A DNA stretch of 64,000 nucleotides. It comes from Halobaculum magnesiiphilum (GTDB lineage Archaea; Halobacteriota; Halobacteria; Halobacteriales; Haloferacaceae). Position numbers and translations under genes: made by a program. Of this stretch, positions 1-64,000 are shown piece by piece. The notes below the pieces were generated by a model, which worked only from the letters and a program-made list of their open reading frames with translations, did not search any database and had not been told where the DNA came from. Where the stretch lies: the NCBI RefSeq assembly GCF_019823105.1, contig NZ_CP081958.1, positions 992,001 to 1,056,000 of the forward strand. Reading direction: 5' to 3'. Within the stretch, counting starts at the first letter, position 1. Each line of letters begins with the position of its first letter.

Positions 1-653
1 CGCCACACGTCGAGATCGGCGAGCAGGAGATCGTCGCTCGCGGCCGAGAGCGCGCGAACCGCCCCCGCGGCGTTGGACGAGAGCGGGCGGGCGGGTCGCT
101 CCGAACGGTCCTCAGCGTCGCCGTTGCCGGTGGCGGCGCCGTCACCGTTGGCGTCGCCGGAACCGGAACCTCGCGATCGCTTCGGTCCGTCCGTCGTCGC
201 GTCGGTGGCGGCGCCGTCGCCGCCGGACTCGGCGACGCCCGGGAGCACCCCGAGCGCGTACACCGGCGTGCCCGTCACCTGCCCGAGCAGGTCGACGACC
301 GCCGGGGCGACGCCGGCGGCGGTGCCGCCGCCGAGCGCGGCGCACACGAGCGCGGCGTCCGTTCGCCCGACCGGGAGCGAGTCGACCGCCGCCTGGAGCT
401 CCGGGCGCTCCTCGCGGGCGATCTCCGACGCGAGGTTCGCGTCGCCGGCGGTGCCCTCGCCCTCGGTGTGGACCGCGCCGATCAGATGGCGGTCGTCCTC
501 GTCGACGCGTTCAAGCGCCGCGAGATCGCCGGCGTCGGTGTCGATCGCGACCGCGTCGGCGACGTAGTCCACGGCACGTCCCCCCTCGTCCGCCAGCAGC
601 GCGTCCGCCAGCGCGGTGCCGCCGCCGCCGACGCCGACGATTCCGATCTGCAT
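1..653 (-). CDS. Divergent tubulin/FtsZ-superfamily GTPase (CetZ/FtsZ3-like), C-terminus beyond window
   Basis: The frame is open from the ATG complementary to 651-653 to the window edge, giving 217 residues; the 3' end lies outside. The N-terminus [19 protein letters not shown] is a nucleotide-binding beta-strand and glycine loop of FtsZ/CetZ type. The tubulin signature loop appears at residues 108-114 as GGGTAAG, where canonical FtsZ/CetZ has GGGTGTG or GGGTGSG. Residues of the LLADLDVW type near the visible end resemble the FDND(A/V)W segment of CetZ proteins. A Gly/Ala/Asp-rich, low-complexity insertion of about 45 residues (about 142-187) interrupts the domain. Family members polymerise in archaeal division or cell-shape control; whether this one does is unknown. 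It could be a non-polymerising relative. Confidence 0.72.
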
Positions 654-813
654 ATCGAGTGAACGCGGCCCCCGCGAGTACATAATCGTGATGGAGCCAG
701 CGGGCCGCGATAGTGCTCGGAGAGGATCGGCGCGACCCGAACGGCTCGACCCGAACGGCCCGACCCCGGGGAACGGGGAAAAGCGGTTTGTCGCGCGCCG
801 CCGTGGTCGCCGT

Positions 814-1350
814 ATGGTCGAACTCGTGTCCGTCGCCGCCGTCGCCGACAACGGCGTCATCGGCGACGACGGCGAACTCCCGTGGCCCTCGATCCCCGAA
901 GACAAACGGCAGTATCGCGACCGGACCGCGGACCATCCGGTGATCCTCGGCCGGACGACGTTCGAGTCGATGCTCGACGACCTCCCGGGGTCCGCGCAGA
1001 TCGTCCTCTCGCGCAGCGTCGACTCCGTCGAGGTCGACTCGGCCCGCGTCGCCGCCGACGTGGACGAGGCGGTCGCGATCGCCGAGTCGCTCGACGCCGA
1101 CACCGCCTACGTGATCGGCGGGGGCGCGATCTACGAGCTGTTCCAGCCGCACGTCGACCGGATGGCCCTCAGCCGCGTCCACGGCGAGTACGAGGGCGAC
1201 ACCACCTACCCCGACTGGGACGAGGCCGACTGGGAGCTCATCGAGTCGACCGAGTACGACCGCTTCACGCTGGAGGAGTGGGTCCGGGTCGACGGCGAGG
1301 ACGACGCCGAGGACGCGGACGACCCGGACGACTTGACCGGAGCGTCGTAA
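814..1350 (+). CDS. folA: Dihydrofolate reductase
   Basis: A 178-residue protein of normal DHFR length. It reduces dihydrofolate to tetrahydrofolate with NADPH in the cytoplasm. Visible family marks are the N-terminal strand and loop [19 protein letters not shown] (Met20-loop and substrate-site region), an acidic residue in SIPED at the position of the catalytic Asp, the [13 protein letters not shown]-binding helix and the [12 protein letters not shown] motif. The acidic C-terminal tail ([12 protein letters not shown]) is typical of halophilic proteins. ATG 814 is chosen because upstream in-frame sequence is arginine-rich and not halophilic in composition. The next gene starts 3 bp after the stop, suggesting co-transcription. 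Haloarchaea can carry more than one DHFR; which paralogue this is cannot be told. Confidence 0.93.
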
Positions 1351-1352
1351 CC

Positions 1353-1880
1353 GTGCTGCGGCGAACCCGCGAGACCGCGCCCGCCGGGCTCGTCCCCCTG
1401 GCGTGGGGGTTCACGATCGCCGCCCACCTCGGGCTCGTCGCTGACCGGCCGGTCCTGATCGCGCATCTCGTGATGGACGTGCTGCTCGTCGCCTTCGTCG
1501 CCCTGTCGTGGTCCGACATGGCCGCGGGCGTCCTCCGGGCGTGGCGACTGGTGATCCTCGTCGGGATCCCCGTCACGCTCGCGGGCACGGTCGGCCTCCT
1601 CGTCGCCGGCGACCCCGCGTCGTCCCCGCTGGTCGCGACCTCGCTCGTCGGCTGGACGCTCCTCCCCGTACCCGCGCTGTGGTACACCGGTCGCGAGTCC
1701 CGAGGGGTCGCGCAAACGGTGAACTACACGGCCGCGGGGCTGGCGGCTGCGGGCGCGCTCGTCCACCTCGGCGGCCTCGTCGCCGGCGCTGTCCCCGACT
1801 CGAGGATCCGGATCGCGGGCCTCGCGCTCGTCGGCGTCGGGCAGACGGTCGGCATCGTCGACGCGGCGGTGCGGTACTGA
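1353..1880 (+). CDS. Predicted integral membrane protein of unknown function
   Basis: A 175-residue hydrophobic protein starting at a GTG two bases after the folA stop. I see five to six membrane segments, for example LVPLAWGFTIAAHLGLVA, LVMDVLLVAFVALSW, LVILVGIPVTLAGTVGLLVA, LVGWTLLPVPALWYTG and AAGLAAAGALVHLGGLVAG. There is no catalytic motif or signal peptide. The tight spacing to folA suggests one transcript. I do not recognise the family. Confidence 0.75.
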   Translation: MLRRTRETAPAGLVPLAWGFTIAAHLGLVADRPVLIAHLVMDVLLVAFVALSWSDMAAGVLRAWRLVILVGIPVTLAGTVGLLVAGDPASSPLVATSLVGWTLLPVPALWYTGRESRGVAQTVNYTAAGLAAAGALVHLGGLVAGAVPDSRIRIAGLALVGVGQTVGIVDAAVRY

Positions 1881-1932
1881 TTCCGCCCACGGTCGGGGGG
1901 CGTCCGCCCGGTCCCCGAACGAGGCTCCGTCG

Positions 1933-2766
1933 CTACCGTCCCTCCCACTCGGGCTCGCGATCGTCGAGGAACGCGTCGATGCCCTCGTCCTTGTCCCGCG
2001 TCGCGAACAGCCCGACGAACAGCTCCGACTCGTAGTCGAGCCCCTCGTCCAGGCCCATCCGCGATGCGGCCCGCACCGCCTTCTTCGCGTGCTCCTGCGC
2101 GACGGGGCTCTTGTCGGCCATCGACGCCGCCAGATCGTACACGCTGTCGTCGAAGTCGCCGTCGCCGTACACCTCGTCGACGAGGCCGATGTCGGCGGCC
2201 TCGGCGGCGTCGATCAGCTCACCCGAGCAGATCAGCTTCATCGCCTGTCCCTCGCCGACGAGCCTGACGAGCCGCTGGGTGCCGCCCCCGCCGGGAATGA
2301 GCCCGAGGGAGATCTCCGGCTGGCCGAGCTTCGCGCGCTCGTGGGCGATCCGAACGTCGCACGCCTGCGCGAGTTCGCAGCCGCCGCCGAGCGCGTGGCC
2401 GTTGATCCGCGCGATCACCGGCTGTCTGAGGTCGGCGACGCGCTCGTACACCCGGGGGCGCTCGCTCGCGCGCCGCTGCTCGACCATGTCGCGCTCGCGC
2501 AGCTCGGTCACGTCCGCGCCGGCGACGAACGCCTTCGCCTCGTCGCTGCCGGTGAGCACGACCACCCGAACGTCGCTTCCCTCGGCCTCGACGGCGTCGA
2601 GGACGCGCGTCAGTTCCTCGCGAAGCTGCGCGTTCAGGGCGTTGCGGGCGTCCGGCCGCGAGAGCGTGACCGTGGCGACGCCGTCGGCGCGGTCGCCGAC
2701 CGCGCAGTCGACGAACTCGCAGTCGGCGGCGACGGCCGCGGGGTCGGAATCGGGTTCGCCGGTCAT
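1933..2766 (-). CDS. Enoyl-CoA hydratase/isomerase (crotonase family)
   Basis: A 277-residue crotonase-fold protein that hydrates trans-2-enoyl-CoA to 3-hydroxyacyl-CoA in beta-oxidation. The oxyanion-hole segments are FVAGADV (about 80-86) and NGHALGGGCELA (about 122-133). Both acid/base glutamates of classical hydratases are present: E131 in GGGCELA and E151 in QPEISLG. The ATG at 2766 overlaps the stop of the upstream dehydrogenase gene (ATGA), so the two are translationally coupled. Sequence upstream of this ATG in the same frame is arginine/glycine-rich and belongs to a shadow of the neighbouring gene. Its exact acyl chain specificity cannot be read. Confidence 0.92.
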   Translation of the reverse strand: MTGEPDSDPAAVAADCEFVDCAVGDRADGVATVTLSRPDARNALNAQLREELTRVLDAVEAEGSDVRVVVLTGSDEAKAFVAGADVTELRERDMVEQRRASERPRVYERVADLRQPVIARINGHALGGGCELAQACDVRIAHERAKLGQPEISLGLIPGGGGTQRLVRLVGEGQAMKLICSGELIDAAEAADIGLVDEVYGDGDFDDSVYDLAASMADKSPVAQEHAKKAVRAASRMGLDEGLDYESELFVGLFATRDKDEGIDAFLDDREPEWEGR

Positions 2767-3692
2767 CGCTCCTCCCCCGCGTCGTCGTCCGGTTTCGTCG
2801 ACTCGTCGGCCGACCGTATCGCCTCGCCGGCCGGCCGCACCGCCTCGCCGTCCTCCCAAACGTAGAACCCCTCGCCGGTCTTCTTCCCCAGCTTGCCGGC
2901 GCGAACCTTCCGCTTGAGCGCCTGCGGCGGGCGGAAGCGCTCCCCCAACTCCCCGCGCAGGTGCTCCAGCACGTCGAGGCGCACGTCCAGCCCGACCACG
3001 TCCGTCAGCTTCAGCGGCCCCATCGGATGGTTGTACCCGAGTTCCATCGCCGCGTCGATGTCGGCCGCGCTCGCGACGCCCGCCTCGTGCATCCGGATCG
3101 CCTCTGCGCCGAGCGCGACGCCGAGCCGCGAGGAGGCGAAGCCGGGGGAGTCGCGCACCTCGACGGCGGTCTTGTCCAGCGACTCGACGAACGAGCGCGC
3201 CGTCTCCAACGCCGCCCCGTCGGTCCGCTCGGCGACGACGACCTCGACCAGTCCCATGAGATGAACCGGGTTGAAGAAGTGGAGGCCGAGCAGGCGCTCG
3301 GGGCGGTCGAGCGCGCTCGCCAGTTCTGTCACCGACAGCGCGGACGTGTTCGACGCCAGCACCGCGTCGGCGGCGACGTGACCCTCGGCCTCGCCGAGCA
3401 CGTCCTTCTTGAGGTCCATGTCCTCCGGCACCGCCTCGATCACGAGGTCGGCGCCGTCGGCTGCCGCGGCCAGGTCCGTGGTGCCGGTGATCCGGTCGAG
3501 GGCGGCCTCGCGCTCGGCCGGCTCCACCTTCCCGCGCTCGACGCCCTCCGAGAGAGTGTCGTCGATGTCGGCGACGGCGTCCTCGACGTACGACTCCTCC
3601 ACGTCACGCAGCGCGACGTCGTGGCCGGCGCTCGCGGCCGCCTGCGCGATGCCGGCGCCCATCGTCCCCGCGCCCAGTACCGTGACTCGCAT
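2763..3692 (-). CDS. 3-hydroxyacyl-CoA dehydrogenase (single-domain, Hbd type)
   Basis: A 309-residue NAD-dependent dehydrogenase that oxidises L-3-hydroxyacyl-CoA to 3-ketoacyl-CoA. The Rossmann fingerprint GAGTMGAGIAQAAASAGHDV lies at residues 7-26. ASNTSALSVTELASAL and the LLGLHFFNPVHLMGLVEVV stretch carry the substrate-site Ser and the catalytic His. The C-terminal helical domain includes GYNHPMGPLKLTDVVGLD. Length matches bacterial butyryl-type Hbd rather than the fused FadB/FadJ. It is the first gene of a two-gene unit with the enoyl-CoA hydratase, joined by a 4-bp overlap, so consecutive beta-oxidation steps are made together. Confidence 0.94.
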   Translation of the reverse strand: MRVTVLGAGTMGAGIAQAAASAGHDVALRDVEESYVEDAVADIDDTLSEGVERGKVEPAEREAALDRITGTTDLAAAADGADLVIEAVPEDMDLKKDVLGEAEGHVAADAVLASNTSALSVTELASALDRPERLLGLHFFNPVHLMGLVEVVVAERTDGAALETARSFVESLDKTAVEVRDSPGFASSRLGVALGAEAIRMHEAGVASAADIDAAMELGYNHPMGPLKLTDVVGLDVRLDVLEHLRGELGERFRPPQALKRKVRAGKLGKKTGEGFYVWEDGEAVRPAGEAIRSADESTKPDDDAGEER

Positions 3693-3780
3693 AGCGGGAA
3701 GGCGCCGCGGGCGGGCATAAGGGTGGGTGGTGGCGCCCGGCGGGTCGGCCTCGACGCCAGTCGAGCGTCGAGCGACCCGC

Positions 3781-5175
3781 CTACACGGTCGGCTCGACGT
3801 TGTGGTTCAGCCGGAACACGTTCTCCGGGTCCCAGGCGTTCTTCACCTCGACGAGCCGGTCGTAGTTCTCGCGGTAGGCGGCCTGGCTGTCGCCGACCTC
3901 CTCGGGGACGAAGTTGGCGTAGACACCGCCGGTCGCGTGCGGGGTCATCGTCTCGTGCATCTCGCGAGCCCACGCGATGCACTCCTCGTCGCGCTCGGGG
4001 TCCTCCCACTGTGTGTGGAGGTTCATCGTGAACTCGGCGTCGCGGTGGGGGTAGGCCGTCGCGTCGACGGGCACGTCGTTGATCGCCCCGCCGAGCTGGG
4101 CGCAGGCGATCTCCGTGCCCTCCGAGGGGATCGTCTCGCCGTACTCGACGAAGTTGTCGATCATGCCGTCGGTCAGCTCGACGAAGTTGTGGGACTTCCA
4201 GTAGTTCCGTTTCCCCGCCGGCGCCAGGCCGTCAAGCGCCTGCTGCCACCCGGCGTACGGGTGCGGTCCGACCGCGTCGGCGATGGGGTCGCCGATGTCA
4301 CGGAACGGCCGGAGCGCCCGCTCGCCCTCCTCCATCCCTCCCGCGTAGAACGCCGCCAGGATGAGGACCTTTCGACCGTGCCACTCCTCCGGAATGAACG
4401 GCAGCGGCGGGGCGTGCCTGATGACGAACCACACCGCGGCCTCGTCGGGTGCGTCGGCGGCCAGGTCGCGATACTCCGAGAGCACCGCCGCCGTGTCCTC
4501 GAAGGGGTGGACGATCGGGCCCGACAGCACCGTCGGGCCGACCTCGTGGAGGGCGAACTCGAAGGACGTGACAACGCCGAAGTTGCCGCCGCCGCCCCTG
4601 AGGCCCCAGAAGAGGTCCTCGTTCTCCGTCTCGCTCGCGTGGACGAGGTCGCCGTCCTCGGTGACGACATCGGCCGAAACGAGGTTGTCGACGGTCATCC
4701 CGTGGCGCCGCGAGAGCCACCCGAACCCGCCGCCGAGCGTCAGTCCGGCGACGCCGGTCGTCGAGTTGAACCCGACCGGCGTCGCGAGGCCGAACGCCTG
4801 CGTCTCGTGGTCGAGTTCGTTGAGGAGAACGCCCGGCTCGACCCGCGCGGTCCTCGCGGCCGGGTCGACGCGGACCGCGTCCATCGGCGAGAGATCGATC
4901 GTGAGCGCGTCGTCAGCGACCCCCCTGCCGGCGATGTTGTGCCCGCCGCCCTTCACCGAGATGGGATAGTCGTGTTCCGTCGCGAAGCGGACCGCGGCGA
5001 TAACGTCCGCGGTCCCGGCGCATCGGACGACGAGCGCCGGCCGCTCGTCGACCGTCGCGTTCCAGACCGTCCGCGCCTCGTCGTACCCATCCTCGCCCGG
5101 CTGCAGGACCGTTCCGCGCAGCGTGTCCGCGAACTCGTCGACCGTCGCATCCGCTGACACCCCCGTTGTTGTCAT
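3781..5175 (-). CDS. FAD-linked oxidoreductase of the berberine-bridge-enzyme type
   Basis: A 464-residue PCMH-type FAD protein. The FAD domain shows KGGGHNIAGRGV (His79 can anchor FAD covalently), RTARVEPGVLLNELDHETQA and GGGFGWLSRRHGMTVDNLVSADVV. The second covalent Cys of bicovalent BBE enzymes is absent: the segment reads STTGVAGLTLGGGFG. The C-terminus ENYDRLVEVKNAWDPENVFRLNHNV is the BBE domain. Likely a cytoplasmic oxidase or dehydrogenase of sugars or other alcohols; there is no Tat signal. The gene stands alone, with a divergent 319-bp intergenic region upstream. The substrate is unknown. Confidence 0.88.
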   Translation of the reverse strand: MTTTGVSADATVDEFADTLRGTVLQPGEDGYDEARTVWNATVDERPALVVRCAGTADVIAAVRFATEHDYPISVKGGGHNIAGRGVADDALTIDLSPMDAVRVDPAARTARVEPGVLLNELDHETQAFGLATPVGFNSTTGVAGLTLGGGFGWLSRRHGMTVDNLVSADVVTEDGDLVHASETENEDLFWGLRGGGGNFGVVTSFEFALHEVGPTVLSGPIVHPFEDTAAVLSEYRDLAADAPDEAAVWFVIRHAPPLPFIPEEWHGRKVLILAAFYAGGMEEGERALRPFRDIGDPIADAVGPHPYAGWQQALDGLAPAGKRNYWKSHNFVELTDGMIDNFVEYGETIPSEGTEIACAQLGGAINDVPVDATAYPHRDAEFTMNLHTQWEDPERDEECIAWAREMHETMTPHATGGVYANFVPEEVGDSQAAYRENYDRLVEVKNAWDPENVFRLNHNVEPTV

Positions 5176-5494
5176 ACGTCGGCGTGGACCTGTGGTCGGT
5201 TAGTAATACCAACCGTACCGCCGAGCGTCGGACTGCCCGAGGCAGTAGAGTCGGGTTCGGTCGGTCGGATCCGTCCGAGTACGGAGTCGGTTCCGGTACT
5301 CGCGAGGTAGGACCGGTACTTGTGAGGTAGGACCGGAACTCGCGAAATAAGAGCGTGCTTTCCGCCGGTACGGGAGCGCATCACCGGGTGAGGGGTGGTG
5401 ATCGGCGGCAGTGTGAATCGGGTCCCGTCCCTCGGTAGCGTCGTCGGACTCGACGGGATGGCTTCCCACCCCGGGAGGTTCGGTTCGAGGCGGC
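5176..5494. other. Intergenic region between FAD oxidoreductase and MATE genes
   Basis: No coding frame here has halophilic residue composition. The stretch holds a three-copy 20-bp tandem repeat (5293-5352) and is more AT-rich than its surroundings around 5340-5350 (GAAATAAGAG). It lies upstream of the minus-strand oxidoreductase gene and downstream of the minus-strand MATE gene, so it must hold the promoter of the first and probably the terminator of the second. Neither is clear-cut. Confidence 0.55.
5293..5352. repeat. 20-bp tandem repeat, three copies
   Basis: The unit CCGGTACTCGCGAGGTAGGA (5293-5312) is followed directly by CCGGTACTTGTGAGGTAGGA (5313-5332; two differences) and CCGGAACTCGCGAAATAAGA (5333-5352; three differences). 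The copies abut without spacers, so this is not CRISPR-like. The location upstream of the oxidoreductase gene allows a repeated regulator site or simple slippage. Confidence 0.8.
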
Positions 5495-6919
5495 TCAGTC
5501 CCCGGGGCTCGGCCGGTATGACCGACTGACCGCCTTCCAGCGGTTCGAACGGAACCGACGGAGGTTCACCGCCAGCGGCACCGCCGTCTCCGCCAACAGC
5601 GAGAGGAGGAGGCCGCCGACCCCGAGCGCGGGGATGACGGTTCCGGCCCACGCCAGCGGCAGCGCCGCGAGGTACGCGCCCGCCAGCGTCGCGACGAACG
5701 GAACGCGCGTGTCGCCGGCGCCGCGCAGCGTCCCCGTGATCGACCCGTCGACGCCGAGGGCGACGACCGAGATCGCCGCGACCCGGACGAAGTCGGCCGA
5801 CAGCGCCAGGTTCGCGGGGTCGTCGACGAACACGGCCGCGATCGGCTCGGCCAGAGCGACGACGACCGCGGCGGCGACGAGGTACACGAGCAGCGACAGC
5901 CGGGTGATCCCACGGCCGTACGCCTCGGCCTCGCTCTCGTCGCCGCGGCCGAGCTCCTGCCCGACCAGGGTCGAGGCGGCGATGGAGAACCCCCAGGAGA
6001 AGCTCCCGAGCAGTGCGCGCACCTGCCGGCCGACGCCGACGGCCGCGACCGCGACCGGGCCGAACGTCGCCGCGATCGCCAGCAGGGGGAAGACGACGAG
6101 CCCCTGTGCGGCGCGGCGGGCGACCAGCGGGGCGGATACGCGCCCGATCTGCGTCAGGAGTTCGCGGTCGTGGGGCGACCCGCGGAGGCGAAGCGGCACC
6201 GGGCTCGCGCCGCGCCCGCGGAGGTAGCTCCGGCCGGTCATCCCCCAGGCGAACACGACCGTCACGAGCCCCGTCGCCAGCGCCGTGCCCAGCGCCGCGC
6301 CGGCGACGCCCATGTCGAACCCGAGGACGAACGTCGCCGACAGCGCGATGTTGGCGATCCCGCCGCCCGCGCGGACGACCATCGGCGTGACGGTGTCGCT
6401 GACGCCCGCGTACGTCCGGCTGGCGATCAGGTTCAGGAACTCGAACAGCAGGCCGGGCGCGACCACCGCGAGGTACGTCGCGCCGTAGCCGATCGCCGTT
6501 TCGTCGCCGCCGAGCAGGCCGACGAGCGGTTCGGCCGCGAGGCCGAACGCCGCGACCGCGGGCACCGCGAGCGCCAGCGCGATGAGGACGCTGAGACGGA
6601 CGACCGCGGCCGCGCGCTCGTCGTCGCCGCCGCCGTAGTTCTGCGAGACGAGCGCGACCGTGCCGCCCGCGAGGCCGATGGCGACGAACTTCGCGGCCAT
6701 CCAGAACGCGTTCGCGAGCGTCAGCCCCGCGACCGCCGTCGGCCCGATGACGAGCCCCACGAGCGCGAGGTCGACCGTCCGCTTCGACATGATGGCGAAG
6801 CCGGTGACGATCCGCGGCCACGCCAGGTCCGTCGTCGCGCGCAGGCGCGACTCGTCGATGACGCCCGCGGCCGCCAGCGCCGCGGCGACGGCGGCGCCGA
6901 CGCGGCGAAGCAGAGACAC
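5495..6919 (-). CDS. MATE-family efflux transporter
   Basis: A 474-residue membrane protein with about twelve hydrophobic segments arranged as two similar halves. MATE-family features include the early segment VDLALVGLVIGPTAVAGLTLAN and the equivalent APLVARRAAQGLVVFPLLAI in the second half. It probably exports organic cations or drugs in exchange for Na+ or H+. The N-terminal 20 residues are an Ala-rich helix before the first membrane segment. It ends with the basic extension RFRSNRWKAVSRSYRPSPGD. The gene sits alone on the minus strand, 73 bp upstream of a small membrane metallopeptidase-like gene on the same strand. Confidence 0.9.
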   Translation of the reverse strand: MSLLRRVGAAVAAALAAAGVIDESRLRATTDLAWPRIVTGFAIMSKRTVDLALVGLVIGPTAVAGLTLANAFWMAAKFVAIGLAGGTVALVSQNYGGGDDERAAAVVRLSVLIALALAVPAVAAFGLAAEPLVGLLGGDETAIGYGATYLAVVAPGLLFEFLNLIASRTYAGVSDTVTPMVVRAGGGIANIALSATFVLGFDMGVAGAALGTALATGLVTVVFAWGMTGRSYLRGRGASPVPLRLRGSPHDRELLTQIGRVSAPLVARRAAQGLVVFPLLAIAATFGPVAVAAVGVGRQVRALLGSFSWGFSIAASTLVGQELGRGDESEAEAYGRGITRLSLLVYLVAAAVVVALAEPIAAVFVDDPANLALSADFVRVAAISVVALGVDGSITGTLRGAGDTRVPFVATLAGAYLAALPLAWAGTVIPALGVGGLLLSLLAETAVPLAVNLRRFRSNRWKAVSRSYRPSPGD

Positions 6920-6992
6920 GTGCGTGGCGAGGGGCGGGCGCGGCTAATCGGTTCCGTTCGGGGACGCGGGCTGCCGGACCGTCGGGGGCCGG

Positions 6993-7451
6993 TTACGAGA
7001 GCAATAGCCCCGCGACCGCGCCGGTCGTGAGCACGGTCAGCGCGTCCGCGGTCGGGCCGCTCCACCCCTCGTCGGTCACGAGAAAGCGGCCGCGCTCGCG
7101 GACGGTCTCGGGGTCGGCCGCCACCGCGAGGTCGCCGTTCGACAACGCCGCCCAGTAGGCGAGCGGCGCGATCGCGAGCAGGCGGAGGTCCGACCCGGCG
7201 GGCAACGCGGCGTCCAGGACCGCGGCGACGCCGACGTACGCCAGCGGCGCGAGCGCGACGACACGGACGACCGCCGCCGGCGTCGACCCGGGGACCTCGG
7301 CGTCGAAGCGTCCGAGCGGCCTGCCGGCCCCCTCCCACGCCGGCAGGACCTCGACCTCGGCGTCGAGGCCGAACAGCCGCGCGGCCGCGGCGTGGGCCGC
7401 CTCGTGGGGAAGCACCGCGACCGCGACGGCGAACCGGGCGATGCGGGACAC
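6993..7451 (-). CDS. Small membrane protein with HExxH-type motif (putative M50-like metalloprotease)
   Basis: A 152-residue protein beginning at the GTG complementary to 7449-7451 (VSRIARFAVAVAVLPHEAAHA). The HEAAH sequence inside the first hydrophobic segment is the zinc-binding motif of intramembrane and integral-membrane peptidases. Three further hydrophobic segments follow (PAAVVRVVALAPLAYVGVAAV, LLAIAPLAYWAAL, LTVLTTGAVAGLLLS). The third zinc ligand cannot be assigned with confidence. Extending the frame upstream gives arginine-rich sequence overlapping the next gene region and was rejected. The substrate is unknown. Confidence 0.72.
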   Translation of the reverse strand: MSRIARFAVAVAVLPHEAAHAAAARLFGLDAEVEVLPAWEGAGRPLGRFDAEVPGSTPAAVVRVVALAPLAYVGVAAVLDAALPAGSDLRLLAIAPLAYWAALSNGDLAVAADPETVRERGRFLVTDEGWSGPTADALTVLTTGAVAGLLLS

Positions 7452-7578
7452 GTCCGAGGTTTGCGCCCGAGGCGGATAGGCGTTGTCCGCCGCAGCGACG
7501 GTCGGTTCGGCGCGTGTCCGTCGGGTCGGGCGCGGCGGCAGTCGGAAGGGTTCTCCGTGCTCATCCCCTTTCGATCCC

Positions 7579-8184
7579 ATGAACGCAGACGACCTCCGCG
7601 AGGCCTGGGCGGACCGCACCGGGGAGTTCTCCCCGCGGTACTACGCGCACTACGGCCCCAACGAGGTGAGCGAGGTCGTCGCCGACCGCCTCGGCGGCGC
7701 CGTCGGCCGCGACGCGCGCGTGCTGGAACTCGGCTGTGGCTCCGGCCGCCACCTCGCGCACCTCCACGACGAGGGGTTCGCCGACCTCTCGGGCGTCGAC
7801 ATCAACCCCGACTCCTTCGACGTGCTCCGCGAGGAGTACCCCGACCTCGCCGACGACGGGTCGTTCCACGCCGGCGCCATCGCCGACGTGCTCCCGGCGT
7901 TCGAGGACGGGGCGTTCGACGCGGTCTACTCGGTGGAGACGCTCCAGCACGTCCACCCCGAGGAGATGTCCGCGACCTTCGACGAGGTCGCCCGCGTCGC
8001 CGGCGACCTGCTCGTGACGGTGGAACTGGAGGGCGACGCGAACGGCGGCATCGTCGAGGTGGACGACGGCCTCCCGCTGTATCGCCACGACTGGGGGTCG
8101 GTGTTCGAGTCGCGGGGGTTCGACCAGGTCGCCGTCGAGACCCTTGGGTACGACACGGTCCGGGTGTTCAGGCGCGCCGACTGA
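7579..8184 (+). CDS. Class I SAM-dependent methyltransferase
   Basis: A 201-residue methyltransferase of type-11 appearance. Motif I is RVLELGCGSGRHLAHL, followed by the motif II acidic loop DLSGVDINPDSFDVL and the motif IV region GAFDAVYSVETLQHVHPEEM. There is no recognisable substrate domain, so the substrate (small molecule, lipid or tRNA) is unknown. ATG 7579 follows CTTTCGATCCC. It is divergent from the HEAAH membrane protein with a gap of 127 bp and is followed 67 bp later by the lipid kinase gene. Confidence 0.9.
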   Translation: MNADDLREAWADRTGEFSPRYYAHYGPNEVSEVVADRLGGAVGRDARVLELGCGSGRHLAHLHDEGFADLSGVDINPDSFDVLREEYPDLADDGSFHAGAIADVLPAFEDGAFDAVYSVETLQHVHPEEMSATFDEVARVAGDLLVTVELEGDANGGIVEVDDGLPLYRHDWGSVFESRGFDQVAVETLGYDTVRVFRRAD

Positions 8185-8251
8185 CCGCGGGTCACGGCGA
8201 ACCCGGACGCGCCGCGCGGGGTTGAAGTGCGCCGACGGCGTCCCGACGAGT

Positions 8252-9175
8252 ATGCAGATCGGGTCGCGTCGCTGTCTCGTCAACCCCCACAGCGGAACCG
8301 GCGATCACGCCGACCGCGTCCGTCGGTCGATGGAGGCGCGCGGCTTCGCCGTCGCCGAGACCGAGGGCGCCGCCCACACCGTCGAGTTGGCCCGGGAGGC
8401 CGGCGAGGTCGGCGCCTCGACGCTCGCCGTCTGCGGCGGCGACGGCACGATCAACGACGCGCTCCGGGGGCTGTACCGCGCGGACGCCCTCGGCGACGTG
8501 ACGCTGTCGGTGTTGCCGGCGGGGACGGCGAACCTCCTCGCCGGGACCCTCGGGATCGAGTCGCTGGACCACGGGATCGAGCTGTCTGACACCGGCGAGG
8601 CCCGCGCGCTCGACGTGGGCGTCGCCGAGGGGGGCGACGGCGAGTCGGCCGAGCCGTTCCTCGTCTCCTGTATCGCCGGGCTGCCCGCGGACGCGAGCAC
8701 CGCGACCCCCGACGAGTTGAAGGGGCGGTTCGGCACGCTCGCGTTCCTGCTCACGGGCGCCCGGGAGACGATGGCGTTCGACGGGCTCGACGTGCGCGTC
8801 GAGTCGCCGACGCGGTCGTGGACGGGCGAGGCCACCTGCGTCCTCGTCGGCAACGCCCGGAAGTTCGTCGAGGAGGGCGGACAGGCCGACATGGAGGACG
8901 GCCGGTTCGACGTGGTCGTCGTCGAACGGATGCCGCCGCAGGCGCTGGCGTTCGAGGCCGCGGTCCACCGCCTGCTGGGCGAGGGGACGGAGGGCGTCAC
9001 CCACTTCCGCGCGGGCGAACTCCACGTCGCCAGCGACGACCCGATCACGTTCAGCCGCGACGGCGAGGTCGCGACCCACGAGCGACTGGACTTCCGCGTG
9101 CTCCCGTCGGCGCTCTCGGTCCGCGTCGGCGACGCGTACGACCCGGATCCGAACCGGGATCGAAACGGCGGGTGA
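8252..9175 (+). CDS. Diacylglycerol-kinase-family lipid kinase (YegS/BmrU type)
   Basis: A 307-residue protein with the DAGK catalytic domain: RCLVNPHSGTGDHADRVRR at the N-terminus, then CGGDGTINDALRGL with the GGDGT nucleotide-binding loop, then LSVLPAGTANLLA. The C-terminal beta-sandwich contains TCVLVGNARKFVEEGGQADM and the GRFDVVVVE strand. It is expected to phosphorylate a lipid or related alcohol at the membrane face. In archaea, substrates of this family are poorly defined. It lies upstream of a lipid-linked saccharide flippase gene on the same strand (49 bp apart), so a role in membrane lipid or saccharide metabolism is plausible. Confidence 0.9.
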   Translation: MQIGSRRCLVNPHSGTGDHADRVRRSMEARGFAVAETEGAAHTVELAREAGEVGASTLAVCGGDGTINDALRGLYRADALGDVTLSVLPAGTANLLAGTLGIESLDHGIELSDTGEARALDVGVAEGGDGESAEPFLVSCIAGLPADASTATPDELKGRFGTLAFLLTGARETMAFDGLDVRVESPTRSWTGEATCVLVGNARKFVEEGGQADMEDGRFDVVVVERMPPQALAFEAAVHRLLGEGTEGVTHFRAGELHVASDDPITFSRDGEVATHERLDFRVLPSALSVRVGDAYDPDPNRDRNGG

Positions 9176-9224
9176 ACGCCCCGGTTCGCCGGGCTTTTCT
9201 CCGACTCGCCGCTCCGGCGAGTCG

Positions 9225-10910
9225 ATGGGATCGGACGGAGGGTCGGTCGCCGGCGACGATCCGGCTGAACCGGACGGTGACTCGGCCGAACGGGGCGGCG
9301 GTTCGACCGTACGGGACGGCGGTTCGACCGTACGGGACGGCGGTTCGACCGCTCCGGACGGCGACGGCGAGCTCGACCCGGCGGAGGCGCGGCTCTCGGA
9401 CGCGCTCGAACGGGTTGCCCACGGCGCGGTCGTCTCCACACCGAGCATCCTCGCCCAGCGCGGGCTGACGCTGGCGTTCACCGCGCTGTTGACGAACACG
9501 TTCGCCGCCGGGCCGTACGGGCTGTTCGCGCTCGCGCGGCGGCTCTCGCGGTTCCTCCGCCGGCTCGCGCTCGGCTTCGGCGGCGGGCTCAGCCGCTTTC
9601 TCCCGACCGTCGACGACCCGGCCGAGCGGGACGCGCTCGCGACGTTCGCGGCCGCGCTGGTCGTCGGCGTCTCGGTCGTCTTCGGCGCGGGGCTGTTCCT
9701 GGGCGCTCCCGCCATCGCCGCGTTCACCGGGAAGGGGCCGCCGTTCCCGCTGTACCTCCGGGCGTTCGGCGCGGGGCTGCCGCTCACCGTCTCGCTGTTC
9801 GTCGTCGCGCGGGTGCTGCGCGCCACCGAGGAGGTGACCGCGCTGAACGCGTTCCAGCGCGCCGCGTTCCCGCTGGTCCAGTTGGCCGTCGGCGTCGCCG
9901 GCGCGGTCGTCGTGAGCGACCTCGCAGGCGTCGCCGTGGGGCTGCCCGTGGCGATGGGCGCGCTCGGGCTCGTCGGGGCGGGGTGGCTCGCGCGCTCGCG
10001 GGGGTTCCGGCCGCGCGTCCGTGTGCCCGACGCCGCGGCGATCCGGCGCCGATACGTCGGGTATACGACGCCGCTGTTCCTGAGCGGCTTCGCGACGACG
10101 ACCCAGCGCCTGGGCTTCTACCCGCTGATCGCCGTGTTCCTGTCGGGCACCGCCGGCGGCGTGTTCGCCGTCGGCGTCCTCGTCGGGAGCCTCGTCCGGC
10201 TCCCCCTGATGGCGATCAACCAGTTCATCCCGCCCGTCGCCGCGGCGCTCAACGACGACGACCACTCGATGGCGCTCTCGCGGCTGTATCACGTCACCAG
10301 CCGGCTCGTGCTCGTCGGCGTCGTCGGGCTGTCGGTGCCGACGGTCGTGCACCGCGAGGCGGTGATGGCGCTGTTCGGCCCGACGTTCGTACGGTACGCG
10401 CCGCTGCTTCCCGGCTTCGTGTTCGCGCAGGTGCTGGCGTGTGCGGCCGGCAGCGTCGGCATCCTCCTGCGGATGACTGACCACCAGCGGGCGTTGCTGG
10501 TGGTCAACACCGCGATCACGCTGTTCCTCGCGGTCACGGCGATCCCGCTCACCGTCGAGTTCGGGTTGCCGGGGGTGGTCGCCAGCTACCTCCTCATGCT
10601 CGGCGTCAACAACGGGCTGGAGGTGGCGGTGCTGTACCGCGTCGAGGGGCTCCAGCCGTTCACCCACGCGCACGGCAAGCCCCTCCTGGCGGCGGTCCCG
10701 TTCGCGGCCGTCGCGCTCGCGGCGAGGGGGCTGCTCCCTCGCGGTCCCGCGGCGGTCGCCGGCACGCTCCTCGGGCTCGCGACGTACGCCGCCGTCTTGC
10801 GCGTCCTCGGGTTCTCGCCGGTCGAGCGCCGGCTGCTCGCGACGCTGGTCGGGCGCTACCGGCGTGCGCTGGCGGCGCTTCGAAGCCGCGTCGGCCCCAC
10901 CCGGCGGTAG
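9225..10910 (+). CDS. Polysaccharide/lipid-linked oligosaccharide flippase (Wzx-like, MOP superfamily)
   Basis: A 561-residue protein with a hydrophilic Gly/Ser/Asp-rich N-terminal tail of about 55 residues and then about fourteen hydrophobic segments, beginning VAHGAVVSTPSILAQRGLTLAFTALL. The FAAGPYGLFALARRLSRFLRRLALGFGGGLSRFLP region and overall layout match polysaccharide transport proteins that flip isoprenoid-linked glycans for cell-surface or S-layer glycosylation. The tail contains the heptapeptide GGSTVRD in tandem, encoded by a 21-bp DNA repeat. Which glycan is moved is unknown; the two GT4 genes near 18-20 kb may or may not belong to the same pathway. Confidence 0.87.
   Translation: MGSDGGSVAGDDPAEPDGDSAERGGGSTVRDGGSTVRDGGSTAPDGDGELDPAEARLSDALERVAHGAVVSTPSILAQRGLTLAFTALLTNTFAAGPYGLFALARRLSRFLRRLALGFGGGLSRFLPTVDDPAERDALATFAAALVVGVSVVFGAGLFLGAPAIAAFTGKGPPFPLYLRAFGAGLPLTVSLFVVARVLRATEEVTALNAFQRAAFPLVQLAVGVAGAVVVSDLAGVAVGLPVAMGALGLVGAGWLARSRGFRPRVRVPDAAAIRRRYVGYTTPLFLSGFATTTQRLGFYPLIAVFLSGTAGGVFAVGVLVGSLVRLPLMAINQFIPPVAAALNDDDHSMALSRLYHVTSRLVLVGVVGLSVPTVVHREAVMALFGPTFVRYAPLLPGFVFAQVLACAAGSVGILLRMTDHQRALLVVNTAITLFLAVTAIPLTVEFGLPGVVASYLLMLGVNNGLEVAVLYRVEGLQPFTHAHGKPLLAAVPFAAVALAARGLLPRGPAAVAGTLLGLATYAAVLRVLGFSPVERRLLATLVGRYRRALAALRSRVGPTRR
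9297..9359 (+). repeat. 21-bp in-frame tandem repeat in flippase N-terminal tail
   Basis: Three adjacent 21-bp units (9297-9317, 9318-9338, 9339-9359). The first two are identical and the third differs at three positions. Each begins GGCGGTTCGACCG and encodes GGST followed by VRD or APD. The unit length is a multiple of three, so copy-number change would preserve the frame. Confidence 0.88.
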
Positions 10911-10940
10911 GTATTCGGATCCCCCCGCCGACGTGGCGGT

Positions 10941-11852
10941 ATGGCCGACGCATCCCCCGACGCCGACGACGCGATGCCCGCCGGACCCGCCCGCGCCGAC
11001 CCGCCCTTCGACGCGCCCGACCTCTCGGGGTCGACGGCGTTCGTCACCGGGACGACCCGCGGCATCGGCAAGCGGATCGCGCTCACGCTGGCCGAACACG
11101 GCTGCAACGTCGTCTCGACGGGCAAGACCGCCGAACCCGGCGGCGAGCTGCCGGGGACGATCCACAAGACGGCCGAGCAGTGCGAGGAGCGCGGCGTCGA
11201 CGCCCACGCGATCCAGTTGGACGTGCGCGACCCCGAGGCCGTCGAGGCGGCCGTCGAGGAGGCGATCGACGAGTTCGGCGAGATCGACATCGTGATCAAC
11301 AACGCCAGCGCGATCCAGCTGGCGAACGTCGCGGACCTCCCCGCCAATCGCTTCGACCTGCTCACTGACGTGAACGTCCGCGGCACCTACCTCGTCTCGC
11401 GGGCGTTCCTCCCGCACCTCCGCGAGCAGGAGGGCGGGTGGATCCTCACGAACGCGCCCCCGGTGACGATGGACCGCGCGCCCGGCAAGGCCGCCTACGC
11501 GTGGTCGAAGCTCGGGATGTCGTTCATCACCCTCTCGCTGGCTGAGGAGCTGGCGGCCGACGACATCGGCTGCAACACGTTCTGGCCGGTGACCGCCGTC
11601 GACACCCGGGCGACGCGCTACTTCGGGCTCGGCACCGAGGACGACTGGCGAACCCCGCACGTGCTCGCCGACGCCGTGCTCTCGATCCTCGCGCGCGACC
11701 CGGCCAAGTACACCGGCCACTCGGCGTACGACGAGGACCTGTTGCGTGCGGCGGGCGCGAGCGACGCCGACCTCTCGGCGTACAACCTCACCGAGGGGGA
11801 TCCGGCGCCAACGTCCGCGCGGATGTTCGCCCCGGAGTACACCCGCAAGTGA
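10941..11852 (+). CDS. Short-chain dehydrogenase/reductase (HSDL2-like)
   Basis: A 303-residue SDR. The NAD(P) motif is TAFVTGTTRGIGKRIALTLA (about 34-53). IVINNASAIQLANVADLP carries the NNAS motif, and KAAYAWSKLGMSF carries the catalytic YxxxK. The extended segment after the cofactor motif (VVSTGKTAEPGGELPGTIHK) is characteristic of HSDL2-type SDRs, although the sterol-carrier C-terminal domain of animal HSDL2 is absent. It probably oxidises or reduces a fatty-acyl or related alcohol. A small membrane-protein gene may be coupled through a GTGA overlap at its stop. Confidence 0.9.
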   Translation: MADASPDADDAMPAGPARADPPFDAPDLSGSTAFVTGTTRGIGKRIALTLAEHGCNVVSTGKTAEPGGELPGTIHKTAEQCEERGVDAHAIQLDVRDPEAVEAAVEEAIDEFGEIDIVINNASAIQLANVADLPANRFDLLTDVNVRGTYLVSRAFLPHLREQEGGWILTNAPPVTMDRAPGKAAYAWSKLGMSFITLSLAEELAADDIGCNTFWPVTAVDTRATRYFGLGTEDDWRTPHVLADAVLSILARDPAKYTGHSAYDEDLLRAAGASDADLSAYNLTEGDPAPTSARMFAPEYTRK

Positions 11853-11977
11853 GGCGCCCGACGGCGGTGCTCGTCCGCCCGGGCGACGCCAACGCCCCGA
11901 CCGCGCTCGTCCCCGCGACTTCCGACACCGCCGGAACCGGCACCGAGTACTTCCCCCCGCGGCGACGACCGTTGCCC

Positions 11978-12103
11978 GTGCGACTCTCTACAGCCGTGCT
12001 GTTGATCGGCGTCGGACTGTTCGTGCTTCCGTTCCCGGGAACGTTCATCGGCGGCGGCCTCGTGCTCGTCGCCGGCGCGGGACTGCGCTACCTCGGAGTG
12101 TGA
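11978..12103 (+). CDS. Small single-span membrane protein
   Basis: From GTG 11978 the product is 41 residues, almost all one hydrophobic hairpin: VRLSTAVLLIGVGLFVLPFP then GTFIGGGLVLVAGAGLRYLGV. An alternative in-frame GTG at 11849 overlaps the SDR stop and would add 43 residues, but those lack acidic residues and look non-coding for a haloarchaeon. The start is therefore uncertain. No function can be proposed. Confidence 0.55.
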   Translation: MRLSTAVLLIGVGLFVLPFPGTFIGGGLVLVAGAGLRYLGV

Positions 12104-12109
12104 TCCCCG

Positions 12110-13486
12110 TCAGGTGACGCCGCCATCGCGGGGCTCGTACTCGCGGTGGGCATCCGACTCGACGATCGCTTCGATCGTTTCGACCACGCGCCAGACGTCC
12201 TCGTATCGGGTGTACAGCGGCGCGGGGCAGACGCGGACGACGTTCGGCGGGCGGAAGTCGACGATCACCCCGCGGTCGCGCAGCGCCTCGCTCAGGCGGT
12301 AGCCCTCGGGATGTTCGATCGCGACGTGACCGCCCCGGCGAGTGTGCTCGCGGGGCGTCCCTACCGAGAAGTCGTCGCCGAGGCGGTCCTCGACCAGGTC
12401 GATCAGGAGGTCCGTGAGCGCGAGCGACTTCTCGCGCACCGCGTCGATGCCGGCCTCGCGGATCAGTTCCGTCGCGCCCTCGATCGGCGCCGACGACAGC
12501 ATCGGGACGGTTCCGATCTGCCACGCGCCCGCCGTGTCGGCCTGGTCGTAGGTGTGGCGCATCTCGAACTGCGTCGACTTGTCGTTGCCCCACCAGCCGG
12601 CGAGCGCGGGCGTGGTGCCGTGGTGGCGCTCGTGGACGTACAGCCCCGCGGTCGCCCCGGGGCCGGCGTTGAGGTACTTGTACGAGCACCACACCGCGAA
12701 GTCGGCGCCCGTCCCGAGCGCGGCGCCGTCGGCCGTCCCGTCGTCGACGCCGCCGGCGCCCGCGTTCCGAAGGTCGTGGTCGACGACGCCGAGCGAGTGA
12801 GCGCAGTCGAAGCCCGCGAGCGCGCCGTGCTCGTGGGCCGCCGCGGAGATCCGGTCGATATCGAGCAGTTGGCCCGAGCGGTAGAGGACGGAGGGCATGA
12901 ACACGATCCCGATATCGTCGCGCTCGCGGAGAGCAGCCTCGATGTCCGCCTCGTCGATCGTGCGGCCGTCGCGCGACTCGACGCCCACGAGCCCCTCGTC
13001 GGGATCGATCCCCCGCTGGCGGAACTGCGCGCGGACGGCGTAGTGGTCCGTCGGGAAGTCGAGGTCGTTGACGAGCACCGCCGGCGGGTCGGCGGTGGGA
13101 TCCGGCCCGGCGGGCGTGCCGGGGAGCGTGTCGAGGAACGTCCCGATCAGGGTGTGGATGTTGACGGTGGTCGAGTTGGCGACGACGACCTCGGACTCGC
13201 GGGCGCCGACCAGCGGCGCGAGCAGGTCGCCGAGGTGCTCGCCGTAGTGGAACCAGTCCGGGTCGGCGGCCTCCCACCCGCGGATCGCCAGCCGCTTCCA
13301 CTCGTCGACGACGCGGTCCAGCGTCGCCAGCGCGGTGTCGGGCGCGAGCCCCAGCGAGTTGCCGTCCATGTAGCGCTCGTCCTCGGGGACCGAGAAGTGG
13401 TCGCGGTACGCGCGGAGGGGGTCGGCGGCGTCGCGCTCGCGGGCGTCCGCGAGCGAGGGGGCGGGGCCGGCGTCCGTGTCGGTCAT
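12110..13486 (-). CDS. kynU: Kynureninase
   Basis: A 458-residue PLP enzyme that cleaves kynurenine to anthranilate and alanine. The family signature CSYKYLNAGPGATAGLYVHE carries the PLP lysine. Further matches are RYMDGNSLGLAPDTAL near the N-terminus, VVANSTTVNIHTLIGTFLD, GFDCAHSLGVVDHDL (the Asp that contacts the PLP pyridine nitrogen) and HVAIEHPEGYRLSEALRDRGV near the C-terminus. The length is usual for the family. Tryptophan 2,3-dioxygenase is not in the adjacent sequence. The gene is convergent with the small membrane-protein gene (6 bp apart) and divergent from an alpha/beta hydrolase gene. Confidence 0.94.
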   Translation of the reverse strand: MTDTDAGPAPSLADARERDAADPLRAYRDHFSVPEDERYMDGNSLGLAPDTALATLDRVVDEWKRLAIRGWEAADPDWFHYGEHLGDLLAPLVGARESEVVVANSTTVNIHTLIGTFLDTLPGTPAGPDPTADPPAVLVNDLDFPTDHYAVRAQFRQRGIDPDEGLVGVESRDGRTIDEADIEAALRERDDIGIVFMPSVLYRSGQLLDIDRISAAAHEHGALAGFDCAHSLGVVDHDLRNAGAGGVDDGTADGAALGTGADFAVWCSYKYLNAGPGATAGLYVHERHHGTTPALAGWWGNDKSTQFEMRHTYDQADTAGAWQIGTVPMLSSAPIEGATELIREAGIDAVREKSLALTDLLIDLVEDRLGDDFSVGTPREHTRRGGHVAIEHPEGYRLSEALRDRGVIVDFRPPNVVRVCPAPLYTRYEDVWRVVETIEAIVESDAHREYEPRDGGVT

Positions 13487-13627
13487 GGACTCGGGTTCGG
13501 GTGGGGACAGTTAGGCGTTGGCGTCGCCGGCGACCGCGACTCCCGTCCGCGTCGACGCCGAATCGACAGCCGGACGCGTCGTCCGCATCGGCAGGGATTC
13601 TTGTCGGCCCCCGCCGTTCGGGGTCGC

Positions 13628-14662
13628 ATGACCGACTCCGCCGACGGGGACGCACGCCCCGAGCGACTCGCCGACCTCGACCCGGAACTCCGCGAGGTCG
13701 TCGCCGAGATCGAGGCGCTGGGCGTCCCGCCGTGGCACGCCCTCTCCGTCGAGAGCGCCCGACGCATCGAGGACGAGCTGTTCGGCGGCGACGGCGCCGA
13801 CGGCGCCGACGATGGGGGCGCCGACCCGGACCCCGACCGCGGCTCCGCCGACCGGGTCGCCTCGACGCTCGATCTGGCGATCGACGGGCCCGCCGGCGAT
13901 CGCCTCCCACTGCGCGTGTACCGCCCCGAGGGACGGCCCGCACCGACGCTCGTCTTCTTCCACGGCGGCGGCTGGTGTCTCGGCACGCTCGACTCCGCGG
14001 ACGACCTCGCGCGCCGGCTGTGTCGCCGCGTCGGCGCCGTCGTCGTCTCGGTGGACTACCGCCTGGCGCCCGAGCATCCCTTCCCCGCCGCCGTCGACGA
14101 CGCGATCCGCGCGCTCCGGTGGACCCGCGACCACGCTGCCGGGTTCGGCGGGAACGGCGTCGTCGGCGTCGCCGGATCCTCCGCGGGCGGCAACCTCGCG
14201 GCCGCGGCCGCGCTGGCGACTCCCGACGGCGAGACCCCCGCAGTCCAGACGCTGTTGTACCCGATCACGGACCGCGACTTCGCCACCGACTCCTACGAGG
14301 CGAACGCCGACGGCCCGCTGTTGACGCGCGCGGACATGCGGCGGTTCTGGCGGGAGTACCTCCGGTCGGACGTGGACGCCGCCAACCCGTACGCTGCGCC
14401 GCTGCGGGCCCCGGAGGCGGATCTCGCGGCGACCGCCCCCGCGGTCGTCGTCACCGGCGAGCGCGACCCCCTGCGCGAGGACGGCGCCGCCTACGTCGCC
14501 CGGCTCTCGAACGCCGGCGTCGACGTGGATCATCTGGACTACGAGGGGATGTGTCACGGCTTCCTGTCGTTCGCCGACCGGGTCGCCGCCGCCGACGCGG
14601 CGTTCGACGACCTCGCGGCGGCGACGCGCGAGCGGCTGACGGCCGCCGCCGACGGGGAGTGA
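13628..14662 (+). CDS. Alpha/beta hydrolase (HSL-type esterase family)
   Basis: A 344-residue hydrolase. The oxyanion-hole motif FFHGGGWCLGTLDSADDLAR, VDYRLAPEHPFPAAVDDA and the nucleophile elbow GSSAGGNLAAAAA define the hormone-sensitive-lipase family. The Asp in GERDPLREDGAAYV and the His in CHGFLSF complete the triad. A stretch of Gly/Ala/Asp (about 58-78) before the hydrolase core is low-complexity. It is likely a cytoplasmic carboxylesterase. It is divergent from kynU (142 bp apart); a formamidase role next to kynureninase is an attractive idea but unsupported by any motif. Confidence 0.88.
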   Translation: MTDSADGDARPERLADLDPELREVVAEIEALGVPPWHALSVESARRIEDELFGGDGADGADDGGADPDPDRGSADRVASTLDLAIDGPAGDRLPLRVYRPEGRPAPTLVFFHGGGWCLGTLDSADDLARRLCRRVGAVVVSVDYRLAPEHPFPAAVDDAIRALRWTRDHAAGFGGNGVVGVAGSSAGGNLAAAAALATPDGETPAVQTLLYPITDRDFATDSYEANADGPLLTRADMRRFWREYLRSDVDAANPYAAPLRAPEADLAATAPAVVVTGERDPLREDGAAYVARLSNAGVDVDHLDYEGMCHGFLSFADRVAAADAAFDDLAAATRERLTAAADGE

Positions 14663-14684
14663 CCGTAGGTCGAAGGTCGGGAGA

Positions 14685-15749
14685 TCAGTCCGTCCCCGAG
14701 AGCCGCTCGTAGGCCGCCCAAGACGCGTCCTCCGCGGGCGGCTCGACGCGCTCGCCGTCGACGAACACGCCGGAGCCCTCGCGCACGTCGCCGACGACGC
14801 CGACGGGCGTGGATCGCGATTCCACCGCGTCGACGACGCGGTCGACGGCCGCGGGGTCGACGGCGAGCAGGAGCGTCCCCGAGGTGGTACACGACCACGG
14901 GTCGAGATCGAGCGCCTCACAGGTCGCCACCGCGGCAGCGTTCGTCGGCACCGGCGCCGAGTCCACGTCGATCCGGACGCGGCCGGCCTCGGACACCTCA
15001 CACAGCGCGCCGCGGAGGCCGCCCTCCGTCGCGTCGTGCATCGCGGTGACGCTGGCGTCCGCCGACGATCCCTCGCCGCTCCGTCCGGCCTCAGCGGCCG
15101 CGAGCGCGTCGCGGACGACACTCGTCTCGTCGAGCAGTGCGGCCGCGTCGTCGATCGTCGCCTCGTCGAGCCCCCGGTCGGCGAGCGCGTCGGGGTACAG
15201 CGAGGCGAACAGCCCCGCCGTCTCGATGCCCGGGCCCTTCGTCACGAGCAGGCGGTCGCCCGGGCGGGCGCCGTCCGGGCGGATCACGTCGTCGTGGTCG
15301 CCGACGCCGAGCACCGTCGCGGCGCCGACCCACGGGAGCGACGCGCCGGGGTAGCGGGCGGTGTGGCCCGTCGGGATGGCGACGCCCAGCGCCTCGCACT
15401 CGGCGGCGACGGCGGCCCAGAACGCGGCGAACTCGTCGTCCGACACGTCGCTCGGGAGCGCGAAGGAGGGGCAAAAGTGGGTGGGCGCGACCCCGGAGAC
15501 GGCCACGTCGCCGAGGGCGAACGAGAGCGCGAAGCGACCGGCGCGCTCGTAGCCCAGATCCGGCAGCAGCGAGATGGGGTCGGTCGCGGTCACGACCGCG
15601 CGGTCGGCCACGTCGACGACGCCGAAGTCGACGCCGTGGGTCGGCCCGAGGCGCACGTCCTCGCGGGCGGCGCCGAGGTTGGGCCGCACCACCGACTCGA
15701 AGGCGTCGCGGTCGACCTTCCCCCGTCGGGGCGCACGGTCGTCGGTCAT
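14685..15749 (-). CDS. AIR-synthase-related protein (HypE/ThiL superfamily)
   Basis: A 354-residue two-domain protein of the PurM/HypE/ThiL/SelD superfamily. The N-terminal domain shows AVVTATDPISLLPDLGYERAG and FALSFALGDVAVSGVAP; the C-terminal domain shows PGDRLLVTKGPGIETAGLFA and TAMHDATEGGLRGALCEVSE. Members bind ATP and phosphorylate or activate small substrates or carboxamides. No hydrogenase-maturation neighbours are present, so a HypE role is not supported. The ATG complementary to 15747-15749 is chosen; the nine upstream in-frame residues are basic and unlikely. Function unassigned. Confidence 0.82.
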   Translation of the reverse strand: MTDDRAPRRGKVDRDAFESVVRPNLGAAREDVRLGPTHGVDFGVVDVADRAVVTATDPISLLPDLGYERAGRFALSFALGDVAVSGVAPTHFCPSFALPSDVSDDEFAAFWAAVAAECEALGVAIPTGHTARYPGASLPWVGAATVLGVGDHDDVIRPDGARPGDRLLVTKGPGIETAGLFASLYPDALADRGLDEATIDDAAALLDETSVVRDALAAAEAGRSGEGSSADASVTAMHDATEGGLRGALCEVSEAGRVRIDVDSAPVPTNAAAVATCEALDLDPWSCTTSGTLLLAVDPAAVDRVVDAVESRSTPVGVVGDVREGSGVFVDGERVEPPAEDASWAAYERLSGTD

Positions 15750-15863
15750 GGATCGACGTGCGCCCGGGCGCCCCAAAGCGGTTGCGTCACCGCGACGGGC
15801 CGGGGACTGGTCGGGCGCAAGGGTGGGAACGGGGTCGGGGACGGGAGCCGTCCGAGGGCCGGG

Positions 15864-17330
15864 TCAGAACCGCGGGGCCATCGGGTGATCGACCTCGTGT
15901 TCCGTCCGGGCGGCGGGCGACTCCATCGTCGCCTCGCGGCCGTCGGGCCAGCGGACGGTGACGCGCTCGGGCGTCTCCTCGCCCAGACCGAAGTGCGCGA
16001 CCGGCTCCATCTGACAGAGATAGCCCGAGCCGGCACAGACGACCTTCGTCCGCGTCCACGAGGCCGTCTCGACGGTGACGGCGGCGCCACGGGCGGGCGC
16101 CCCGTACTGCGTCGTCGGGCGGACGCGGATCCAGTCGTTCTCGGCGGCGCCGTCGACGGCGTACAGCGAGAGCGGCTGGGCGGCGAGTTCGCCGTGGACG
16201 ACGAGCAGTTCGAGCGCGCCGTCGCCGTCGAAGTCCGCCACGGCGGCGCCGGTGCCGAGGCCGCGCGGCTCCGTTGCGTCGCCGGGGTCGACCGCGGTCC
16301 AGCCCGCGCGACCCTTCCGGAACAGGCGGTTCGTGGCGCCCAGCGCGTTGCAGAACAGCTCCTCGCGGCCGTCGTTGTCGAAGTCGGCGGCGACGAGCGT
16401 CCGCGTGCGGGTCGGCGCCGCGAACGCGGGCGGCGCGGCGTCGGTGAACGTCCTGCGGGAGGCACCGCCGTCCGCGTGGGCGGGGCCCGCTGGCGACGAG
16501 TTCGGAACGAACAGCCGGCTCGGGGTCTCCCAGCCGCCGACCGCGAGGTCGCCGTCGGCCATCGTGACCCCGCGGGTGTTGGTCCGCGGCGCCGAGAGCC
16601 CCACGTCGCCGGCGACCTCCTCGAAGTGGCCCGAAGCGTTTCTGAACAGCCGGTTCGGGCCGCGCTCGACGCCGACGAAGAGGTCCATCCGGTCGCTCAC
16701 GATCGGGCCGGCGTACAGCGATCGCGCGCCGGCGTCCAGCTCGAGGCCGACCGCCTCGCACATGTCCGAGAGTTCGCCGTCGTCGCCCAACTCGTAGAAG
16801 CGTGAAGGGGCGCCGTAGCAGGCGACGAAGACGCCGTAGCGGCCGGTGCCGTAGCGGTCGAGCGCGGCGACCGAGCGGCCGGCCCGGAAGTTGCCGCGGT
16901 CGGCGTTGACCGCGAGGCCGAACAGGTCGCGCCAGCGCACGTCGTCGTGGTCCGGGAGGACGTCGACGGGGTCGAGCAGGAGGTCGGTGTCCCGGGTTTC
17001 CCCCTCGTACGACTCGGTGTTGTGGACGTAGATCTCCTCGGCGCCGTCGGCGTCGAGGTCGGCGGCGACGGCGCCGATCGCGTGTCGTCCCTCGTCGGCG
17101 ACGGCGGGGGTGGCCACGTCGCGGAGCGCGCCGTCGCGCCACGTGAGCAGACGGTTCCCCGGCCCGTAGCCGGTCACGAGCGCGCACGGCCCGCTCACGC
17201 CCGGCGTGACGGCGACCCCGTAGCCGCGGTGGGGCGTGTCGTCGGCGATGGCGTCGGACCGGTCCGCGAACACGCGGACCTCTCGGAGACCGGGGTACAA
17301 GAGGGCTCGGTTCCGCCCCCCGAGGAACAA
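15864..17330 (-). CDS. FG-GAP/VCBS-repeat protein with C-terminal ASPIC/UnbV domain (CRTAC1-like)
   Basis: A 488-residue protein made of FG-GAP beta-propeller blades. Repeated blade motifs such as AADLDADGAEEIYVHN, AADFDNDGREELFCNALGAT and VADFDGDGALELLVVHGE contain the DxDxDG calcium loops. The C-terminal part, with RVRPTTQYGAPARGAAVTVE, HFGLGEE and VTVRWPDG, is the ASPIC/UnbV domain. No signal peptide is visible. The frame opens at TTG 17330; a GTG at 17273 is an alternative start. Such proteins are often adhesive or protein-binding. It is divergent from the Gly-rich protein gene with only 32 bp between them. Confidence 0.8.
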   Translation of the reverse strand: MFLGGRNRALLYPGLREVRVFADRSDAIADDTPHRGYGVAVTPGVSGPCALVTGYGPGNRLLTWRDGALRDVATPAVADEGRHAIGAVAADLDADGAEEIYVHNTESYEGETRDTDLLLDPVDVLPDHDDVRWRDLFGLAVNADRGNFRAGRSVAALDRYGTGRYGVFVACYGAPSRFYELGDDGELSDMCEAVGLELDAGARSLYAGPIVSDRMDLFVGVERGPNRLFRNASGHFEEVAGDVGLSAPRTNTRGVTMADGDLAVGGWETPSRLFVPNSSPAGPAHADGGASRRTFTDAAPPAFAAPTRTRTLVAADFDNDGREELFCNALGATNRLFRKGRAGWTAVDPGDATEPRGLGTGAAVADFDGDGALELLVVHGELAAQPLSLYAVDGAAENDWIRVRPTTQYGAPARGAAVTVETASWTRTKVVCAGSGYLCQMEPVAHFGLGEETPERVTVRWPDGREATMESPAARTEHEVDHPMAPRF

Positions 17331-17362
17331 CGCTTTTCGGACGCCGGGGCGAACCCGGACTC

Positions 17363-17791
17363 ATGGCAGACGAAGACCCGGAAGACGCGGGATCGGACGC
17401 GAACGAGGGCGCGGACGGGGACGACGGCGAGGAGAAGTCCTTCCGCGAGCGGGTCGAGGAGATCCGCGAGCGACGCGAACAGGAGCGCGAGGAGGGCGAG
17501 GGCGGCGCACCCTCCCCCGAGGAGATGATGGGCGGCGGCGGGGGCGGCCCCGGCGGCATGGGCGGCGGCAACCCCTTCGCGCAGATGATGGGCGGCATGA
17601 TGGGCGGCGGCGGCGGTCCCGGCGGCATGGGCGGGGGGATGGGCGGCGGCCCCGGCGGTCCCGGCGGACGCGGCGCCGAGGAGGAGTCGGCCGGCAACGA
17701 GGAGCTCGTGCGCGAGGTGCGCCAGCTCCGCGACGAGGTCCGCGACGCGACGCGGCAGCTCCAGCGGATCGCGCAGGCGCTGGAAGACTAG
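17363..17791 (+). CDS. Acidic protein with Gly/Met-rich centre and C-terminal coiled coil
   Basis: A 142-residue protein in three parts. The N-terminal section (about 1-50) is charged and ends in the helical FRERVEEIRERREQEREEGE. The middle section (about 53-108) is a low-complexity run of Gly with repeated GGMGGG and QMMGGMMGG units. The C-terminal heptad helix (about 115-142) includes ELVREVRQLRDEVRDATRQL. The coiled coils suggest self-association. No enzyme motif is present. It is followed immediately by the hairpin repeat locus. Confidence 0.78.
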   Translation: MADEDPEDAGSDANEGADGDDGEEKSFRERVEEIRERREQEREEGEGGAPSPEEMMGGGGGGPGGMGGGNPFAQMMGGMMGGGGGPGGMGGGMGGGPGGPGGRGAEEESAGNEELVREVRQLRDEVRDATRQLQRIAQALED

Positions 17792-17792
17792 C

Positions 17793-17918
17793 GAGGCACG
17801 AGGGAGCGAGCGAAGCGAGCGACCGAGTGCCTCGGCCGAACGGCGTTCACAGATCGCTTCGCGATCTGTGCGCTCACGAGACCGCAGGTCTCGTGAACGG
17901 CGAGGTCTGTGGGCCGAG
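17793..17918. repeat. Clustered hairpins (locus 1 of a shared double-hairpin repeat)
   Basis: Four stems are readable. GAGGCAC (17793-17799) pairs with GTGCCTC (17827-17833). CTCGGCC (17831-17837) pairs with GGCCGAG (17912-17918) and encloses two perfect hairpins. Hairpin A is CACAGATCGC, loop TTC, GCGATCTGTG (17848-17870). Hairpin B is TCACGAGACC, loop GCA, GGTCTCGTGA (17874-17896). An equivalent arrangement occurs at 27634-27787. It lies between the 3' ends of two convergent genes, so it could act in transcript termination or stability, or be a small mobile repeat. Confidence 0.85.
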
Positions 17919-17989
17919 CCGCGGATAAATCAGGGGGCCGAGCGCTGTGCGGTCGGACGGATCGAGACCGCGGGCCGACCACCAACTCC

Positions 17990-19111
17990 TTACTCGGTCA
18001 CGGCGTCGTACACCTCCGCCAGTCGGTCGACCGCGTGCTCGACGCTCGTCTCCTCGCGGCGGTCGAGACACGCGGCCGACAGCGACGCGCGCTCGGCGAG
18101 GGTGCGGTCGATGGCGTCGGCGAAGGCGGCGGTGTCGCCGCGGGGGTAGTGATGGCCCGTCTCGCCGTCGACGACCGTGTCTGCGAGCGCGCCCGCGTTG
18201 ACGCCGACGACCGGCGTCCCGCAGGCGTTGGCCTCCAGCGCGACGAGTCCCTGCGTCTCGACGGGCGAGGGGAACAGGAAGGCGTCGAGGCCGGCGTACA
18301 GCGCGGGCAGATCCTCGCGCGGCAGGAAGCCGAGGAAGCGCGCGTCGACGCCGGCCTCCTCGCAGGCGCGCTCGACGGCGTCGCGGGCGGGGCCGTCGCC
18401 GCCGAACACGAGCGTCGCGTCGGCGTCGGCGGCCGCGACCGCCGGCGGGATCTCGGTCAGCTCCTTCTCGAAGCCGTGGCGGCCGGTGTAGCCGACGAGG
18501 GGGCCGTCGGCCGGGTCCGGGAGGTCGTATTCGGCGCGGAAGTCGGCGAGCGTGTCGTCGTCCGGCCGTGCGAAGAAGTCGGTGTCGACGCCGTTGGGGA
18601 CGACCTCGACGGGCGTGTGGACGCCGATGTCGCGGAGGTGCTCGCCGGCGGGCTCGCTGGGAACGACGACCGCCGCGGCGGCGTTCATGTACCGCCGTTC
18701 GTAGCGGCGGGCGGCGCCCTCGACGACGGCGGCGGCCGGGCCGGCCGCGAGGTAGTCGGCGTACTCGGCGGTCGGGGTGTGATAGGAGGCGACCAGCGGC
18801 GCGTCGATCCGTCGCGCGAGGTACCACCCCGAGAGGCCGAGCGCGAAGGGCGTGTGCGCGTGGACCACGTCCGCGTCGCGGACGGCGTCGGGGACGCCCG
18901 GCAGGCCCATCCGGAACCCGTCGTAGAAGGGGAAGCCGACGCTTCGGGTGGTGTACTCGCCGTCCGCGGGGTCGTGTCCCGGCGCGCTGGGGAACACCAC
19001 GTCCATTCGGCCGCCGCGCGTGCGCCACTCCTCGCGCCACGACTCCAGCGTGTAGGTGACGCCGTTCACCGTCGGCAGGTACGTGTCGGTGAACGCGGCG
19101 ACGGTCTGCAT
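17990..19111 (-). CDS. GT4-family glycosyltransferase
   Basis: A 373-residue GT-B fold enzyme. The N-terminal domain (FTDTYLPTVNGVTYTLESW, VVHAHTPFALGLSGWYLA) binds the acceptor. The C-terminal domain has the nucleotide-sugar site VVPNGVDTDFF, VGYTGRHGFEKELTEIPPAV and the EX7E-type motif SPVETQGLVALEANACGTPV. It is most like archaeal and bacterial mannosyl/glucosyl transferases acting on lipid acceptors. A second GT4 gene lies immediately upstream on the same strand (56 bp), suggesting consecutive sugar additions to one glycolipid or glycan. Donor and acceptor are unknown. Confidence 0.9.
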   Translation of the reverse strand: MQTVAAFTDTYLPTVNGVTYTLESWREEWRTRGGRMDVVFPSAPGHDPADGEYTTRSVGFPFYDGFRMGLPGVPDAVRDADVVHAHTPFALGLSGWYLARRIDAPLVASYHTPTAEYADYLAAGPAAAVVEGAARRYERRYMNAAAAVVVPSEPAGEHLRDIGVHTPVEVVPNGVDTDFFARPDDDTLADFRAEYDLPDPADGPLVGYTGRHGFEKELTEIPPAVAAADADATLVFGGDGPARDAVERACEEAGVDARFLGFLPREDLPALYAGLDAFLFPSPVETQGLVALEANACGTPVVGVNAGALADTVVDGETGHHYPRGDTAAFADAIDRTLAERASLSAACLDRREETSVEHAVDRLAEVYDAVTE

Positions 19112-19167
19112 TCGTCCGCCGTTTCCGGAGCGAGGGGTAATGCCTTGCGTCTTCGTCTTCGGCTCGC

Positions 19168-20238
19168 CTACCGCGACTCGACCAACTGCTCGTACGTCTC
19201 GACCAGTTCCTCGCCGACGCGCTCCAGCGAGTGCTCGGCGGCCGTCTCGCGGGCGTTCTCGCCGAGTCGCTCCCGGAGGTCGGGGTCGTCGGCGAGGCGG
19301 TTCAGGGCCTCGACCATCTCCGTGCGGGAGTCACACAGCAGGCAGTCGTGCCCGTCCTCGAAGTACTCGCGAAACACGGGGATGTCCCGGAGGACGCACG
19401 GCTTGCCGCAGGCCATCGCCTCCAGCACGACGATGCCCTGGTTCTCCTCCTTCGTCGGGAAGAAGAACACGTCGCCGGCGCCGAACGCGCCGGGCTTGTC
19501 GTCGACCCAGCCGGTGAAGGTGACGTTCTCGGGCGGATCGTTCGTCCACCGCTTCACCGTCGGCGACGCCTGCGGCCCGGAGTCGACGGTGCCGAACCAC
19601 GCGAAGTCGTGGTCGGTGCGCTCGGCCACCTCACAGAAGGCGGTCAGGCCCTTGCGCTCGAAGACCGAGCCGACCGCGAACATCACGACGCCGTCCAGGT
19701 CGAACCGCTCGCGGTACTCCGCTCGGTAGGCCTCGTGGTCGGCGACCGAGTCGCGGTCGATGCCGTTGGAGACCGCGTGGATCGGCGCGTCGACGGGGTA
19801 TTCGAGCAGTCGACGCTTCGTGTATTCCGAGGGCGTGAGCACCAGGTCAGCCTGCGAGTAGAACCACCGGAGATACCGCCGGAGCGCTGGCGCGATCGCG
19901 TTCGACCCGCGGAAGCTCTCGCGGAAGTCCTCGCTCGTGACGTGACAGTGGAGCACCAGCGGCGTGTCCGTCACTTTCGCGTACCGCGCGAGCGCGACGC
20001 TCGCGGGGCCGATGAGGTTCAGGTGGATCACGTCCACGTCTGCGAGCGGCGAGCGGCCGGCGAGGGCACCGCGGAGGGCGGCGCGGGGGCTGCCGTCGGC
20101 CCACGGCGAGGTGACGACCTCCACGTCCGCGCCAGCGGCGCGGGCGCGCTCCAGCGCCTCGACCTGCTGGTCGTGTGCGGTGCCGATGCCCGCGCGGTCG
20201 AGCTGGGAGTCGAGTTCGAGGTAGTCGAGGACGCGCAC
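19168..20238 (-). CDS. GT4-family glycosyltransferase
   Basis: A 356-residue GT-B enzyme starting at the GTG complementary to 20236-20238 (VRVLDYLELDSQLDRAGIG). Upstream in-frame sequence is basic and was not included. Motifs are DVIHLNLIGPASVALARYAK, VLTPSEYTKRRLLEYPVD, IHAVSNGIDRDSV, FAVGSVFERKG and, for the EX7E donor site, PTKEENQGIVVLEAMACGKP. Sequence similarity to its downstream neighbour is limited to family motifs, so the two probably use different donors or acceptors. Confidence 0.9.
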   Translation of the reverse strand: MRVLDYLELDSQLDRAGIGTAHDQQVEALERARAAGADVEVVTSPWADGSPRAALRGALAGRSPLADVDVIHLNLIGPASVALARYAKVTDTPLVLHCHVTSEDFRESFRGSNAIAPALRRYLRWFYSQADLVLTPSEYTKRRLLEYPVDAPIHAVSNGIDRDSVADHEAYRAEYRERFDLDGVVMFAVGSVFERKGLTAFCEVAERTDHDFAWFGTVDSGPQASPTVKRWTNDPPENVTFTGWVDDKPGAFGAGDVFFFPTKEENQGIVVLEAMACGKPCVLRDIPVFREYFEDGHDCLLCDSRTEMVEALNRLADDPDLRERLGENARETAAEHSLERVGEELVETYEQLVESR

Positions 20239-20377
20239 GGTCGGGTGGCTCCGGGTTCGGCGGGTCGGGGTTTGAGCGTGCTGGATCCGGGTCGGCCGGT
20301 CCGTGCTGGGATCCGATCCCAGCCAGGGCTCGACACGCCGGGCGAACCCTAAACAGCCGGCGCCGAACAGTCCCGAT

Positions 20378-20845
20378 ATGGACCTCGTCGAAGCCACCGC
20401 AGCTGACCTCGACGCGCTCGTCGACCGCTGGTACGACCTCGCGAACGCGATGGAGGGCCACTCCGAGCTGAACGAACTCGTCTACGCGGACGCCGACCAG
20501 GTTCCGGACGACGGGTTCCGGGCCCACCTCGACGACGAACAGGTCACGGACTACCTCGTCGTTGACGACGCCGAGACGATCGGCTTTCTCACCCTCCGGG
20601 AGGGCCGACACCCGTCGCGTCGGTACTCGCGATACCTCCGGATCGAGAACGTCGCCATCGACGAGGAGCACCGGGGGCAAGGCCACGGTACGGCAGTCGT
20701 CGAGTGCGTGAAGGAGATCGCCCGCGAGCGCGGGTGCGATCACCTCAAAGTCGCCTGCGAATGGGGGAACGAGGGCGCACGGCGGTTCTACCGCGACGCC
20801 GGCTTCCGGCCGAAACAGGTCGACTACGCGCAGCCGATAGAGTGA
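20378..20845 (+). CDS. GNAT-family N-acetyltransferase
   Basis: A 155-residue acetyltransferase. The acetyl-CoA pyrophosphate-binding motif is seen in NVAIDEEHRGQGHGTAVVECV (R/QxxGxG/A type), followed by CDHLKVACEWGNEGARRFYRDAGF, the usual beta5-alpha4 segment. The ATG at 20378 is the start with a halophilic N-terminus (MDLVEATAADLDALVDRWYD). It is divergent from the GT4 pair. The substrate (protein N-terminus, amino group of a metabolite or an antibiotic) cannot be told. Confidence 0.9.
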   Translation: MDLVEATAADLDALVDRWYDLANAMEGHSELNELVYADADQVPDDGFRAHLDDEQVTDYLVVDDAETIGFLTLREGRHPSRRYSRYLRIENVAIDEEHRGQGHGTAVVECVKEIARERGCDHLKVACEWGNEGARRFYRDAGFRPKQVDYAQPIE

Positions 20846-20989
20846 GTCGAGAGACGTAGCGCGTCCTCCCGCGCGCTCGGCCCCGTATCCGTTTGTGCCG
20901 TTCGTTCATCCGGGTTCGCGCCGTTCGATCCGGCGGATTCCCGCTTCCGCAACGCTTGAGCCCCGACGCACGAACCGACACCCGTTCAC

Positions 20990-22222
20990 GTGACGAAGCG
21001 CCTCTTCACCGCCCTCTGCGGGCTCGTCTTTCTCGTCAACTTCGGCCGGGTCGCCTTCGCGCCGCTTGTCCCCGAGTTCCAGCAGGACCTCGGGATCTCG
21101 GCGGCCGCGGTCGGCTCGGTCACGACGCTCGTGTGGATCGGCACCGCGGCCCCGCGGATCCCGATCGGGTGGGTGCTCACGAGGGTCGCCCGCGAGCGGG
21201 TCGTCCTCGCGACCGGGCTCGCGCTGTCGGCCGCGGCGGCGCTCACCGCCACGGCCGACTCGCTGCTGGCGCTCCGGATCGGCGCGTTCGCGGTCGGGCT
21301 CGCCACCGGCGGCTACTTCGTCGCCGCGATCCCCCTCATCGGCGCGCTGTACCCCGAGCGGACCGGGCGGGCCGTCGGGGTCCACGGCACCGCGAGCCAG
21401 GTCGCGAGCGTCGTCGCCCCGGCGCTCGCGCTCGCGGCGATCGCCCGCGTCGGCGACTGGCGCGCGGTGTTCTGGCTGCTCGCGGGCGGGGCGCTCGTCG
21501 TCACGGTCGCCCTCTTCGCGGTCGTCCGGGCCCGCGGCGGGGTCGAGCCCGAGGGCGACGCTGCCGCGACCGACGGGGACGGCGTCGCCGACGCGGAGCC
21601 GCGGAGCTTCCTCGCGGCGCTGTCGCACTGGCGGATCGTGCTCGCGGGGATGTCGCTGGTCGCCGTCGCGGGCTTCGCCTGGCAGGGCGTGTTCAACTTC
21701 TACGTGAGCTACCTGCTCTCGAAGGGGCTGACGCCGGCGAACGCGAACCTGCTGCTCACCGTCGCGTTCGCCGCCGGCGTGCCGGCGTTCTGGCTCGGCG
21801 GCCGGCTCGCCGACCGGCTCCCGAAGGTGCCGTACCTGCTCGCGCTCAACGCGGCGTTCGTCGCGTCGCTGGTGGCGCTCACGTACGCCGGGTCGCTGGC
21901 GGCGTTCGCCGTCGTCTCGGCGGCCCTCGGCTACGCCGCACACGCGCTGTTCCCCGCCGTCGACACGTACATGCTGTCGACGCTGCCGGCGGCCGACCGC
22001 GCCAGCGCGTACGCCGTCTTCTCGGGCGCGTCGCTGCTGTTCGAGGCGAACGGCTCCGGCGTCGTGGGCGCGCTCACCGACGCCGGCGTCGCGTTCGACC
22101 GGGTGTTCCGGCTGTTCGCCGTCGCGGTCGCGGCGGTGCTCGTGCTCGCGGCGCTGTTGTACGTCCTCGGCCGGTTCCCCGCCCCGCTCGGATCCACCCG
22201 ACGGCAACCGGACGGTCGGTGA
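20990..22222 (+). CDS. Major facilitator superfamily transporter
   Basis: A 410-residue protein with about twelve membrane segments. It begins at GTG 20990 with the basic TKRLF followed by TALCGLVFLVNFGRVAFAPLV. The loop 2-3 region has the form GWVLTRVARERVVLATGLALS, an MFS motif A variant. A hydrophilic, acidic central loop (EPEGDAAATDGDGVADAEPRS, about residues 182-203) separates the two six-helix halves. The substrate cannot be predicted. The gene stands alone. Confidence 0.9.
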   Translation: MTKRLFTALCGLVFLVNFGRVAFAPLVPEFQQDLGISAAAVGSVTTLVWIGTAAPRIPIGWVLTRVARERVVLATGLALSAAAALTATADSLLALRIGAFAVGLATGGYFVAAIPLIGALYPERTGRAVGVHGTASQVASVVAPALALAAIARVGDWRAVFWLLAGGALVVTVALFAVVRARGGVEPEGDAAATDGDGVADAEPRSFLAALSHWRIVLAGMSLVAVAGFAWQGVFNFYVSYLLSKGLTPANANLLLTVAFAAGVPAFWLGGRLADRLPKVPYLLALNAAFVASLVALTYAGSLAAFAVVSAALGYAAHALFPAVDTYMLSTLPAADRASAYAVFSGASLLFEANGSGVVGALTDAGVAFDRVFRLFAVAVAAVLVLAALLYVLGRFPAPLGSTRRQPDGR

Positions 22223-22420
22223 TCGGGGGCGGTGACCGTCACCGGTGAGCGAAGGTCGGCGATGCTCTCCGATGATCGACGCCCAGCGCCCGTCTCGGGT
22301 GACCGACGGTCGGCGATCGGCCGTCGGCGAGTGACAGTCGGTCGCCGGGCGGCGGCGTTTCCCGTCGATCCGACGGAACTGGACCGAAACGTTTTGGTCT
22401 TCTATGATGAACTCCCCCGT

Positions 22421-23254
22421 ATGTCAGGCACGCTCCCGTCGAACGCGGACGACCCGGACGGGTCCGACGGGGCCGACGGGTCGGACGGGGCCGACCGTGC
22501 ACCGGAGGACGCGAGCGGTGCACGGGCCGACGGGGGGGCCGCCGAATCCGACGCCGTGTCGACGCCGCGACCGCCCGCGTCCGGGGGGACGGGATCGTCG
22601 GCGACGACCGACATCGACCCGTCGGCTGCGGATCTCGACGCCGTCGAGCGCGACGACGAACGCGGTGACGACGCCGATACCGACGACGCCGACGACGAGA
22701 GCGTCCGGATCTGCTGGCTCGACGACGACGGCGCCGACGATCTCATCGGCGCGCTCGCCCCGGAGACGGCCAGGACGATCCTCGGGTCGGTTCACGAGGA
22801 ACCGAAGACGGCCTCCGAACTGGCCGACGCGGCCGACACCTCCGTCCAGAACGTCCGCCACCACGTCTCGAAGCTCGTCGACGCCGGGCTGGTCGAGGCC
22901 ACGGACACGCGCTACTCCGTCAAGGGACGGGAGATGACCGTGTACGGCCCGGCCGACGACCGCGTCGTCGTCGCCGTCGGCGGCGAGTCCGAGCGCTCCT
23001 CGCTGCTGGACTCGCTTCGCGGGCTCTTGGGCGCGGTCGCGGTGCTCGCGGGCGCGAGCCTCCTCGTCCAGTCGCTGTTCGGCGCGTCGGTCGCGACGCT
23101 GTCGGGACCGGAGACGGTGCCGCGGATCGGCGACGCCGTCGGGGGGTCCGCCGGCGCGGCGCTCGGAACGCTCTCGCCGGGCGTCGCGTTCCTCGCCGGC
23201 GGGCTCCTCGTGCTCGCGACGCTCGTGGCCGCCGACCGAGTCCGGGACAGGTGA
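22421..23254 (+). CDS. Membrane-anchored winged-helix transcriptional regulator
   Basis: A 277-residue protein. Residues 1-94 are an acidic, low-complexity tail with repeated DGSDGADG units. Residues about 98-175 form an ArsR-like winged helix: LIGALAPETARTILGSVHEEPKTASELADAADTSVQNVRHHVSKLVDAGLV is its helix-turn-helix part. Two hydrophobic segments follow (about 202-225 and 250-270), placing the DNA-binding domain at the membrane. The last codons overlap the start of a subtilase-like gene (GTGA), so they are coupled. Related haloarchaeal regulator genes are often beside subtilase-like genes, but I cannot confirm that here. Confidence 0.85.
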   Translation: MSGTLPSNADDPDGSDGADGSDGADRAPEDASGARADGGAAESDAVSTPRPPASGGTGSSATTDIDPSAADLDAVERDDERGDDADTDDADDESVRICWLDDDGADDLIGALAPETARTILGSVHEEPKTASELADAADTSVQNVRHHVSKLVDAGLVEATDTRYSVKGREMTVYGPADDRVVVAVGGESERSSLLDSLRGLLGAVAVLAGASLLVQSLFGASVATLSGPETVPRIGDAVGGSAGAALGTLSPGVAFLAGGLLVLATLVAADRVRDR

Positions 23255-24612
23255 CGACCGTGGGTCGAACGGCGGCGCTTCTGACGGTCGTTATCGTCGT
23301 CGCGAGCGCCGGTACCGGCCTCGTCGGCGCCGACGTGACCCACGGAAGCACCGCCTTCGTCGGCGGGAACGCCATCCCGGGGTACGGCGATCTCGATCGG
23401 ATCACCGACGGATCGGGGTCGTCGCCGGCGACCGGGTCGCCGTCGGACCGCGAGGAACTCGAACGGCGGTCCTCCGGCTCGGTCGAGGCCCCGGTCGACG
23501 ACGGCACCGTTCGCGTCGGCGTCATCGGGAGCAGCTTCGGCGACGACGCGGCTGTCGACGGGCGGGTGGTCGCCCGCTCGCGCGCCGGCACCGCTCGGGT
23601 CGGCTTGGTTCCGGGCGGTCGCGACGCCGGCGGCCACGACACCGCCGTGGCGAGCGTCGTCGCACAACGCGCCCCGGAATCGTCGCTGTATCTCGCCTCG
23701 GTCGGGTACGAGCCGACGCCGGCGGAGTACGCACGCGCGGTGGACTGGCTCGTGGACCGCGAGGTAGACGTGATCGTGGACGCGGGGAGCTACTACCCGC
23801 GAACGGCCGAGGGGATGGACCGGATCGCCGGCGCCGCCGAGCGCGCGACGGACGACGGAACCGTCTTCGTCACCTCCGGCGGAAACACCGCACAGCGGCA
23901 CTGGCGCGGCGCGGCGACCGAGCCGGGATGGCTTGCGTTCGACGACGACGGCACGCAGGGCAACCGCCTCGGCGACGGGGCGATCTCGGGTGCGGTGACG
24001 CTGCGGCTGTACTGGACCGGGTCGGGCGACTACGACCTGTACCTGTACCGCGACGTGGCCGACGGCCCCGACGAGGTCGTCGCGAAGTCGACCCGCGAGT
24101 CGGGCCGGGCGGAGGCGTTCGACGCGGTGCTGCCCCGCGGCTCCTACTACGTCGCCGTGGACGTCCGTGACCCCGGCGACGGCCACGTGGACCTGTTCGC
24201 CGCGCGCCATCGGCTCGCCCACTCCGCCGCCAACGGGAGCACGGTCGCGCCCGCGACCGCCGGCACCGACGGCGTCATCTCCGTCGGGGCGGTCAGGGCG
24301 GACGGCCGGCTGGCGGCGTACTCCCCGGCCGACACCGACGTGCGAGCGGCGGGGACGGTCACCCTCCCCGACGGGACAACCCTCCGCGGGACCTCGGCGG
24401 CCGCGCCGGCCGTCGCCGGCGTCGTCGCCGAGATGACCGCCGCCGCCGGCGAGGACGAACTCACGCCCGCGGAGGCCGAGCGGCTGCTCCGCGAGACCGC
24501 CGTCGACGGTCGGATCGACCCCGGATCCGCCGTCGCCGCCGCGAGCGCCGGGAACCGGACGGGCGACGACGCGAGCACGGCCGACGGGTCGTGGGTGAAT
24601 CGCGGTCCGTAA
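23251..24612 (+). CDS. Subtilase-like (S8 family) secreted protein with altered catalytic Asp
   Basis: A 453-residue protein starting at GTG 23251, which overlaps the preceding stop. A hydrophobic signal segment (LLTVVIVVASAGTGLVGA, about 10-27) predicts export. The His motif GHDTAVASVV (H129), the oxyanion Asn in TSGGNTA (N212) and the Ser motif GTSAAAPAVAGVVAEM (S382) are present. The Asp motif is not: the strand reads RVGVIGSSFG with Gly93 where VIDTG is expected. A pre-peptidase-like beta-domain (about 245-320: RLYWTGSGDYDLYLYRD, PRGSYYVAVDV) is inserted between the His and Ser regions. Proteolysis may be lost or use another acid. Confidence 0.82.
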   Translation: MTTVGRTAALLTVVIVVASAGTGLVGADVTHGSTAFVGGNAIPGYGDLDRITDGSGSSPATGSPSDREELERRSSGSVEAPVDDGTVRVGVIGSSFGDDAAVDGRVVARSRAGTARVGLVPGGRDAGGHDTAVASVVAQRAPESSLYLASVGYEPTPAEYARAVDWLVDREVDVIVDAGSYYPRTAEGMDRIAGAAERATDDGTVFVTSGGNTAQRHWRGAATEPGWLAFDDDGTQGNRLGDGAISGAVTLRLYWTGSGDYDLYLYRDVADGPDEVVAKSTRESGRAEAFDAVLPRGSYYVAVDVRDPGDGHVDLFAARHRLAHSAANGSTVAPATAGTDGVISVGAVRADGRLAAYSPADTDVRAAGTVTLPDGTTLRGTSAAAPAVAGVVAEMTAAAGEDELTPAEAERLLRETAVDGRIDPGSAVAAASAGNRTGDDASTADGSWVNRGP

Positions 24613-24672
24613 CCGACTCCACGACCGCCGCGCGCCGAAACGGTTAGGACGCCACGCCGCCGTGGCGAACCC

Positions 24673-25062
24673 GTGCGAGACCCAGGCGGCGCCGCGATCG
24701 CCCGGCGCGTCGAGGAGTACTGGGGGTGGGCGGCGGCCGCGCTGTTTCTCCTCGTGACCGTCGACCTCCTGACGACGATGTACGCCGCGGCCGTCGTCGG
24801 AACCGAGGCGGAGGCGAACCCGCTGACGCGGTGGGCGCTGGGGGAGCCCCTCCCCGTGCTCGTCGGCGTCAACCTCGGTGCCGTCGTGCTCGCGGCGGTC
24901 GTCTTTCGCGGACTGATGGAGACCTACCGGATGACGCCGGCGCGCGTCCGGCCGTACTACGGCCTGCTCATCGAGACGTGGCTCGGGCTGCTCGTCGCGG
25001 CCGGGCTCGCGGTGTTCGCGAACAACCTCTCGGTGATCGTGCTCGGCGAGAGCCTGCTGTGA
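24673..25062 (+). CDS. Predicted membrane protein (DUF5658-like)
   Basis: A 129-residue protein from GTG 24673 with three hydrophobic segments: WGWAAAALFLLVTVDLLTTMYAA, LPVLVGVNLGAVVLAAVVF and IETWLGLLVAAGLAVFANNLSVIVLG. The first span contains DLLTT followed by EANPLTRW; this D-L-x-T...ANP pattern recalls small DUF5658-type membrane proteins. No catalytic or transport motif is visible. It is 60 bp downstream of the subtilase-like gene on the same strand and could be in the same unit. Confidence 0.75.
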   Translation: MRDPGGAAIARRVEEYWGWAAAALFLLVTVDLLTTMYAAAVVGTEAEANPLTRWALGEPLPVLVGVNLGAVVLAAVVFRGLMETYRMTPARVRPYYGLLIETWLGLLVAAGLAVFANNLSVIVLGESLL

Positions 25063-25166
25063 CGGTCGCCGCGGCGACGAGGAGGTCTGCGGTCGGCGGC
25101 GGTCGGTTCGGCGTGCCGGGCTGAAGGTTCAAGTACGAAAGCGGGACCATCGACGGACTGAAACCC

Positions 25167-27566
25167 GTGGAAACCGCCGACTACACCGTGACCGAGGCGA
25201 CGGACGAGCCGTGGCGAACCGTGTTCGGGCACCCCGACCCCTACCCCGAGCAGGCGGACGGGATCGAGGCGGCCCGCGCCGTCGCCGACGACGGAGGATA
25301 CCTCGCGCTGGAGGGGGCATGCGGCACCGGGAAGACGATGCTGGCGCTGACCGCCGGCATCGACCTGGTGCGCGACCCCGACAGCGACTACGAGCGCGTG
25401 CTCGTGCTCACGAGCGTCAAACAACAGCTTCGCCAGTTCGAGGCGGACCTCCGCACGATCAACGAGGGACTCCCCGACGACTGGCGCCCCGTCTCCGGGA
25501 TGACGCTCGTCGGCAAGGCCGACGTGTGCCCGTACGCCCGCGAGAACCGCGGTGGCGTCGACACGACGAACGTGTACGAGCGCTGCGAGGGGCTGCGCGA
25601 GCGCACCCGGGACCTCGTCGGCGACGCCGACGGCGGCGAGACCACCGCCGGCGCGCTCGCCGAGCAGGCCCGCCGCGCACAGACCGGCCTCGCCGACACC
25701 GGCGAGGACGGCGCCGCATACCTCGAAACCGCGGGCGAGCCGACGCCGTACCTCCCCGAGATGCCCGAACACGGGGGGACCGCGACGCGCGAGGGCGTCG
25801 AGTACTGCCCCTTCTACGCGCAGTATCTCGACGACCTCCCGGAGGACGGCGACGCCGCGGAGGCGGTGCCGTTCGACTTCGCCGAGCGGGGACTCATCGA
25901 CGCCGAGGAGCTGGTCCGCCTGTCGGCGGGCCACGGCACCTGCCCGCACTCGATGATGGGGGCGATCCTCCCGCAGGTCGAGGTCGTCGTCGGCAACTAC
26001 TACCACGCGTTCGACCCGACGACGGTCGGCGGGTTCACCGGCGCGCTCGTCAACGACTCCACCTTCGTCGTCTGCGACGAGGCGCACATGCTCGAACCGC
26101 GGGTCCGCGACCTCGTCTCCGACGGCGTCGCCGACGCGAGCCTCCGCGACGCCGAGAACGAGCTGACGCGCGTCATCCAGCCGGTGCAGTTCGAGGACTC
26201 GGGCCGGCGCGTCGAGGGGACGACCGACGCCGACCTCGTGCGCGGCGAGCTGGCCGACGCCGAGGTGAGCCTCGACGAGGTGACGCTCCTGCTGGAGTTC
26301 GTACGCGACCTCCGCGAGGAGCTGGACCGCCGCGTCGAGGACTTCCTCGACGCCGAGCGCCGCGGCTGGCGCGACGACCCCACGGACCTCGACGACGAGG
26401 AGATCCCGCTGCGCGATCCGGAGGAGCCAGGCGTCGACGAGGTCACCGAATGGGCCCGCGACGCCGGCTACGGCGAGCAGGTGTGGGCCAGGGCCGAGCA
26501 GGTCGGCGCCGTCGCCGCACGGATCCTGGACGAGGCGGAGGACGAGGACCGCCAGCGCGCCGTGCCCGGGGTCGGCCGGACGCTCAACGCCTGGTACCGC
26601 TGCGATCACGAGACGTACTTCCGGGAACTGGAGCTGACGCGCACGTGGGACGAGACCGAGGCGCCCGACTCCTGGCGCCGAGCGTACAACGCCCGGCTCG
26701 CGTTACACAACTGCGTGCCCGCCGACGCCATCGGCGAGCGCCTCGCCGACTTCGGCGGGGGCGTGCTCATGTCGGCGACGCTCGCGCCCCTCGACGTGTT
26801 CCGGGAGGTGACGGGGCTCAACTACCTCGAATCGGAGGGGCGCCCCGTCGAGGAGCGGACCTACGGCCTCGGGTTCCCGGAGGAGAATCGGGCGTCGTTC
26901 GCGGTCGACGTGCCGAAGTTCACGTTCTCCAACCGCGGTCCCCCAGGCGAGAGCAACGAGACCCGCCGCGCGCACGCCGACGCCGCCGCCGAGGTCGCCG
27001 CGACCACGCCCGGGAACGTCCTCGTCGGGATGCCCAGCTACGGCGAGGCCGAGTGGATGGCCGGCGAATTGGACGCCGACGGCCGGATCGACAAGGAGGT
27101 CCTCATCGACGAGTCGAGCGACGACACCGCGACCGAGGCGCTCAAGGCGGACTTCTTCGACGGCGACGCGAAGGTGCTGGTGACGAGCATCCGGGGCACG
27201 CTCACCGAGGGGGTCGACTACGAGGGCGACCGCCTCGCGGCGGCGGTGATCTGCGGCGTCCCGATCATCAACACGTCGTCGCCGCGGACGCGCGCGGTGA
27301 AGACGGCCTACGACCGCGAGTTCGGCGATGGGTTCGAGACCGCGCTGACGGTGCCGGCGGTTCGGAAGGCCCGGCAGGCGATCGGCCGGGTGATCCGAGG
27401 GCCCGAGGAGGTCGGCGTCCGCTGTCTGGTCGACGCGCGCTACGCCCGCCAGTCGTGGAACGCGGTGCGGGAGTATCTGCCCGAGTACGAGCGCGAGGAG
27501 TTCCGGCCGGTGAGCCCGGACATGCTGCGCTTCGGGCTGGAGCGGTTCTGGGACGAACATCGGTAG
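25167..27566 (+). CDS. XPD/Rad3-type Fe-S DNA helicase
   Basis: A 799-residue superfamily 2 helicase. Walker A is GACGTGKT (50-57); the DEAH box lies at 304-307 (VVCDEAHML). Four cysteines at 121, 140, 214 and 259, between Walker A and DEAH, match the XPD/DinG 4Fe-4S domain. Motifs V/VI appear as LVTSIRGTLTEGVDYEG and KARQAIGRVIRGPEEVG. It unwinds DNA 5' to 3' and in archaea is linked to repair. At 799 residues it is longer than minimal archaeal XPD (about 550-650), due to an acidic expansion around 340-450. It starts at GTG 25167. Confidence 0.92.
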   Translation: METADYTVTEATDEPWRTVFGHPDPYPEQADGIEAARAVADDGGYLALEGACGTGKTMLALTAGIDLVRDPDSDYERVLVLTSVKQQLRQFEADLRTINEGLPDDWRPVSGMTLVGKADVCPYARENRGGVDTTNVYERCEGLRERTRDLVGDADGGETTAGALAEQARRAQTGLADTGEDGAAYLETAGEPTPYLPEMPEHGGTATREGVEYCPFYAQYLDDLPEDGDAAEAVPFDFAERGLIDAEELVRLSAGHGTCPHSMMGAILPQVEVVVGNYYHAFDPTTVGGFTGALVNDSTFVVCDEAHMLEPRVRDLVSDGVADASLRDAENELTRVIQPVQFEDSGRRVEGTTDADLVRGELADAEVSLDEVTLLLEFVRDLREELDRRVEDFLDAERRGWRDDPTDLDDEEIPLRDPEEPGVDEVTEWARDAGYGEQVWARAEQVGAVAARILDEAEDEDRQRAVPGVGRTLNAWYRCDHETYFRELELTRTWDETEAPDSWRRAYNARLALHNCVPADAIGERLADFGGGVLMSATLAPLDVFREVTGLNYLESEGRPVEERTYGLGFPEENRASFAVDVPKFTFSNRGPPGESNETRRAHADAAAEVAATTPGNVLVGMPSYGEAEWMAGELDADGRIDKEVLIDESSDDTATEALKADFFDGDAKVLVTSIRGTLTEGVDYEGDRLAAAVICGVPIINTSSPRTRAVKTAYDREFGDGFETALTVPAVRKARQAIGRVIRGPEEVGVRCLVDARYARQSWNAVREYLPEYEREEFRPVSPDMLRFGLERFWDEHR

Positions 27567-27893
27567 TCGCTGCGGTTGAGACGGGCAGTTCCGACGCTGC
27601 AGTCATGGATTCGTAGCCGACCGCGAAAGCCCCCGGCGTTCTGCGCTCGCGCGACTCGCTGTGCTCCTCGTCGGTCGGCTTCGCCTCCCTCCTGCGGTGC
27701 TTGCTTCGTCATCAGAACGCGTAGCGTTCTGATTGGCTCACGAGAGCTTCGCTCTCGTGAACGTCGGGCTTCGCGCAGAACGCCGGCCCCTTTCAGTCCC
27801 ACCCGCCGGTTGTTCGGGCGGGCGGTGCGACTCGGACACCTGCTCGTACTGCTCCGAGGTGTCGGGATCCGCCGCTCCGATCCATATCGCCCC
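27567..27893. other. Intergenic region with hairpin repeat
   Basis: A 327-bp stretch between the convergent helicase and methyltransferase genes. Open frames across it are rich in Arg, Ser and Pro and lack acidic bias, so no gene is called. Its middle is occupied by the double-hairpin repeat at 27634-27787. The remaining bases show no recognisable site. Confidence 0.7.
27634..27787. repeat. Double-hairpin repeat with 14-bp outer inverted repeat (locus 2)
   Basis: The outer arms CCGGCGTTCTGCGC (27634-27647) and GCGCAGAACGCCGG (27774-27787) are perfect complements over 14 bp. Between them are two perfect 10-bp hairpins with 3-nt loops. The first is ATCAGAACGC, loop GTA, GCGTTCTGAT (27712-27734). 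The second is TCACGAGAGC, loop TTC, GCTCTCGTGA (27739-27761). The second shares the arm TCACGAGA/TCTCGTGA with hairpin B at 17874-17896, while the top pair has changed on both sides. Confidence 0.88.
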
Positions 27894-28448
27894 TCAGCGA
27901 CGCGCGACGAGGACGAACGTGTCGGTCCGCGTCTCGGCGCGCTCGACGGTGAAGCCGGCGTCCTCGAAGGCGCCGGCTGCGTCGCCGACGCCGAAGCGCT
28001 CGTCGCGGGGCGGCCCGGCGTCGCCGGGGCCGTCGGCGGTCCAGTCGACCGTGACGACGCGGCCGCCGGGGCGGACGACCCGCGCGAGCTCCGCCAGCGA
28101 CTCGTCGCTCGCGTACTCGTGGTACGTCATGGTCGAGAACGCGGCATCGAGCGCGTTCTCGGCGAGCGGGAGGTCGTCGACGCCGGCGGTGACGGTCTCG
28201 ACGTTCTCCGGGATCCCCTTCTCGACGTACAGGTCGTGCATCTCCGACTGCACGTCGACGGCGTAGCAGGTGCCGACGTGCGCCGCGACCACGTCGGTGT
28301 AGAAGCCGGTGCCGGAGCCGAGATCGGCGACCGTCGCGTCCGCGGGGACCGCCAGCGCGGCGAGCAGTTCCTCGCCCGAGCAGTAGCGGAACCGATCCGG
28401 GTCCTCCAGTTTGTCCGCACGGTCGACGTCGAACGTGTGAAATCCCAT
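27894..28448 (-). CDS. Class I SAM-dependent methyltransferase
   Basis: A 184-residue methyltransferase. It starts GFHTFDVDRADKLEDPDRFR and has motif I VADLGSGTGFYTDVVAAHV, motif II YAVDVQSEM, and ALDAAFSTMTYHEYASDESL and RVVRPGGRVVTVDW for motifs IV-VI, as in type-11/25 enzymes. Two ATG codons, complementary to 28452-28454 and 28446-28448, are possible starts; the second sits about 27 bp from the TTTACC element at 28472-28477 and fits a leaderless transcript. Substrate unknown. It is divergent from the GNAT gene at 28518. Confidence 0.88.
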   Translation of the reverse strand: MGFHTFDVDRADKLEDPDRFRYCSGEELLAALAVPADATVADLGSGTGFYTDVVAAHVGTCYAVDVQSEMHDLYVEKGIPENVETVTAGVDDLPLAENALDAAFSTMTYHEYASDESLAELARVVRPGGRVVTVDWTADGPGDAGPPRDERFGVGDAAGAFEDAGFTVERAETRTDTFVLVARR

Positions 28449-28464
28449 CGCCATCCGGTAGGAA

Positions 28465-28485
28465 CCGGGGGGTAAAGACCCCCGG
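28465..28485. promoter_or_regulatory. Palindrome over candidate promoter between divergent genes
   Basis: CCGGGGG (28465-28471) and CCCCCGG (28479-28485) are perfect complements around a 7-nt centre, GTAAAGA. On the minus strand the centre reads TCTTTAC, a reasonable TATA-type element 24-29 bp upstream of the methyltransferase ATG. A regulator bound here would cover that promoter and also lie 33 bp from the divergent GNAT start. Confidence 0.5.
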
Positions 28486-28517
28486 AGGTTTTGTCGTCCC
28501 GGAGACAGGGGGCCTGC

Positions 28518-29126
28518 ATGCACGTCCGCGACGCCGATCGCGACGACGCCGAGGCGATCGTGTCGATCGCGCGGGCGTCCTGGCACGCCGCCTACGGCGG
28601 GTTCCTCTCCGAGGGCGAGATCGACGCCACGGTCGACGAGTGGTACGCCCCGGAGACGCTCCGTCGACACATCGCCGCCGCCGGCGCGTTCCTCGTCTCG
28701 GAGGCGGACTCGAACGACGGAGCTGACGGGGAGGGCGGAGCGGACGGATACGACGCCGGGAGGCTTCTGGGGTTCGCACACGTCCGGTACGCCCCCGAGG
28801 TCGGGAACGTCGTCATCCGGCGCATCTACGTCCACCCGGACGCGTGGGGCGGAGGGATCGGCACCGCCCTCCTGGGCGCGGTCGCGCGGCGGTTCGCCGA
28901 CGACCACGAGCAGCTCTCGACTGTCGTGTTCGCCGAGAACGAGGTCGGCCTGTCGTTTTACGAGCGACACGGGTTCGAGATGATCGGACAGCAGACGACC
29001 GCGTTCGGCGGCGAGGAACACGACGAGCGGATCGTCGTGGCCGACCTCGACGACCTCGCGGAGCTCGCCCCGGGGGCGGAGGCGAGCACCGCGGAGCGAA
29101 CGGACGGGACGAACGGGCCGGACTGA
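28518..29126 (+). CDS. GNAT-family N-acetyltransferase
   Basis: A 202-residue acetyltransferase. The N-terminus VRDADRDDAEAIVSIARASWHAAYGGFLS is the usual GNAT beta1-alpha1 region. The CoA-binding motif is RIYVHPDAWGGGIGTALLGAV (GGGIGT), followed by VVFAENEVGLSFYERHGFEM. An acidic, Gly-rich insertion (about 68-88: DSNDGADGEGGADGYDAG) and a Glu/Thr-rich tail are low-complexity additions. The substrate is unknown. ATG 28518 starts downstream of the shared palindromic promoter region. Confidence 0.89.
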   Translation: MHVRDADRDDAEAIVSIARASWHAAYGGFLSEGEIDATVDEWYAPETLRRHIAAAGAFLVSEADSNDGADGEGGADGYDAGRLLGFAHVRYAPEVGNVVIRRIYVHPDAWGGGIGTALLGAVARRFADDHEQLSTVVFAENEVGLSFYERHGFEMIGQQTTAFGGEEHDERIVVADLDDLAELAPGAEASTAERTDGTNGPD

Positions 29127-29221
29127 CGACGGCGGACCGACGGGGTCGGATCGAACCGCCCGACCGGGACGCGGTCGGTCGCCCCGAGAGGATTAAGACG
29201 ATCCGCGGACCACTTGTTCGC

Positions 29222-29407
29222 ATGGCAGAACGTATCCGTCGCCCCCGGGCGCGCGTCTGCGAGCGGTGCGGCCGCGAGGAGCGCTTCGACGACGCGACCG
29301 GGAGCTGGGTCGTCGCCGACGACGCCGTCGGCGCGGTGTACTGCATCCACGAGTGGGACATCAACGGCTCGTTCGTCCCGTTCGAGGACGGCGCAAGCGA
29401 GGCGTAG
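29222..29407 (+). CDS. HEWD-family micro-protein with CxxC motif
   Basis: A 61-residue protein recognised by the haloarchaeal HEWD motif (CIHEWDINGSFVPFE). Basic N-terminus RIRRPRARVCERCGREE has a CxxC at C13/C16; another Cys sits just before HEWD. Together these could bind one zinc ion, but the ligand set is incomplete. Small zinc-finger proteins are numerous in haloarchaea and some affect biofilm and motility; the role of this one is unknown. ATTAAG at 29191-29196 is placed about 26-31 bp upstream of the ATG and is a plausible TATA element for a leaderless mRNA. Confidence 0.8.
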   Translation: MAERIRRPRARVCERCGREERFDDATGSWVVADDAVGAVYCIHEWDINGSFVPFEDGASEA

Positions 29408-29458
29408 ACCCCGGGTCGCGCCGCTGATCGACGCCGCGGCGACGACGTGCCGACGGGG

Positions 29459-30184
29459 TCAGCCGCTCGCCCGTTCGACCAGTTCAGCGAGCACCGCCAT
29501 CGTGCCGTCCATGAACCCGTCGTCGAGTACGGAGTCCGCGGCGTCCTTCGCGACCTCGTCTGCGTTCGCGAGCGCGTAGCTCTCGCCGGCGACCGCGAAC
29601 GTCGAGGCGTCGTTCATCGAGTCGCCGACGGCGACGAACGCCGCGGGGTCGCGGTCGAGGATCGACGCCGCCTCCCGGAGCCCCCGTCCCTTGCTCACGT
29701 CCGGATCCGTGAGGTGGTAGGCGTACCCCGTGTCGAGAAACCGCAGGTCGAACTCCTCGGCGACCTCCCGGAGCAGCGCCTCGTCGGCGGTGACGCGGGC
29801 GGCGACCTCCGTCTCGCGCCAGCGGTTCACGGTGTCGGCGTCGCCCCAGCCCAACTCCCCGCCCCGTTCGCGGAAGGCGTCGACCGCCGCGGCGACCCGC
29901 TCGGCGTCGCCCTCGATGCGCACCCGCTCGTCGACGCAGACGACGCCGCCGTTTTCGGCGATCACCCGCTCGGGGACGCCGGCGAAGTGGCACAACGCGA
30001 TCGGGTACGGGAACGACTTCCCCGTCGCGAGCACGACCGGCGCGGGCCACTCGGGCAGCACCCTGAACACGCGGGGGTCTATCGTGTGCTCGGGCGTCGT
30101 CAGCGTCCCGTCGATGTCGAGCGCCAGCGGCGGGAGGTCCGCGTCCCCGGGGATCTCGAGGCTCGCGGGGGCGTCACTCGTCAT
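29459..30184 (-). CDS. Archaeal phosphoglycolate phosphatase-like HAD hydrolase (Cof/IIB)
   Basis: A 241-residue HAD phosphatase. Motif I is LALDIDGTLTTPEH, motif II ATGKSFPYPIAL (with Thr), motif III the Lys in DVSKGRGLREA, and motif IV FVAVGDSMNDASTFAVAG. The cap between motifs II and III is of C2B type, as in archaeal phosphoglycolate phosphatase and sucrose-phosphatase-like proteins. The archaeal PGPase family is the best fit, but related substrates cannot be excluded. The gene sits 57 bp upstream of the DUF5803 stop on the same strand. Confidence 0.85.
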   Translation of the reverse strand: MTSDAPASLEIPGDADLPPLALDIDGTLTTPEHTIDPRVFRVLPEWPAPVVLATGKSFPYPIALCHFAGVPERVIAENGGVVCVDERVRIEGDAERVAAAVDAFRERGGELGWGDADTVNRWRETEVAARVTADEALLREVAEEFDLRFLDTGYAYHLTDPDVSKGRGLREAASILDRDPAAFVAVGDSMNDASTFAVAGESYALANADEVAKDAADSVLDDGFMDGTMAVLAELVERASG

Positions 30185-30241
30185 TGGCTGGTGAAGGGGG
30201 TGCGGGAGAAAAGGGGCGTCGGTCCGGCGGACCGCGGCGAC

Positions 30242-31060
30242 TTAGCGCATCCCCGGCGGCGGGCCGTCGTCGCCGAGGTCGTCGTCGCCGGTGTCGACGT
30301 CGAGCCCCATCTCCTCACGGCGTTCGCGAAGGGCGTCGATCTGTCTGCGGTAGTACAGCAGGCCGCCCCCGCCGACGATCGCGAGGAGGGCGAACACCGC
30401 CCCGAAGATCCGGATGTCCTGCGGGAGATAGAACTGGACGATCACCGACTCGGTCTGCACGTCGTCCCAGCGGATGTGGAGCCGGTTCCCGTCGTCGATC
30501 GAGGTGGTCGCCCCGCCGGGGTTCACGTCGCCGAACACCGGCAGGGACGTGCGGCGGTTCGGCGGGAGGACGACCTCGTAGGAGCCCTCCACGTACGTCG
30601 GGAGCGCGAACCGCTTGGGCGTCGAGCCGGCGGTGACGGCGATCCGGTCGCCCTCGACGTCGCCCTCGCCGGGGAAGTCGATGCGGACCACGTCGCGGGT
30701 CTGCTCGACGGCGCCGCGCTCGGCCAGCTCCGACCCGGTGATCACGGTCCCGTTGGGGTACCGGTAGCGCACCGCCCGCACGTCCAGCGGGTTCGTGCCG
30801 CCGAGGCCGTCGCGGCGGTACAGCTCGATCTGACTCCCGTTGACGGCGTACACCGCCGAGAACGTCGCGTTGTCGTGGATCGTGATGTGGGCGTCCAGGT
30901 CGGACTCGACGCTCGCGTTCCAGTCGTACTCGCCGCCCGCGGGCGATCGATCGAGGCGCTCCTCGGAGACGGAGCCGCCGCCGAGGACGCCGAGACAGCC
31001 CGACAGCGCGAGCATGCCGACCAGCGCCGCGAGCGCGAGGAGTCGTCGCCGGCGCGGCAT
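30242..31060 (-). CDS. DUF5803-family lipoprotein with C-terminal membrane anchor
   Basis: A 272-residue exported protein. The signal peptide MPRRRRLLALAALVGMLALSGC ends in a lipobox (LSGC, Cys22). The central beta-rich domain is extracellular. A hydrophobic segment (IFGAVFALLAIVGGGGLLYY, about 222-242) precedes a charged, cytoplasmic tail rich in Asp. It is the last gene of the tfe-DUF2110-DUF5803 unit (1 bp from DUF2110), which suggests a link with gene expression or simply shared transcription. No function is known to me. Confidence 0.85.
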   Translation of the reverse strand: MPRRRRLLALAALVGMLALSGCLGVLGGGSVSEERLDRSPAGGEYDWNASVESDLDAHITIHDNATFSAVYAVNGSQIELYRRDGLGGTNPLDVRAVRYRYPNGTVITGSELAERGAVEQTRDVVRIDFPGEGDVEGDRIAVTAGSTPKRFALPTYVEGSYEVVLPPNRRTSLPVFGDVNPGGATTSIDDGNRLHIRWDDVQTESVIVQFYLPQDIRIFGAVFALLAIVGGGGLLYYRRQIDALRERREEMGLDVDTGDDDLGDDGPPPGMR

Positions 31061-31061
31061 G

Positions 31062-31736
31062 TTACTGCGGGATGACGGCCTTCAGTTCCGAGGGGAGGTA
31101 GCCGCCGATGGCCGCGAGCAGCCCGGGCGCGTCCGTTTCCTCCCGGCAGACGATGCTCTGTTCGAGCAGGCCGAGCCGCTCGACCGTGACGATGTCGTTG
31201 GCGTGGCCCGCCCGGTTGACGGTCGCGCGCACCTCCGCCCGCGTCGCGGAGTTGACGTTCACGCGGCCCTGCCCGCGCGTCCAGTCGTACAGGCGGTCGC
31301 GCTCCTCGTCGGCGAGCTCGTGGTCGCCGTCCTCGTCGTAGACGAACCGGAGGGCGAGGTGCTGGACGATGCCGAGGCGGTCGCGGACCTGTTCGGGCGT
31401 CCCGGCGCCGAGCCCGAGCCCCTCGGCCGGGATCCGGATCTCCGTGCCCGCGTCGAGGACGAACCCGTCGTCGTCCCAGCCGTCGAGCGTGCCGACGTAC
31501 GTCTCGCCGTCGGTGAAGTGGTCGGTGATCTCGCCCCACTCCTCCCGGAGGACGTTGCGGGCGACCGTCTCGTCGTCGCCCGAGACGGTTACCGAGACGA
31601 AGTCGTCGTGGCGAACGCCCACCTCGAACTCCACGTCGAGGTCGCCCAGGTCGTTGGCGACGAGCGAGGTCATCCCGTCGAGCGCGCGGTCGCGGGCGTC
31701 GCCCGAGACGTAGCACTTGGTCGCGAGGACGACCAT
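31062..31736 (-). CDS. DUF2110-family protein
   Basis: A 224-residue cytoplasmic protein. The beginning VVLATKCYVSGDARDRALDG and the GTLDGWDDDGFVLDAGTEIRIP segment are as in archaeal DUF2110 proteins. The stop of tfe abuts the start (31736/31737), so the two are probably translated from the same message; this association with tfe is a known archaeal pattern. The C-terminal third (RVNVNSATRAEVRATVNRAG) resembles a nucleic-acid binding helical module, but this is only an impression. Biochemical role unknown. Confidence 0.86.
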   Translation of the reverse strand: MVVLATKCYVSGDARDRALDGMTSLVANDLGDLDVEFEVGVRHDDFVSVTVSGDDETVARNVLREEWGEITDHFTDGETYVGTLDGWDDDGFVLDAGTEIRIPAEGLGLGAGTPEQVRDRLGIVQHLALRFVYDEDGDHELADEERDRLYDWTRGQGRVNVNSATRAEVRATVNRAGHANDIVTVERLGLLEQSIVCREETDAPGLLAAIGGYLPSELKAVIPQ

Positions 31737-32276
31737 CTACGCTTGCGCCCCGGCTTCCTCGCGGTCGACGTTGAGCTCGTCGGCGAGCTGGTCGATGCGC
31801 CACTCCATCGCCTCGACGAGGCGGCTGTTCTCCATCGACTCCAGCGGCGACCCGCACTCGGGACACTCGAAGCCGAACTCCATCGCCTCCTCGAACTCGA
31901 AGCGGATCGAGTCGACCTCACAGAGGTAAAACTGGTGGTCCGACTCGTAGGATCGGCGCTCCTCCAGTCCCTCGAGCAGGCGGTGCATCTCCTCCTCGAG
32001 GTTCTCCGGGATGTTCTCGTAGTGGAACGTCCACAGGTAGGTGAGCCACCCCGAGTCCTCGTCGCGAACGCGGCGGTACGACGCCAGGTCGTTCTCGTAG
32101 AGGATGAACAGCGCGCGGCGCACGTCGTTCAACTCCAGTCCCATCTCCTCGGCGAGCTCCTCGTCGGTGACCTCGCCGTCCGGCGGGGCCGCCGCGACGG
32201 GCATCCCCGTCGGGCCGACGAGCTCGTGGAGGTACTTCTGGATAACAGGGTCTTCCAGGAGGTCCTCAAAAGCCAT
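31737..32276 (-). CDS. tfe: Transcription initiation factor TFE subunit alpha
   Basis: A 179-residue homologue of the eukaryotic TFIIE-alpha N-terminal half, which helps RNA polymerase open promoters. It has the winged helix (MAFEDLLEDPVIQKYLHELV through VRRALFILYENDLASYRRVR), a linker, and a zinc-ribbon region containing C119 and CPECG (C138, C141). Only three of the usual four cysteines are obvious. The ATG complementary to 32274-32276 is preferred over an upstream in-frame start, because a TATA-like element lies 26-32 bp upstream of it. It is the first gene of the operon with DUF2110 and DUF5803. Confidence 0.94.
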   Translation of the reverse strand: MAFEDLLEDPVIQKYLHELVGPTGMPVAAAPPDGEVTDEELAEEMGLELNDVRRALFILYENDLASYRRVRDEDSGWLTYLWTFHYENIPENLEEEMHRLLEGLEERRSYESDHQFYLCEVDSIRFEFEEAMEFGFECPECGSPLESMENSRLVEAMEWRIDQLADELNVDREEAGAQA

Positions 32277-32301
32277 TTGTCGAATGTGCGGGTGGATGTC
32301 G

Positions 32302-32308
32302 GTTAAAG
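32302..32308 (-). promoter_or_regulatory. TATA-like element of tfe operon
   Basis: On the minus strand the sequence reads CTTTAAC, centred about 29 bp upstream of the tfe ATG. This is the expected distance for an archaeal TATA box when the transcript starts at or next to the initiation codon. Confidence 0.55.
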
Positions 32309-32402
32309 TCACCGACTCGGCGGGTCGCCGCGACGCGAGCGCCGGCCGGCGAGCCAGTCACGCAGAGTTATCCCCGTCGCACTCGACACCGGATCCCGAC
32401 GC

Positions 32403-33020
32403 ATGTCGGACCCGTCCCCCCCTGACCCGTTCCCCTCGGTTCCCTCCGACGCGCTCGCCGAGGGAGGGTGGCGCGAGCGCGAGCGTCGGGAGACGACCGA
32501 GTTCGACGCGGCGGTCGTCACCGTGGAGGCCGCGACCGTCGTGTACGAGGACCGCGCGCTCCGCGACCGGATCCGCGAGGCGACGGGGTTCGACCGGCTG
32601 TGGCGCTTCTTCGTCGCGAGCCGGCTCACGGTGTCGCCCGCGACCGGGCCCTCGCCCGCGCTCACGAAGCTCGTCGCCAACCGGGCCCACGCCGGCTTCG
32701 CCGACACGATCGCCGACCGCGGATTCGAGGGCGTCAGGCGGGCCGACCCCGACGACGACGGGGCGGCCGAGGACGCGCTCGACGACGGCTCGCGCGTCGC
32801 CGGCTACGAGGCGCTGTGTCGCCTCGACGGCGTCGCCGTCCGCGCTCGGGGATGGGCCGCCGTCAGGCCCGTCGGGGACGCGTACCTCCTCGTCGGCGGG
32901 GCCTACCCGACGGCCGTCCGGAGCGCGCCGGACGAGCGGACGGACGACGCGCTCGCCGAGGCGTTCGACCCGGACGGGTTCCGCGATGAGCTGTTCTCGT
33001 TGCTGCGCGCGACAGAGTGA
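32403..33020 (+). CDS. Conserved haloarchaeal hypothetical protein
   Basis: A 205-residue soluble protein with no signal or membrane segment. The alpha/beta middle (TEFDAAVVTVEAATVVYEDRALRDRIREATG, LWRFFVASRLTVSPATG) and C-terminal YLLVGGAYPTAV suggest a single globular domain. Composition is acidic, as expected for a real haloarchaeal protein. It is divergent from tfe with 126 bp between the starts. I do not recognise the family and propose no function. Confidence 0.75.
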   Translation: MSDPSPPDPFPSVPSDALAEGGWRERERRETTEFDAAVVTVEAATVVYEDRALRDRIREATGFDRLWRFFVASRLTVSPATGPSPALTKLVANRAHAGFADTIADRGFEGVRRADPDDDGAAEDALDDGSRVAGYEALCRLDGVAVRARGWAAVRPVGDAYLLVGGAYPTAVRSAPDERTDDALAEAFDPDGFRDELFSLLRATE

Positions 33021-33108
33021 GCAGGGTCAGCGATACCGGGGCGATCGTCATCGCCGCGTTCGTCACCGCGGCGCCGTCACCTCCGACCGCGAATCACGGC
33101 CGGCTGTG

Positions 33109-33510
33109 TCACCACCGACCGCGAAGTACCGCGGCGGTGACTCCACCGAGGTCGAGTCGAACGGGTGCGACGCCGAGCGCACGAGCGAGCGGCCCCGCCG
33201 GGACGTCGGGGTCGACGCGGCCGACCTCCACGTCGCCGACGTGGACGCCGATCGGGACCCGGTCGATCGACTGTCCGATCCGGTCTGGGACAGCCTCCCG
33301 AAGCGACCCGAGCCGTCCGAGCGTCCGGAGGCTGTCGGCCGACACGTCGATCCGCCCGTCGACCGAGCGGACGGCGAGTCGGTCGCCGTCGACGGTCGCC
33401 TCGACGTCGACCGCGACCCGGAGGTCGCCGACGGCGACCGCTTCCGCGTCGGGGTCGGTATCGACGTCCTCAGTCGGCCGGGATCGATCGCGCGGCGACC
33501 GATCAGTCAC
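33109..33510 (-). CDS. Hypothetical acidic protein
   Basis: A 133-residue protein starting at the GTG complementary to 33508-33510, which overlaps the stop of the preceding small gene (GTGA). Most of it alternates Val with Asp/Gly, for example AVAVGDLRVAVDVEATVDGDRLAVRSVDG, suggesting a beta-rich fold. No motifs are recognised. Translational coupling indicates that it works with, or is regulated with, the 83-residue protein. Confidence 0.7.
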   Translation of the reverse strand: MTDRSPRDRSRPTEDVDTDPDAEAVAVGDLRVAVDVEATVDGDRLAVRSVDGRIDVSADSLRTLGRLGSLREAVPDRIGQSIDRVPIGVHVGDVEVGRVDPDVPAGPLARALGVAPVRLDLGGVTAAVLRGRW

Positions 33511-33758
33511 TCCTCGCGGTCCCCCTCCCCGCGGTCGCCCTGTTCGCTCGACGAGATGCGAAGCGTCCCGTTGAACCGCCAGTGTGCGTGGGTCGCGTCC
33601 TCGTCGGCGCTGCTCGGGACGTCCACCTCCAGGTCGTCGAAGGTGTAGCTGATCTCGGCGCCGCGCCCAGTCAGCCGTTCGTAGAGGGCGATACCGAAGT
33701 CGGGCCACGTGGTCGTCTCCCCCCGACCGGGCTCGGCCGTATCGTCGGCACTCATCAC
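33507..33758 (-). CDS. Hypothetical small protein, coupled to downstream gene
   Basis: An 83-residue acidic protein (PDFGIALYERLTGRGAEIS and FDDLEVDVPS are its most ordered parts; C-terminal SSEQGDRGEGDREE is charged). Its stop overlaps the following GTG start. It resembles a gas-vesicle-GvpA/GvpM-type accessory only in size, so no such call is made. Two adjacent Met codons make the start uncertain by one residue. Confidence 0.7.
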   Translation of the reverse strand: MMSADDTAEPGRGETTTWPDFGIALYERLTGRGAEISYTFDDLEVDVPSSADEDATHAHWRFNGTLRISSSEQGDRGEGDREE

Positions 33759-33903
33759 TGGCCTGACTAACGGCTCCGACCGACTTATCGGTGTTCCCCG
33801 ATCCCCCGGCGTGCCCGGGGCCCACGGCGTGCAAGGGGTCTGTGCCGTGCCCGCGGTGCGGTGCCGTGCTCACTGCACCGGTCCGCTTCTCCGCGGCCGC
33901 CGC

Positions 33904-34731
33904 TCACTCGCAGAGTGCCGACCGTCCGAGCGCGAGCAACTCCGCGCCCGTCGGCTCGGGGTTGCCGTCGCCGGCGAGCACGAGCCGGTGTCGTGGACGG
34001 CCGACGCCGACCGGTTCGCGCTCGGTCTCGACGAGCCCCGTCTCGACGAGGCGCGACTTCGATCGGGCGATCTCCGTGCGGCTGGAGAGACCGATCTCCT
34101 CGGCCCACTCCCCGATGTGCATCGTCAACAGCTCGTGGCGCGCGCCGACGAGCGTACACGCCGTTACTGGGTCGAACGCGCCGGTTCGGGGGAGGGTGTC
34201 GGCCGCACCCAACAGGTCGGCGAGCGTCTCCGCGCCGTCCGGCCATCGGTCCGCGAACGACTCCACGAGCGTCGTCCGGCCCGGAACGTCGAACGCGTAC
34301 GGATCGGCGTCGCGCCACCGTTCGTCGTAGGCGTCCTCGGCGACCGCACACAGCGTCTCGTCGTCGCCGGCGCACACCGTGGCCTCCCCGTCGACCGAGA
34401 CGTGCGCGCGGACGGTTCCGTCGGCTATCGTCAGGCTCGCATCGAGGGTCGGGACCGTTCGCACCGCCAACCGGCCGGTCGATCCCGCGTCGACGGCGGC
34501 GGTCACGGTCAGGAAGTCGGCGAACGCGGCGTCCGCAGACTCCTCGGTGCACAGCAGCCGAACCCGCTGCTCCGAGCTCGTGGAAGGCGACGCGTCGGCG
34601 TCGGGGCGAACGTCGTCGGCGACGGCGTCGACAACCCCACGAACGAACGTCGGGGAGGAGTCGACGACGAGGGCGTCGGCGGCCGGAGTCAGCGCCCGGT
34701 CGGCGAGCGCCGACGGAGAACCGGTCGTCAT
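33904..34731 (-). CDS. tbsP: TbsP-like transcriptional regulator (DUF5821)
   Basis: A 275-residue protein. The N-terminal half (VDSSPTFVRGVVDAVADDV, RLLCTEESADAAFADFL) and the conserved ERWRDADPYAFDVPGRTTLVESFAD are typical of haloarchaeal DUF5821. The C-terminal winged helix is MHIGEWAEEIGLSSRTEIARSKSRLVETGLVETEREPVGVGRPRHRLVL. In Haloferax, TbsP regulates a gluconeogenic glyceraldehyde dehydrogenase gene together with TrmB; the present gene may be an orthologue or a paralogue. It lies upstream of trmI-nac but in the same direction, 53 bp downstream of trmI's stop. Confidence 0.8.
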   Translation of the reverse strand: MTTGSPSALADRALTPAADALVVDSSPTFVRGVVDAVADDVRPDADASPSTSSEQRVRLLCTEESADAAFADFLTVTAAVDAGSTGRLAVRTVPTLDASLTIADGTVRAHVSVDGEATVCAGDDETLCAVAEDAYDERWRDADPYAFDVPGRTTLVESFADRWPDGAETLADLLGAADTLPRTGAFDPVTACTLVGARHELLTMHIGEWAEEIGLSSRTEIARSKSRLVETGLVETEREPVGVGRPRHRLVLAGDGNPEPTGAELLALGRSALCE

Positions 34732-34784
34732 GCCGAAGCGTGCGGGGCGCTCCGACTTCAGTTTTCAGGATTCGTCCCGTTGGA

Positions 34785-35531
34785 TTATCGCGCGGTCAGG
34801 CGAGCGAACAGCAGATAGCCGGTGTGACCGACCCCCGCGGTGCTCGGGCGGGTACCGCGCTCGTCGACGGTGAGCTCGCGCTGGATCGTCTCCAGCGTCT
34901 CCACGTCGCCGAGGCCGGCCTCGCGCGCGGCGAGCTCGGTGTCGCGCGCGTCCTCAACGAACGGCGTGTAGACGGCGACGTAGCCGCCGGGGACGAGCAG
35001 CTCCGGTGCGCGTTCGACGACCGCGGCGGCGTCGGCGGTGTCGAGCGTTATCAGATCGAACGGGTCGCCGGCGACGAGCTCGTCAAGGTGTTCGGTCAGG
35101 TCGCCGGTCCGGACCTCGACGCGGTCGCTCACGCCGCCCAGCTCCATGTTGGCGCGGGCGTTCTCCGCGAACTCCGGGTCGATCTCGTAGGTGGTCACCG
35201 CGGCGCCGATCCGCCCGAGGTAGCCCGACAGCACCCCGGTGCCGGTGCCGGCGTCGAGAACTCGATCGCCGGACTGCGCGCCGGTGTGGCCGACGACGAG
35301 CCCGATATCGCGGGGCATCATCGGCGCGCCGGTGCGCTCGAAGTGGTTGAACAGGTCCGGTCCGCGGAGGCGTCGGACGTGGAACGCCTCGTCGAGATGC
35401 GTCTCCAGCACGTCGCCGTGGGCCACGTCCTCCGGGACCTCCAGCACGCCGAGGTCGGTCTGGAGTTCCTCGCCGGGGCCGCGGAGGTACTCGCGGTCCG
35501 AGTCGGCGTGGACCAGGAGGTACGAGCTCAC
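34785..35531 (-). CDS. trmI: tRNA (adenine-N1)-methyltransferase, TrmI type
   Basis: A 248-residue SAM methyltransferase that modifies adenines of tRNA (in archaea positions 57/58). The N-terminal beta-domain [23 protein letters not shown] is followed by [28 protein letters not shown], where the PMMPRDIG stretch is diagnostic. Motif I is [17 protein letters not shown] and the acidic loop [17 protein letters not shown]. The GTG start overlaps the nac stop (GTGA), so the two are coupled; this nac-trmI pairing is usual in haloarchaea. Confidence 0.92.
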
Positions 35532-35926
35532 TCCAGCTCGGAGATCGCCGCGGCGAGGTCGCCGTCGACGTCCTCGAGCGCCTCGCGGGCGTCCGCCTCG
35601 CTCACGCCCGCGCGGGTCGCGACGAGCCGCACGTCCTCGTCGGGGACGCCGCCGGCATCGGCCGCACCGGCGTCATCCGAACCGCCGTCGTCGGCCGCGG
35701 CGTCGTCGTCGCCGGCGCCGAGCTCGCGGGTCGTCGGCTCGCCGACGATCTGGTAGGTCTCCTGGCCCTGGGCATCCATGCGCGTGACCTGAGCACCGTC
35801 GAACACGAGCTCCTCATCGCCCGTGCGGATGACGACCTCCTCGGCGTCGATCTCGGTCACGTCGATGCCCATCTGCTTCATCATCTGCTGCATCTTGCGC
35901 GGGTTCATCCCGCCGCCTCCGAACAT
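35528..35926 (-). CDS. nac: Nascent polypeptide-associated complex protein
   Basis: A 132-residue archaeal NAC homodimer subunit that contacts ribosomes and nascent chains. The N-terminus [20 protein letters not shown] and the beta-core [40 protein letters not shown] are typical. The C-terminal UBA domain is [34 protein letters not shown]. The acidic linker ([18 protein letters not shown]) is longer than in non-halophiles. The ATG complementary to 35924-35926 is chosen by homology to the family N-terminus. Confidence 0.94.
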
Positions 35927-36067
35927 ACCCGAGGCGTCGCTCGCGGCGAGCAAAAGCGTGGCGAAGCGGTCGCTGGCGCCGGCCGCCGCGGGTACCTGCT
36001 ATCGACCGGTTCCGCGGACGTACCGGCATCCCCGCGTTTCATCTCCCCCGCGACCCTCCCCCGTCGC

Positions 36068-36529
36068 GTGTACCTCTCCCATCAGACGTGGCCGGAGTTG
36101 GGCGACTACGTCGCCGAGGAGTCGGTCGCGGTCGTCCCGTTGGGCTCCACCGAGCAGCACGGTCCGCACCTGCCGCTGGCGACGGACTATCTCATCGCAG
36201 AAGCGCTCGCCCGCGAGGCGACAGACCGCACCGGGTTCCTCTGTACGCCGCCGGTGCGGATCGCCGTCTCCGAGCACCACCGCCAGTTCCACGGCACGAT
36301 GTGGGTCGACCCGGGCGTGTTCCGCGATTACGTCGAGAGCTTCTCGCGCAACCTCGCGTACCACGGGGTCGACCGGATCGTCTACGTGAACGCCCACGGC
36401 GGCAACACCCAGCACCTCCGGGAGGTCGGCCGCCGCCTCCGCCGCGACGAGACGGCCTACGCGGTCGAGTGGATGGGAACTTCACACTGCTTCACTACGC
36501 TGCATAATCAGGCCCCTGCAGCAGCGTAA
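36068..36529 (+). pseudogene. Creatininase-family gene, 5' part, interrupted by the integrated element
   Basis: From GTG 36068 the frame encodes the first 136 residues of a creatininase-family amidohydrolase (PLGSTEQHGPHLPLATD metal-binding motif, GTMWVDPGVFRDYVES, VNAHGGN). At the conserved VEWMW motif it switches to element sequence, adds MGTSHCFTTLHNQAPAAA and stops at 36529. The missing C-terminal part is at 50476-50872. Metal ligands of the C-terminal half (the PKET segment) are absent, so the truncated product is not expected to be active. Archaeal members include FAPy deformylase (ArfB) of riboflavin/F420 synthesis; that assignment is possible but not shown. Confidence 0.93.
36466..36475 (+). 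other. Left attachment site core (attL)
   Basis: CGAGTGGATG lies in the host gene's VEWM codons (context GCGGTCGAGTGGATGGGAAC). The same ten bases are at the right junction. Immediately inside the element are two CTTCAC motifs (36480-36485 and 36490-36495) that could be integrase arm sites; this is only inferred from position. Confidence 0.82.
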
Positions 36530-36535
36530 CTATCG

Positions 36536-37321
36536 CTACTCGCTCCGCTCGGCCACGCGAGAAGCCGGCATCAAGTCCTCCGCATCCTGAGCTGCCATCC
36601 AGTCACACAGATGTACCAGCTGCTCGCTCGCCGCCTCGAACAGCTGCTTGCCCTTCTCAGCAGACGCGTCGGTCGGATCCCCGAAGCCACCGTTCCCCGA
36701 GTTGTCGACCGCGTCGTAGAACGTCCGCGCCCCGTGTTTCATCGTCTCGGCATCCTCTAAGTCCACGAGGCCACCGTCGCGCGCCTCCTCCAGCTTCTCC
36801 TCTCGAACGTTGTCCTCGATGTACCACACCATCGAGGTCTCCTTCGGACCAGCGTGTGGCCCGTTCTGCTCGAAGAGGTCGTCCACCAGATCTGGGATGC
36901 TATTATCCCACATCCACTCCACCGAGTACGCAACCTCATCGTCGTAGAGCCGCCGTCCCACTTCCTGCAGATGCTCCACGTTCCCCCCGTGAGCGTTCAC
37001 GAACACCACCCGGTCGATCCCGTGGTACGTCAGATTCCGAACGAGGCTCTCCATGTAGTCACGGAACACCGGCGCGTCGACCCACATCGTCCCCGCGAAC
37101 TGCTTGTGATGAGGGCTGACACCGATGTTGACCGTCGGCGTGCAGAGGTAGTCTCCCCGCTCTGCCGCCTCCTGCGCAAGTGCCTCGGCGATAGTGTGGT
37201 CGGTCGACTCAGGGAGGTGCGGGCCGTGCTGCTCGGTCGAACCGACGGGGACCAGCGCCAACGACGTCTCTTCGAGATACTCCTCCAACTCCTGCCAAGT
37301 GTGCGCCGCCAACTCCATCAC
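36536..37321 (-). CDS. Complete element-borne creatininase-family amidohydrolase
   Basis: A 261-residue creatininase-fold protein running in the opposite direction to the split host gene and ending about 60 bp from attL. Metal-binding and active-site motifs are intact: VPVGSTEQHGPHLPESTDH, FAGTMWVDAPVFRDY, VFVNAHGGNVEHL, VEWMWDNSIPDL and NGPHAGPKETSMV. It is clearly paralogous to the host protein over its full length, with well over half of aligned residues identical, but has many replacements and lower-GC codons, so it is not a recent host duplicate. Two adjacent ATGs leave the start uncertain by one residue. It probably supplies the function the insertion destroys. Confidence 0.92.
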   Translation of the reverse strand: MMELAAHTWQELEEYLEETSLALVPVGSTEQHGPHLPESTDHTIAEALAQEAAERGDYLCTPTVNIGVSPHHKQFAGTMWVDAPVFRDYMESLVRNLTYHGIDRVVFVNAHGGNVEHLQEVGRRLYDDEVAYSVEWMWDNSIPDLVDDLFEQNGPHAGPKETSMVWYIEDNVREEKLEEARDGGLVDLEDAETMKHGARTFYDAVDNSGNGGFGDPTDASAEKGKQLFEAASEQLVHLCDWMAAQDAEDLMPASRVAERSE

Positions 37322-37420
37322 GTCTCACGAACAGCGCCGCGCTGAATAACCTTCCTGTGGCCCCGGAAGCGCGCTCTACAGGGACCAGCACTATCGTCTC
37401 GCGGCGAGTACACCCAGTCG

Positions 37421-37615
37421 ATGGGCCTCTGGTACAACGGATACTGGTACGACGTCGACACCGAGGCGGAAGCCAAGCAGCTCCACGACGAGCGCGGCGT
37501 CACGATCGCCACCGACCAAGCGGAGGTCGAGGCTGCGATCACGGACGGTGAGTACAGCCCGCCCGATCAGCGCCTCCTCGCAGACCGTCTCACCGACGAG
37601 GACGGCGATGAGTAG
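37421..37615 (+). CDS. Hypothetical small acidic protein
   Basis: A 64-residue acidic protein. Its N-terminus GLWYNGYWYDVDTEAEAKQLHDERG is aromatic-rich and looks like a short beta-hairpin followed by a helix; the tail PPDQRLLADRLTDEDGDE is charged. It is divergent from the element's creatininase gene (99 bp apart). I do not recognise the family. Confidence 0.66.
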   Translation: MGLWYNGYWYDVDTEAEAKQLHDERGVTIATDQAEVEAAITDGEYSPPDQRLLADRLTDEDGDE

Positions 37616-37633
37616 CCTCTCCTCCCTTGTATA

Positions 37634-37733
37634 GAGAGCCACGACGTCGCGTTCTCTCGGCGACGACAAGATCTGGGCCACATCCTACGCAGTCAGGGTT
37701 CGATCCGGAGACGAGCCAAGCTCGTGGCTCTCT
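37634..37733. repeat. 12-bp inverted repeat in element intergenic region
   Basis: AGAGAGCCACGA (37634-37645) is perfectly complementary to TCGTGGCTCTCT (37722-37733), with 76 bp between. CTCTCGGCGA occurs directly repeated at 37655-37664 and 37731-37740, and the right arm also forms its own short hairpin (GAGCCA with TGGCTC). The surrounding 37616-37896 has no gene and becomes AT-rich near 37811-37828. A role in replication, partition or regulation is possible but unproven. Confidence 0.65.
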
Positions 37734-37896
37734 CGGCGAGGAGGGGAGGCACCCCCGTCGATAAACGCGAATCGCGGCCTACGAGTGGGGATAGTATCCT
37801 GAGGTCACAGGTAGAATATTTTGAAACCCCACATGACCCCCGGATCGAGGTTCCGAGGCCACTTTGTTTATCCGTGGCTGGTCCTGTTCCGCAGTT

Positions 37897-38139
37897 GTGT
37901 CATCACTCGTTGTGGATCGGGTCGTCGCCGCGATAGCAGACGCGGAAGGGAAGGATCCGCTGGACCTCGACTACGCTCTGCAGGACTACATCGACGCCGA
38001 CGCGATCCACCAGCTGGCGGCTCACGACGGCAGCTCGTGGACACTCCAGTTCGAGGTCCCGAACCACACTGTCACCGTCACGGGTGAAGGAGCGGTGCTG
38101 GTCGACGGCACCAAAGAGCGAGTCCCCAGCGACGACTGA
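37897..38139 (+). CDS. HalOD1 domain micro-protein
   Basis: An 80-residue protein from GTG 37897; the frame is open further upstream, but the extra residues are hydrophobic and non-acidic. LVVDRVVAAIADAEGKDPLDLDYALQDYIDADAIHQLA and LQFEVPNHTVTVTGEGAVLVDG match the HalOD1 output domain found in haloarchaeal signalling proteins and as stand-alone copies. A TTTATCC element at 37866-37872, about 25-31 bp upstream, suits a leaderless transcript. It directly precedes the restriction-modification gene (85 bp), which suggests possible co-regulation. Its biochemical role is unknown. Confidence 0.8.
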   Translation: MSSLVVDRVVAAIADAEGKDPLDLDYALQDYIDADAIHQLAAHDGSSWTLQFEVPNHTVTVTGEGAVLVDGTKERVPSDD

Positions 38140-38224
38140 CAGATCTACAACAGCGCTACCTCGGGAGTGAGTTCTCTCGCCCCGTCAGTGAATTTTATCA
38201 GGCGGCTATCGGAATACGGCTTCA

Positions 38225-41200
38225 ATGCCCGACGCGCTTCTGGCCGATCTTCTCGAAGCCTTCCACGAGATCCACGGAGAGGTTCGGTCGGAGGGAAGTG
38301 AGTTCGACTTCCGGTACAGCCTTGTTGACCACCTGTTCACGGACGCGCTCGGTTGGTCCCGACAAGAAGGAGAGGGCCACGTCAATTTTGAGGACGACCG
38401 GAAGGACGTCCTCTGTTACGACGACAGCGATCCGCCGTTCCCGGTCATCGTCTGTGAGACGAAGCGCCCCTCCCACGATCTCGGCCTCTCCGACGTCGAC
38501 CAGCTGGAAACGTACATGGTCGGTGTGGGGAGTGCAGAGTACGGGATCCTCACCAACGGCCACGAGTTCCGGATCTACGAGTACTCCTCCAGCGACCGTG
38601 AGCTGAGTTCGGTCGGGGGCTTCAGCGTGGACGACGTGGCCGAAGCCGAGTCACCGGCAGATCTCGGCTCGGAGGAGCAGGAAACGCTGGGTGCGCTGGA
38701 GTACTTCCACCACGACCGCTTCACCAACGTTGGGGACGCCGACTACTTCCAGCAGCGAGCGAAGGAGGTCCCAGTCCAGTACCAACCCGGTACGGACGAC
38801 GAGGGGTACGAACTATTCCTCGAAGCGGTGAAGCAGTCACTTGACGAACTGTCCTCGGTTATGGCCCGGTTCTTCGATGACTATCGGGACCGGCCGGAGG
38901 ACTCGTACCCTCGGGAGTTCCTCGACACGACCTTCCCCGACTGGAAGAGTTGGCGCGAGTACACCGGCAAGAGCGACGACGCGAAGCAGACGTTCTGCCG
39001 TGAGACTGCGTACATCCTTCTCAACCGGGCGCTGTTCGCTCGGATCGCCGAGGACAAGGAGATCGTCGGGAACACCCGGCTCTCGGGGCGTGGAATGGCC
39101 GACGCGCTCGGTCAGGGCGACGAGCGACCGTACCTTGAGGCCCTGATGGACACCTACGACCGGATCGATGACCACTACGGCGACCTCTACGAGCTGGGGA
39201 TCTTCGATTGGTGGTGGGTGAGCCGCGACAAGCGGCAGCGGTTCGACGCCGACGAGGAGCGTCGGCAGGAAGATCTGGAGGACGACTTGGACTACCGGCT
39301 CGGAGAAGTGTTCAAGCGACTGAACCGCTTCGACTTCGAGTACGTCAACCGCGACATCCTCGGCCACGTCTACGAGGACTACCTCCCACAGGACGAGCGG
39401 AAGGAACTGGGCGAGTACTACACGCCCATAGAGGTCATCCGCTATATGCTGGACGAGACTGGGTACAAGCCGACAGAGGGGATCGGTCGGCAGAAGATAC
39501 TCGACCCGGCGTGTGGCAGTGGTGGCTTCCTCACGGAGGCGTGTGAGCGACTGATCCAGCACTACATCCGCAAGTTCGGTCGGGAGAGCGTCCACTATCT
39601 GGACGCCGAGGAGGCGCGTACGATCCTCGAACGGATCGAGGACAACCTCTACGGGATCGACATCAACCCGTTTGCCGTCCACATCACGCAGATCAATCTC
39701 CTGTTCCGGACCGTCGATCTGTACGATAAGGTGACCGAGCAGGATCCATCCTACACGATGGACGGCTTCGAGATCCACGTCGCGGACACGCTGACTCCCA
39801 CCGTCCTCGAAAAGCAGGAAGGAGGCACCGAAGACGAGGGGCAGCAGTCACAGATCACGCAGTTCGCTAACTACAACGGTCGCGCTCAGGCGTTCATCGA
39901 TGACCGGGACGCGGTCGACCGGATCAAGGACGAGATCGAGTTCGACGTTGTGGTGGCGAACCCTCCGTACGTCCGAACCCAGAACATCAGCGGGCCGAAG
40001 GAGGAGTACGCGGAGCGGTACTCCACGGTCGAGAGCAAGAGCTTCGACATCTACGTGCCCTTCATCGAGCGGGGGCTGGAGTGGCTGACAGACGACGGCA
40101 GCCTCTCGTACATCTGTCCGAACCGCCTGCTCACACACGAGTACGCTGAGAGCGTCCGCGAACACCTTGCAGACGAGCCACTGACCCATCTGATCGATTT
40201 CAAGGATGTGGAAGTGTTCGACGCTGCCACTCCATACCCTTGTATCGTGTCCGTGGACAGAGACGAACCTGTGGACAGAGACGTCCACTGTGCCCGGTTT
40301 GCACACGAAAGAGAGGGGGTGTTGGACGAGATCTATCACTTGGAGGACTGGGAAACCCCAGAGGATGTGGACGAGTACGATCTGTTCACCTACCCGAAAG
40401 AAACGCTCCGTGAGGACAACGCCGACAACTACCTCCCGAGCTGGAAGCCGATGCCGATGGAGAGCGAGCGGCGTGTGTTCGAGTCGATCCGTGAATCCTC
40501 ATCCTTCCGGCTTCAGCAGGTCTCCTCTGAGGTGTTCGTGGGGATCCAAACGAGCGCGAACCCCGTGTACCTCGGCTTCATCGAGGGTGATGTCGATCCC
40601 GACGACGGAGTCGTCCAGTTCAGAGCGAAGGGTGACGACGAGGCCCAGCCCGTTGAGAAGTCCGTGCTACGACGGCTGCTCCGTGGGCCGGAGATCGACC
40701 GTTGGGGCGTTGACTGGGAGGGGCTGTGGCTGATCTTCCCCTACGACGCCGATGACGGTGACCCGGACTTGCTCTCGGAGGAAACTCTCCGGACCGACTA
40801 CGAACATACGTGGGAGTTCCTACAGGACCACAAGTCGTACTTGCAGGACCGCGACGTACAGGACGATCACTGGTGGGCGTTCGGCCGGCGGCAGAATATC
40901 GACAAAATGGAGCCGGACAAGATCATGACGAACATCATGAGTTCGTACAGCCGGTTCGTGGCTGACACCGATGGGGAGTACTACTTCCTCGGTGGTGGCA
41001 ACGCCGGTGGATACGGGGTTCAGCTCATGCAGGAGTACGCTCCCACTTCGGAGGACCACCTGTACTACGTGGCGCTGCTGAATTCCTCTGTGCTGGAGTT
41101 CTATCACAAGCACATCGCGCCGATCTTCGGCGGGAAGTACTACTCCTACAACAAGCGCTACTTGGAGCCGCACCCGGTCGTCGTGCCGGACAACGCCTCG

Positions 41201-41734
41201 GACGAGGCTGTCGAGGAGCTGGCGGAGCAAGTCAAGGAGACCCGCGAGCAGATCACCGACTTGGAGTACAGGACCGACGACGTTCGGAACTACCTCCCGG
41301 ACTACGACCGCGACAGCTCGGTCCTTGATCTGGCCCAGTCAATCAACCTCGACGGCGACGACTATCGGCAGGGACCGATCCGCAAGGACGTGAAGATGGA
41401 TGTCGAAACCGCCGAGGAGGTCTATCAGGTCGTGATGAAGCGGAGCCATGAGATGGGCTTCGAGTCCGAACTCGTCCGCGACTTCGTGTTTGAGTTACTG
41501 ACGGCACAGGACCGGCGGTTGACCCGCTCTGAGATCCTCGGGATGGACACGCCGACTCGTGACGACGTCGTGGATCTGATGGAGGAGTACCGGGGCGACG
41601 AGGACAAGATCGAGGAGCTGAACGAGGAGTTCGACCGACTTCGTGGCGAGCTGGACGAGACGATCCTCAGCGACGTGTACGAGCTCAGCGAGGAGGACGC
41701 AGAGGTCGTGGACGAGTTCCTGAAGGTCTGGTAG
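38225..41734 (+). CDS. Single-chain type IIG restriction-modification enzyme
   Basis: A 1169-residue fusion. Residues about 25-120 form a PD-(D/E)xK nuclease: D61 and the VIVCETKRP motif with E78/K80, as in HsdR-like N-termini. Residues about 390-620 are an N6-adenine methyltransferase with motif I DPACGSGGFLTEACE (about 427) and motif IV ANPPYV (NPPY at 579-582), plus the YTPIEVIRYM motif X. The C-terminal half has the target-recognition and helical spacer organisation of Eco57I/MmeI-type enzymes. It recognises, cuts and methylates DNA on its own. It could stabilise the element in the host and restrict incoming DNA. The recognition sequence cannot be read. Confidence 0.9.
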   Translation: MPDALLADLLEAFHEIHGEVRSEGSEFDFRYSLVDHLFTDALGWSRQEGEGHVNFEDDRKDVLCYDDSDPPFPVIVCETKRPSHDLGLSDVDQLETYMVGVGSAEYGILTNGHEFRIYEYSSSDRELSSVGGFSVDDVAEAESPADLGSEEQETLGALEYFHHDRFTNVGDADYFQQRAKEVPVQYQPGTDDEGYELFLEAVKQSLDELSSVMARFFDDYRDRPEDSYPREFLDTTFPDWKSWREYTGKSDDAKQTFCRETAYILLNRALFARIAEDKEIVGNTRLSGRGMADALGQGDERPYLEALMDTYDRIDDHYGDLYELGIFDWWWVSRDKRQRFDADEERRQEDLEDDLDYRLGEVFKRLNRFDFEYVNRDILGHVYEDYLPQDERKELGEYYTPIEVIRYMLDETGYKPTEGIGRQKILDPACGSGGFLTEACERLIQHYIRKFGRESVHYLDAEEARTILERIEDNLYGIDINPFAVHITQINLLFRTVDLYDKVTEQDPSYTMDGFEIHVADTLTPTVLEKQEGGTEDEGQQSQITQFANYNGRAQAFIDDRDAVDRIKDEIEFDVVVANPPYVRTQNISGPKEEYAERYSTVESKSFDIYVPFIERGLEWLTDDGSLSYICPNRLLTHEYAESVREHLADEPLTHLIDFKDVEVFDAATPYPCIVSVDRDEPVDRDVHCARFAHEREGVLDEIYHLEDWETPEDVDEYDLFTYPKETLREDNADNYLPSWKPMPMESERRVFESIRESSSFRLQQVSSEVFVGIQTSANPVYLGFIEGDVDPDDGVVQFRAKGDDEAQPVEKSVLRRLLRGPEIDRWGVDWEGLWLIFPYDADDGDPDLLSEETLRTDYEHTWEFLQDHKSYLQDRDVQDDHWWAFGRRQNIDKMEPDKIMTNIMSSYSRFVADTDGEYYFLGGGNAGGYGVQLMQEYAPTSEDHLYYVALLNSSVLEFYHKHIAPIFGGKYYSYNKRYLEPHPVVVPDNASDEAVEELAEQVKETREQITDLEYRTDDVRNYLPDYDRDSSVLDLAQSINLDGDDYRQGPIRKDVKMDVETAEEVYQVVMKRSHEMGFESELVRDFVFELLTAQDRRLTRSEILGMDTPTRDDVVDLMEEYRGDEDKIEELNEEFDRLRGELDETILSDVYELSEEDAEVVDEFLKVW

Positions 41735-41865
41735 TCCGGTTTTGGCTCTCGCGCCGACGTTCGCGTTCTAAGCCCCGGGTCAGATCGCTACGGTGTATCC
41801 CACGCAGCCTGATCCTCAACGCCGAGACGAGGCGACGTCGTGCGAGCTACGGGAAGCGACGGTCG

Positions 41866-43431
41866 CTACCAGTCGGCCTTTCGGGCGTCAGCTGTGTTCC
41901 CCGGCCTGAACGCTCCCTCCTCTTCCTCGGGGAAGCTCATGAAGTGGCGTTCGATGGCCACCTCGTCTTCTTCCTCACGCTGATCCGGTCGGAGCATCCT
42001 CGTTTCTCGGAAGGTGTCGAGACCGTCAGGCACCTCCTCACCGTAGGACAGGATGAACTCTCCCTCCAGTTCATGCAACGCTTCAACGAGTCGATCCTGA
42101 TCACCGGATGTGAATCCGCTGTCGTAGTCCCCTTCGTGGTCCACATACGGTGGATCAAGGTAGAAGCAGGTGTCGGGACTGTCGTGTTCGCGGAGGACCT
42201 CCAAGAAGTCCCGATTCTCAACGACCACAGGATCAAGTTCACCAGCAAACGCCGACGGAGAGATATCGAAGCTGTCGATGAAATACGGGATATCATCGCG
42301 TTTGAACCGCTTCTGGAACTCCGTGAGTTGCTGCTTCTGGTTCCTGAACTTCTCAGCCCTGTTGGGGTACGCCTTTGGATAGGCGAAGCCACCACTTCCG
42401 TCGTCTCTGGGTCGCAGTTGGCTGAATGACTTGAAGAACACGACGGCGGCTCGTTCGACATCGTCCTTCGGACGCCAGCCCTCTTTCCAGTGGACCGTCC
42501 AGTTGTCGTGCTGTTCCTTCGTGAGTTCGATCCTCTCAAGCTCACGCTCAAGGTCGGATGCCTCGTCACGGAGGACCTTGAAGAAGTTCGAGATCGGTTC
42601 CCGGATGTCGTTCAATACCTCCTGCTGTGCTGGGGGTTTGTTGTAGAGAACCGCAGCAGAGCCACCGAACACTTCCACGTACTTGTCGTGTTCAGGGAAC
42701 TTGGAAACGAGCCAGCGAGCGATCGATGCCTTCGAGCCACGGAAATTGAAGATCCGGTCGCCAGCCATCCACTCCTCGCTCTTGATGGCCCCAGCCCGAC
42801 GGTGTGCCTCTTCAACCGTACTGTGAGCGGGATCGACCTCCGTTTCGCCCTGCACTAACATCTTCCACTGCTCACGGGCCGTCTCTACAGCGTCGGAATC
42901 CAGATCTTCTGGGTTCCGTAGCCCCCACAGACCTTCGCTTGCGGCTCGTTTCACGAGCCTCCCCTTTCGGAAGGTCTCTTCGTTGAAACTCACGTGCTCA
43001 CAGGCCCTCCCGTTTGTAGGCTTGTCCGAGTCTCTTCCCAGAACTGGGGAAGTTTTCTCGCCCCGCTTTCGACGACTTGTTTCTTCACTGCATACTTCCA
43101 TCCATGCGAGAGCGTACTCGATCTCGCCACCGGGGGTCATCTCCGGATTGTCGTTTGCCTGCAGCACGGTCAGCTGCTCAGCGTGCTTGTCGGCGAACGA
43201 GTCAACGATCTCCACCTCGATCTCGTCCCAACCGCGCTCCTGAGCTACGTCGATCACTCGTGGATCGGTTAGCAGCACGTTCTCTGAGTCGGTGAAGTGG
43301 CTCTCGTCTATCACCTTCGGGGTGTTCTCGAAGGTTCCCTCGCCAGTCGGCTCGGGGCGCTGCTCTCGCTTGTACGTCGTGTCGATCAGGGGGTGCAGGG
43401 TCAGGTCCTCGACTGCTCGCCATTCAGGCAT
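41866..43431 (-). CDS. ParB-like domain fused to Dam-family adenine methyltransferase
   Basis: A 521-residue protein. Residues about 35-115 resemble a ParB-like nuclease or specificity module (VIDVAQERGWDEIEVEIVDSFADKHAEQLTVLQANDNPEM), though the DGHxR motif is missing. Residues about 225-510 are a D12-class methyltransferase: FNFRGSKASIARWLVSKFPEHDKYVEVFGGSAAVLYNKPP (FxGG at 255-258) and YLDPPYVDHEGDYDSGF (DPPY at 426-429), with the IREPISNFFKVLRD segment. It likely methylates adenine in element or host DNA. The ParB-methyltransferase pairing is known in mobile elements; it may guard against restriction or mark replicating DNA. Confidence 0.85.
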   Translation of the reverse strand: MPEWRAVEDLTLHPLIDTTYKREQRPEPTGEGTFENTPKVIDESHFTDSENVLLTDPRVIDVAQERGWDEIEVEIVDSFADKHAEQLTVLQANDNPEMTPGGEIEYALAWMEVCSEETSRRKRGEKTSPVLGRDSDKPTNGRACEHVSFNEETFRKGRLVKRAASEGLWGLRNPEDLDSDAVETAREQWKMLVQGETEVDPAHSTVEEAHRRAGAIKSEEWMAGDRIFNFRGSKASIARWLVSKFPEHDKYVEVFGGSAAVLYNKPPAQQEVLNDIREPISNFFKVLRDEASDLERELERIELTKEQHDNWTVHWKEGWRPKDDVERAAVVFFKSFSQLRPRDDGSGGFAYPKAYPNRAEKFRNQKQQLTEFQKRFKRDDIPYFIDSFDISPSAFAGELDPVVVENRDFLEVLREHDSPDTCFYLDPPYVDHEGDYDSGFTSGDQDRLVEALHELEGEFILSYGEEVPDGLDTFRETRMLRPDQREEEDEVAIERHFMSFPEEEEGAFRPGNTADARKADW

Positions 43432-43470
43432 GGGCCGACTTCGCCGTCGGGAACCCTCGTAAGTTCGTAG

Positions 43471-45468
43471 CTAACCCCATTCCGCCTCCAGCACGTTTCC
43501 ATGCCCGTCTCCCTGCTGACCTTGATCAGCACGCTCCTGCTCCCGGAGCTTCTTGAGGCACGCCTCGCACCACGGATGCCAGTCAAGCGGGAACACGTGG
43601 ATCTCCTTCTCGATCCACTCCGCCGGTTGGTACGTACCGCAGAGCGGCTCCACGTCGTCCGAGTCCTCATCCGGAATATGATGCTTCTTCGACTTCCGAC
43701 CCTCACCCCGAACGACCGTCGGGAACCGCTCGCGGAGGGTCTCGGGGGTGTACTTGTTGTCCGTGCTGCTCTCGTTGGTGGAAGTTGTCGTGCTCATGTC
43801 GGTGCCTCCGTCAGTCCGAAGGTGTACTTCACCGCTGCTGCGCTCGGTTTCCTCACGTGGATCGTACTCCTCGCCGTTGCACTTCACGCAGCAGGCGTTC
43901 TCAGGGTCGGGGAGTGTGGACGGGTAGACGAGGTACTTGCGACCGACCCGAGCTTGCTTGACGATCCCGTCCCGTCGCAGTCGACGTAGTGCCTCCTCGT
44001 GCGTGTCCCGATCCCGACTCGGGTCAAGTTGCTGGCAAGCTTCTACGACCTCGTTCTGTTCGGGGTATCCGTGGTTCCCAACACCCTCCCCCATATTCTC
44101 GACTTCAGGTCGGCGGTTTTCGTGTTCGCCGATCTTCCCGCCGTCGTGTGGCGATTCGCGTGTCGGTACGCACCCCGAGTTTGGGGTAGTACCGTGCACA
44201 GGAGTGGGGGGGTTATCGAGGAGTTCAGCCAGTCTATCTCGATCGAGATCGAACTCGTAGAGTACAGCCGCTGTATCGCGTATCCCGTCGAGGTCCGGAT
44301 CCTCCGGGTCGACGGTGATCTTGCCAACCAATAGGTTGACTGCGAAACGAACGTGGCCGTAGGTAACGACGGAATAGTCACCCCATCGTTCTCGATCGTC
44401 GCCCTCCTGTCGATTCAGGAATCGTTGGAACTTCCCTCGATCAGCAGCTTCGAAGGCCCGGCCGAGCCGATCCCGTTTGTACGACTCGCCCTCCTCCAGC
44501 CACCGCCGAACTTGCCCATCCTCGGTGTACTTGTGCCCGTGTACGTACCGCTCGAAGGTGGCCCGTGTGATCTGTTTCGCTCGCTGGCCCTCCTCGTTCC
44601 CGAAGTACACGACGACCTCGTAGAGGCGGGTGAGGGCCATCAGCTCCTGCAGGCTGCGATCTATCTTCGGTCCGTCTTCCCCCTCTTTCCAGAGGAGATT
44701 CTCGTACCCGCCGTCACCTCCCTGCTGCATCCCTACGAGCGAGTTGAAGCCCGGGGTGTGCTCGTGCTGGAGGTCCCGAAGGAATGCGTCCCCGACATCG
44801 GCCAGTTCCTCGTCCACCTCGGTCAGCACCTCGATCGCCGCGTGTCCACTCGTTCCGGTGCTCACGTCCTCGGCCGGAACGACGCCGAGTATGTCGAGGA
44901 TCTCTCGGGCCGTCTCGCGCCGTAGCTTGGGCGCGTCGGGATCGGTCGCCACAAGTCGGTACGAACCACGCCCGGAACCGTTGCACGGCTTAGACGGCCG
45001 ACAGCGGCCGTGATCGATCTCCGACCCCGGAGCGAGTACGTGTCCGTCCGTCAGCAGCTCCAGATCGTGATCGCCGTCATCGGTGAGATCGTGCTTCGTC
45101 TTCACCGAGTCGAGCAGCTGGTAGGCCTCTTCGCTCACCTTCACCAGCCGATTCCGTCCTTCGTGTACCGTGTCCCACGTAGCCAGCGCGTGCTGATCCA
45201 CGATATCCCGAAGTCGGTCGGGTAGTACGCCCCGCTGCTCCACGTCAAACGCCACGAGTCGGGTCCCGTTGGGAGGTTCCCGTCCGAGGGCCACGCCGAC
45301 GTTCCCCCCGCCGTCGAACCAGCTCTGCGCCTCAGACGGTATGAGCGGGTTATCGAGAAAGCCCTTGACGCCCTCCTTCGTGTCCTCGCGGACTCGGGTG
45401 AATACCGCACCTTCGAGGGGTAGGTCCGAGGCCGAGCCGTTATGCCTCTCACCCTCTACTGACGACAT
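43471..45468 (-). CDS. PrimPol-type replication initiation protein
   Basis: A 665-residue protein starting at the ATG complementary to 45466-45468, preceded by GGAGGTGG (a good Shine-Dalgarno). An in-frame ATG ten codons upstream is less likely. The N-terminal third has bifunctional primase/polymerase motifs: GNVGVALGREPPNGTRLVAFDVE (metal-binding DVE at 75-77) and LELLTDGHVLAPGSEIDH. The middle is helical and contains a winged-helix-like segment (ACQQLDPSRDRDTHEEALRRLRRDGIVKQ). The end has Cys pairs (CCVKC, CEAC) that may bind zinc. No helicase Walker motifs are seen. It probably starts replication of the excised element. Confidence 0.78.
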   Translation of the reverse strand: MSSVEGERHNGSASDLPLEGAVFTRVREDTKEGVKGFLDNPLIPSEAQSWFDGGGNVGVALGREPPNGTRLVAFDVEQRGVLPDRLRDIVDQHALATWDTVHEGRNRLVKVSEEAYQLLDSVKTKHDLTDDGDHDLELLTDGHVLAPGSEIDHGRCRPSKPCNGSGRGSYRLVATDPDAPKLRRETAREILDILGVVPAEDVSTGTSGHAAIEVLTEVDEELADVGDAFLRDLQHEHTPGFNSLVGMQQGGDGGYENLLWKEGEDGPKIDRSLQELMALTRLYEVVVYFGNEEGQRAKQITRATFERYVHGHKYTEDGQVRRWLEEGESYKRDRLGRAFEAADRGKFQRFLNRQEGDDRERWGDYSVVTYGHVRFAVNLLVGKITVDPEDPDLDGIRDTAAVLYEFDLDRDRLAELLDNPPTPVHGTTPNSGCVPTRESPHDGGKIGEHENRRPEVENMGEGVGNHGYPEQNEVVEACQQLDPSRDRDTHEEALRRLRRDGIVKQARVGRKYLVYPSTLPDPENACCVKCNGEEYDPREETERSSGEVHLRTDGGTDMSTTTSTNESSTDNKYTPETLRERFPTVVRGEGRKSKKHHIPDEDSDDVEPLCGTYQPAEWIEKEIHVFPLDWHPWCEACLKKLREQERADQGQQGDGHGNVLEAEWG

Positions 45469-45585
45469 GACGCCACCTCCCCTACCCCACCCAACCACAC
45501 CTCAGCGGGAAGGGCGTCAACTCTTCCACCAGTTCGTTCGGGGGCGACCACCCCCCGGACACCTGCTTCAGTCATAGTGTACCCA

Positions 45586-45717
45586 TCAGCCCTCGCGCTC
45601 CTCCTCGATCTTCATCAGGTGCTGGAGGTACTGGTCCTGTGTGCGGCTCCCCCGACGCTCGTTCACCATCGTTCTGGTCACCGGGCGGACGCCCAGCATG
45701 ACGCTTGCTCTCGACAT
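45586..45717 (-). CDS. Basic micro-protein upstream of the replication gene
   Basis: Translation from the ATG complementary to 45715-45717 gives 43 residues: SRASVMLGVRPVTRTMVNE followed by RRGSRTQDQYLQHLMKIEEEREG, a basic N-terminal part and a helical, acidic end. A TATA-like TTATAA at 45743-45748 is 26-31 bp upstream, as expected for a leaderless transcript, which supports this as a gene. Between it and the replication gene a 39-codon frame (45456-45575) could also be read, but it has no clear start signal. Such small leader genes near rep often regulate copy number; that is inference. Confidence 0.58.
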   Translation of the reverse strand: MSRASVMLGVRPVTRTMVNERRGSRTQDQYLQHLMKIEEEREG

Positions 45718-45950
45718 CAGCAATATCTCAGTCTTTTGAGCGTTATAACAGTTGGTCGAGGATCAACGTATTTGTGGGCACAGAGCCGTTAAACCGACGG
45801 GACCAGTACATAGAGTCGCCGGTGAGAGTCCGGCTACTTCCGTTGTTCATAGCCGGGAGGATGAGGTGTCCTCCTGTCTCTTCCTTCAGCCCAGATCGCT
45901 CTCACAAGCCGTGAGAGGGGGTATTACTCCGCGCCAACTACGATCAGCCG
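45718..45950. promoter_or_regulatory. Divergent promoter region with hairpins; candidate replication origin
   Basis: The region lies between the minus-strand rep leader and the plus-strand small-gene operon. It contains TTATAA at 45743-45748 (minus promoter) and TATTAC at 45922-45927 (plus promoter, about 24-29 bp before the ATG at 45951). Hairpins are GGAGGA/TCCTCC (45856-45861 with 45869-45874) and the perfect CTCTCAC, loop AAGCC, GTGAGAG (45899-45917). Being AT-richer, structured and beside the PrimPol gene, it is the best candidate for the element's replication origin; no direct evidence exists. Confidence 0.5.
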
Positions 45951-46418
45951 ATGCCCCCAACTGGAAGAGATCCAACCCCCGAGGAGCTTCGTGACGAGTT
46001 CAAGTCCGCGGTCGAGGAAGTGGTCGAGGAGTCCGACCTCGCCACCAGACAGGACGTGTACGACGAGATCGCCAAGCAGACCGAAGACGAGGAGGAGCCG
46101 CCGGAGGCCCCGGAAGAGCTACCCGACGAGGCGGGTGAGCCCGACAGCCTGATCGAGCAGCTCGAAGAGGAGGGCGTACCGGACGATCTGATCGAGGCGA
46201 TCAAGGAGTACCTCGACTCCGACGCGGTGGCGAAGTCGCTCGGGGTCCGTCACACCGACTCGTACCTCGCCAGCACACTCGAAGATGGAGCCGAGGTACT
46301 CGCCGAGAAGCGCAAGGAAGCACAGGAGCGGCAGGACGCCATCGCCGAGGAGGTCGCTGCCAACGCCGAGGAGTCCGATGTCCTCGACGCAACCGTGTAC
46401 GCCAACGAGGACTTCTGA
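45951..46418 (+). CDS. Hypothetical acidic helical protein
   Basis: A 155-residue protein with very high Glu/Asp content. Two predicted helical regions (PEELRDEFKSAVEEVVEESDLATRQDVYDEIAKQ and ALAEKRKEAQERQDAIAEEVAANAEE-like sequence near the end) flank a Pro/Glu-rich linker. The helices look like coiled coils. It is the first of four closely packed genes, with the next ATG one base after its stop. No family is recognised. Confidence 0.72.
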   Translation: MPPTGRDPTPEELRDEFKSAVEEVVEESDLATRQDVYDEIAKQTEDEEEPPEAPEELPDEAGEPDSLIEQLEEEGVPDDLIEAIKEYLDSDAVAKSLGVRHTDSYLASTLEDGAEVLAEKRKEAQERQDAIAEEVAANAEESDVLDATVYANEDF

Positions 46419-46419
46419 G

Positions 46420-46692
46420 ATGGCGGGAAGCGACTTCGGCCGTGTCCGCTACGTCCGCTGGGCTGAGCAGGAGAAGCCGCCAGCGTCCAGCCCCAACGCC
46501 GAGGGCGACCGTGTGTTCACGTCGCGCGACTCTCGCCGCCACAAGCGCTCGAAGGCCGTCACAGGCCCGTCGGGCCACCAGTACCGTTTCCGGGGCGCAC
46601 TCGGCCAGACGTCGCAATGGCTCCCGCTCAAGTCGATCGAAGACCTCGATGCCTTCGAAGCCGAGCCCGAGTACGAGGTCGAGCGAGCGTGA
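46420..46692 (+). CDS. Hypothetical small basic-centred protein
   Basis: A 90-residue protein starting at the ATG one base after the preceding stop. GRVRYVRWAEQEKPPASSPN and RVFTSRDSRRHKRSKAVTGP are basic and could bind nucleic acid; the end (LPLKSIEDLDAFEAEPEYEV) is acidic. The stop overlaps the next GTG start (GTGA). Translational coupling with its neighbours is the main support that it is real. Function unknown. Confidence 0.68.
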   Translation: MAGSDFGRVRYVRWAEQEKPPASSPNAEGDRVFTSRDSRRHKRSKAVTGPSGHQYRFRGALGQTSQWLPLKSIEDLDAFEAEPEYEVERA

Positions 46693-47057
46693 GCCGCCCG
46701 ATCAAGTCCCTGTCGCTCGACTCGGCCTCCACGACCGGAGCGGGTGACGTGATCGCCTCGAAGGGACACGACAACGTGCTGCTGTTCGTGATCGCCCGGA
46801 ACCTCGATCCAGCGGACACGTTCGCCGTGGAGCTGGAGCACACCCTCAACGGCGACGACTGGGATACGCTGGCCACCGTGACCGAAGCCGATGTCGACGG
46901 GGAGACCGCGACGGAGTTCGTCTCGAACGTTGCCGTGGACGAGCTACGCGCCTCTCTCACCGAGATCACCGACGACTCGGGCGGGGATCTGGAGGTGGAC
47001 GCCTTCGTGTCCGCCAACGGGAACCCGAGTGCCGGCTACTCGTCCCGCCGAGCATGA
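46689..47057 (+). CDS. Predicted beta-sandwich protein, possibly virion/assembly-like
   Basis: A 122-residue protein from GTG 46689. It alternates hydrophobic and polar residues as a beta-sandwich would: NVLLFVIARNLDPADTFAVELEHTLNGDDWDTLATVTE. The segment with an acidic patch and DDW resembles small structural proteins of tailed phages that carry a DGxNW strand, but the match is only of general pattern. Overlaps its upstream (GTGA) and downstream (ATGA) neighbours. No partner structural genes are recognised, so the idea is weak. Confidence 0.62.
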   Translation: MSRPIKSLSLDSASTTGAGDVIASKGHDNVLLFVIARNLDPADTFAVELEHTLNGDDWDTLATVTEADVDGETATEFVSNVAVDELRASLTEITDDSGGDLEVDAFVSANGNPSAGYSSRRA

Positions 47058-47275
47058 CTCCGGAGGAGCTGCTCGAAGAGTGGGAGTCCGGGGAGCGATC
47101 TGGAATGCGCCCTGCTCGGATCCGAGAGGTCCGCGGAGATCTGGCCCGGGTGACTGGCCAACCGATCCCGCGTCGACTATCCGAGATCGAGGGGTGGCTC
47201 TCACGCAAGAAGCCACACCTCACGCAGATCTTTCGGGAAGTCGTGGAAGAACACAGAGACTCTTCTGAAACCTAA
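47054..47275 (+). CDS. Hypothetical small helical protein
   Basis: A 73-residue protein from ATG 47054, which overlaps the preceding stop. EELLEEWESGERSGMRPARIREVRGDLARVTGQPIPRRLSEIEGWL is mostly helical with mixed charge and a basic middle, so nucleic-acid binding is possible. It ends the four-gene block. A low-GC gene of different character follows 18 bp later. No family is recognised. Confidence 0.68.
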   Translation: MTPEELLEEWESGERSGMRPARIREVRGDLARVTGQPIPRRLSEIEGWLSRKKPHLTQIFREVVEEHRDSSET

Positions 47276-47293
47276 TATCGTGGTTGGAATCGG

Positions 47294-48259
47294 TTGCGTT
47301 TGCTATACCTGAAGAGATTCCTCAAAAATTTCATTTGCTGGGTGGCCAACTACGGGGTCATGGTGACTGGTCTTTATGCTGCACTTGCAAGCGCTGCAAG
47401 TGTCTTCATCGGAATTCTCGCAGCACTATTAGCCAGCAACCTCGCGAATCTTTCCACCCAACGGGAGCGTGTTGAAAAACGGATCGAAGCTATCGACGCA
47501 CGTTTAGAAAATTTGGACACTCAATACCAGCAGTTCAGGGAAGAGATGGAAGAAATCCGCGAGGAAGAAGAAGCGATTGAGGCTCGTCAGACTGCTGAAG
47601 ACGATGTTGACTCCTTTATCGATTCGTACGTCGGTTCAGAATGGAACCCAGACGCTGATTCAGTGTCAAAAACAGAAATGGAGGCTGCACTCCGTGGCTT
47701 CCTCAATGAGGCACCGAACGAGTACCACTATGAAGAGCTTGAACGGCGTATTGACGATGTACGTGATGAGCTTGAGCCAACTGGTTTGATGGGTCCAACG
47801 CCCTCCATACCACCAGACGCGGCAATCATCGCCAGCAACAATCAGATCGAACATGAATGGAAGATTCACCGAAATCAGCGGTTTAACCGTGCATATCGGC
47901 GATGGATCCAGACTATGACAGAGATCCGCTCTTTACAGGGTGAGCGAACAAAATTAGTCAACCGTCACGAATCGCTCGACCCCAGACAGTATCGCAATAC
48001 GCTGGCCGCAGTAGCAGCTCCAATCGTGTTCTCTGTTGGAGTGCCGCTTCTCTTCTACTTTTTCAGGGCGATCGACCGGACTATTCTTCAGTTGCAGCCT
48101 TGGGTTGAGCCAACAATAGTCGGGGCGTCATGGGTTATTGGGCTGTTTGTCGTTTTGTACCACCTCTGGCAGGAGGTGTCTGAGGACCGGATTGAGCTTC
48201 CAGAGAGTCCTGATACGGAACTAGACGGTGACACAGAAGGCAACCTACCGGCAGAGTAA
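47294..48259 (+). CDS. Coiled-coil membrane protein of low GC content
   Basis: A 321-residue protein; the frame opens with TTG 47294. One membrane span lies near the N-terminus (about 20-45: GVMVTGLYAALASAASVFIG). A heptad-rich coiled coil follows (about 55-105: ERVEKRIEAIDARLENLDTQ and EEMEEIREEEEAIEARQ), then a helical middle, then two C-terminal spans (about 238-262 NTLAAVAAPIVFSVGVPLLFYFF; about 275-297 TIVGASWVIGLFVVLYHLW). GC is markedly lower than all neighbours (roughly half), with AT-rich codons, so it probably came from a different source than the rest of the element. Function unknown; a defence role is one possibility. Confidence 0.72.
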   Translation: MRLLYLKRFLKNFICWVANYGVMVTGLYAALASAASVFIGILAALLASNLANLSTQRERVEKRIEAIDARLENLDTQYQQFREEMEEIREEEEAIEARQTAEDDVDSFIDSYVGSEWNPDADSVSKTEMEAALRGFLNEAPNEYHYEELERRIDDVRDELEPTGLMGPTPSIPPDAAIIASNNQIEHEWKIHRNQRFNRAYRRWIQTMTEIRSLQGERTKLVNRHESLDPRQYRNTLAAVAAPIVFSVGVPLLFYFFRAIDRTILQLQPWVEPTIVGASWVIGLFVVLYHLWQEVSEDRIELPESPDTELDGDTEGNLPAE

Positions 48260-48431
48260 GTTCGTTTAATATCTAAAAACGACCCCTACAGAGTAACTCC
48301 CAGATCTGGGGAAGGGTAGGTCCACTCGAAGTAGAGCAACTGTCGAGAGGGTGTACTTGAGAACGAGCCCTTCAGGACCTACCACAGCGGTCTCACACGC
48401 ACGCCGTTTCAGATCTCCACCGTGTCCGCAG

Positions 48432-48719
48432 TCAACCGTGGTACTCGATGCTCTCGACTTCGGTCCCGTCGGTCATCGGATCTGCGCCCTGCTCGTGGAT
48501 CCAGACGACCTCGACGGTGTGCGCTTCGTTCCATGTGAGGACGTGGGTGCCGTTGTCGCCGCTGAGCGATAGGGTGAACGTGGACTCACCCGGTCCCGGG
48601 GAGTACGTCTCCTTGTCGAGCACGGTGTACGTCGTGCCGTTCACGGCGATCTCGTCGTCCACGTCGACGGCGTCGAAGTCGGGCAGGGTTTCCCGAAGGT
48701 CGGACACGGTGACGGGCAT
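48432..48719 (-). CDS. Hypothetical small beta-rich protein
   Basis: A 95-residue acidic protein: PVTVSDLRETLPDFDAVDVDDEIAVNGTTYTVLDKETYSPGPGES followed by beta-strands FTLSLSGDNGTHVLTW and HTVEVVWIHEQG. The ATG complementary to 48717-48719 is preferred because a TATA box sits 25-30 bp upstream and the extended frame adds a non-acidic leader. It stands alone between the coiled-coil protein and the integrase. No recognised family. Confidence 0.72.
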   Translation of the reverse strand: MPVTVSDLRETLPDFDAVDVDDEIAVNGTTYTVLDKETYSPGPGESTFTLSLSGDNGTHVLTWNEAHTVEVVWIHEQGADPMTDGTEVESIEYHG

Positions 48720-48743
48720 AACCCTCGCTTGAGCAGGGGCCGG

Positions 48744-48749
48744 TAAATA
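48744..48749 (-). promoter_or_regulatory. TATA box of the 95-residue protein gene
   Basis: Minus-strand sequence TATTTA, within AATATTATTTACC, centred about 28 bp upstream of the ATG. This matches the position of an archaeal TATA box for a leaderless transcript. Confidence 0.6.
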
Positions 48750-48891
48750 ATATTCAGTAGAGCGCCCCAGATCCATCGTCGCCGTAGCTTCGGTTCTAAG
48801 GCGGGGGTTGATCAGCTACGGTGACAACCACGCGGAACAGGATCGGAGCCGACGTCGCGCCAACGTCGCACCGAGAACGTGGAAGCTGTAC

Positions 48892-49848
48892 TCAGGCCGT
48901 CTCCGGACCTTCCGGGGACGGGTTGAACTTCTTCATAGCGGCCTGCACCTCCTCGTTCTTGAACTGGAGGTACTGCTGGGTCGTGTCGATCTTCTCGTGG
49001 CCGAGATGAAGCTGCAGCCGGCGGATGTCGATGTCGTTCTTGATCGCTTGGACGGCGTGACCGTGCCGGAAGGCGTGTGCTGTGATCCGGTGGCGCTTCT
49101 GTCCGCCTCCGTCGGTGTACATGACGTCCTGTATCCCGGCGTTCTCGGCGGCCTTCTTCACGATCTGGTTGATAGCGTGGTCACTGAGTCGCTCGGCTCG
49201 CTCGGACACGAAGAGGTACGGGGACTCCTCGGCGGGCTTGTACGCGCTCCGGTAGCCGCTATCCATCCACTGGGTCAGCAGGAAGTCGAGGGAGGGCTGG
49301 TAGTACACGATCCGCCACTCGTCGGTCTTCGGTGCGTACACTCGGATCGAGCGAGCCTCACGGTCGATGTTGTCGATCTCGATGATCGCCAGCTCACCCC
49401 GTCGAACACCAGTCTGGTAGAGCAGCCGGAGGATGAGTTCGTTCCGAAGTGTGGGGGTTGGTACGTGTTCGGCCATCGCCTCCTTGTCGTCCGGGGTGAC
49501 GTACACGATATCGTCGGTCTGGTGCTTCTTCCCGCCGGTGCTCTTGGTGTAGTTGCTCCGCTTGAGGTCCTCGAACGGGGACTCCTCGACCATATCCCAC
49601 ACGCCGGCGAGGAAGTCGTACAGCAGCTTCACCGAGTCATGCCGGCTGGCTGCGGTCGAGTTGGAGAACTTCTTGCCTTGCTCACGGAGGAAACGGTGGA
49701 TGTCACGACTCCCGACCTCGGTGACCTCCAAGTCGTGCTTGTCCAGCCAGTCATGGTAGATACGCAGATCTGACTTCCGATTCTCGTAGGTCCCGTACGC
49801 CTTCGATGCTTCCACATCGGAGAGGTAGTCCTCGATGAGCGGGTCCAT
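48892..49848 (-). CDS. Tyrosine recombinase (integrase) of the element
   Basis: A 318-residue XerC/D-type recombinase. The N-terminal SAM-like core-binding domain (about 1-105) is followed by the catalytic domain with Arg in QTGVRRGEL (R149), Lys in APKT (K174), HAFR (H258, R261), LGHEKID (H284) and the nucleophile in TTQQYLQF (Y293). It integrates and excises the element at the creatininase gene. Its start lies 3 bp after the stop of the RHH regulator, so the two are one transcript. It ends about 640 bp from attR including that gene. Confidence 0.93.
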   Translation of the reverse strand: MDPLIEDYLSDVEASKAYGTYENRKSDLRIYHDWLDKHDLEVTEVGSRDIHRFLREQGKKFSNSTAASRHDSVKLLYDFLAGVWDMVEESPFEDLKRSNYTKSTGGKKHQTDDIVYVTPDDKEAMAEHVPTPTLRNELILRLLYQTGVRRGELAIIEIDNIDREARSIRVYAPKTDEWRIVYYQPSLDFLLTQWMDSGYRSAYKPAEESPYLFVSERAERLSDHAINQIVKKAAENAGIQDVMYTDGGGQKRHRITAHAFRHGHAVQAIKNDIDIRRLQLHLGHEKIDTTQQYLQFKNEEVQAAMKKFNPSPEGPETA

Positions 49849-49851
49849 CGG

Positions 49852-50409
49852 TCACACCTCCTTGTAATAGCGCCGTTCGTCGTGGCCGTCGTCGTGGTGG
49901 ACGCGGGCCGTGTTGGACTGGAGCTTGTCGAGTGCCCGCTGCACCTGTAGCTCGTTGCTGTCCGTGAGCGCGGCGACGTCGGCCACACGTCCGGAATAGG
50001 CGATCGGGCCGCCTTGTTCCTCGGGGAGCTTCGCCGGGAGGGACTGTTCGGGAGCGTTGTACTCCTCGATCTGGGCCTTCGAGGGGAGGATCGTGAAGAC
50101 CTCATTCGCCAGCTCGGTCACTTCGGGATCTTCCTGTACGGCCTGCTCGATGGTTGAGAGGCGGGCTTCAAGGCTCTGAAGCCGGTTGTTCGTCGTGTGA
50201 GCCTCTGAAATGAGTTCAGACACTTGTGCCGCGACTTCACTGTCAGTACTGCCGCGGGCTGGCGCGTGCTGGCCGTTGACTTCCTTCTGGACGGAGAGCC
50301 GGACGAGGTGGCTCAACGAGTCGACGTTGGGGTTCTCGGCGGCGTATTCCTCCCACTGCTCCTTCTGGTCGGGCGACAGTAGGAGGTTGAAACGCTGGTT
50401 TTCGGACAT
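49852..50409 (-). CDS. Ribbon-helix-helix regulator with C-terminal winged-helix-like domain
   Basis: A 185-residue protein from the ATG complementary to 50407-50409. The first 45 residues (ENQRFNLLLSPDQKEQWEEYAAENPNVDSLSHLVRLSVQKEV) fit a MetJ/Arc-type RHH DNA-binding domain: one beta-strand and two helices. A coiled coil follows (about 60-105), then a helical end with SGRVADVAALTDSNELQVQRALDKLQSN that looks like a winged helix. The frame extends upstream by 20 residues, but the palindromic operator argues against using them. It probably represses the integrase operon, including itself, and might also act as an excision factor. Confidence 0.78.
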   Translation of the reverse strand: MSENQRFNLLLSPDQKEQWEEYAAENPNVDSLSHLVRLSVQKEVNGQHAPARGSTDSEVAAQVSELISEAHTTNNRLQSLEARLSTIEQAVQEDPEVTELANEVFTILPSKAQIEEYNAPEQSLPAKLPEEQGGPIAYSGRVADVAALTDSNELQVQRALDKLQSNTARVHHDDGHDERRYYKEV

Positions 50410-50413
50410 GGTG

Positions 50414-50450
50414 GTACTACCGGGTAGTACTACTGGGTGGTCGTATATAC
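50414..50450 (-). promoter_or_regulatory. Promoter with palindromic operator of the regulator-integrase operon
   Basis: GTACTAC, centre CGG, GTAGTAC (50414-50430) is a perfect 7-bp dyad. A second, imperfect copy follows at 50428-50440 (TACTACTGGGTGG against TACTACCGGGTAG). GTATATAC at 50443-50450 is a TATA box on the minus strand. A transcript starting about 27 bp from it would begin inside the dyad, just before the ATG at 50409. Repeated short sites are typical for RHH proteins, so autoregulation is likely. Confidence 0.68.
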
Positions 50451-50475
50451 GTCCTACGTACGTTCCCAACTACGC

Positions 50476-50485
50476 CGAGTGGATG
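50476..50485 (+). other. Right attachment site core (attR)
   Basis: CGAGTGGATG in context ACTACGCCGAGTGGATGTGGAA. Downstream it continues as the host creatininase codons WNESIPDL. Joining host sequence left of attL to sequence right of attR restores an uninterrupted VEWMWNESIPDL reading frame. Confidence 0.82.
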
Positions 50486-50872
50486 TGGAATGAATCGATC
50501 CCGGACCTCGTCTCGGACGTGTTCGAGCACAACGGCCCCCACGGCGGCCCGAAGGAGACGGCGATGATCATGCACATCGCCGAGGAGTTGGTCCGGACGG
50601 ATCAACTGGAGTCGGCCCGCGACGGCGGAATCGTCGATCTCGCGGACGCGAACCTCCGGACCAACGGCGCGCGGACCTTCTACGACTCGGCGGACAACTC
50701 CGGGAACGGCGTCTTCGGCGACCAGACCGACGCAACGCCCGAGAAGGGGGAGAAGCTGTTCGAGGCCGCGACCGACCAGCTCGTCCACCTGCTGGAGTGG
50801 ATCGACGACCAGCCGTTCGCGGACCTCATGCCGAAATCGCACGTGGATCCACAGCCCGGCAGCCGCCGATGA
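50476..50872 (+). pseudogene. Creatininase-family gene, 3' part, separated from its start
   Basis: The open frame after attR encodes the C-terminal half of the creatininase-family protein: WNESIPDLVSDVFEHNGPHGGPKETAMIMHIAEELV and then GARTFYDSADNSGNGVFGDQTDATPEKGEKLFEAATDQL, ending at TGA 50870-50872. It aligns with the matching region of the element-borne paralogue. No start or promoter for it is visible in the plus direction at the element's right end. Together with 36068-36475 it would make an intact protein of about 265 residues after excision. Confidence 0.93.
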
Positions 50873-51627
50873 AGGACGCGACGGCCGAGGAGCTGGCGGC
50901 GGCGCTCGCGGACGCGCACGCGACCGCCTCGTCCATCACCCCAGACACGCTCCCGAGCGTCGACTCGACGGCCGACGCCTACCGGGTTCAGGAGCGTCTC
51001 GTCGACCGGGTGCGGGACAGGCGCGGGGAGCCGGTCGGCTACAAGATCGGCTTCACGAACGAACGCGTCCGTCGGGACCTGTCGGTCGACGAACCGGGAT
51101 ACGGCCGGGTGCTCGATGGGACGGTCCGGTCCTCGCCGGCGACCGTCGACGCCGAGGAGTTCGTCGACCCGCGGATCGAGCCGGAGATCGCGTTCCGGCT
51201 CGGTTCCGACCTCCCGGCCGACGCCTCACGCGACCGCGTCCGCGACGCGGTGACCGCGGTCGTCCCGGCGATCGAGGTGGTCGACAGCCGGACCGGGTGG
51301 GAGTTCGACGCGCCGCTGGCGGTGGCGGACAACTGCCTCGACGCGGGACTCGTTCTCGGCGAGGGAATCGATCCCGCCGACCTCGCGCTCGCCGACGAGG
51401 CGGTAACGCTCCGCGTCGACGGAGACCCGGTCGACTCGGGCGTCGGCACTGACGTGTTCGGACACCCGCTGGCGGCGCTCGCATGGCTCGCGGACGCGGT
51501 CGACGGCCTCCCGGCCGGCACGCTCGTCACGACCGGGTCGCTGACGGAGCCGGTTCCCGTCGCCCCCGGGGAGACCGCGGTCGCGACGTTCGCGTCGCTC
51601 GGGAGCGTCGATCTCCGGGTTCGGTAG
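50869..51627 (+). CDS. 2-keto-4-pentenoate hydratase/FAH-superfamily protein
   Basis: A 252-residue member of the fumarylacetoacetase-like superfamily. GYKIGFTNERVRRDLSVDEPGYGRVL, the metal-ligand strand DPRIEPEIAFRLG (ExE) and VPAIEVVDSR match 2-hydroxypentadienoate hydratases and 4-oxalocrotonate decarboxylases. Its ATG overlaps the creatininase stop (ATGA), so originally it was coupled to that gene. Insertion of the 14-kb element separates it from the original promoter, and its expression may now depend on readthrough or an unseen promoter. The true substrate is unknown. Confidence 0.87.
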   Translation: MKDATAEELAAALADAHATASSITPDTLPSVDSTADAYRVQERLVDRVRDRRGEPVGYKIGFTNERVRRDLSVDEPGYGRVLDGTVRSSPATVDAEEFVDPRIEPEIAFRLGSDLPADASRDRVRDAVTAVVPAIEVVDSRTGWEFDAPLAVADNCLDAGLVLGEGIDPADLALADEAVTLRVDGDPVDSGVGTDVFGHPLAALAWLADAVDGLPAGTLVTTGSLTEPVPVAPGETAVATFASLGSVDLRVR

Positions 51628-51835
51628 GGCGAACAGGCGACACCCGCTGTCGGTGCGGGACTCGGGGCGCGCCCCACCGCCCCGCTGTCCCTCCCGTCGT
51701 CCGTCGGAGGGTCCGGACTCGTTCCCGTCGCGGCGTGTCGCACACCCGCTTCACGCGACGGGGCGGTTCTCAGCGCATGCGGGGGCTGGTGCCGGTTCGG
51801 TATTTGAACGCTCGTCTCGACGCCTGACTGATCCG

Positions 51836-52531
51836 CTAATCGACTTTCGTGCTCACGGCGAGTCCGGAACCGACGGGGAGCACCGTCGTCTCGAATGCGT
51901 CGTCGTCGCAGACCGCGTCGAGGTAGGCGGCGATGCCGCGGGTCTGCTCGTTCGCGGCGTCGAGCGCGGCCGCGCCGCCGTCGGCGTCGGCGTCGCTGTG
52001 GCTTCCGTCGTCACCCTCCACGGCCGCCAGTAGCGCGTCGAAGTCGATCGGGCCGCGCATGATGTTATCCGCGGCGACGACGCCGCCGGGGGCGATCTTG
52101 TCGCGAACGGCGCGGAAGGCGTCCGCGTAGCGCTCCTTCTGGTGGTCGACGAGCACCACGTCGAAGGGACCGTCGTAGCGTTCGATCGTCTCCATCGCGT
52201 CGCCCCCCTCGAAGACGCAGCGGTCGGCGAGCCCCGCGCCGGTCATGAACTCCCGGCCCTGGTCGAGTTCGTCGGCGTCGAACTCCGTGAGGATCACGCG
52301 CTCGGCGCCGCCGCGGAGGAACCACGAGGCGGAGTAGCCGAACCCGGAGCCGAACTCGAAGACGGTCTCGGCGTCGGTGAGGCGCGCGAGCAGGCGGAGG
52401 ACGGCGCCCGACTCCGGGCCGATGTTCGGGAAGTCGTGCTCGTCGGCGAACGCGGCCATCCCCGCCTGTACGTCGGTGTGCTCGGGGCCGGTCGCGCGGA
52501 CGAACCGGGAGACCTCGTCTGTGAGTACCAT
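51836..52531 (-). CDS. O-methyltransferase (Methyltransf_3/COMT-like)
   Basis: A 231-residue enzyme. FEFGSGFGYSASWFLRGGAERVILTEFDAD (SAM site), CVFEGGDAMETIERYDGPFDVVLVDHQKERYADAF (metal-binding Asp region) and GGVVAADNIMRG (DN metal-ligand pair) fit the cation-dependent caffeoyl-CoA-type O-methyltransferases. There is a low-complexity insertion near residues 170-185 (EGDDGSHSDADADGGAAA). The substrate cannot be read. It stands alone with a 208-bp upstream-strand gap to the hydratase gene's stop. Confidence 0.89.
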   Translation of the reverse strand: MVLTDEVSRFVRATGPEHTDVQAGMAAFADEHDFPNIGPESGAVLRLLARLTDAETVFEFGSGFGYSASWFLRGGAERVILTEFDADELDQGREFMTGAGLADRCVFEGGDAMETIERYDGPFDVVLVDHQKERYADAFRAVRDKIAPGGVVAADNIMRGPIDFDALLAAVEGDDGSHSDADADGGAAALDAANEQTRGIAAYLDAVCDDDAFETTVLPVGSGLAVSTKVD

Positions 52532-52658
52532 GCGGGAAGATCGACGGCGGTCGACTTGTATCCCGACGCCGGAGTGGGGGACCCCTGGTCAGTCACGTGG
52601 ACCGGTCGCGGGGCCGCCGTGGGAGTTATGTCGCTCGCTCGTGCGGGGCCGGTAGGCG

Positions 52659-53339
52659 ATGGACACCCACCTCACGCTGGAGTTCGGCCACCGCGATCCG
52701 CTCCCCGCAGGCCACGACGACGAGGTTCGGACGCCCGACGTGCTCGTCGAGCGGTTTCTGCGGGAGTACACCGACCCCGGCGACCGCGTGCTCGACCCGT
52801 TCGCGGGGTTCGGGACGACGCTGACGGTGGCCGAACGCCTGGGTCGGGTTCCCGTCGGCGTCGAGTACGAGGCCGACCGCGTCGCCGCGATCCGCGACCG
52901 CCTCGGCGACGACCACGGCGGCGAGGTCCGTCACGCGAGCACGCTCGACCTCGACGGGTCGTGGTTCCCCCCGTGCGACTGCTGTTTCACGTCGCCGCCG
53001 TTCGATACCCACACGATCGACCTGAATCCCTTCGAGAACTACGAGGGCGAGAGCACGTACGCCGACTACCTCGACGACATCGAAGCCGCGTTCCGCGGCG
53101 TCGCCTCTGCGATGGTCCCCGGCGGCACCGTCGTGATCGACATCGTGAACGTCCGCGAGGGCGAGCACGTCACCCCGCTGGCGTTCGACGTGGCCGACCG
53201 TGTGTGCGACGTGCTTCGGTTCGACGGCGAGGTCGTGATCGAGTGGGAGGGAGAGGGGTACGAGGGCACGGCGGGGCGCTACGGCTACGGGTTCGACCAC
53301 TCGTACTGTCTGGTGTTCGAGAAGCGGGCGGCGGAGTGA
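52659..53339 (+). CDS. DNA/RNA amino-methyltransferase-like protein (SPPF motif)
   Basis: A 226-residue SAM methyltransferase. Motif I is RVLDPFAGFGTTLTVAERLG, followed by VGVEYEADR. Motif IV is CCFTSPPFDTH, the (D/S/N)PP(Y/F) motif of enzymes that methylate exocyclic amino groups of bases. No target-recognition domain or nuclease is beside it. It may be an orphan DNA methyltransferase or a TRM11-like RNA enzyme; the sequence does not decide between these. Confidence 0.84.
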   Translation: MDTHLTLEFGHRDPLPAGHDDEVRTPDVLVERFLREYTDPGDRVLDPFAGFGTTLTVAERLGRVPVGVEYEADRVAAIRDRLGDDHGGEVRHASTLDLDGSWFPPCDCCFTSPPFDTHTIDLNPFENYEGESTYADYLDDIEAAFRGVASAMVPGGTVVIDIVNVREGEHVTPLAFDVADRVCDVLRFDGEVVIEWEGEGYEGTAGRYGYGFDHSYCLVFEKRAAE

Positions 53340-53372
53340 GCTGAGCGACGGAGTGAACCGGGCGAGTCGCCG

Positions 53373-53819
53373 TCAGGCCGCGAGGTAGCCGCCGAGCACC
53401 AGCAGGACGAACCCGACGACGGCGGCGGCGTTGTAGAAGGTGCCGGCGTCGCGTGCGGCGGTCCGGACCTTGCGCTGTTCGAGCGCAGAGCGGACCTTGC
53501 TTCCTCCGACCTCGACGAGTCCGGTCATGACGAGCCACAGCGTCAGCATCGTGAGCACGACGTGTCCGCGCGGCGGCGCGAACAGCCCCTCGGCACCGTA
53601 CACCGTCGCGGCCATGTGACCGCCGGTCGCGACGAACACGATCGCGCCGACGCGGGTGATCGTGGAGACGCCGGAGACGACGCTGCCGAGTAGCTCCGGG
53701 CTCGCGTCGCCGTCCCTCGCGAGCGGGATGACCTTCCAGGCGGTGAGGACGACCGCGCCGACCCAGAGGCCGGCGAACAGGGTGTGGAACACGTACGCCG
53801 CGGTGAGCGCGGCTTGCAT
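53373..53819 (-). CDS. CopD-like integral membrane protein
   Basis: A 148-residue protein with four hydrophobic segments: [64 protein letters not shown] and [19 protein letters not shown]. The [10 protein letters not shown]...THMAA-type layout recalls the CopD-like/DUF4149 membrane families. The start at the ATG complementary to 53817-53819 is chosen because a TTTATGC promoter-like element lies 39-45 bp upstream; a longer frame (to 53870) is possible. Function unknown. Confidence 0.76.
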
Positions 53820-53993
53820 CGGAGCGACTTGCACGAGCGATCCCACCCACGGCAGACGCATAAATCCCACACGCCGCGGCGACGGTCGCGGCCGCCGTCG
53901 GCGCTTCAGTCGTCGCCTCGGTCGTCGCCACTTGGGGGCTATCGGAGCTCCGTCTCCCCCTCGCTTAAGCCGCAGGCCGACGAGGCGTTAGGC

Positions 53994-55673
53994 ATGTTCG
54001 ACCCCGACGACCTCGAATCGATCCGCGAGGGCAAGCGGGAGTGGGAGGAGGAGACCCTCTCCCCGACGCTCGACCGCTTCGGGGAGCGAAAGGAGGAGTT
54101 CACCACCGACACCGGCGGCCAGGAGGTGAAACGGCTGTACACCCCCGACGACGTGTCCGACCTCGACTACGAGGAGGACGTGGGGTTCCCCGGCGAGGAG
54201 CCGTACACCCGCGGCGTCTACCCGACGATGCACCGCGGGCGCTTGTGGACGATGCGCCAGTACGCCGGGATGGGCACCGCCGCGGAGACGAACGAGCGCT
54301 TCCAGTACCTCATCGACCAGGGCTCCTCGGGGCTGTCGATGGCGTTCGACCTGCCCACCCAGATGGGTTACGACTCCGACGCCGCGATGGCCGCCGGCGA
54401 GGTCGGGAAGTCCGGCGTCGCCATCGACTCGCTGGAGGACTTCGAGCGCGTGTTCGACGACATCCCGCTGGATGAGGTGTCCACGTCGATGACGATCAAC
54501 GCGCCCGCCTCGATCCTGCTGGCGATGTACGTCGCCGTCGGCGACCGCCAGGGCGTCGACCGCGCGGAGCTGCGCGGCACCATCCAGAACGACATCATGA
54601 AGGAGTACATCGCGCGAAACCTCTACATCTACCCGCCGGAGCCGTCGATGCGGCTCATCACGGACATCTTCGAGTTCTGCGCGAACGAGACCCCCAAGTT
54701 CAACACCATCTCCATCTCGGGGTACCACATCCGCGAGGCCGGTTCCACCGCCGCCCAGGAGATCGCGTTCACCCTCGGCAACGGCATCGAGTACGTGCAG
54801 GCGGCCGTCGACGCCGGCCTCGACGTGGACGAGTTCGCGCCACAGCTGTCGTTCTTCTTCAACGCCCACAACAACATCCTCGAGGAGGTGGCGAAGTTCC
54901 GCGCGGCCCGCCGGATGTGGGCGAAGATCATGGAGGAGCGATTCGGCGCGGAGAACCCCAAGTCGAAGCAGCTGAAGTTCCACACCCAGACCGCCGGGTC
55001 GACGCTCACCGCCCAGCAGATCGAGAACAACGTCGTCCGCGTCGGCTACCAGGCGCTCGCGGCCGTCCTCGGCGGCACCCAGAGCCTCCACACCAACGGG
55101 AAGGACGAGGCGCTGTCGCTGCCGACCGAGCAGTCGGTCCGGACGGCGCTTCGCACCCAGCAGATCCTCGCCCACGAGTCGGGCGCCGCCGACACGATCG
55201 ACCCGCTGGCGGGCAGCTACTACGTCGAGGACCTCACCGACGGCATCGAGGAGGAGGCCTTCGAGATACTCGAGGAGGTCGACCGCCGCGGGGGGATGCT
55301 CGACGCCGTGAAGAGCCAGTGGGTCCAGCGCCAGATCCAGGACACCGCCTTCGAGCGCCAGCGCGAGATCGAGGAGGGCGAGCGGGTCATCGTCGGCGTC
55401 AACGAGTACGAGGTCGAGGAGGAGGACGCCCACGTCGACCTCGAGGAGGTGTCCGAGGAGGAGGAACAGGCGCAGATCGACCGGGTGAACGAGCTCCGCG
55501 ACGACCGCGACGACGAAGCCGTCGAGGACGCGCTCGCGTCGCTGCGGGACGCCTGCCGCGGCGACGCGAACGTGATGCCCCACATCGTCGACGCGGTGAA
55601 GGCGTACGCGACGGTCGGCGAGATCGCCGACGTGATGCGCGAGGAGTTCGGCGAGTACAAGCCCGGGCAGTAG
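53994..55673 (+). CDS. mcmA: Methylmalonyl-CoA mutase, large (catalytic) subunit
   Basis: A 559-residue catalytic subunit interconverting methylmalonyl-CoA and succinyl-CoA with adenosylcobalamin. Distinct stretches are [56 protein letters not shown], the [19 protein letters not shown] substrate region, and [22 protein letters not shown]. The C-terminal cobalamin-binding domain (DxHxxG) is absent; in haloarchaea it is usually a separate gene, not seen in this window. ATG 53994 is at a leaderless distance from GCTTAAGC near 53964. The epimerase gene follows directly. Confidence 0.94.
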
Positions 55674-55711
55674 ACGCCCCCTTTACCTTCCGCGCGCCGT
55701 ACCCGCCGGGT

Positions 55712-56098
55712 ATGCGCCTCGATCACGCCGGGATCGCGACCGACGACGCGGCCGAACTCGCCGCGCTGTACGCGGATCTGCTCGACTGTGAGATCGTTCA
55801 CGAGGAGGAGTTCGACGGGATGGCGGTCGTCTTCCTCGAACTGGGCGGCTCCTATCTCGAACTGCTGGAACCCCTCGGCGACGAGGGGACGATCGCCGGC
55901 TACCTCGACCGCAACGGGCCGGGGATCCACCACCTCGCGTTCGCGACCGACGACATCGAAGGCGCGCTCGACCGCGCTCGCGACCTCGGGATCGAGTCCA
56001 TCGACGACGAGCCGCGGCCGGGCGCGTGGGGCCACGAGGTCGCCTTCCTGCACCCGCGCGACACCGGCGGCGTGCTGGTGGAGTTCGTCGAGCACTGA
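55712..56098 (+). CDS. mce: Methylmalonyl-CoA epimerase
   Basis: A 128-residue vicinal-oxygen-chelate protein interconverting the two methylmalonyl-CoA epimers. HAGIATDDAAELAALYADLL (metal His), LELGGSYLELLEPLG (Glu ligand), GPGIHHLAFATDDI (His ligand) and HPRDTGGVLVEFVEH (final Glu) are all present. It follows mcmA with 38 bp between, and the two steps are consecutive in propionyl-CoA conversion to succinyl-CoA. TTTACC at 55682-55687 may serve as its own TATA element. Confidence 0.93.
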   Translation: MRLDHAGIATDDAAELAALYADLLDCEIVHEEEFDGMAVVFLELGGSYLELLEPLGDEGTIAGYLDRNGPGIHHLAFATDDIEGALDRARDLGIESIDDEPRPGAWGHEVAFLHPRDTGGVLVEFVEH

Positions 56099-56194
56099 GG
56101 CGCCCGATCGGGAACGGTTGTCACACGGTCCGATCCCTGTTATTTGTACTTCACTGCCGGTAAGATTATTGTCGGGTAGTGGTCGTGTTCATCC

Positions 56195-58312
56195 GTGCGA
56201 CGACGCAACTTCCTCGGCGCGGTCGGCGCGAGCGCGGGGGCGCTCGCGGTCGGCTCGACCGGCGCGCGCGCGGAAACGACGGACAGCGATCGGGTGGACG
56301 AACTCCTCTTCGACTCGACGGCGAGTCTGCTGGCGGCAGACGGAACGCCCGCGGCCGCCGACGCGGACTTCGTCGCGGTGCGCGCGGAGCCGACCGCGGT
56401 CACCGTCGACGAGGACGGCGACGGCGACGCCGTGGAATACCCGGACGACCGGCCGATCCCGCTGGCCGGCGTCGACGGCGACGTGGTCGCCTTCGGCGCG
56501 CCCGTCGTCCAGAACGGCACCGACTTCCTCTACGGGAACGAGGAGGTCGTCCTGAACGCGCTCGACCGCGTCGCCGGGTCGGGGACGGTCGCCTTCGACG
56601 AGACACACGGGCAGTTCTACGACGCCGACGCCCACACCGCGTTCATCCAGTACGCCGAGCTCAACGGCTACGCCTTCGAGGCGACGGGCACCGACGGCGA
56701 CTTCGCCGCGGCGCTGTCGAGGGCCGACGCCGCGGTGGTCACCTCGCCGTCGGAGGGGTTCTCCGACGAGGAGCTCGACGCGCTCGCGGCGTTCGTCGCC
56801 GACGGCGGCGGCCTGTTGCTGTTCGACCAGTCGGACTTCGGCAACTTCGACGCGACGGACAACCTCAACGAGATCGCGGGGGCGCTCGATCTGGCGTTCC
56901 GCTTCAACGACGACCAGGTGATCGACGGGACGAACAACGCGGGCGTCGGCTTCGTCCCGACGACGACGCGGTTCGACGCCGATTACCCCGAGCTGTTCGC
57001 CGACCGGAAGGGGCTCGGCTTCGAGGTCGACACCTCCCGGACGTACACCGCGGAGGTCGTGGAGGTGACCGACGGCGACACCGTCGACGTGCGCATCCCG
57101 CGCTCGGGCGCGCCCGACTACTTCGATACGGTGCGCCTGCTCGGGATCGACACCCCGGAGACGACCGCCGACCCGGAACTCCCCGCCGAGTGGGAGGGGA
57201 TCGACTCGATCGAGTACCTCCTCTCGAAGGGCGAGGCGTCGGCGACGTGGGCGCGCGGGGAGCTGTCTGGCGCGACGGTCGACCTCTCGTTCGACCCCGC
57301 CGAGGGCGCCCGCGGCGACTTCGGCCGGCTGCTGTGTTACCTCCGGTACGACGCCGACGGCGACGGCTCCCGCGACGACAGCTACAACCGCCGCGCGGTC
57401 GCCGGCGGCTACGCCCGGGTGTACGACTCCGGCCTCACGAACCACGACGCGTTCATCGAGGTCGAGCGGACGGCCCGCGAGCGCGGTCTCGGCGTGTGGG
57501 AGGGGAGCGACCCCGACGCGTCCGCCCCGACGCGGCCCTCCCGGGTCGAGAAGGTGTTGTTCCCGCGGGCGGCGCCCATCGAGGCCGGCGAGGGGGCGGC
57601 GGTCGTCGCTCGCGCGGGCGAGTCGGCCTCGGTTCCCGGCGCGCCGCTGGCGGCCGTCGACGAGGGCGCGAGCGTCGCGCTCGTGGGCGCACAGACGATC
57701 GGCGAGGACTACGACGGCCCCGACGCGCCGGTCGACGACCCCGACGCGTACGACGCCTACCAGTTCACCACGGGCGTGGTGGACGACCTCACCGCGCGCG
57801 CCGGCGAGGTGCTGATCGACGGCGGGCACGGGCAGTTCGCCGCCGAGGAGTCGGTGAGCGCCGAGGACGCCGCCTACTTCCAGCGGTATCTCGAGGGGCT
57901 CGACACCGGCTTCACGCAGTACAACGAGCTGGCGTCGATGCGGAAGCTGACCCGCGGCCGCGCGGTCGTCGTCTCCGCGCCGACCGAGGACTACGCCGAC
58001 GCGGAACTGGCGGCGCTGCGCCGGTACGCCCGCGGCGGCGGCGCCGTCGTGGTGCTCGCCGGCCGCGCGGCCGACCGCGAACGCGTCAACGGGCTGCTCG
58101 ACGCGCTCGACGCCGACCTCGCGCTCGGCGCCGGCGCCGTCGACGACGCGAGCGCCAACGCCGGGCGTCCGGACCTCCCCGTGACGAACGACGTGGCCGT
58201 CGAGCCGCCGGTGCTCGGGAGCGAGCGCGATCGGGACGAGGGCAAGGGTCACGGTCGCGGCCGCGGCGAGGACGGCGAGGAGGACTCGCTGGCGGGCGCC
58301 CTGTTCGGGTGA
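56195..58312 (+). CDS. Tat-exported thermonuclease-domain protein with two DUF4350-like domains
   Basis: A 705-residue protein from GTG 56195. The N-terminus RRRNFLGAVGASAGALAVG is a twin-arginine signal, so it is exported folded. Residues about 125-265 form a DUF4350/GATase-like domain (AFDETHGQFYDADAHTAFIQYAEL). Residues about 285-430 are a staphylococcal-nuclease domain (AEVVEVTDGDTVDVRIP, VRLLGIDTPET, GGYARVYDSG). Residues about 535-685 repeat the first module (LIDGGHGQFAAEESVSAEDA). A predicted extracellular DNase, possibly used to obtain phosphate or nucleotides from DNA. AT-rich sequence at 56160-56170 may hold its promoter. Confidence 0.87.
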   Translation: MRRRNFLGAVGASAGALAVGSTGARAETTDSDRVDELLFDSTASLLAADGTPAAADADFVAVRAEPTAVTVDEDGDGDAVEYPDDRPIPLAGVDGDVVAFGAPVVQNGTDFLYGNEEVVLNALDRVAGSGTVAFDETHGQFYDADAHTAFIQYAELNGYAFEATGTDGDFAAALSRADAAVVTSPSEGFSDEELDALAAFVADGGGLLLFDQSDFGNFDATDNLNEIAGALDLAFRFNDDQVIDGTNNAGVGFVPTTTRFDADYPELFADRKGLGFEVDTSRTYTAEVVEVTDGDTVDVRIPRSGAPDYFDTVRLLGIDTPETTADPELPAEWEGIDSIEYLLSKGEASATWARGELSGATVDLSFDPAEGARGDFGRLLCYLRYDADGDGSRDDSYNRRAVAGGYARVYDSGLTNHDAFIEVERTARERGLGVWEGSDPDASAPTRPSRVEKVLFPRAAPIEAGEGAAVVARAGESASVPGAPLAAVDEGASVALVGAQTIGEDYDGPDAPVDDPDAYDAYQFTTGVVDDLTARAGEVLIDGGHGQFAAEESVSAEDAAYFQRYLEGLDTGFTQYNELASMRKLTRGRAVVVSAPTEDYADAELAALRRYARGGGAVVVLAGRAADRERVNGLLDALDADLALGAGAVDDASANAGRPDLPVTNDVAVEPPVLGSERDRDEGKGHGRGRGEDGEEDSLAGALFG

Positions 58313-58433
58313 GTCGCCGGCGAGGACGGCGGTCCCGGAAACCGCGGCGATGGCTCGGCGGTCGCCCCGGCGTTCGGTCGACGCCCCCCTAGCGATGGAA
58401 AGAGGGTAGTGGGATGGGGTACATCCGGGTTCC

Positions 58434-60284
58434 ATGCGCGATTGGCTCTCCCACCGGGTCGCCGCCACGCCGGACGCGGAAGCGCTCGTCCTGGCGGCCT
58501 CGGGGGAGTCGCTGACGTACGCGGACCTCGACGCCCGCGTCGAGGCGCTGGCGGCCCGGTTCGCCGGGCTGGGCATCGAGCCGGGGGATCACCTCGCGGT
58601 CGTCCTCGGCAACCGGATGGAATACGTGGCGCTCGTCCACGCGGCGATGCGGCTGGGCGTCCGGCTCGTCCCCTGCTCCGATCGGCTCACGGCCGCGGAA
58701 CTGGCACCGAAACTCGCGACCGCCGACGCGACGGCGCTGGTGTGCGGCGACGATACCGAGGCCGTCGCCGTCGCGGCGGCCCTCGGCGACCCCTTCGTCG
58801 GAAGCGACGCGGACGAGGAGGACCCCGGCGAGGGCGACGCCGACGAGGGCACCCCCGGCGGAAGCGACGCCGACGCGACGGCGACGGGCTGGCGGTCGGT
58901 CGACGGCTTCGAGCCCGCGCGGGTGGACGAGCGCGGCGGCGACCAGGGGGAGGAGGGCGCGACGGCGGACTCGCCCGTTCCGGTCGTCTCGCTCGACGAC
59001 CCGGACGACGACCGGGTCGTCGGCATCGACGCCGCGCCCGACGGGGAGGTACCCGCCGTTCGCTGGGGTCGCGGCGACACGCTCGTCATGCTGTTCACCT
59101 CGGGATCGACCGGGAACCCGAAGCTCGTGCCGCTGTCGATGGGGAACGTGCTCGCGTCGGCGACCGCCTCGGCGTTCCGGCTTGGCGTCCTCCCCGACGA
59201 CCGCTACCTCGCGACGCTGTCGCTGCACCACACCGGCGGGATCATGCCGCTGTACCGGGCGACGCTGTACGGGACGAGCGTCGTCCTCCGGGAGTCGTTC
59301 GACCCCGGCGGCGCCGTCGACGACATCCGCCGGTACGACGTGACCGGCGTCTCGCTCGTGCCGACGATGCTCTCGCGGATGCTCGACGCCCGCGGGACGC
59401 TCCCCGACTCCCTGCGGACGGTGTTGCTCGGCGGGGCGCCCGCGCCCGACGCGCTGATCGAACGGTGTCGCGACTTCTCGGTGCCGGTCCACCCGACGTG
59501 GGGGATGACCGAGGCCGCCTCCCAGATCGCGACCGCGCGCCCCCGGGAGGCGTTCGACCGCGTCGGCACCGTGGGCCGGCCCCTGCTGTGGACGGACGTG
59601 TCCGTCCGCGACGGGGACGGCGCGGCGCTGCCGGCGGGCGAGACGGGGGAGCTCGTCGTCTCCGGCCCGTCGATCGCCGCGGGGTACTACGGCGACGCGG
59701 CCGCGACCGACGACGCCCTGACCGACGACGGCGCGCTCCGCACGGGCGACGTGGGCTACCGCGACGAGGACGGCTACGTGTACGTGCTCAACCGCCTCGA
59801 CGACCGGATCATCTCCGGCGGGGAGAACGTCGACCCCGGGGAGGTCGCCGCGGCGATCCGCGAGCATCCCGAGGTCGACGACGTCGCCGTCGAGGGGCTC
59901 CCGGACGACGAGTGGGGCGAGCGCGTCGCCGCGCTCGTCGTCCCCGCGGGGAACCCCGATCCGGACCTGGACGCCGCGGCCGTCGAGTCGTTCTGTCGCG
60001 AGCGGCTGGCGGGCTTCAAGATCCCGCGCACGGTCGCCTTCGCCGAAGAACTCCCCCGGACCGTCTCCGGGACCGTCGAGCGACCGACCGTGCGGGACCG
60101 GCTCGAACGCGCCAGGGACGCGGAGGCCGAGGCGGAGGAGTCGGACGGCCCGGCCGGTCCGGACGACCTGGGCGACGTCGATGGAGGGTCCGGCGTCGAT
60201 GAGGCCGCCGGCGCCGACGATAACGGCGGTGGGGACGATACCGAGGGGGCAGACGGGGACGAGGAACCCGACGACGAGAAGTAG
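58434..60284 (+). CDS. AMP-dependent acyl-CoA synthetase/ligase (MenE-like), A10 lysine replaced
   Basis: A 616-residue ANL-superfamily protein. The P-loop LFTSGSTGNPKLVPLSMGN lies at about 220-238. HPTWGMTEAASQIATARPREAFDR is the A5 region, and GYRDEDGYVYVLNRLDDRIISGGENVDPGEV is the A8 hinge. The usual C-terminal A10 motif (SGK) reads PRTVSGTVERP, so Thr547 replaces the adenylation lysine. An acidic insertion (about 120-180) and acidic tail (about 565-616) are halophilic or low-complexity. Best guess is an o-succinylbenzoate-CoA or fatty acyl-CoA ligase; proximity to an acyl-CoA dehydrogenase favours the latter, but neither is proven. Confidence 0.85.
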   Translation: MRDWLSHRVAATPDAEALVLAASGESLTYADLDARVEALAARFAGLGIEPGDHLAVVLGNRMEYVALVHAAMRLGVRLVPCSDRLTAAELAPKLATADATALVCGDDTEAVAVAAALGDPFVGSDADEEDPGEGDADEGTPGGSDADATATGWRSVDGFEPARVDERGGDQGEEGATADSPVPVVSLDDPDDDRVVGIDAAPDGEVPAVRWGRGDTLVMLFTSGSTGNPKLVPLSMGNVLASATASAFRLGVLPDDRYLATLSLHHTGGIMPLYRATLYGTSVVLRESFDPGGAVDDIRRYDVTGVSLVPTMLSRMLDARGTLPDSLRTVLLGGAPAPDALIERCRDFSVPVHPTWGMTEAASQIATARPREAFDRVGTVGRPLLWTDVSVRDGDGAALPAGETGELVVSGPSIAAGYYGDAAATDDALTDDGALRTGDVGYRDEDGYVYVLNRLDDRIISGGENVDPGEVAAAIREHPEVDDVAVEGLPDDEWGERVAALVVPAGNPDPDLDAAAVESFCRERLAGFKIPRTVAFAEELPRTVSGTVERPTVRDRLERARDAEAEAEESDGPAGPDDLGDVDGGSGVDEAAGADDNGGGDDTEGADGDEEPDDEK

Positions 60285-60359
60285 CCCCGCTCCGTAAACG
60301 CGAAACCTCGGGTCGACCGTTCCACGGAGGTTATGGTCGGGGGTTCCCGAGTGGGAACC

Positions 60360-61520
60360 ATGAACACGGATCTCGGTCTGCTGGACGAGTCGCTGGTTCC
60401 GGAGCACGCACACGACGTGAAACGGGAGGCGCGCGAGTTCGCCGAGGAGCACATCGCGCCGGTCGCCCAGGAACACTTCGAGGCCGACGACTACCCGTGG
60501 GAGGTGCTGGAGGCCGGCCAGGAGGCCGGGCTCGTCGGCCAGGACATCCCCGAGGAGTACGGCGGCCGCGGGCTCGACATCTATCAGCTGCTCGCGATCG
60601 CCGAGGAGTTCTACCGCGCGGACGCCGGCATCGGGCTGACGCTGATGCTCGCCTCCTTCGGCAACGAGCTCGTCTACGACTACGGCTCCGACGAGCAGTG
60701 TGAGGAGTACGTCCGCCCCGTCGCCGAGGGCGACCAGATTTCCGGGCTCGCGGTGTCGGAGCCGCAGACGGGCTCGGACCTCGCGGGGATGACGACCGAG
60801 GCCGAGAAGGTCGACGGCGGCTACGAGCTCACCGGCGAGAAATACTGGGTCGGCAACGCCGTCGAGGGCGACTGGCTCACCGTCTACGCGAAGACCGGGG
60901 ACTCCGAGGACCGCTACGGCAACTACTCGCTGTTCATCGTCGAGACTGACCGCGACGGCTACGAGGCCGAGCACATCCCCGAGAAGATGGGGATGCGCGC
61001 GTCCAAGCAGGGCCACATCGTCATGGAGGACTGCTTCGTGCCCGAGGAGAACCTCATCGGCGCCGAGGGCGGCGGCTTCTACATGCTCGCGGACTTCTTC
61101 AACCACGGCCGCGTCGTCGTCGGGGGCCACGGCATCGGCCTCGCCGCGGCAGCCATCGAGGAGGCGTGGGACTTCGTTCACGACCGCGAGGCGTTCAACC
61201 GGAACATCTCGGAGTTCCAGTCAGTCCAGCACGATCTCGCGGACATGCGCACGGAGTTCGAGGCCGCCCGATCGCTCAACTGGCGCGCCGCCGAGAAGCT
61301 CCACGAGGGCGACAACGCCGGGCTGTGGGCCGCGATGGCGAAGCTCAAGTCGACGGAGACGGCCGTCGACTGCGCCGAGCGGGGGATGCAGCTGCACGGC
61401 GGGCGTTCGATCCTCACCGAGCGCCGCATCGCCCGCGTGTACCGCGACGTACGCATCCCGGTGATCTACGAGGGCGCCAGCGAGGTGCAGCGCAACCTCG
61501 TGTACCGGCAGTCGCAGTAG
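60360..61520 (+). CDS. Acyl-CoA dehydrogenase
   Basis: A 386-residue flavoprotein that makes the 2,3-double bond of acyl-CoA. The N-terminal helical domain leads to the FAD/substrate motif ISGLAVSEPQTGSDLAGMTTEAEK and YELTGEKYWVGNAVEGDW, and ends with the C-terminal family motif QLHGGRSILTERRIARVYRDVRIPVIYEGASEVQRNLV. The catalytic base fits the Glu in IYEGASEVQ. ATG 60360 is preferred over an in-frame ATG nine codons upstream. It is 75 bp downstream of the acyl-CoA ligase-like gene on the same strand. Electron transfer partners are not in the window. Confidence 0.93.
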   Translation: MNTDLGLLDESLVPEHAHDVKREAREFAEEHIAPVAQEHFEADDYPWEVLEAGQEAGLVGQDIPEEYGGRGLDIYQLLAIAEEFYRADAGIGLTLMLASFGNELVYDYGSDEQCEEYVRPVAEGDQISGLAVSEPQTGSDLAGMTTEAEKVDGGYELTGEKYWVGNAVEGDWLTVYAKTGDSEDRYGNYSLFIVETDRDGYEAEHIPEKMGMRASKQGHIVMEDCFVPEENLIGAEGGGFYMLADFFNHGRVVVGGHGIGLAAAAIEEAWDFVHDREAFNRNISEFQSVQHDLADMRTEFEAARSLNWRAAEKLHEGDNAGLWAAMAKLKSTETAVDCAERGMQLHGGRSILTERRIARVYRDVRIPVIYEGASEVQRNLVYRQSQ

Positions 61521-61735
61521 AACGGACTGTCCGATCGGACCCTTCGAGAGGGTGGTCGGTGCGACGGGACGAGTCCCATCGGTGCCAGCTCCGGGGCAGT
61601 CCAGGTGGGAGCGATCCGGTTCTACCAGAGTGGTTTCCGTTCCCGGCAGGTTCGGCGGACGAACCCGCCGGATCCGCCGGTTCCGGGATCGGACGCGAAC
61701 ACCTATCTATCCCGTGTGCGTAGTGTTACCACACG

Positions 61736-62482
61736 ATGCCCTCGACACGTGAGGAGACCCACGTCGCGGATCGTCAGGTGGTCGAGGGCGTCTACCGGTT
61801 CGGCTCACGCCGGATCAACTGGTACGTCCTCGAAGCCGACGAGGGGTTGACGATCGTCGACGCCGGCCTCCCCGACCACTGGCCCCAACTCGTCGACTGG
61901 CTCGATCGAACCGGCCACGAACTCGACGACATAGCCGGGGTCGTGCTGACACACGCGGACGTAGACCACGTCGGCTTCGCCCGGATCCTGGCGGACCGGG
62001 GCGTTCCCGTCTACTGTCATCCGGACGACGTACCCCTCCTTCGAAGTCACCCTCAGAGCCCACCCGGCTGGTACCTGCGGAACCTTTGGCGGCCACGCTT
62101 TGCTGCCTACGCGATCGAAATGCTCCGAAACGGCGTCAGATCCGTCGATCCGGTTCCCGATGTCGACCCGCTCGTCCCCGGGGAGACCCTGCCTGTGCCG
62201 GGCGAGCCGCGTGTGATCTTTGCGCCCGGTCACACCCCCGGGTCGTGTGCGTTGTTCGTCGAGGACCGCGACACCCTCTTCTGTGGCGATGTCCTCGCCA
62301 CCCGGAACATTTTCACCCAACGGGAGGGGGACCCGCAACTGCTCGGTCCGGCCGACGAGGACCACGCCGAAGCCGCGGAGTCGCTCGCTCGCCTCGGGGG
62401 ACTGGGAACGGTGACCCTCCTCCCCGGTCACGGGGACCCTTGGCGAGGGGAGATTGACACGGCGATCGCCCTCGCACGCTAA
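61736..62482 (+). CDS. Metallo-beta-lactamase-fold hydrolase
   Basis: A 248-residue MBL-fold protein with GLTIVDAGLPDHWPQLVDWL, the motif LTHADVDHVG (H73, D75, D77, H78), APGHTPGSC, FCGDVLATR and LLPGHGDPWRGEI. The second His of the canonical HxHxDH is an Asp, so the zinc site would be altered. The family includes lactonases, thioesterases and glyoxalase II-like enzymes. Codon use is less extreme in GC than neighbouring genes. Flanked by gene-free stretches on both sides; the substrate is unknown. Confidence 0.86.
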   Translation: MPSTREETHVADRQVVEGVYRFGSRRINWYVLEADEGLTIVDAGLPDHWPQLVDWLDRTGHELDDIAGVVLTHADVDHVGFARILADRGVPVYCHPDDVPLLRSHPQSPPGWYLRNLWRPRFAAYAIEMLRNGVRSVDPVPDVDPLVPGETLPVPGEPRVIFAPGHTPGSCALFVEDRDTLFCGDVLATRNIFTQREGDPQLLGPADEDHAEAAESLARLGGLGTVTLLPGHGDPWRGEIDTAIALAR

Positions 62483-62869
62483 CCCAGATCTCGGCATAGA
62501 TCGATCGCAGTACCGTCCTATCCCGTGATTCCCCCGAACACACGCCGAGCGTATCCGGCTCGAACGGGGCGCGGAACGCCCCTCGATCGCTCCCGGTGAG
62601 AACTTGCGGCATGAACTCCCCGAGCCCCCCGGCTTCGCGATGTCACACGCGCTGTGCCCGCGACTCCTTCGTCCGCCGTTCGCTGTCGCGGACCCCCGCG
62701 TTCGAGCGCGCACCGGTCGCCTGACCGGTGGCCCGCCGGCACGAGTCGCCGGTCCGTTCACGACACGCCTCGCCGCGAACGCGGCCGTCCGAACGTCCGA
62801 ACCGGCGTCCCGTCTCGGGGAGTTCACCCCCGCGCTTTACGCCCTCCCCGCCGAACACGGACCCGACAC
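62483..62869. other. Gene-free region between MBL and nnr genes
   Basis: The frames here are rich in Arg, Pro, Ser and Gly and poor in acidic residues, so none looks coding. The only site seen is CTTTACG at 62835-62841, 29-35 bp upstream of the nnr ATG, a plausible TATA element. No repeat or hairpin of note. Confidence 0.65.
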
Positions 62870-64000
62870 ATGATCTCCTCCGAGCGGATGGCGATGGTCG
62901 ACCGCAACGCCGCGGCGCTCGGCGTCTCGACGAAACAGCTGATGGAGTCGTCGGGCAACGCCGTCGCCCGCGCGGTCCGCGAGCGGGCGGATCCCGGCGA
63001 CGGCGTTCTCATGGTGTGCGGTCGCGGGAACAACGGCGGCGACGCGATGGTCGCCGCGCGCTTCCTCGACGAGTTCGACACCGAGACCGTCTTGCTGGGT
63101 CGACCCGAGACGATCCGCACCGACATCGCCCGGGAGAACTGGGACGCGATCGCCGAGAGCGACCTCCCGACTCGAACGGTCACCGACTCCCGCGAGTTCG
63201 ACCTCGACGATCACGACCCCGACCTCGTGGTCGACGCGATGCTCGGCACCGGCGTGACGGGCGCGCTCCGGGAGCCCGAAGCCACGGTCGCCCGCCGGCT
63301 CAACGCCGCCGACGTGCCCGTCGTCTCCGTGGACGTGCCCTCCGGCGTCGACGCCGACACGGGGACGGCCGCCGGCACCGCAGTCGACGCCGACGCGGTC
63401 GTCACCTTCCACGACGACAAGCCCGGGCTCGCGGACCTCGCCGCCGACGTGACGGTCGCGGACATCGGCATCCCGTCGGCCGCCGAGACGTTCGTCGGCC
63501 CGGGCGACCTGCTGGCGCTCGACCGCGACGCCGACTCCCACAAGGGCGACAACGGCGAGGTGCTCGTCGTCGGCGGCGGTCCCTACACCGGCGCGCCCGC
63601 GCTCGCCGCCCGCGCCGCGCTGCGCGCCGGCGCCGACCTCGTCCGGGTCGCCTGTCCCGCCCCGGTCGCCCGCGAGATCCAGGGGTACGGGCCGGACCTC
63701 ATCGTCCGCGGGTTCGACGGCGACCGCCTCGCGCCGCGACACGTCGACGACCTCCTCGATCGCGCGGCCGACCAGGACGCGGTCGTCTTCGGTCCCGGAC
63801 TCGGCAGCGACGACGCGACCCTGGAGGCCGTCGCCGAATTCCTCGCCGGCTACGACGGCCGCGCGGTCGTCGACGCCGACGCGCTGCAGGTCGCCCCCGG
63901 GGTCCACACCGACGCCGAGTTGATCTGCACGCCCCACCAGGGGGAGTTGCGGAAGATGGGCGGCGAGACCGCCGCCGACTGGCGCGAGCGAGCCGACCTC
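62870..64000 (+). CDS. nnr: Bifunctional NAD(P)HX epimerase/dehydratase Nnr, 3' end beyond window
   Basis: The frame from ATG 62870 is open to the window edge, giving 377 residues. The N-terminal YjeF_N domain (about 1-215) epimerises NAD(P)HX: CGRGNNGGDAMVAARFL and VVSVDVPSGVDADTGTAAGTAV. The C-terminal ribokinase-like dehydratase domain starts about residue 225 (HKGDNGEVLVVGGGPYTGAP) and includes VFGPGLGSDDATLEAV and AVVDADALQ; its end, including the last part of the ADP-binding site, lies outside. The enzyme repairs hydrated NADH/NADPH in the cytoplasm. Confidence 0.94.
   Translation, partial: MISSERMAMVDRNAAALGVSTKQLMESSGNAVARAVRERADPGDGVLMVCGRGNNGGDAMVAARFLDEFDTETVLLGRPETIRTDIARENWDAIAESDLPTRTVTDSREFDLDDHDPDLVVDAMLGTGVTGALREPEATVARRLNAADVPVVSVDVPSGVDADTGTAAGTAVDADAVVTFHDDKPGLADLAADVTVADIGIPSAAETFVGPGDLLALDRDADSHKGDNGEVLVVGGGPYTGAPALAARAALRAGADLVRVACPAPVAREIQGYGPDLIVRGFDGDRLAPRHVDDLLDRAADQDAVVFGPGLGSDDATLEAVAEFLAGYDGRAVVDADALQVAPGVHTDAELICTPHQGELRKMGGETAADWRERADL

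Follow-up and report, generated by a model that had tools for sequence, protein, structure and literature searches.

Site-specific integrating elements are thought to limit harm to their hosts by entering tRNA genes or the ends of genes, which are then rebuilt. In tRNA- and tmRNA-targeting islands (Islander), the split gene is made whole again by sequence carried in the island (PMC4383910), and streptococcal ICEs (PMC4701971) and thaumarchaeal iMGEs (PMC6563490) occupy one end, 3' or 5', of a housekeeping protein gene. Archaeal intragenic sites have also been described, the attB of virus BJ1 lying within an HMG-CoA reductase gene (PMC8371274). Some prophages disrupt genes and excise in a regulated manner, as at comK in Listeria and, for SpyCI, at mutL (cited in PMC4701971).

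The element described here lies in a window of 64 kb (the whole stretch of DNA that was analysed, positions 992001–1056000 of a 2.97 Mb contig from a haloarchaeal genome). It shares with Islander islands a tyrosine integrase, direct-repeat att sites and, presumably, the retention of host function after integration. Unlike in those islands, the break in the middle of the host frame is left unrepaired, and the element brings a second, whole orthologue. As for the streptococcal ICEs and thaumarchaeal iMGEs, protein-coding genes serve as specific targets of a tyrosine integrase, but those elements leave the product nearly unchanged whereas here the cut falls mid-coding and at conserved motifs. An archaeal integrase with an intragenic protein-coding site is also known from BJ1; the passages of PMC8371274 consulted report no carried replacement gene for sites of this type. 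Inactivation of the host gene by integration is shared with the comK and mutL prophages; there function comes back by excision, whereas here an intact copy is present while the element is integrated. The anatomy of integrase and att sites is of a known kind. No earlier record of breaking a gene in its middle and supplying the whole orthologue, nor any description of full target-gene replacement by an integrating element, was found in the open-licence literature.

The host gene belongs to the creatininase family. It starts at 36068 on the forward strand and is broken after codon 136 (N-terminal fragment, 36068–36475), and the rest resumes on the same strand at 50476 as a C-terminal fragment (50476–50872) without the first ~135 codons of the gene. 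The ten bases CGAGTGGATG are present at both junctions on the forward strand, as a left att core (36466–36475) and a right att core (50476–50485). Rejoining the flanks at CGAGTGGATG gives a single 264-residue frame without a stop, and the left and right fragments match positions 2–132 and 153–238, respectively, of the Pfam Creatininase model. An earlier sequence-only reading had described this frame as split with a repeat at both junctions, and the rejoined open frame bears this out. The interval it gave, 36068–50872, covers the whole split gene together with the element and is corrected here, the element proper extending from ~36466 to 50475. A search for intact copies of the split gene recovered it uninterrupted in five congeneric genomes (88–91% protein identity to the host gene), and where the flanks were aligned, in four congeneric genomes, DNA similarity of 78–84% runs straight through the joined site. 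The window element thus has att sites in direct repeat, and relatives show the matching empty site. It is ~14 kb long and mostly of 57–63% GC, compared with 69–76% for most of the surrounding chromosome, and in the predicted attP the core is flanked by the arms GTTCCCA...TGGGAAC. There is no tRNA gene anywhere in the 64-kb window, and the split gene does not have its end regenerated by the element, the left frame running into the element and stopping there at 36529.

Near the right end of the element is the tyrosine integrase gene (48892–49848, reverse strand; Phage_integrase, E 3.7e-29). Of the catalytic residues, R149, K174, H258, R261 and H284 are invariant in five relatives, and Y293 occupies the nucleophile position and is aligned in four of the five. 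A suicidal integrase of the SSV type was ruled out, the integrase gene being intact and the att sites lying outside it. Next to it is a gene for a 205-aa partner (49852–50469, reverse strand) that has no Pfam match and whose N-terminus appears ribbon-helix-helix-like by eye. A homologue of ~200 residues directly adjoins nearly all the related integrases examined (L009–L037), and the partner is a candidate accessory factor for integration or excision. The element also carries cargo of a defence type between 38225 and 43431, comprising a 1169-aa Type IIG restriction enzyme-methyltransferase or PglX-like protein (38225–41734, forward strand; similarity to phrog_16674) and a 521-aa D12-class adenine methyltransferase (41866–43431, reverse strand). 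A 675-aa protein with no family match (43471–45498, reverse strand) and a 321-aa coiled-coil, probably membrane protein with weak coiled-coil matches only (47294–48259, forward strand) are also encoded. No structural PHROG was matched among the element proteins scanned, which include the small ORFs in part, and a provirus was rejected as no virion structural genes were seen among these proteins.

The replacement gene lies at 36536–37321 on the reverse strand (ATG at 37318), 60 bp from the left junction. As the sequence-only reading had it, this is a complete copy of 261 codons just inside the junction and in the opposite orientation; it covers positions 3–237 of the Creatininase model with 223.7 bits (Pfam PF02633) and shares 67% and 64% identity with the two halves of the host gene. 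The different codon use noted at the same time is seen in the third-position GC of 0.84/0.80, against 0.94/0.91 for the host halves. Other creatininase-family members of the genome reach at most 46% identity to the rejoined host protein and at most 42% to the cargo, leaving the latter as the sole complete copy of this gene in the genome. The motifs STEQHGPH...TD and NAHGGN align with the solved structure 3no4, the first also with 1q3k, and the metal-binding pattern of creatininase fold hydrolases is kept in proteins of this group. A plasmid search with the cargo returned ordinary host-like copies only (best 68%), a phage search only distant matches (25–26%), and IMG/VR, scanned with both the cargo and the integrase alignment, gave no match. 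The nearest copies to the window cargo (for example in G300) have no related integrase within 1.5 kb.

A ten-base repeat taken alone could arise by chance. The integrase was sought across the order, in 293 genomes whose integrase neighbourhoods were then checked, and two further genomes, G051 and G138 (Halobellus salinus, also the only match in a contig scan with the integrase alignment), were found with an integrase beside the same creatininase gene, cut at the same codons and the same eight bases, CGAGTGGA, which form the core common to the three elements, and with an intact copy inside. The element DNA flanking the core differs between the genomes, and a shared site under these conditions argues strongly against both a chance repeat and a single assembly join. 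In both genomes a single strand carries, in order, the N-terminal fragment ending in CGAGTGGA, the partner, the integrase and a complete creatininase gene; the window cargo, by comparison, occupies the other end of its element and faces the other way. A small HNH-like ORF (by eye) is found between the integrase and the replacement gene in both (L041 15877–16093; L044 4700–4487). The C-terminal fragments start with CGAGTGGA but sit elsewhere, on a separate contig in G138 and 830 kb away in G051 (G051:C1, 719763–720134 and 1549486–1549893; L062, L057). Since the G051 genome is a single contig, its element or host chromosome was probably rearranged after integration, separating the ends. GC is low across both halves of the complete genes in G051 and G138 (0.52; 0.48/0.45) while the host fragments stand at ~0.70, which argues that the whole gene arrived with the element.

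The ancestry of these copies was examined in a tree of 52 creatininase sequences, picked by similarity so that the exact donors are uncertain. The rejoined host genes each group with their own genus or family, and the G051 and G138 cargo genes cluster together beside the host genes of another lineage (family f4). The window cargo falls on a separate, well supported branch, so that capture of the gene happened at least twice. Between G051 and G138 the cargo proteins share 89% identity despite saturated silent sites, with a dN/dS of ~0.03 (dS saturated), as expected of copies maintained as working genes. Where it could be assessed, in this creatininase pair, the pattern of substitution is that of purifying selection on the cargo.

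The same arrangement was sought at 103 related-integrase loci (63 from a first survey and 40 from two further family searches) with a test that named no gene and asked for a complete frame to which two complementary fragments match, both on one strand and separated by more than 1.2 kb. Most loci gave no such signal; elements longer than the stretch examined, or rearranged as in G051 and G138, escape this test. It fired at six of the 103, and in five (the window, G225, G484, G146 and G464) the fragments enclose an integrase. The sixth, at L195, has no integrase inside, looks like tandem paralogues and was set aside, as was an archaellin/pilin-like pair in G005, the sole and spurious match of a test of flanks against element. 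Four cases were thereby added to the creatininase gene, at three other targets whose names are a reading of the sequence and not the outcome of a family search. An ABC-2-type permease is cut at GGAACGAGTAC (WNEYI) in G225 and G484, a HhH-GPD-type DNA glycosylase (AlkA-like, by eye) at TTCCTCATGT (EMFLM) in G146, and a zinc-ribbon protein of ~52 residues at CCAYTACA in G464, where the two core copies differ at one base. In total, target and cargo match in seven elements and four target families, so that the earlier proposal of a metabolic protein gene as target, with a whole divergent replacement carried along, is supported and extends beyond the window. The four additional elements are small (~3–5 kb) and hold little beyond the integrase, the partner and the replacement gene.

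In G225 and G484 the permease is present only as two fragments plus the cargo, and the intact gene is found in ten relatives (four in the genus of G225 and six in that of G484). The repeat in G484 is exact over 15 bases (GGAACGAGTACATCC); the right-side repeat in G225 carries a one-base insertion, with which the rejoined frame would be shifted. In both, the ATG of the cargo overlaps the end of the truncated host frame, at its last codons or its stop, an arrangement that would suit expression of the cargo from the host operon; in G225 an ABC ATPase gene lies directly upstream. A third genome, G485, has an insert of ~2.6 kb with an integrase at the same GGAACGAGTAC site of the same permease (L210 13400–16100, G485:C60), and no complete permease copy exists in the insert or elsewhere in that genome. 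The replacement is thus not obligatory, or has been lost there, and G485 may be either a cargo-less relative or a deletion product. Separately, a uracil-DNA-glycosylase gene in G007:C4 is truncated at an NAVKCFP motif (L112 16102–16521; L009 3037–3456) beside an integrase 55% identical to that of the window. No second copy was found within 36 kb in G007, and this gene is possibly a fifth protein-gene target.

We consider it highly probable that these elements split a conserved gene in mid-frame and carry a whole foreign orthologue that offsets the damage of integration. At the level of sequence, integration at a fixed site in three genomes, splitting of the gene and an intact orthologue inside the element are all apparent, as are the foreign ancestry of the cargo in the creatininase cases and the recurrence with four target genes. 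In the mechanism we propose, a tyrosine integrase would recombine at a short site (8–15 bp) inside a conserved host protein gene, within a conserved motif of the protein (VEWMW in the creatininase, WNEYI in the permease, EMFLM in the glycosylase), and integration would split and inactivate the target. The complete, independently acquired orthologue carried by the element would let the host keep the function and would remove the cost of integration, and the native gene would be exchanged, host by host, for a foreign version. This account supposes a cargo protein that is produced and takes over from the host gene, a cargo retained because the target is disrupted, and an element able to excise.

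The target had been proposed to be ArfB, in which case the cargo would rescue an essential gene and the element would act as an addiction module. The gene is indeed found in most of the order (an orthologue in most of 392 Halobacteriales), and the split gene and the cargo are the best matches of the genome to the ArfB model NF033501. These matches are nevertheless far below the cut-off of 180 (30.2 bits for the cargo and 33.8 for the host N-terminal fragment), a threshold that is weak taken alone, being passed in only one of four control genomes giving a match, and the MftE (138.9 of 172) and creatininase models describe the cargo better than the ArfB model does. Of haloarchaeal arfB genes the literature offers only a predicted one, HVO_1235 (PMC8305020). 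Roughly 50 of 345 near-complete Halobacteriales genomes (counted by eye) are without the orthologue and hold only more distant paralogues, and arfA (GTP cyclohydrolase III) is present in all 15 of these that were tested. With the gene absent from about one genome in seven and arfA still present, the essential-ArfB reading is not supported; the other targets (glycosylase, permease and zinc-ribbon) would also seem unlikely to be essential. We therefore regard this explanation as very unlikely; what the cargo probably eases is the cost to the host when a common, though dispensable, gene is lost.

Other explanations leave the ArfB question aside. Haloarchaea hold several creatininase-family genes and genomic islands do acquire host genes, so that the cargo might be an ordinary accessory gene that is a paralogue of its target by coincidence; a match of target and cargo in seven elements and four target families, five of them from the gene-blind scan, makes this highly improbable, and, for the creatininase and the permease, the cargo is the nearest type of homologue that the genome has, not just any paralogue. 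We give still less credence to a pair of tandem host paralogues, one of which was entered by the element so that the intact copy is the host's own. The distance of just 60 bp between cargo and left junction in the window would fit such a pair, but the cargo lies between the att cores, its GC resembles that of the element and it branches with other families; only one close copy is present in relatives, the congeneric empty sites contradict a tandem pair, and the integrase of G051 and of G138 lies between the fragment and the intact copy. An altered att core in the cargo might instead close the site to the element itself and to competitors of the same specificity, with rescue secondary. At least one base differs from the host core in the window, G051, G138, G225 and G484 cargo, and the G146 cargo core differs more widely. 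At ~70% DNA identity, however, a perfect core of 8–12 bases is not expected anyway, so these changes carry little weight, and a site could be closed without a full coding sequence kept under selection; we consider this alternative unlikely.

Replacement of a gene broken by the element's own integration is accordingly the reading we prefer. An integrase whose element brings a whole replacement orthologue would be free to use any conserved mid-gene motif. It seems fairly likely that a guild of haloarchaeal integrases strikes mid-gene sites in many conserved genes, each with a swappable replacement, and so forms a general engine of orthologous displacement at the native locus. Replacing gene transfer would then have a concrete mechanism, the native gene giving way to a distant orthologue without homologous recombination, and such elements would leave a signature that can be searched for, a gene in two pieces that enclose its complete foreign twin. 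The creatininase case, with its three genomes, would be a natural test of how interchangeable foreign orthologues are in vivo.
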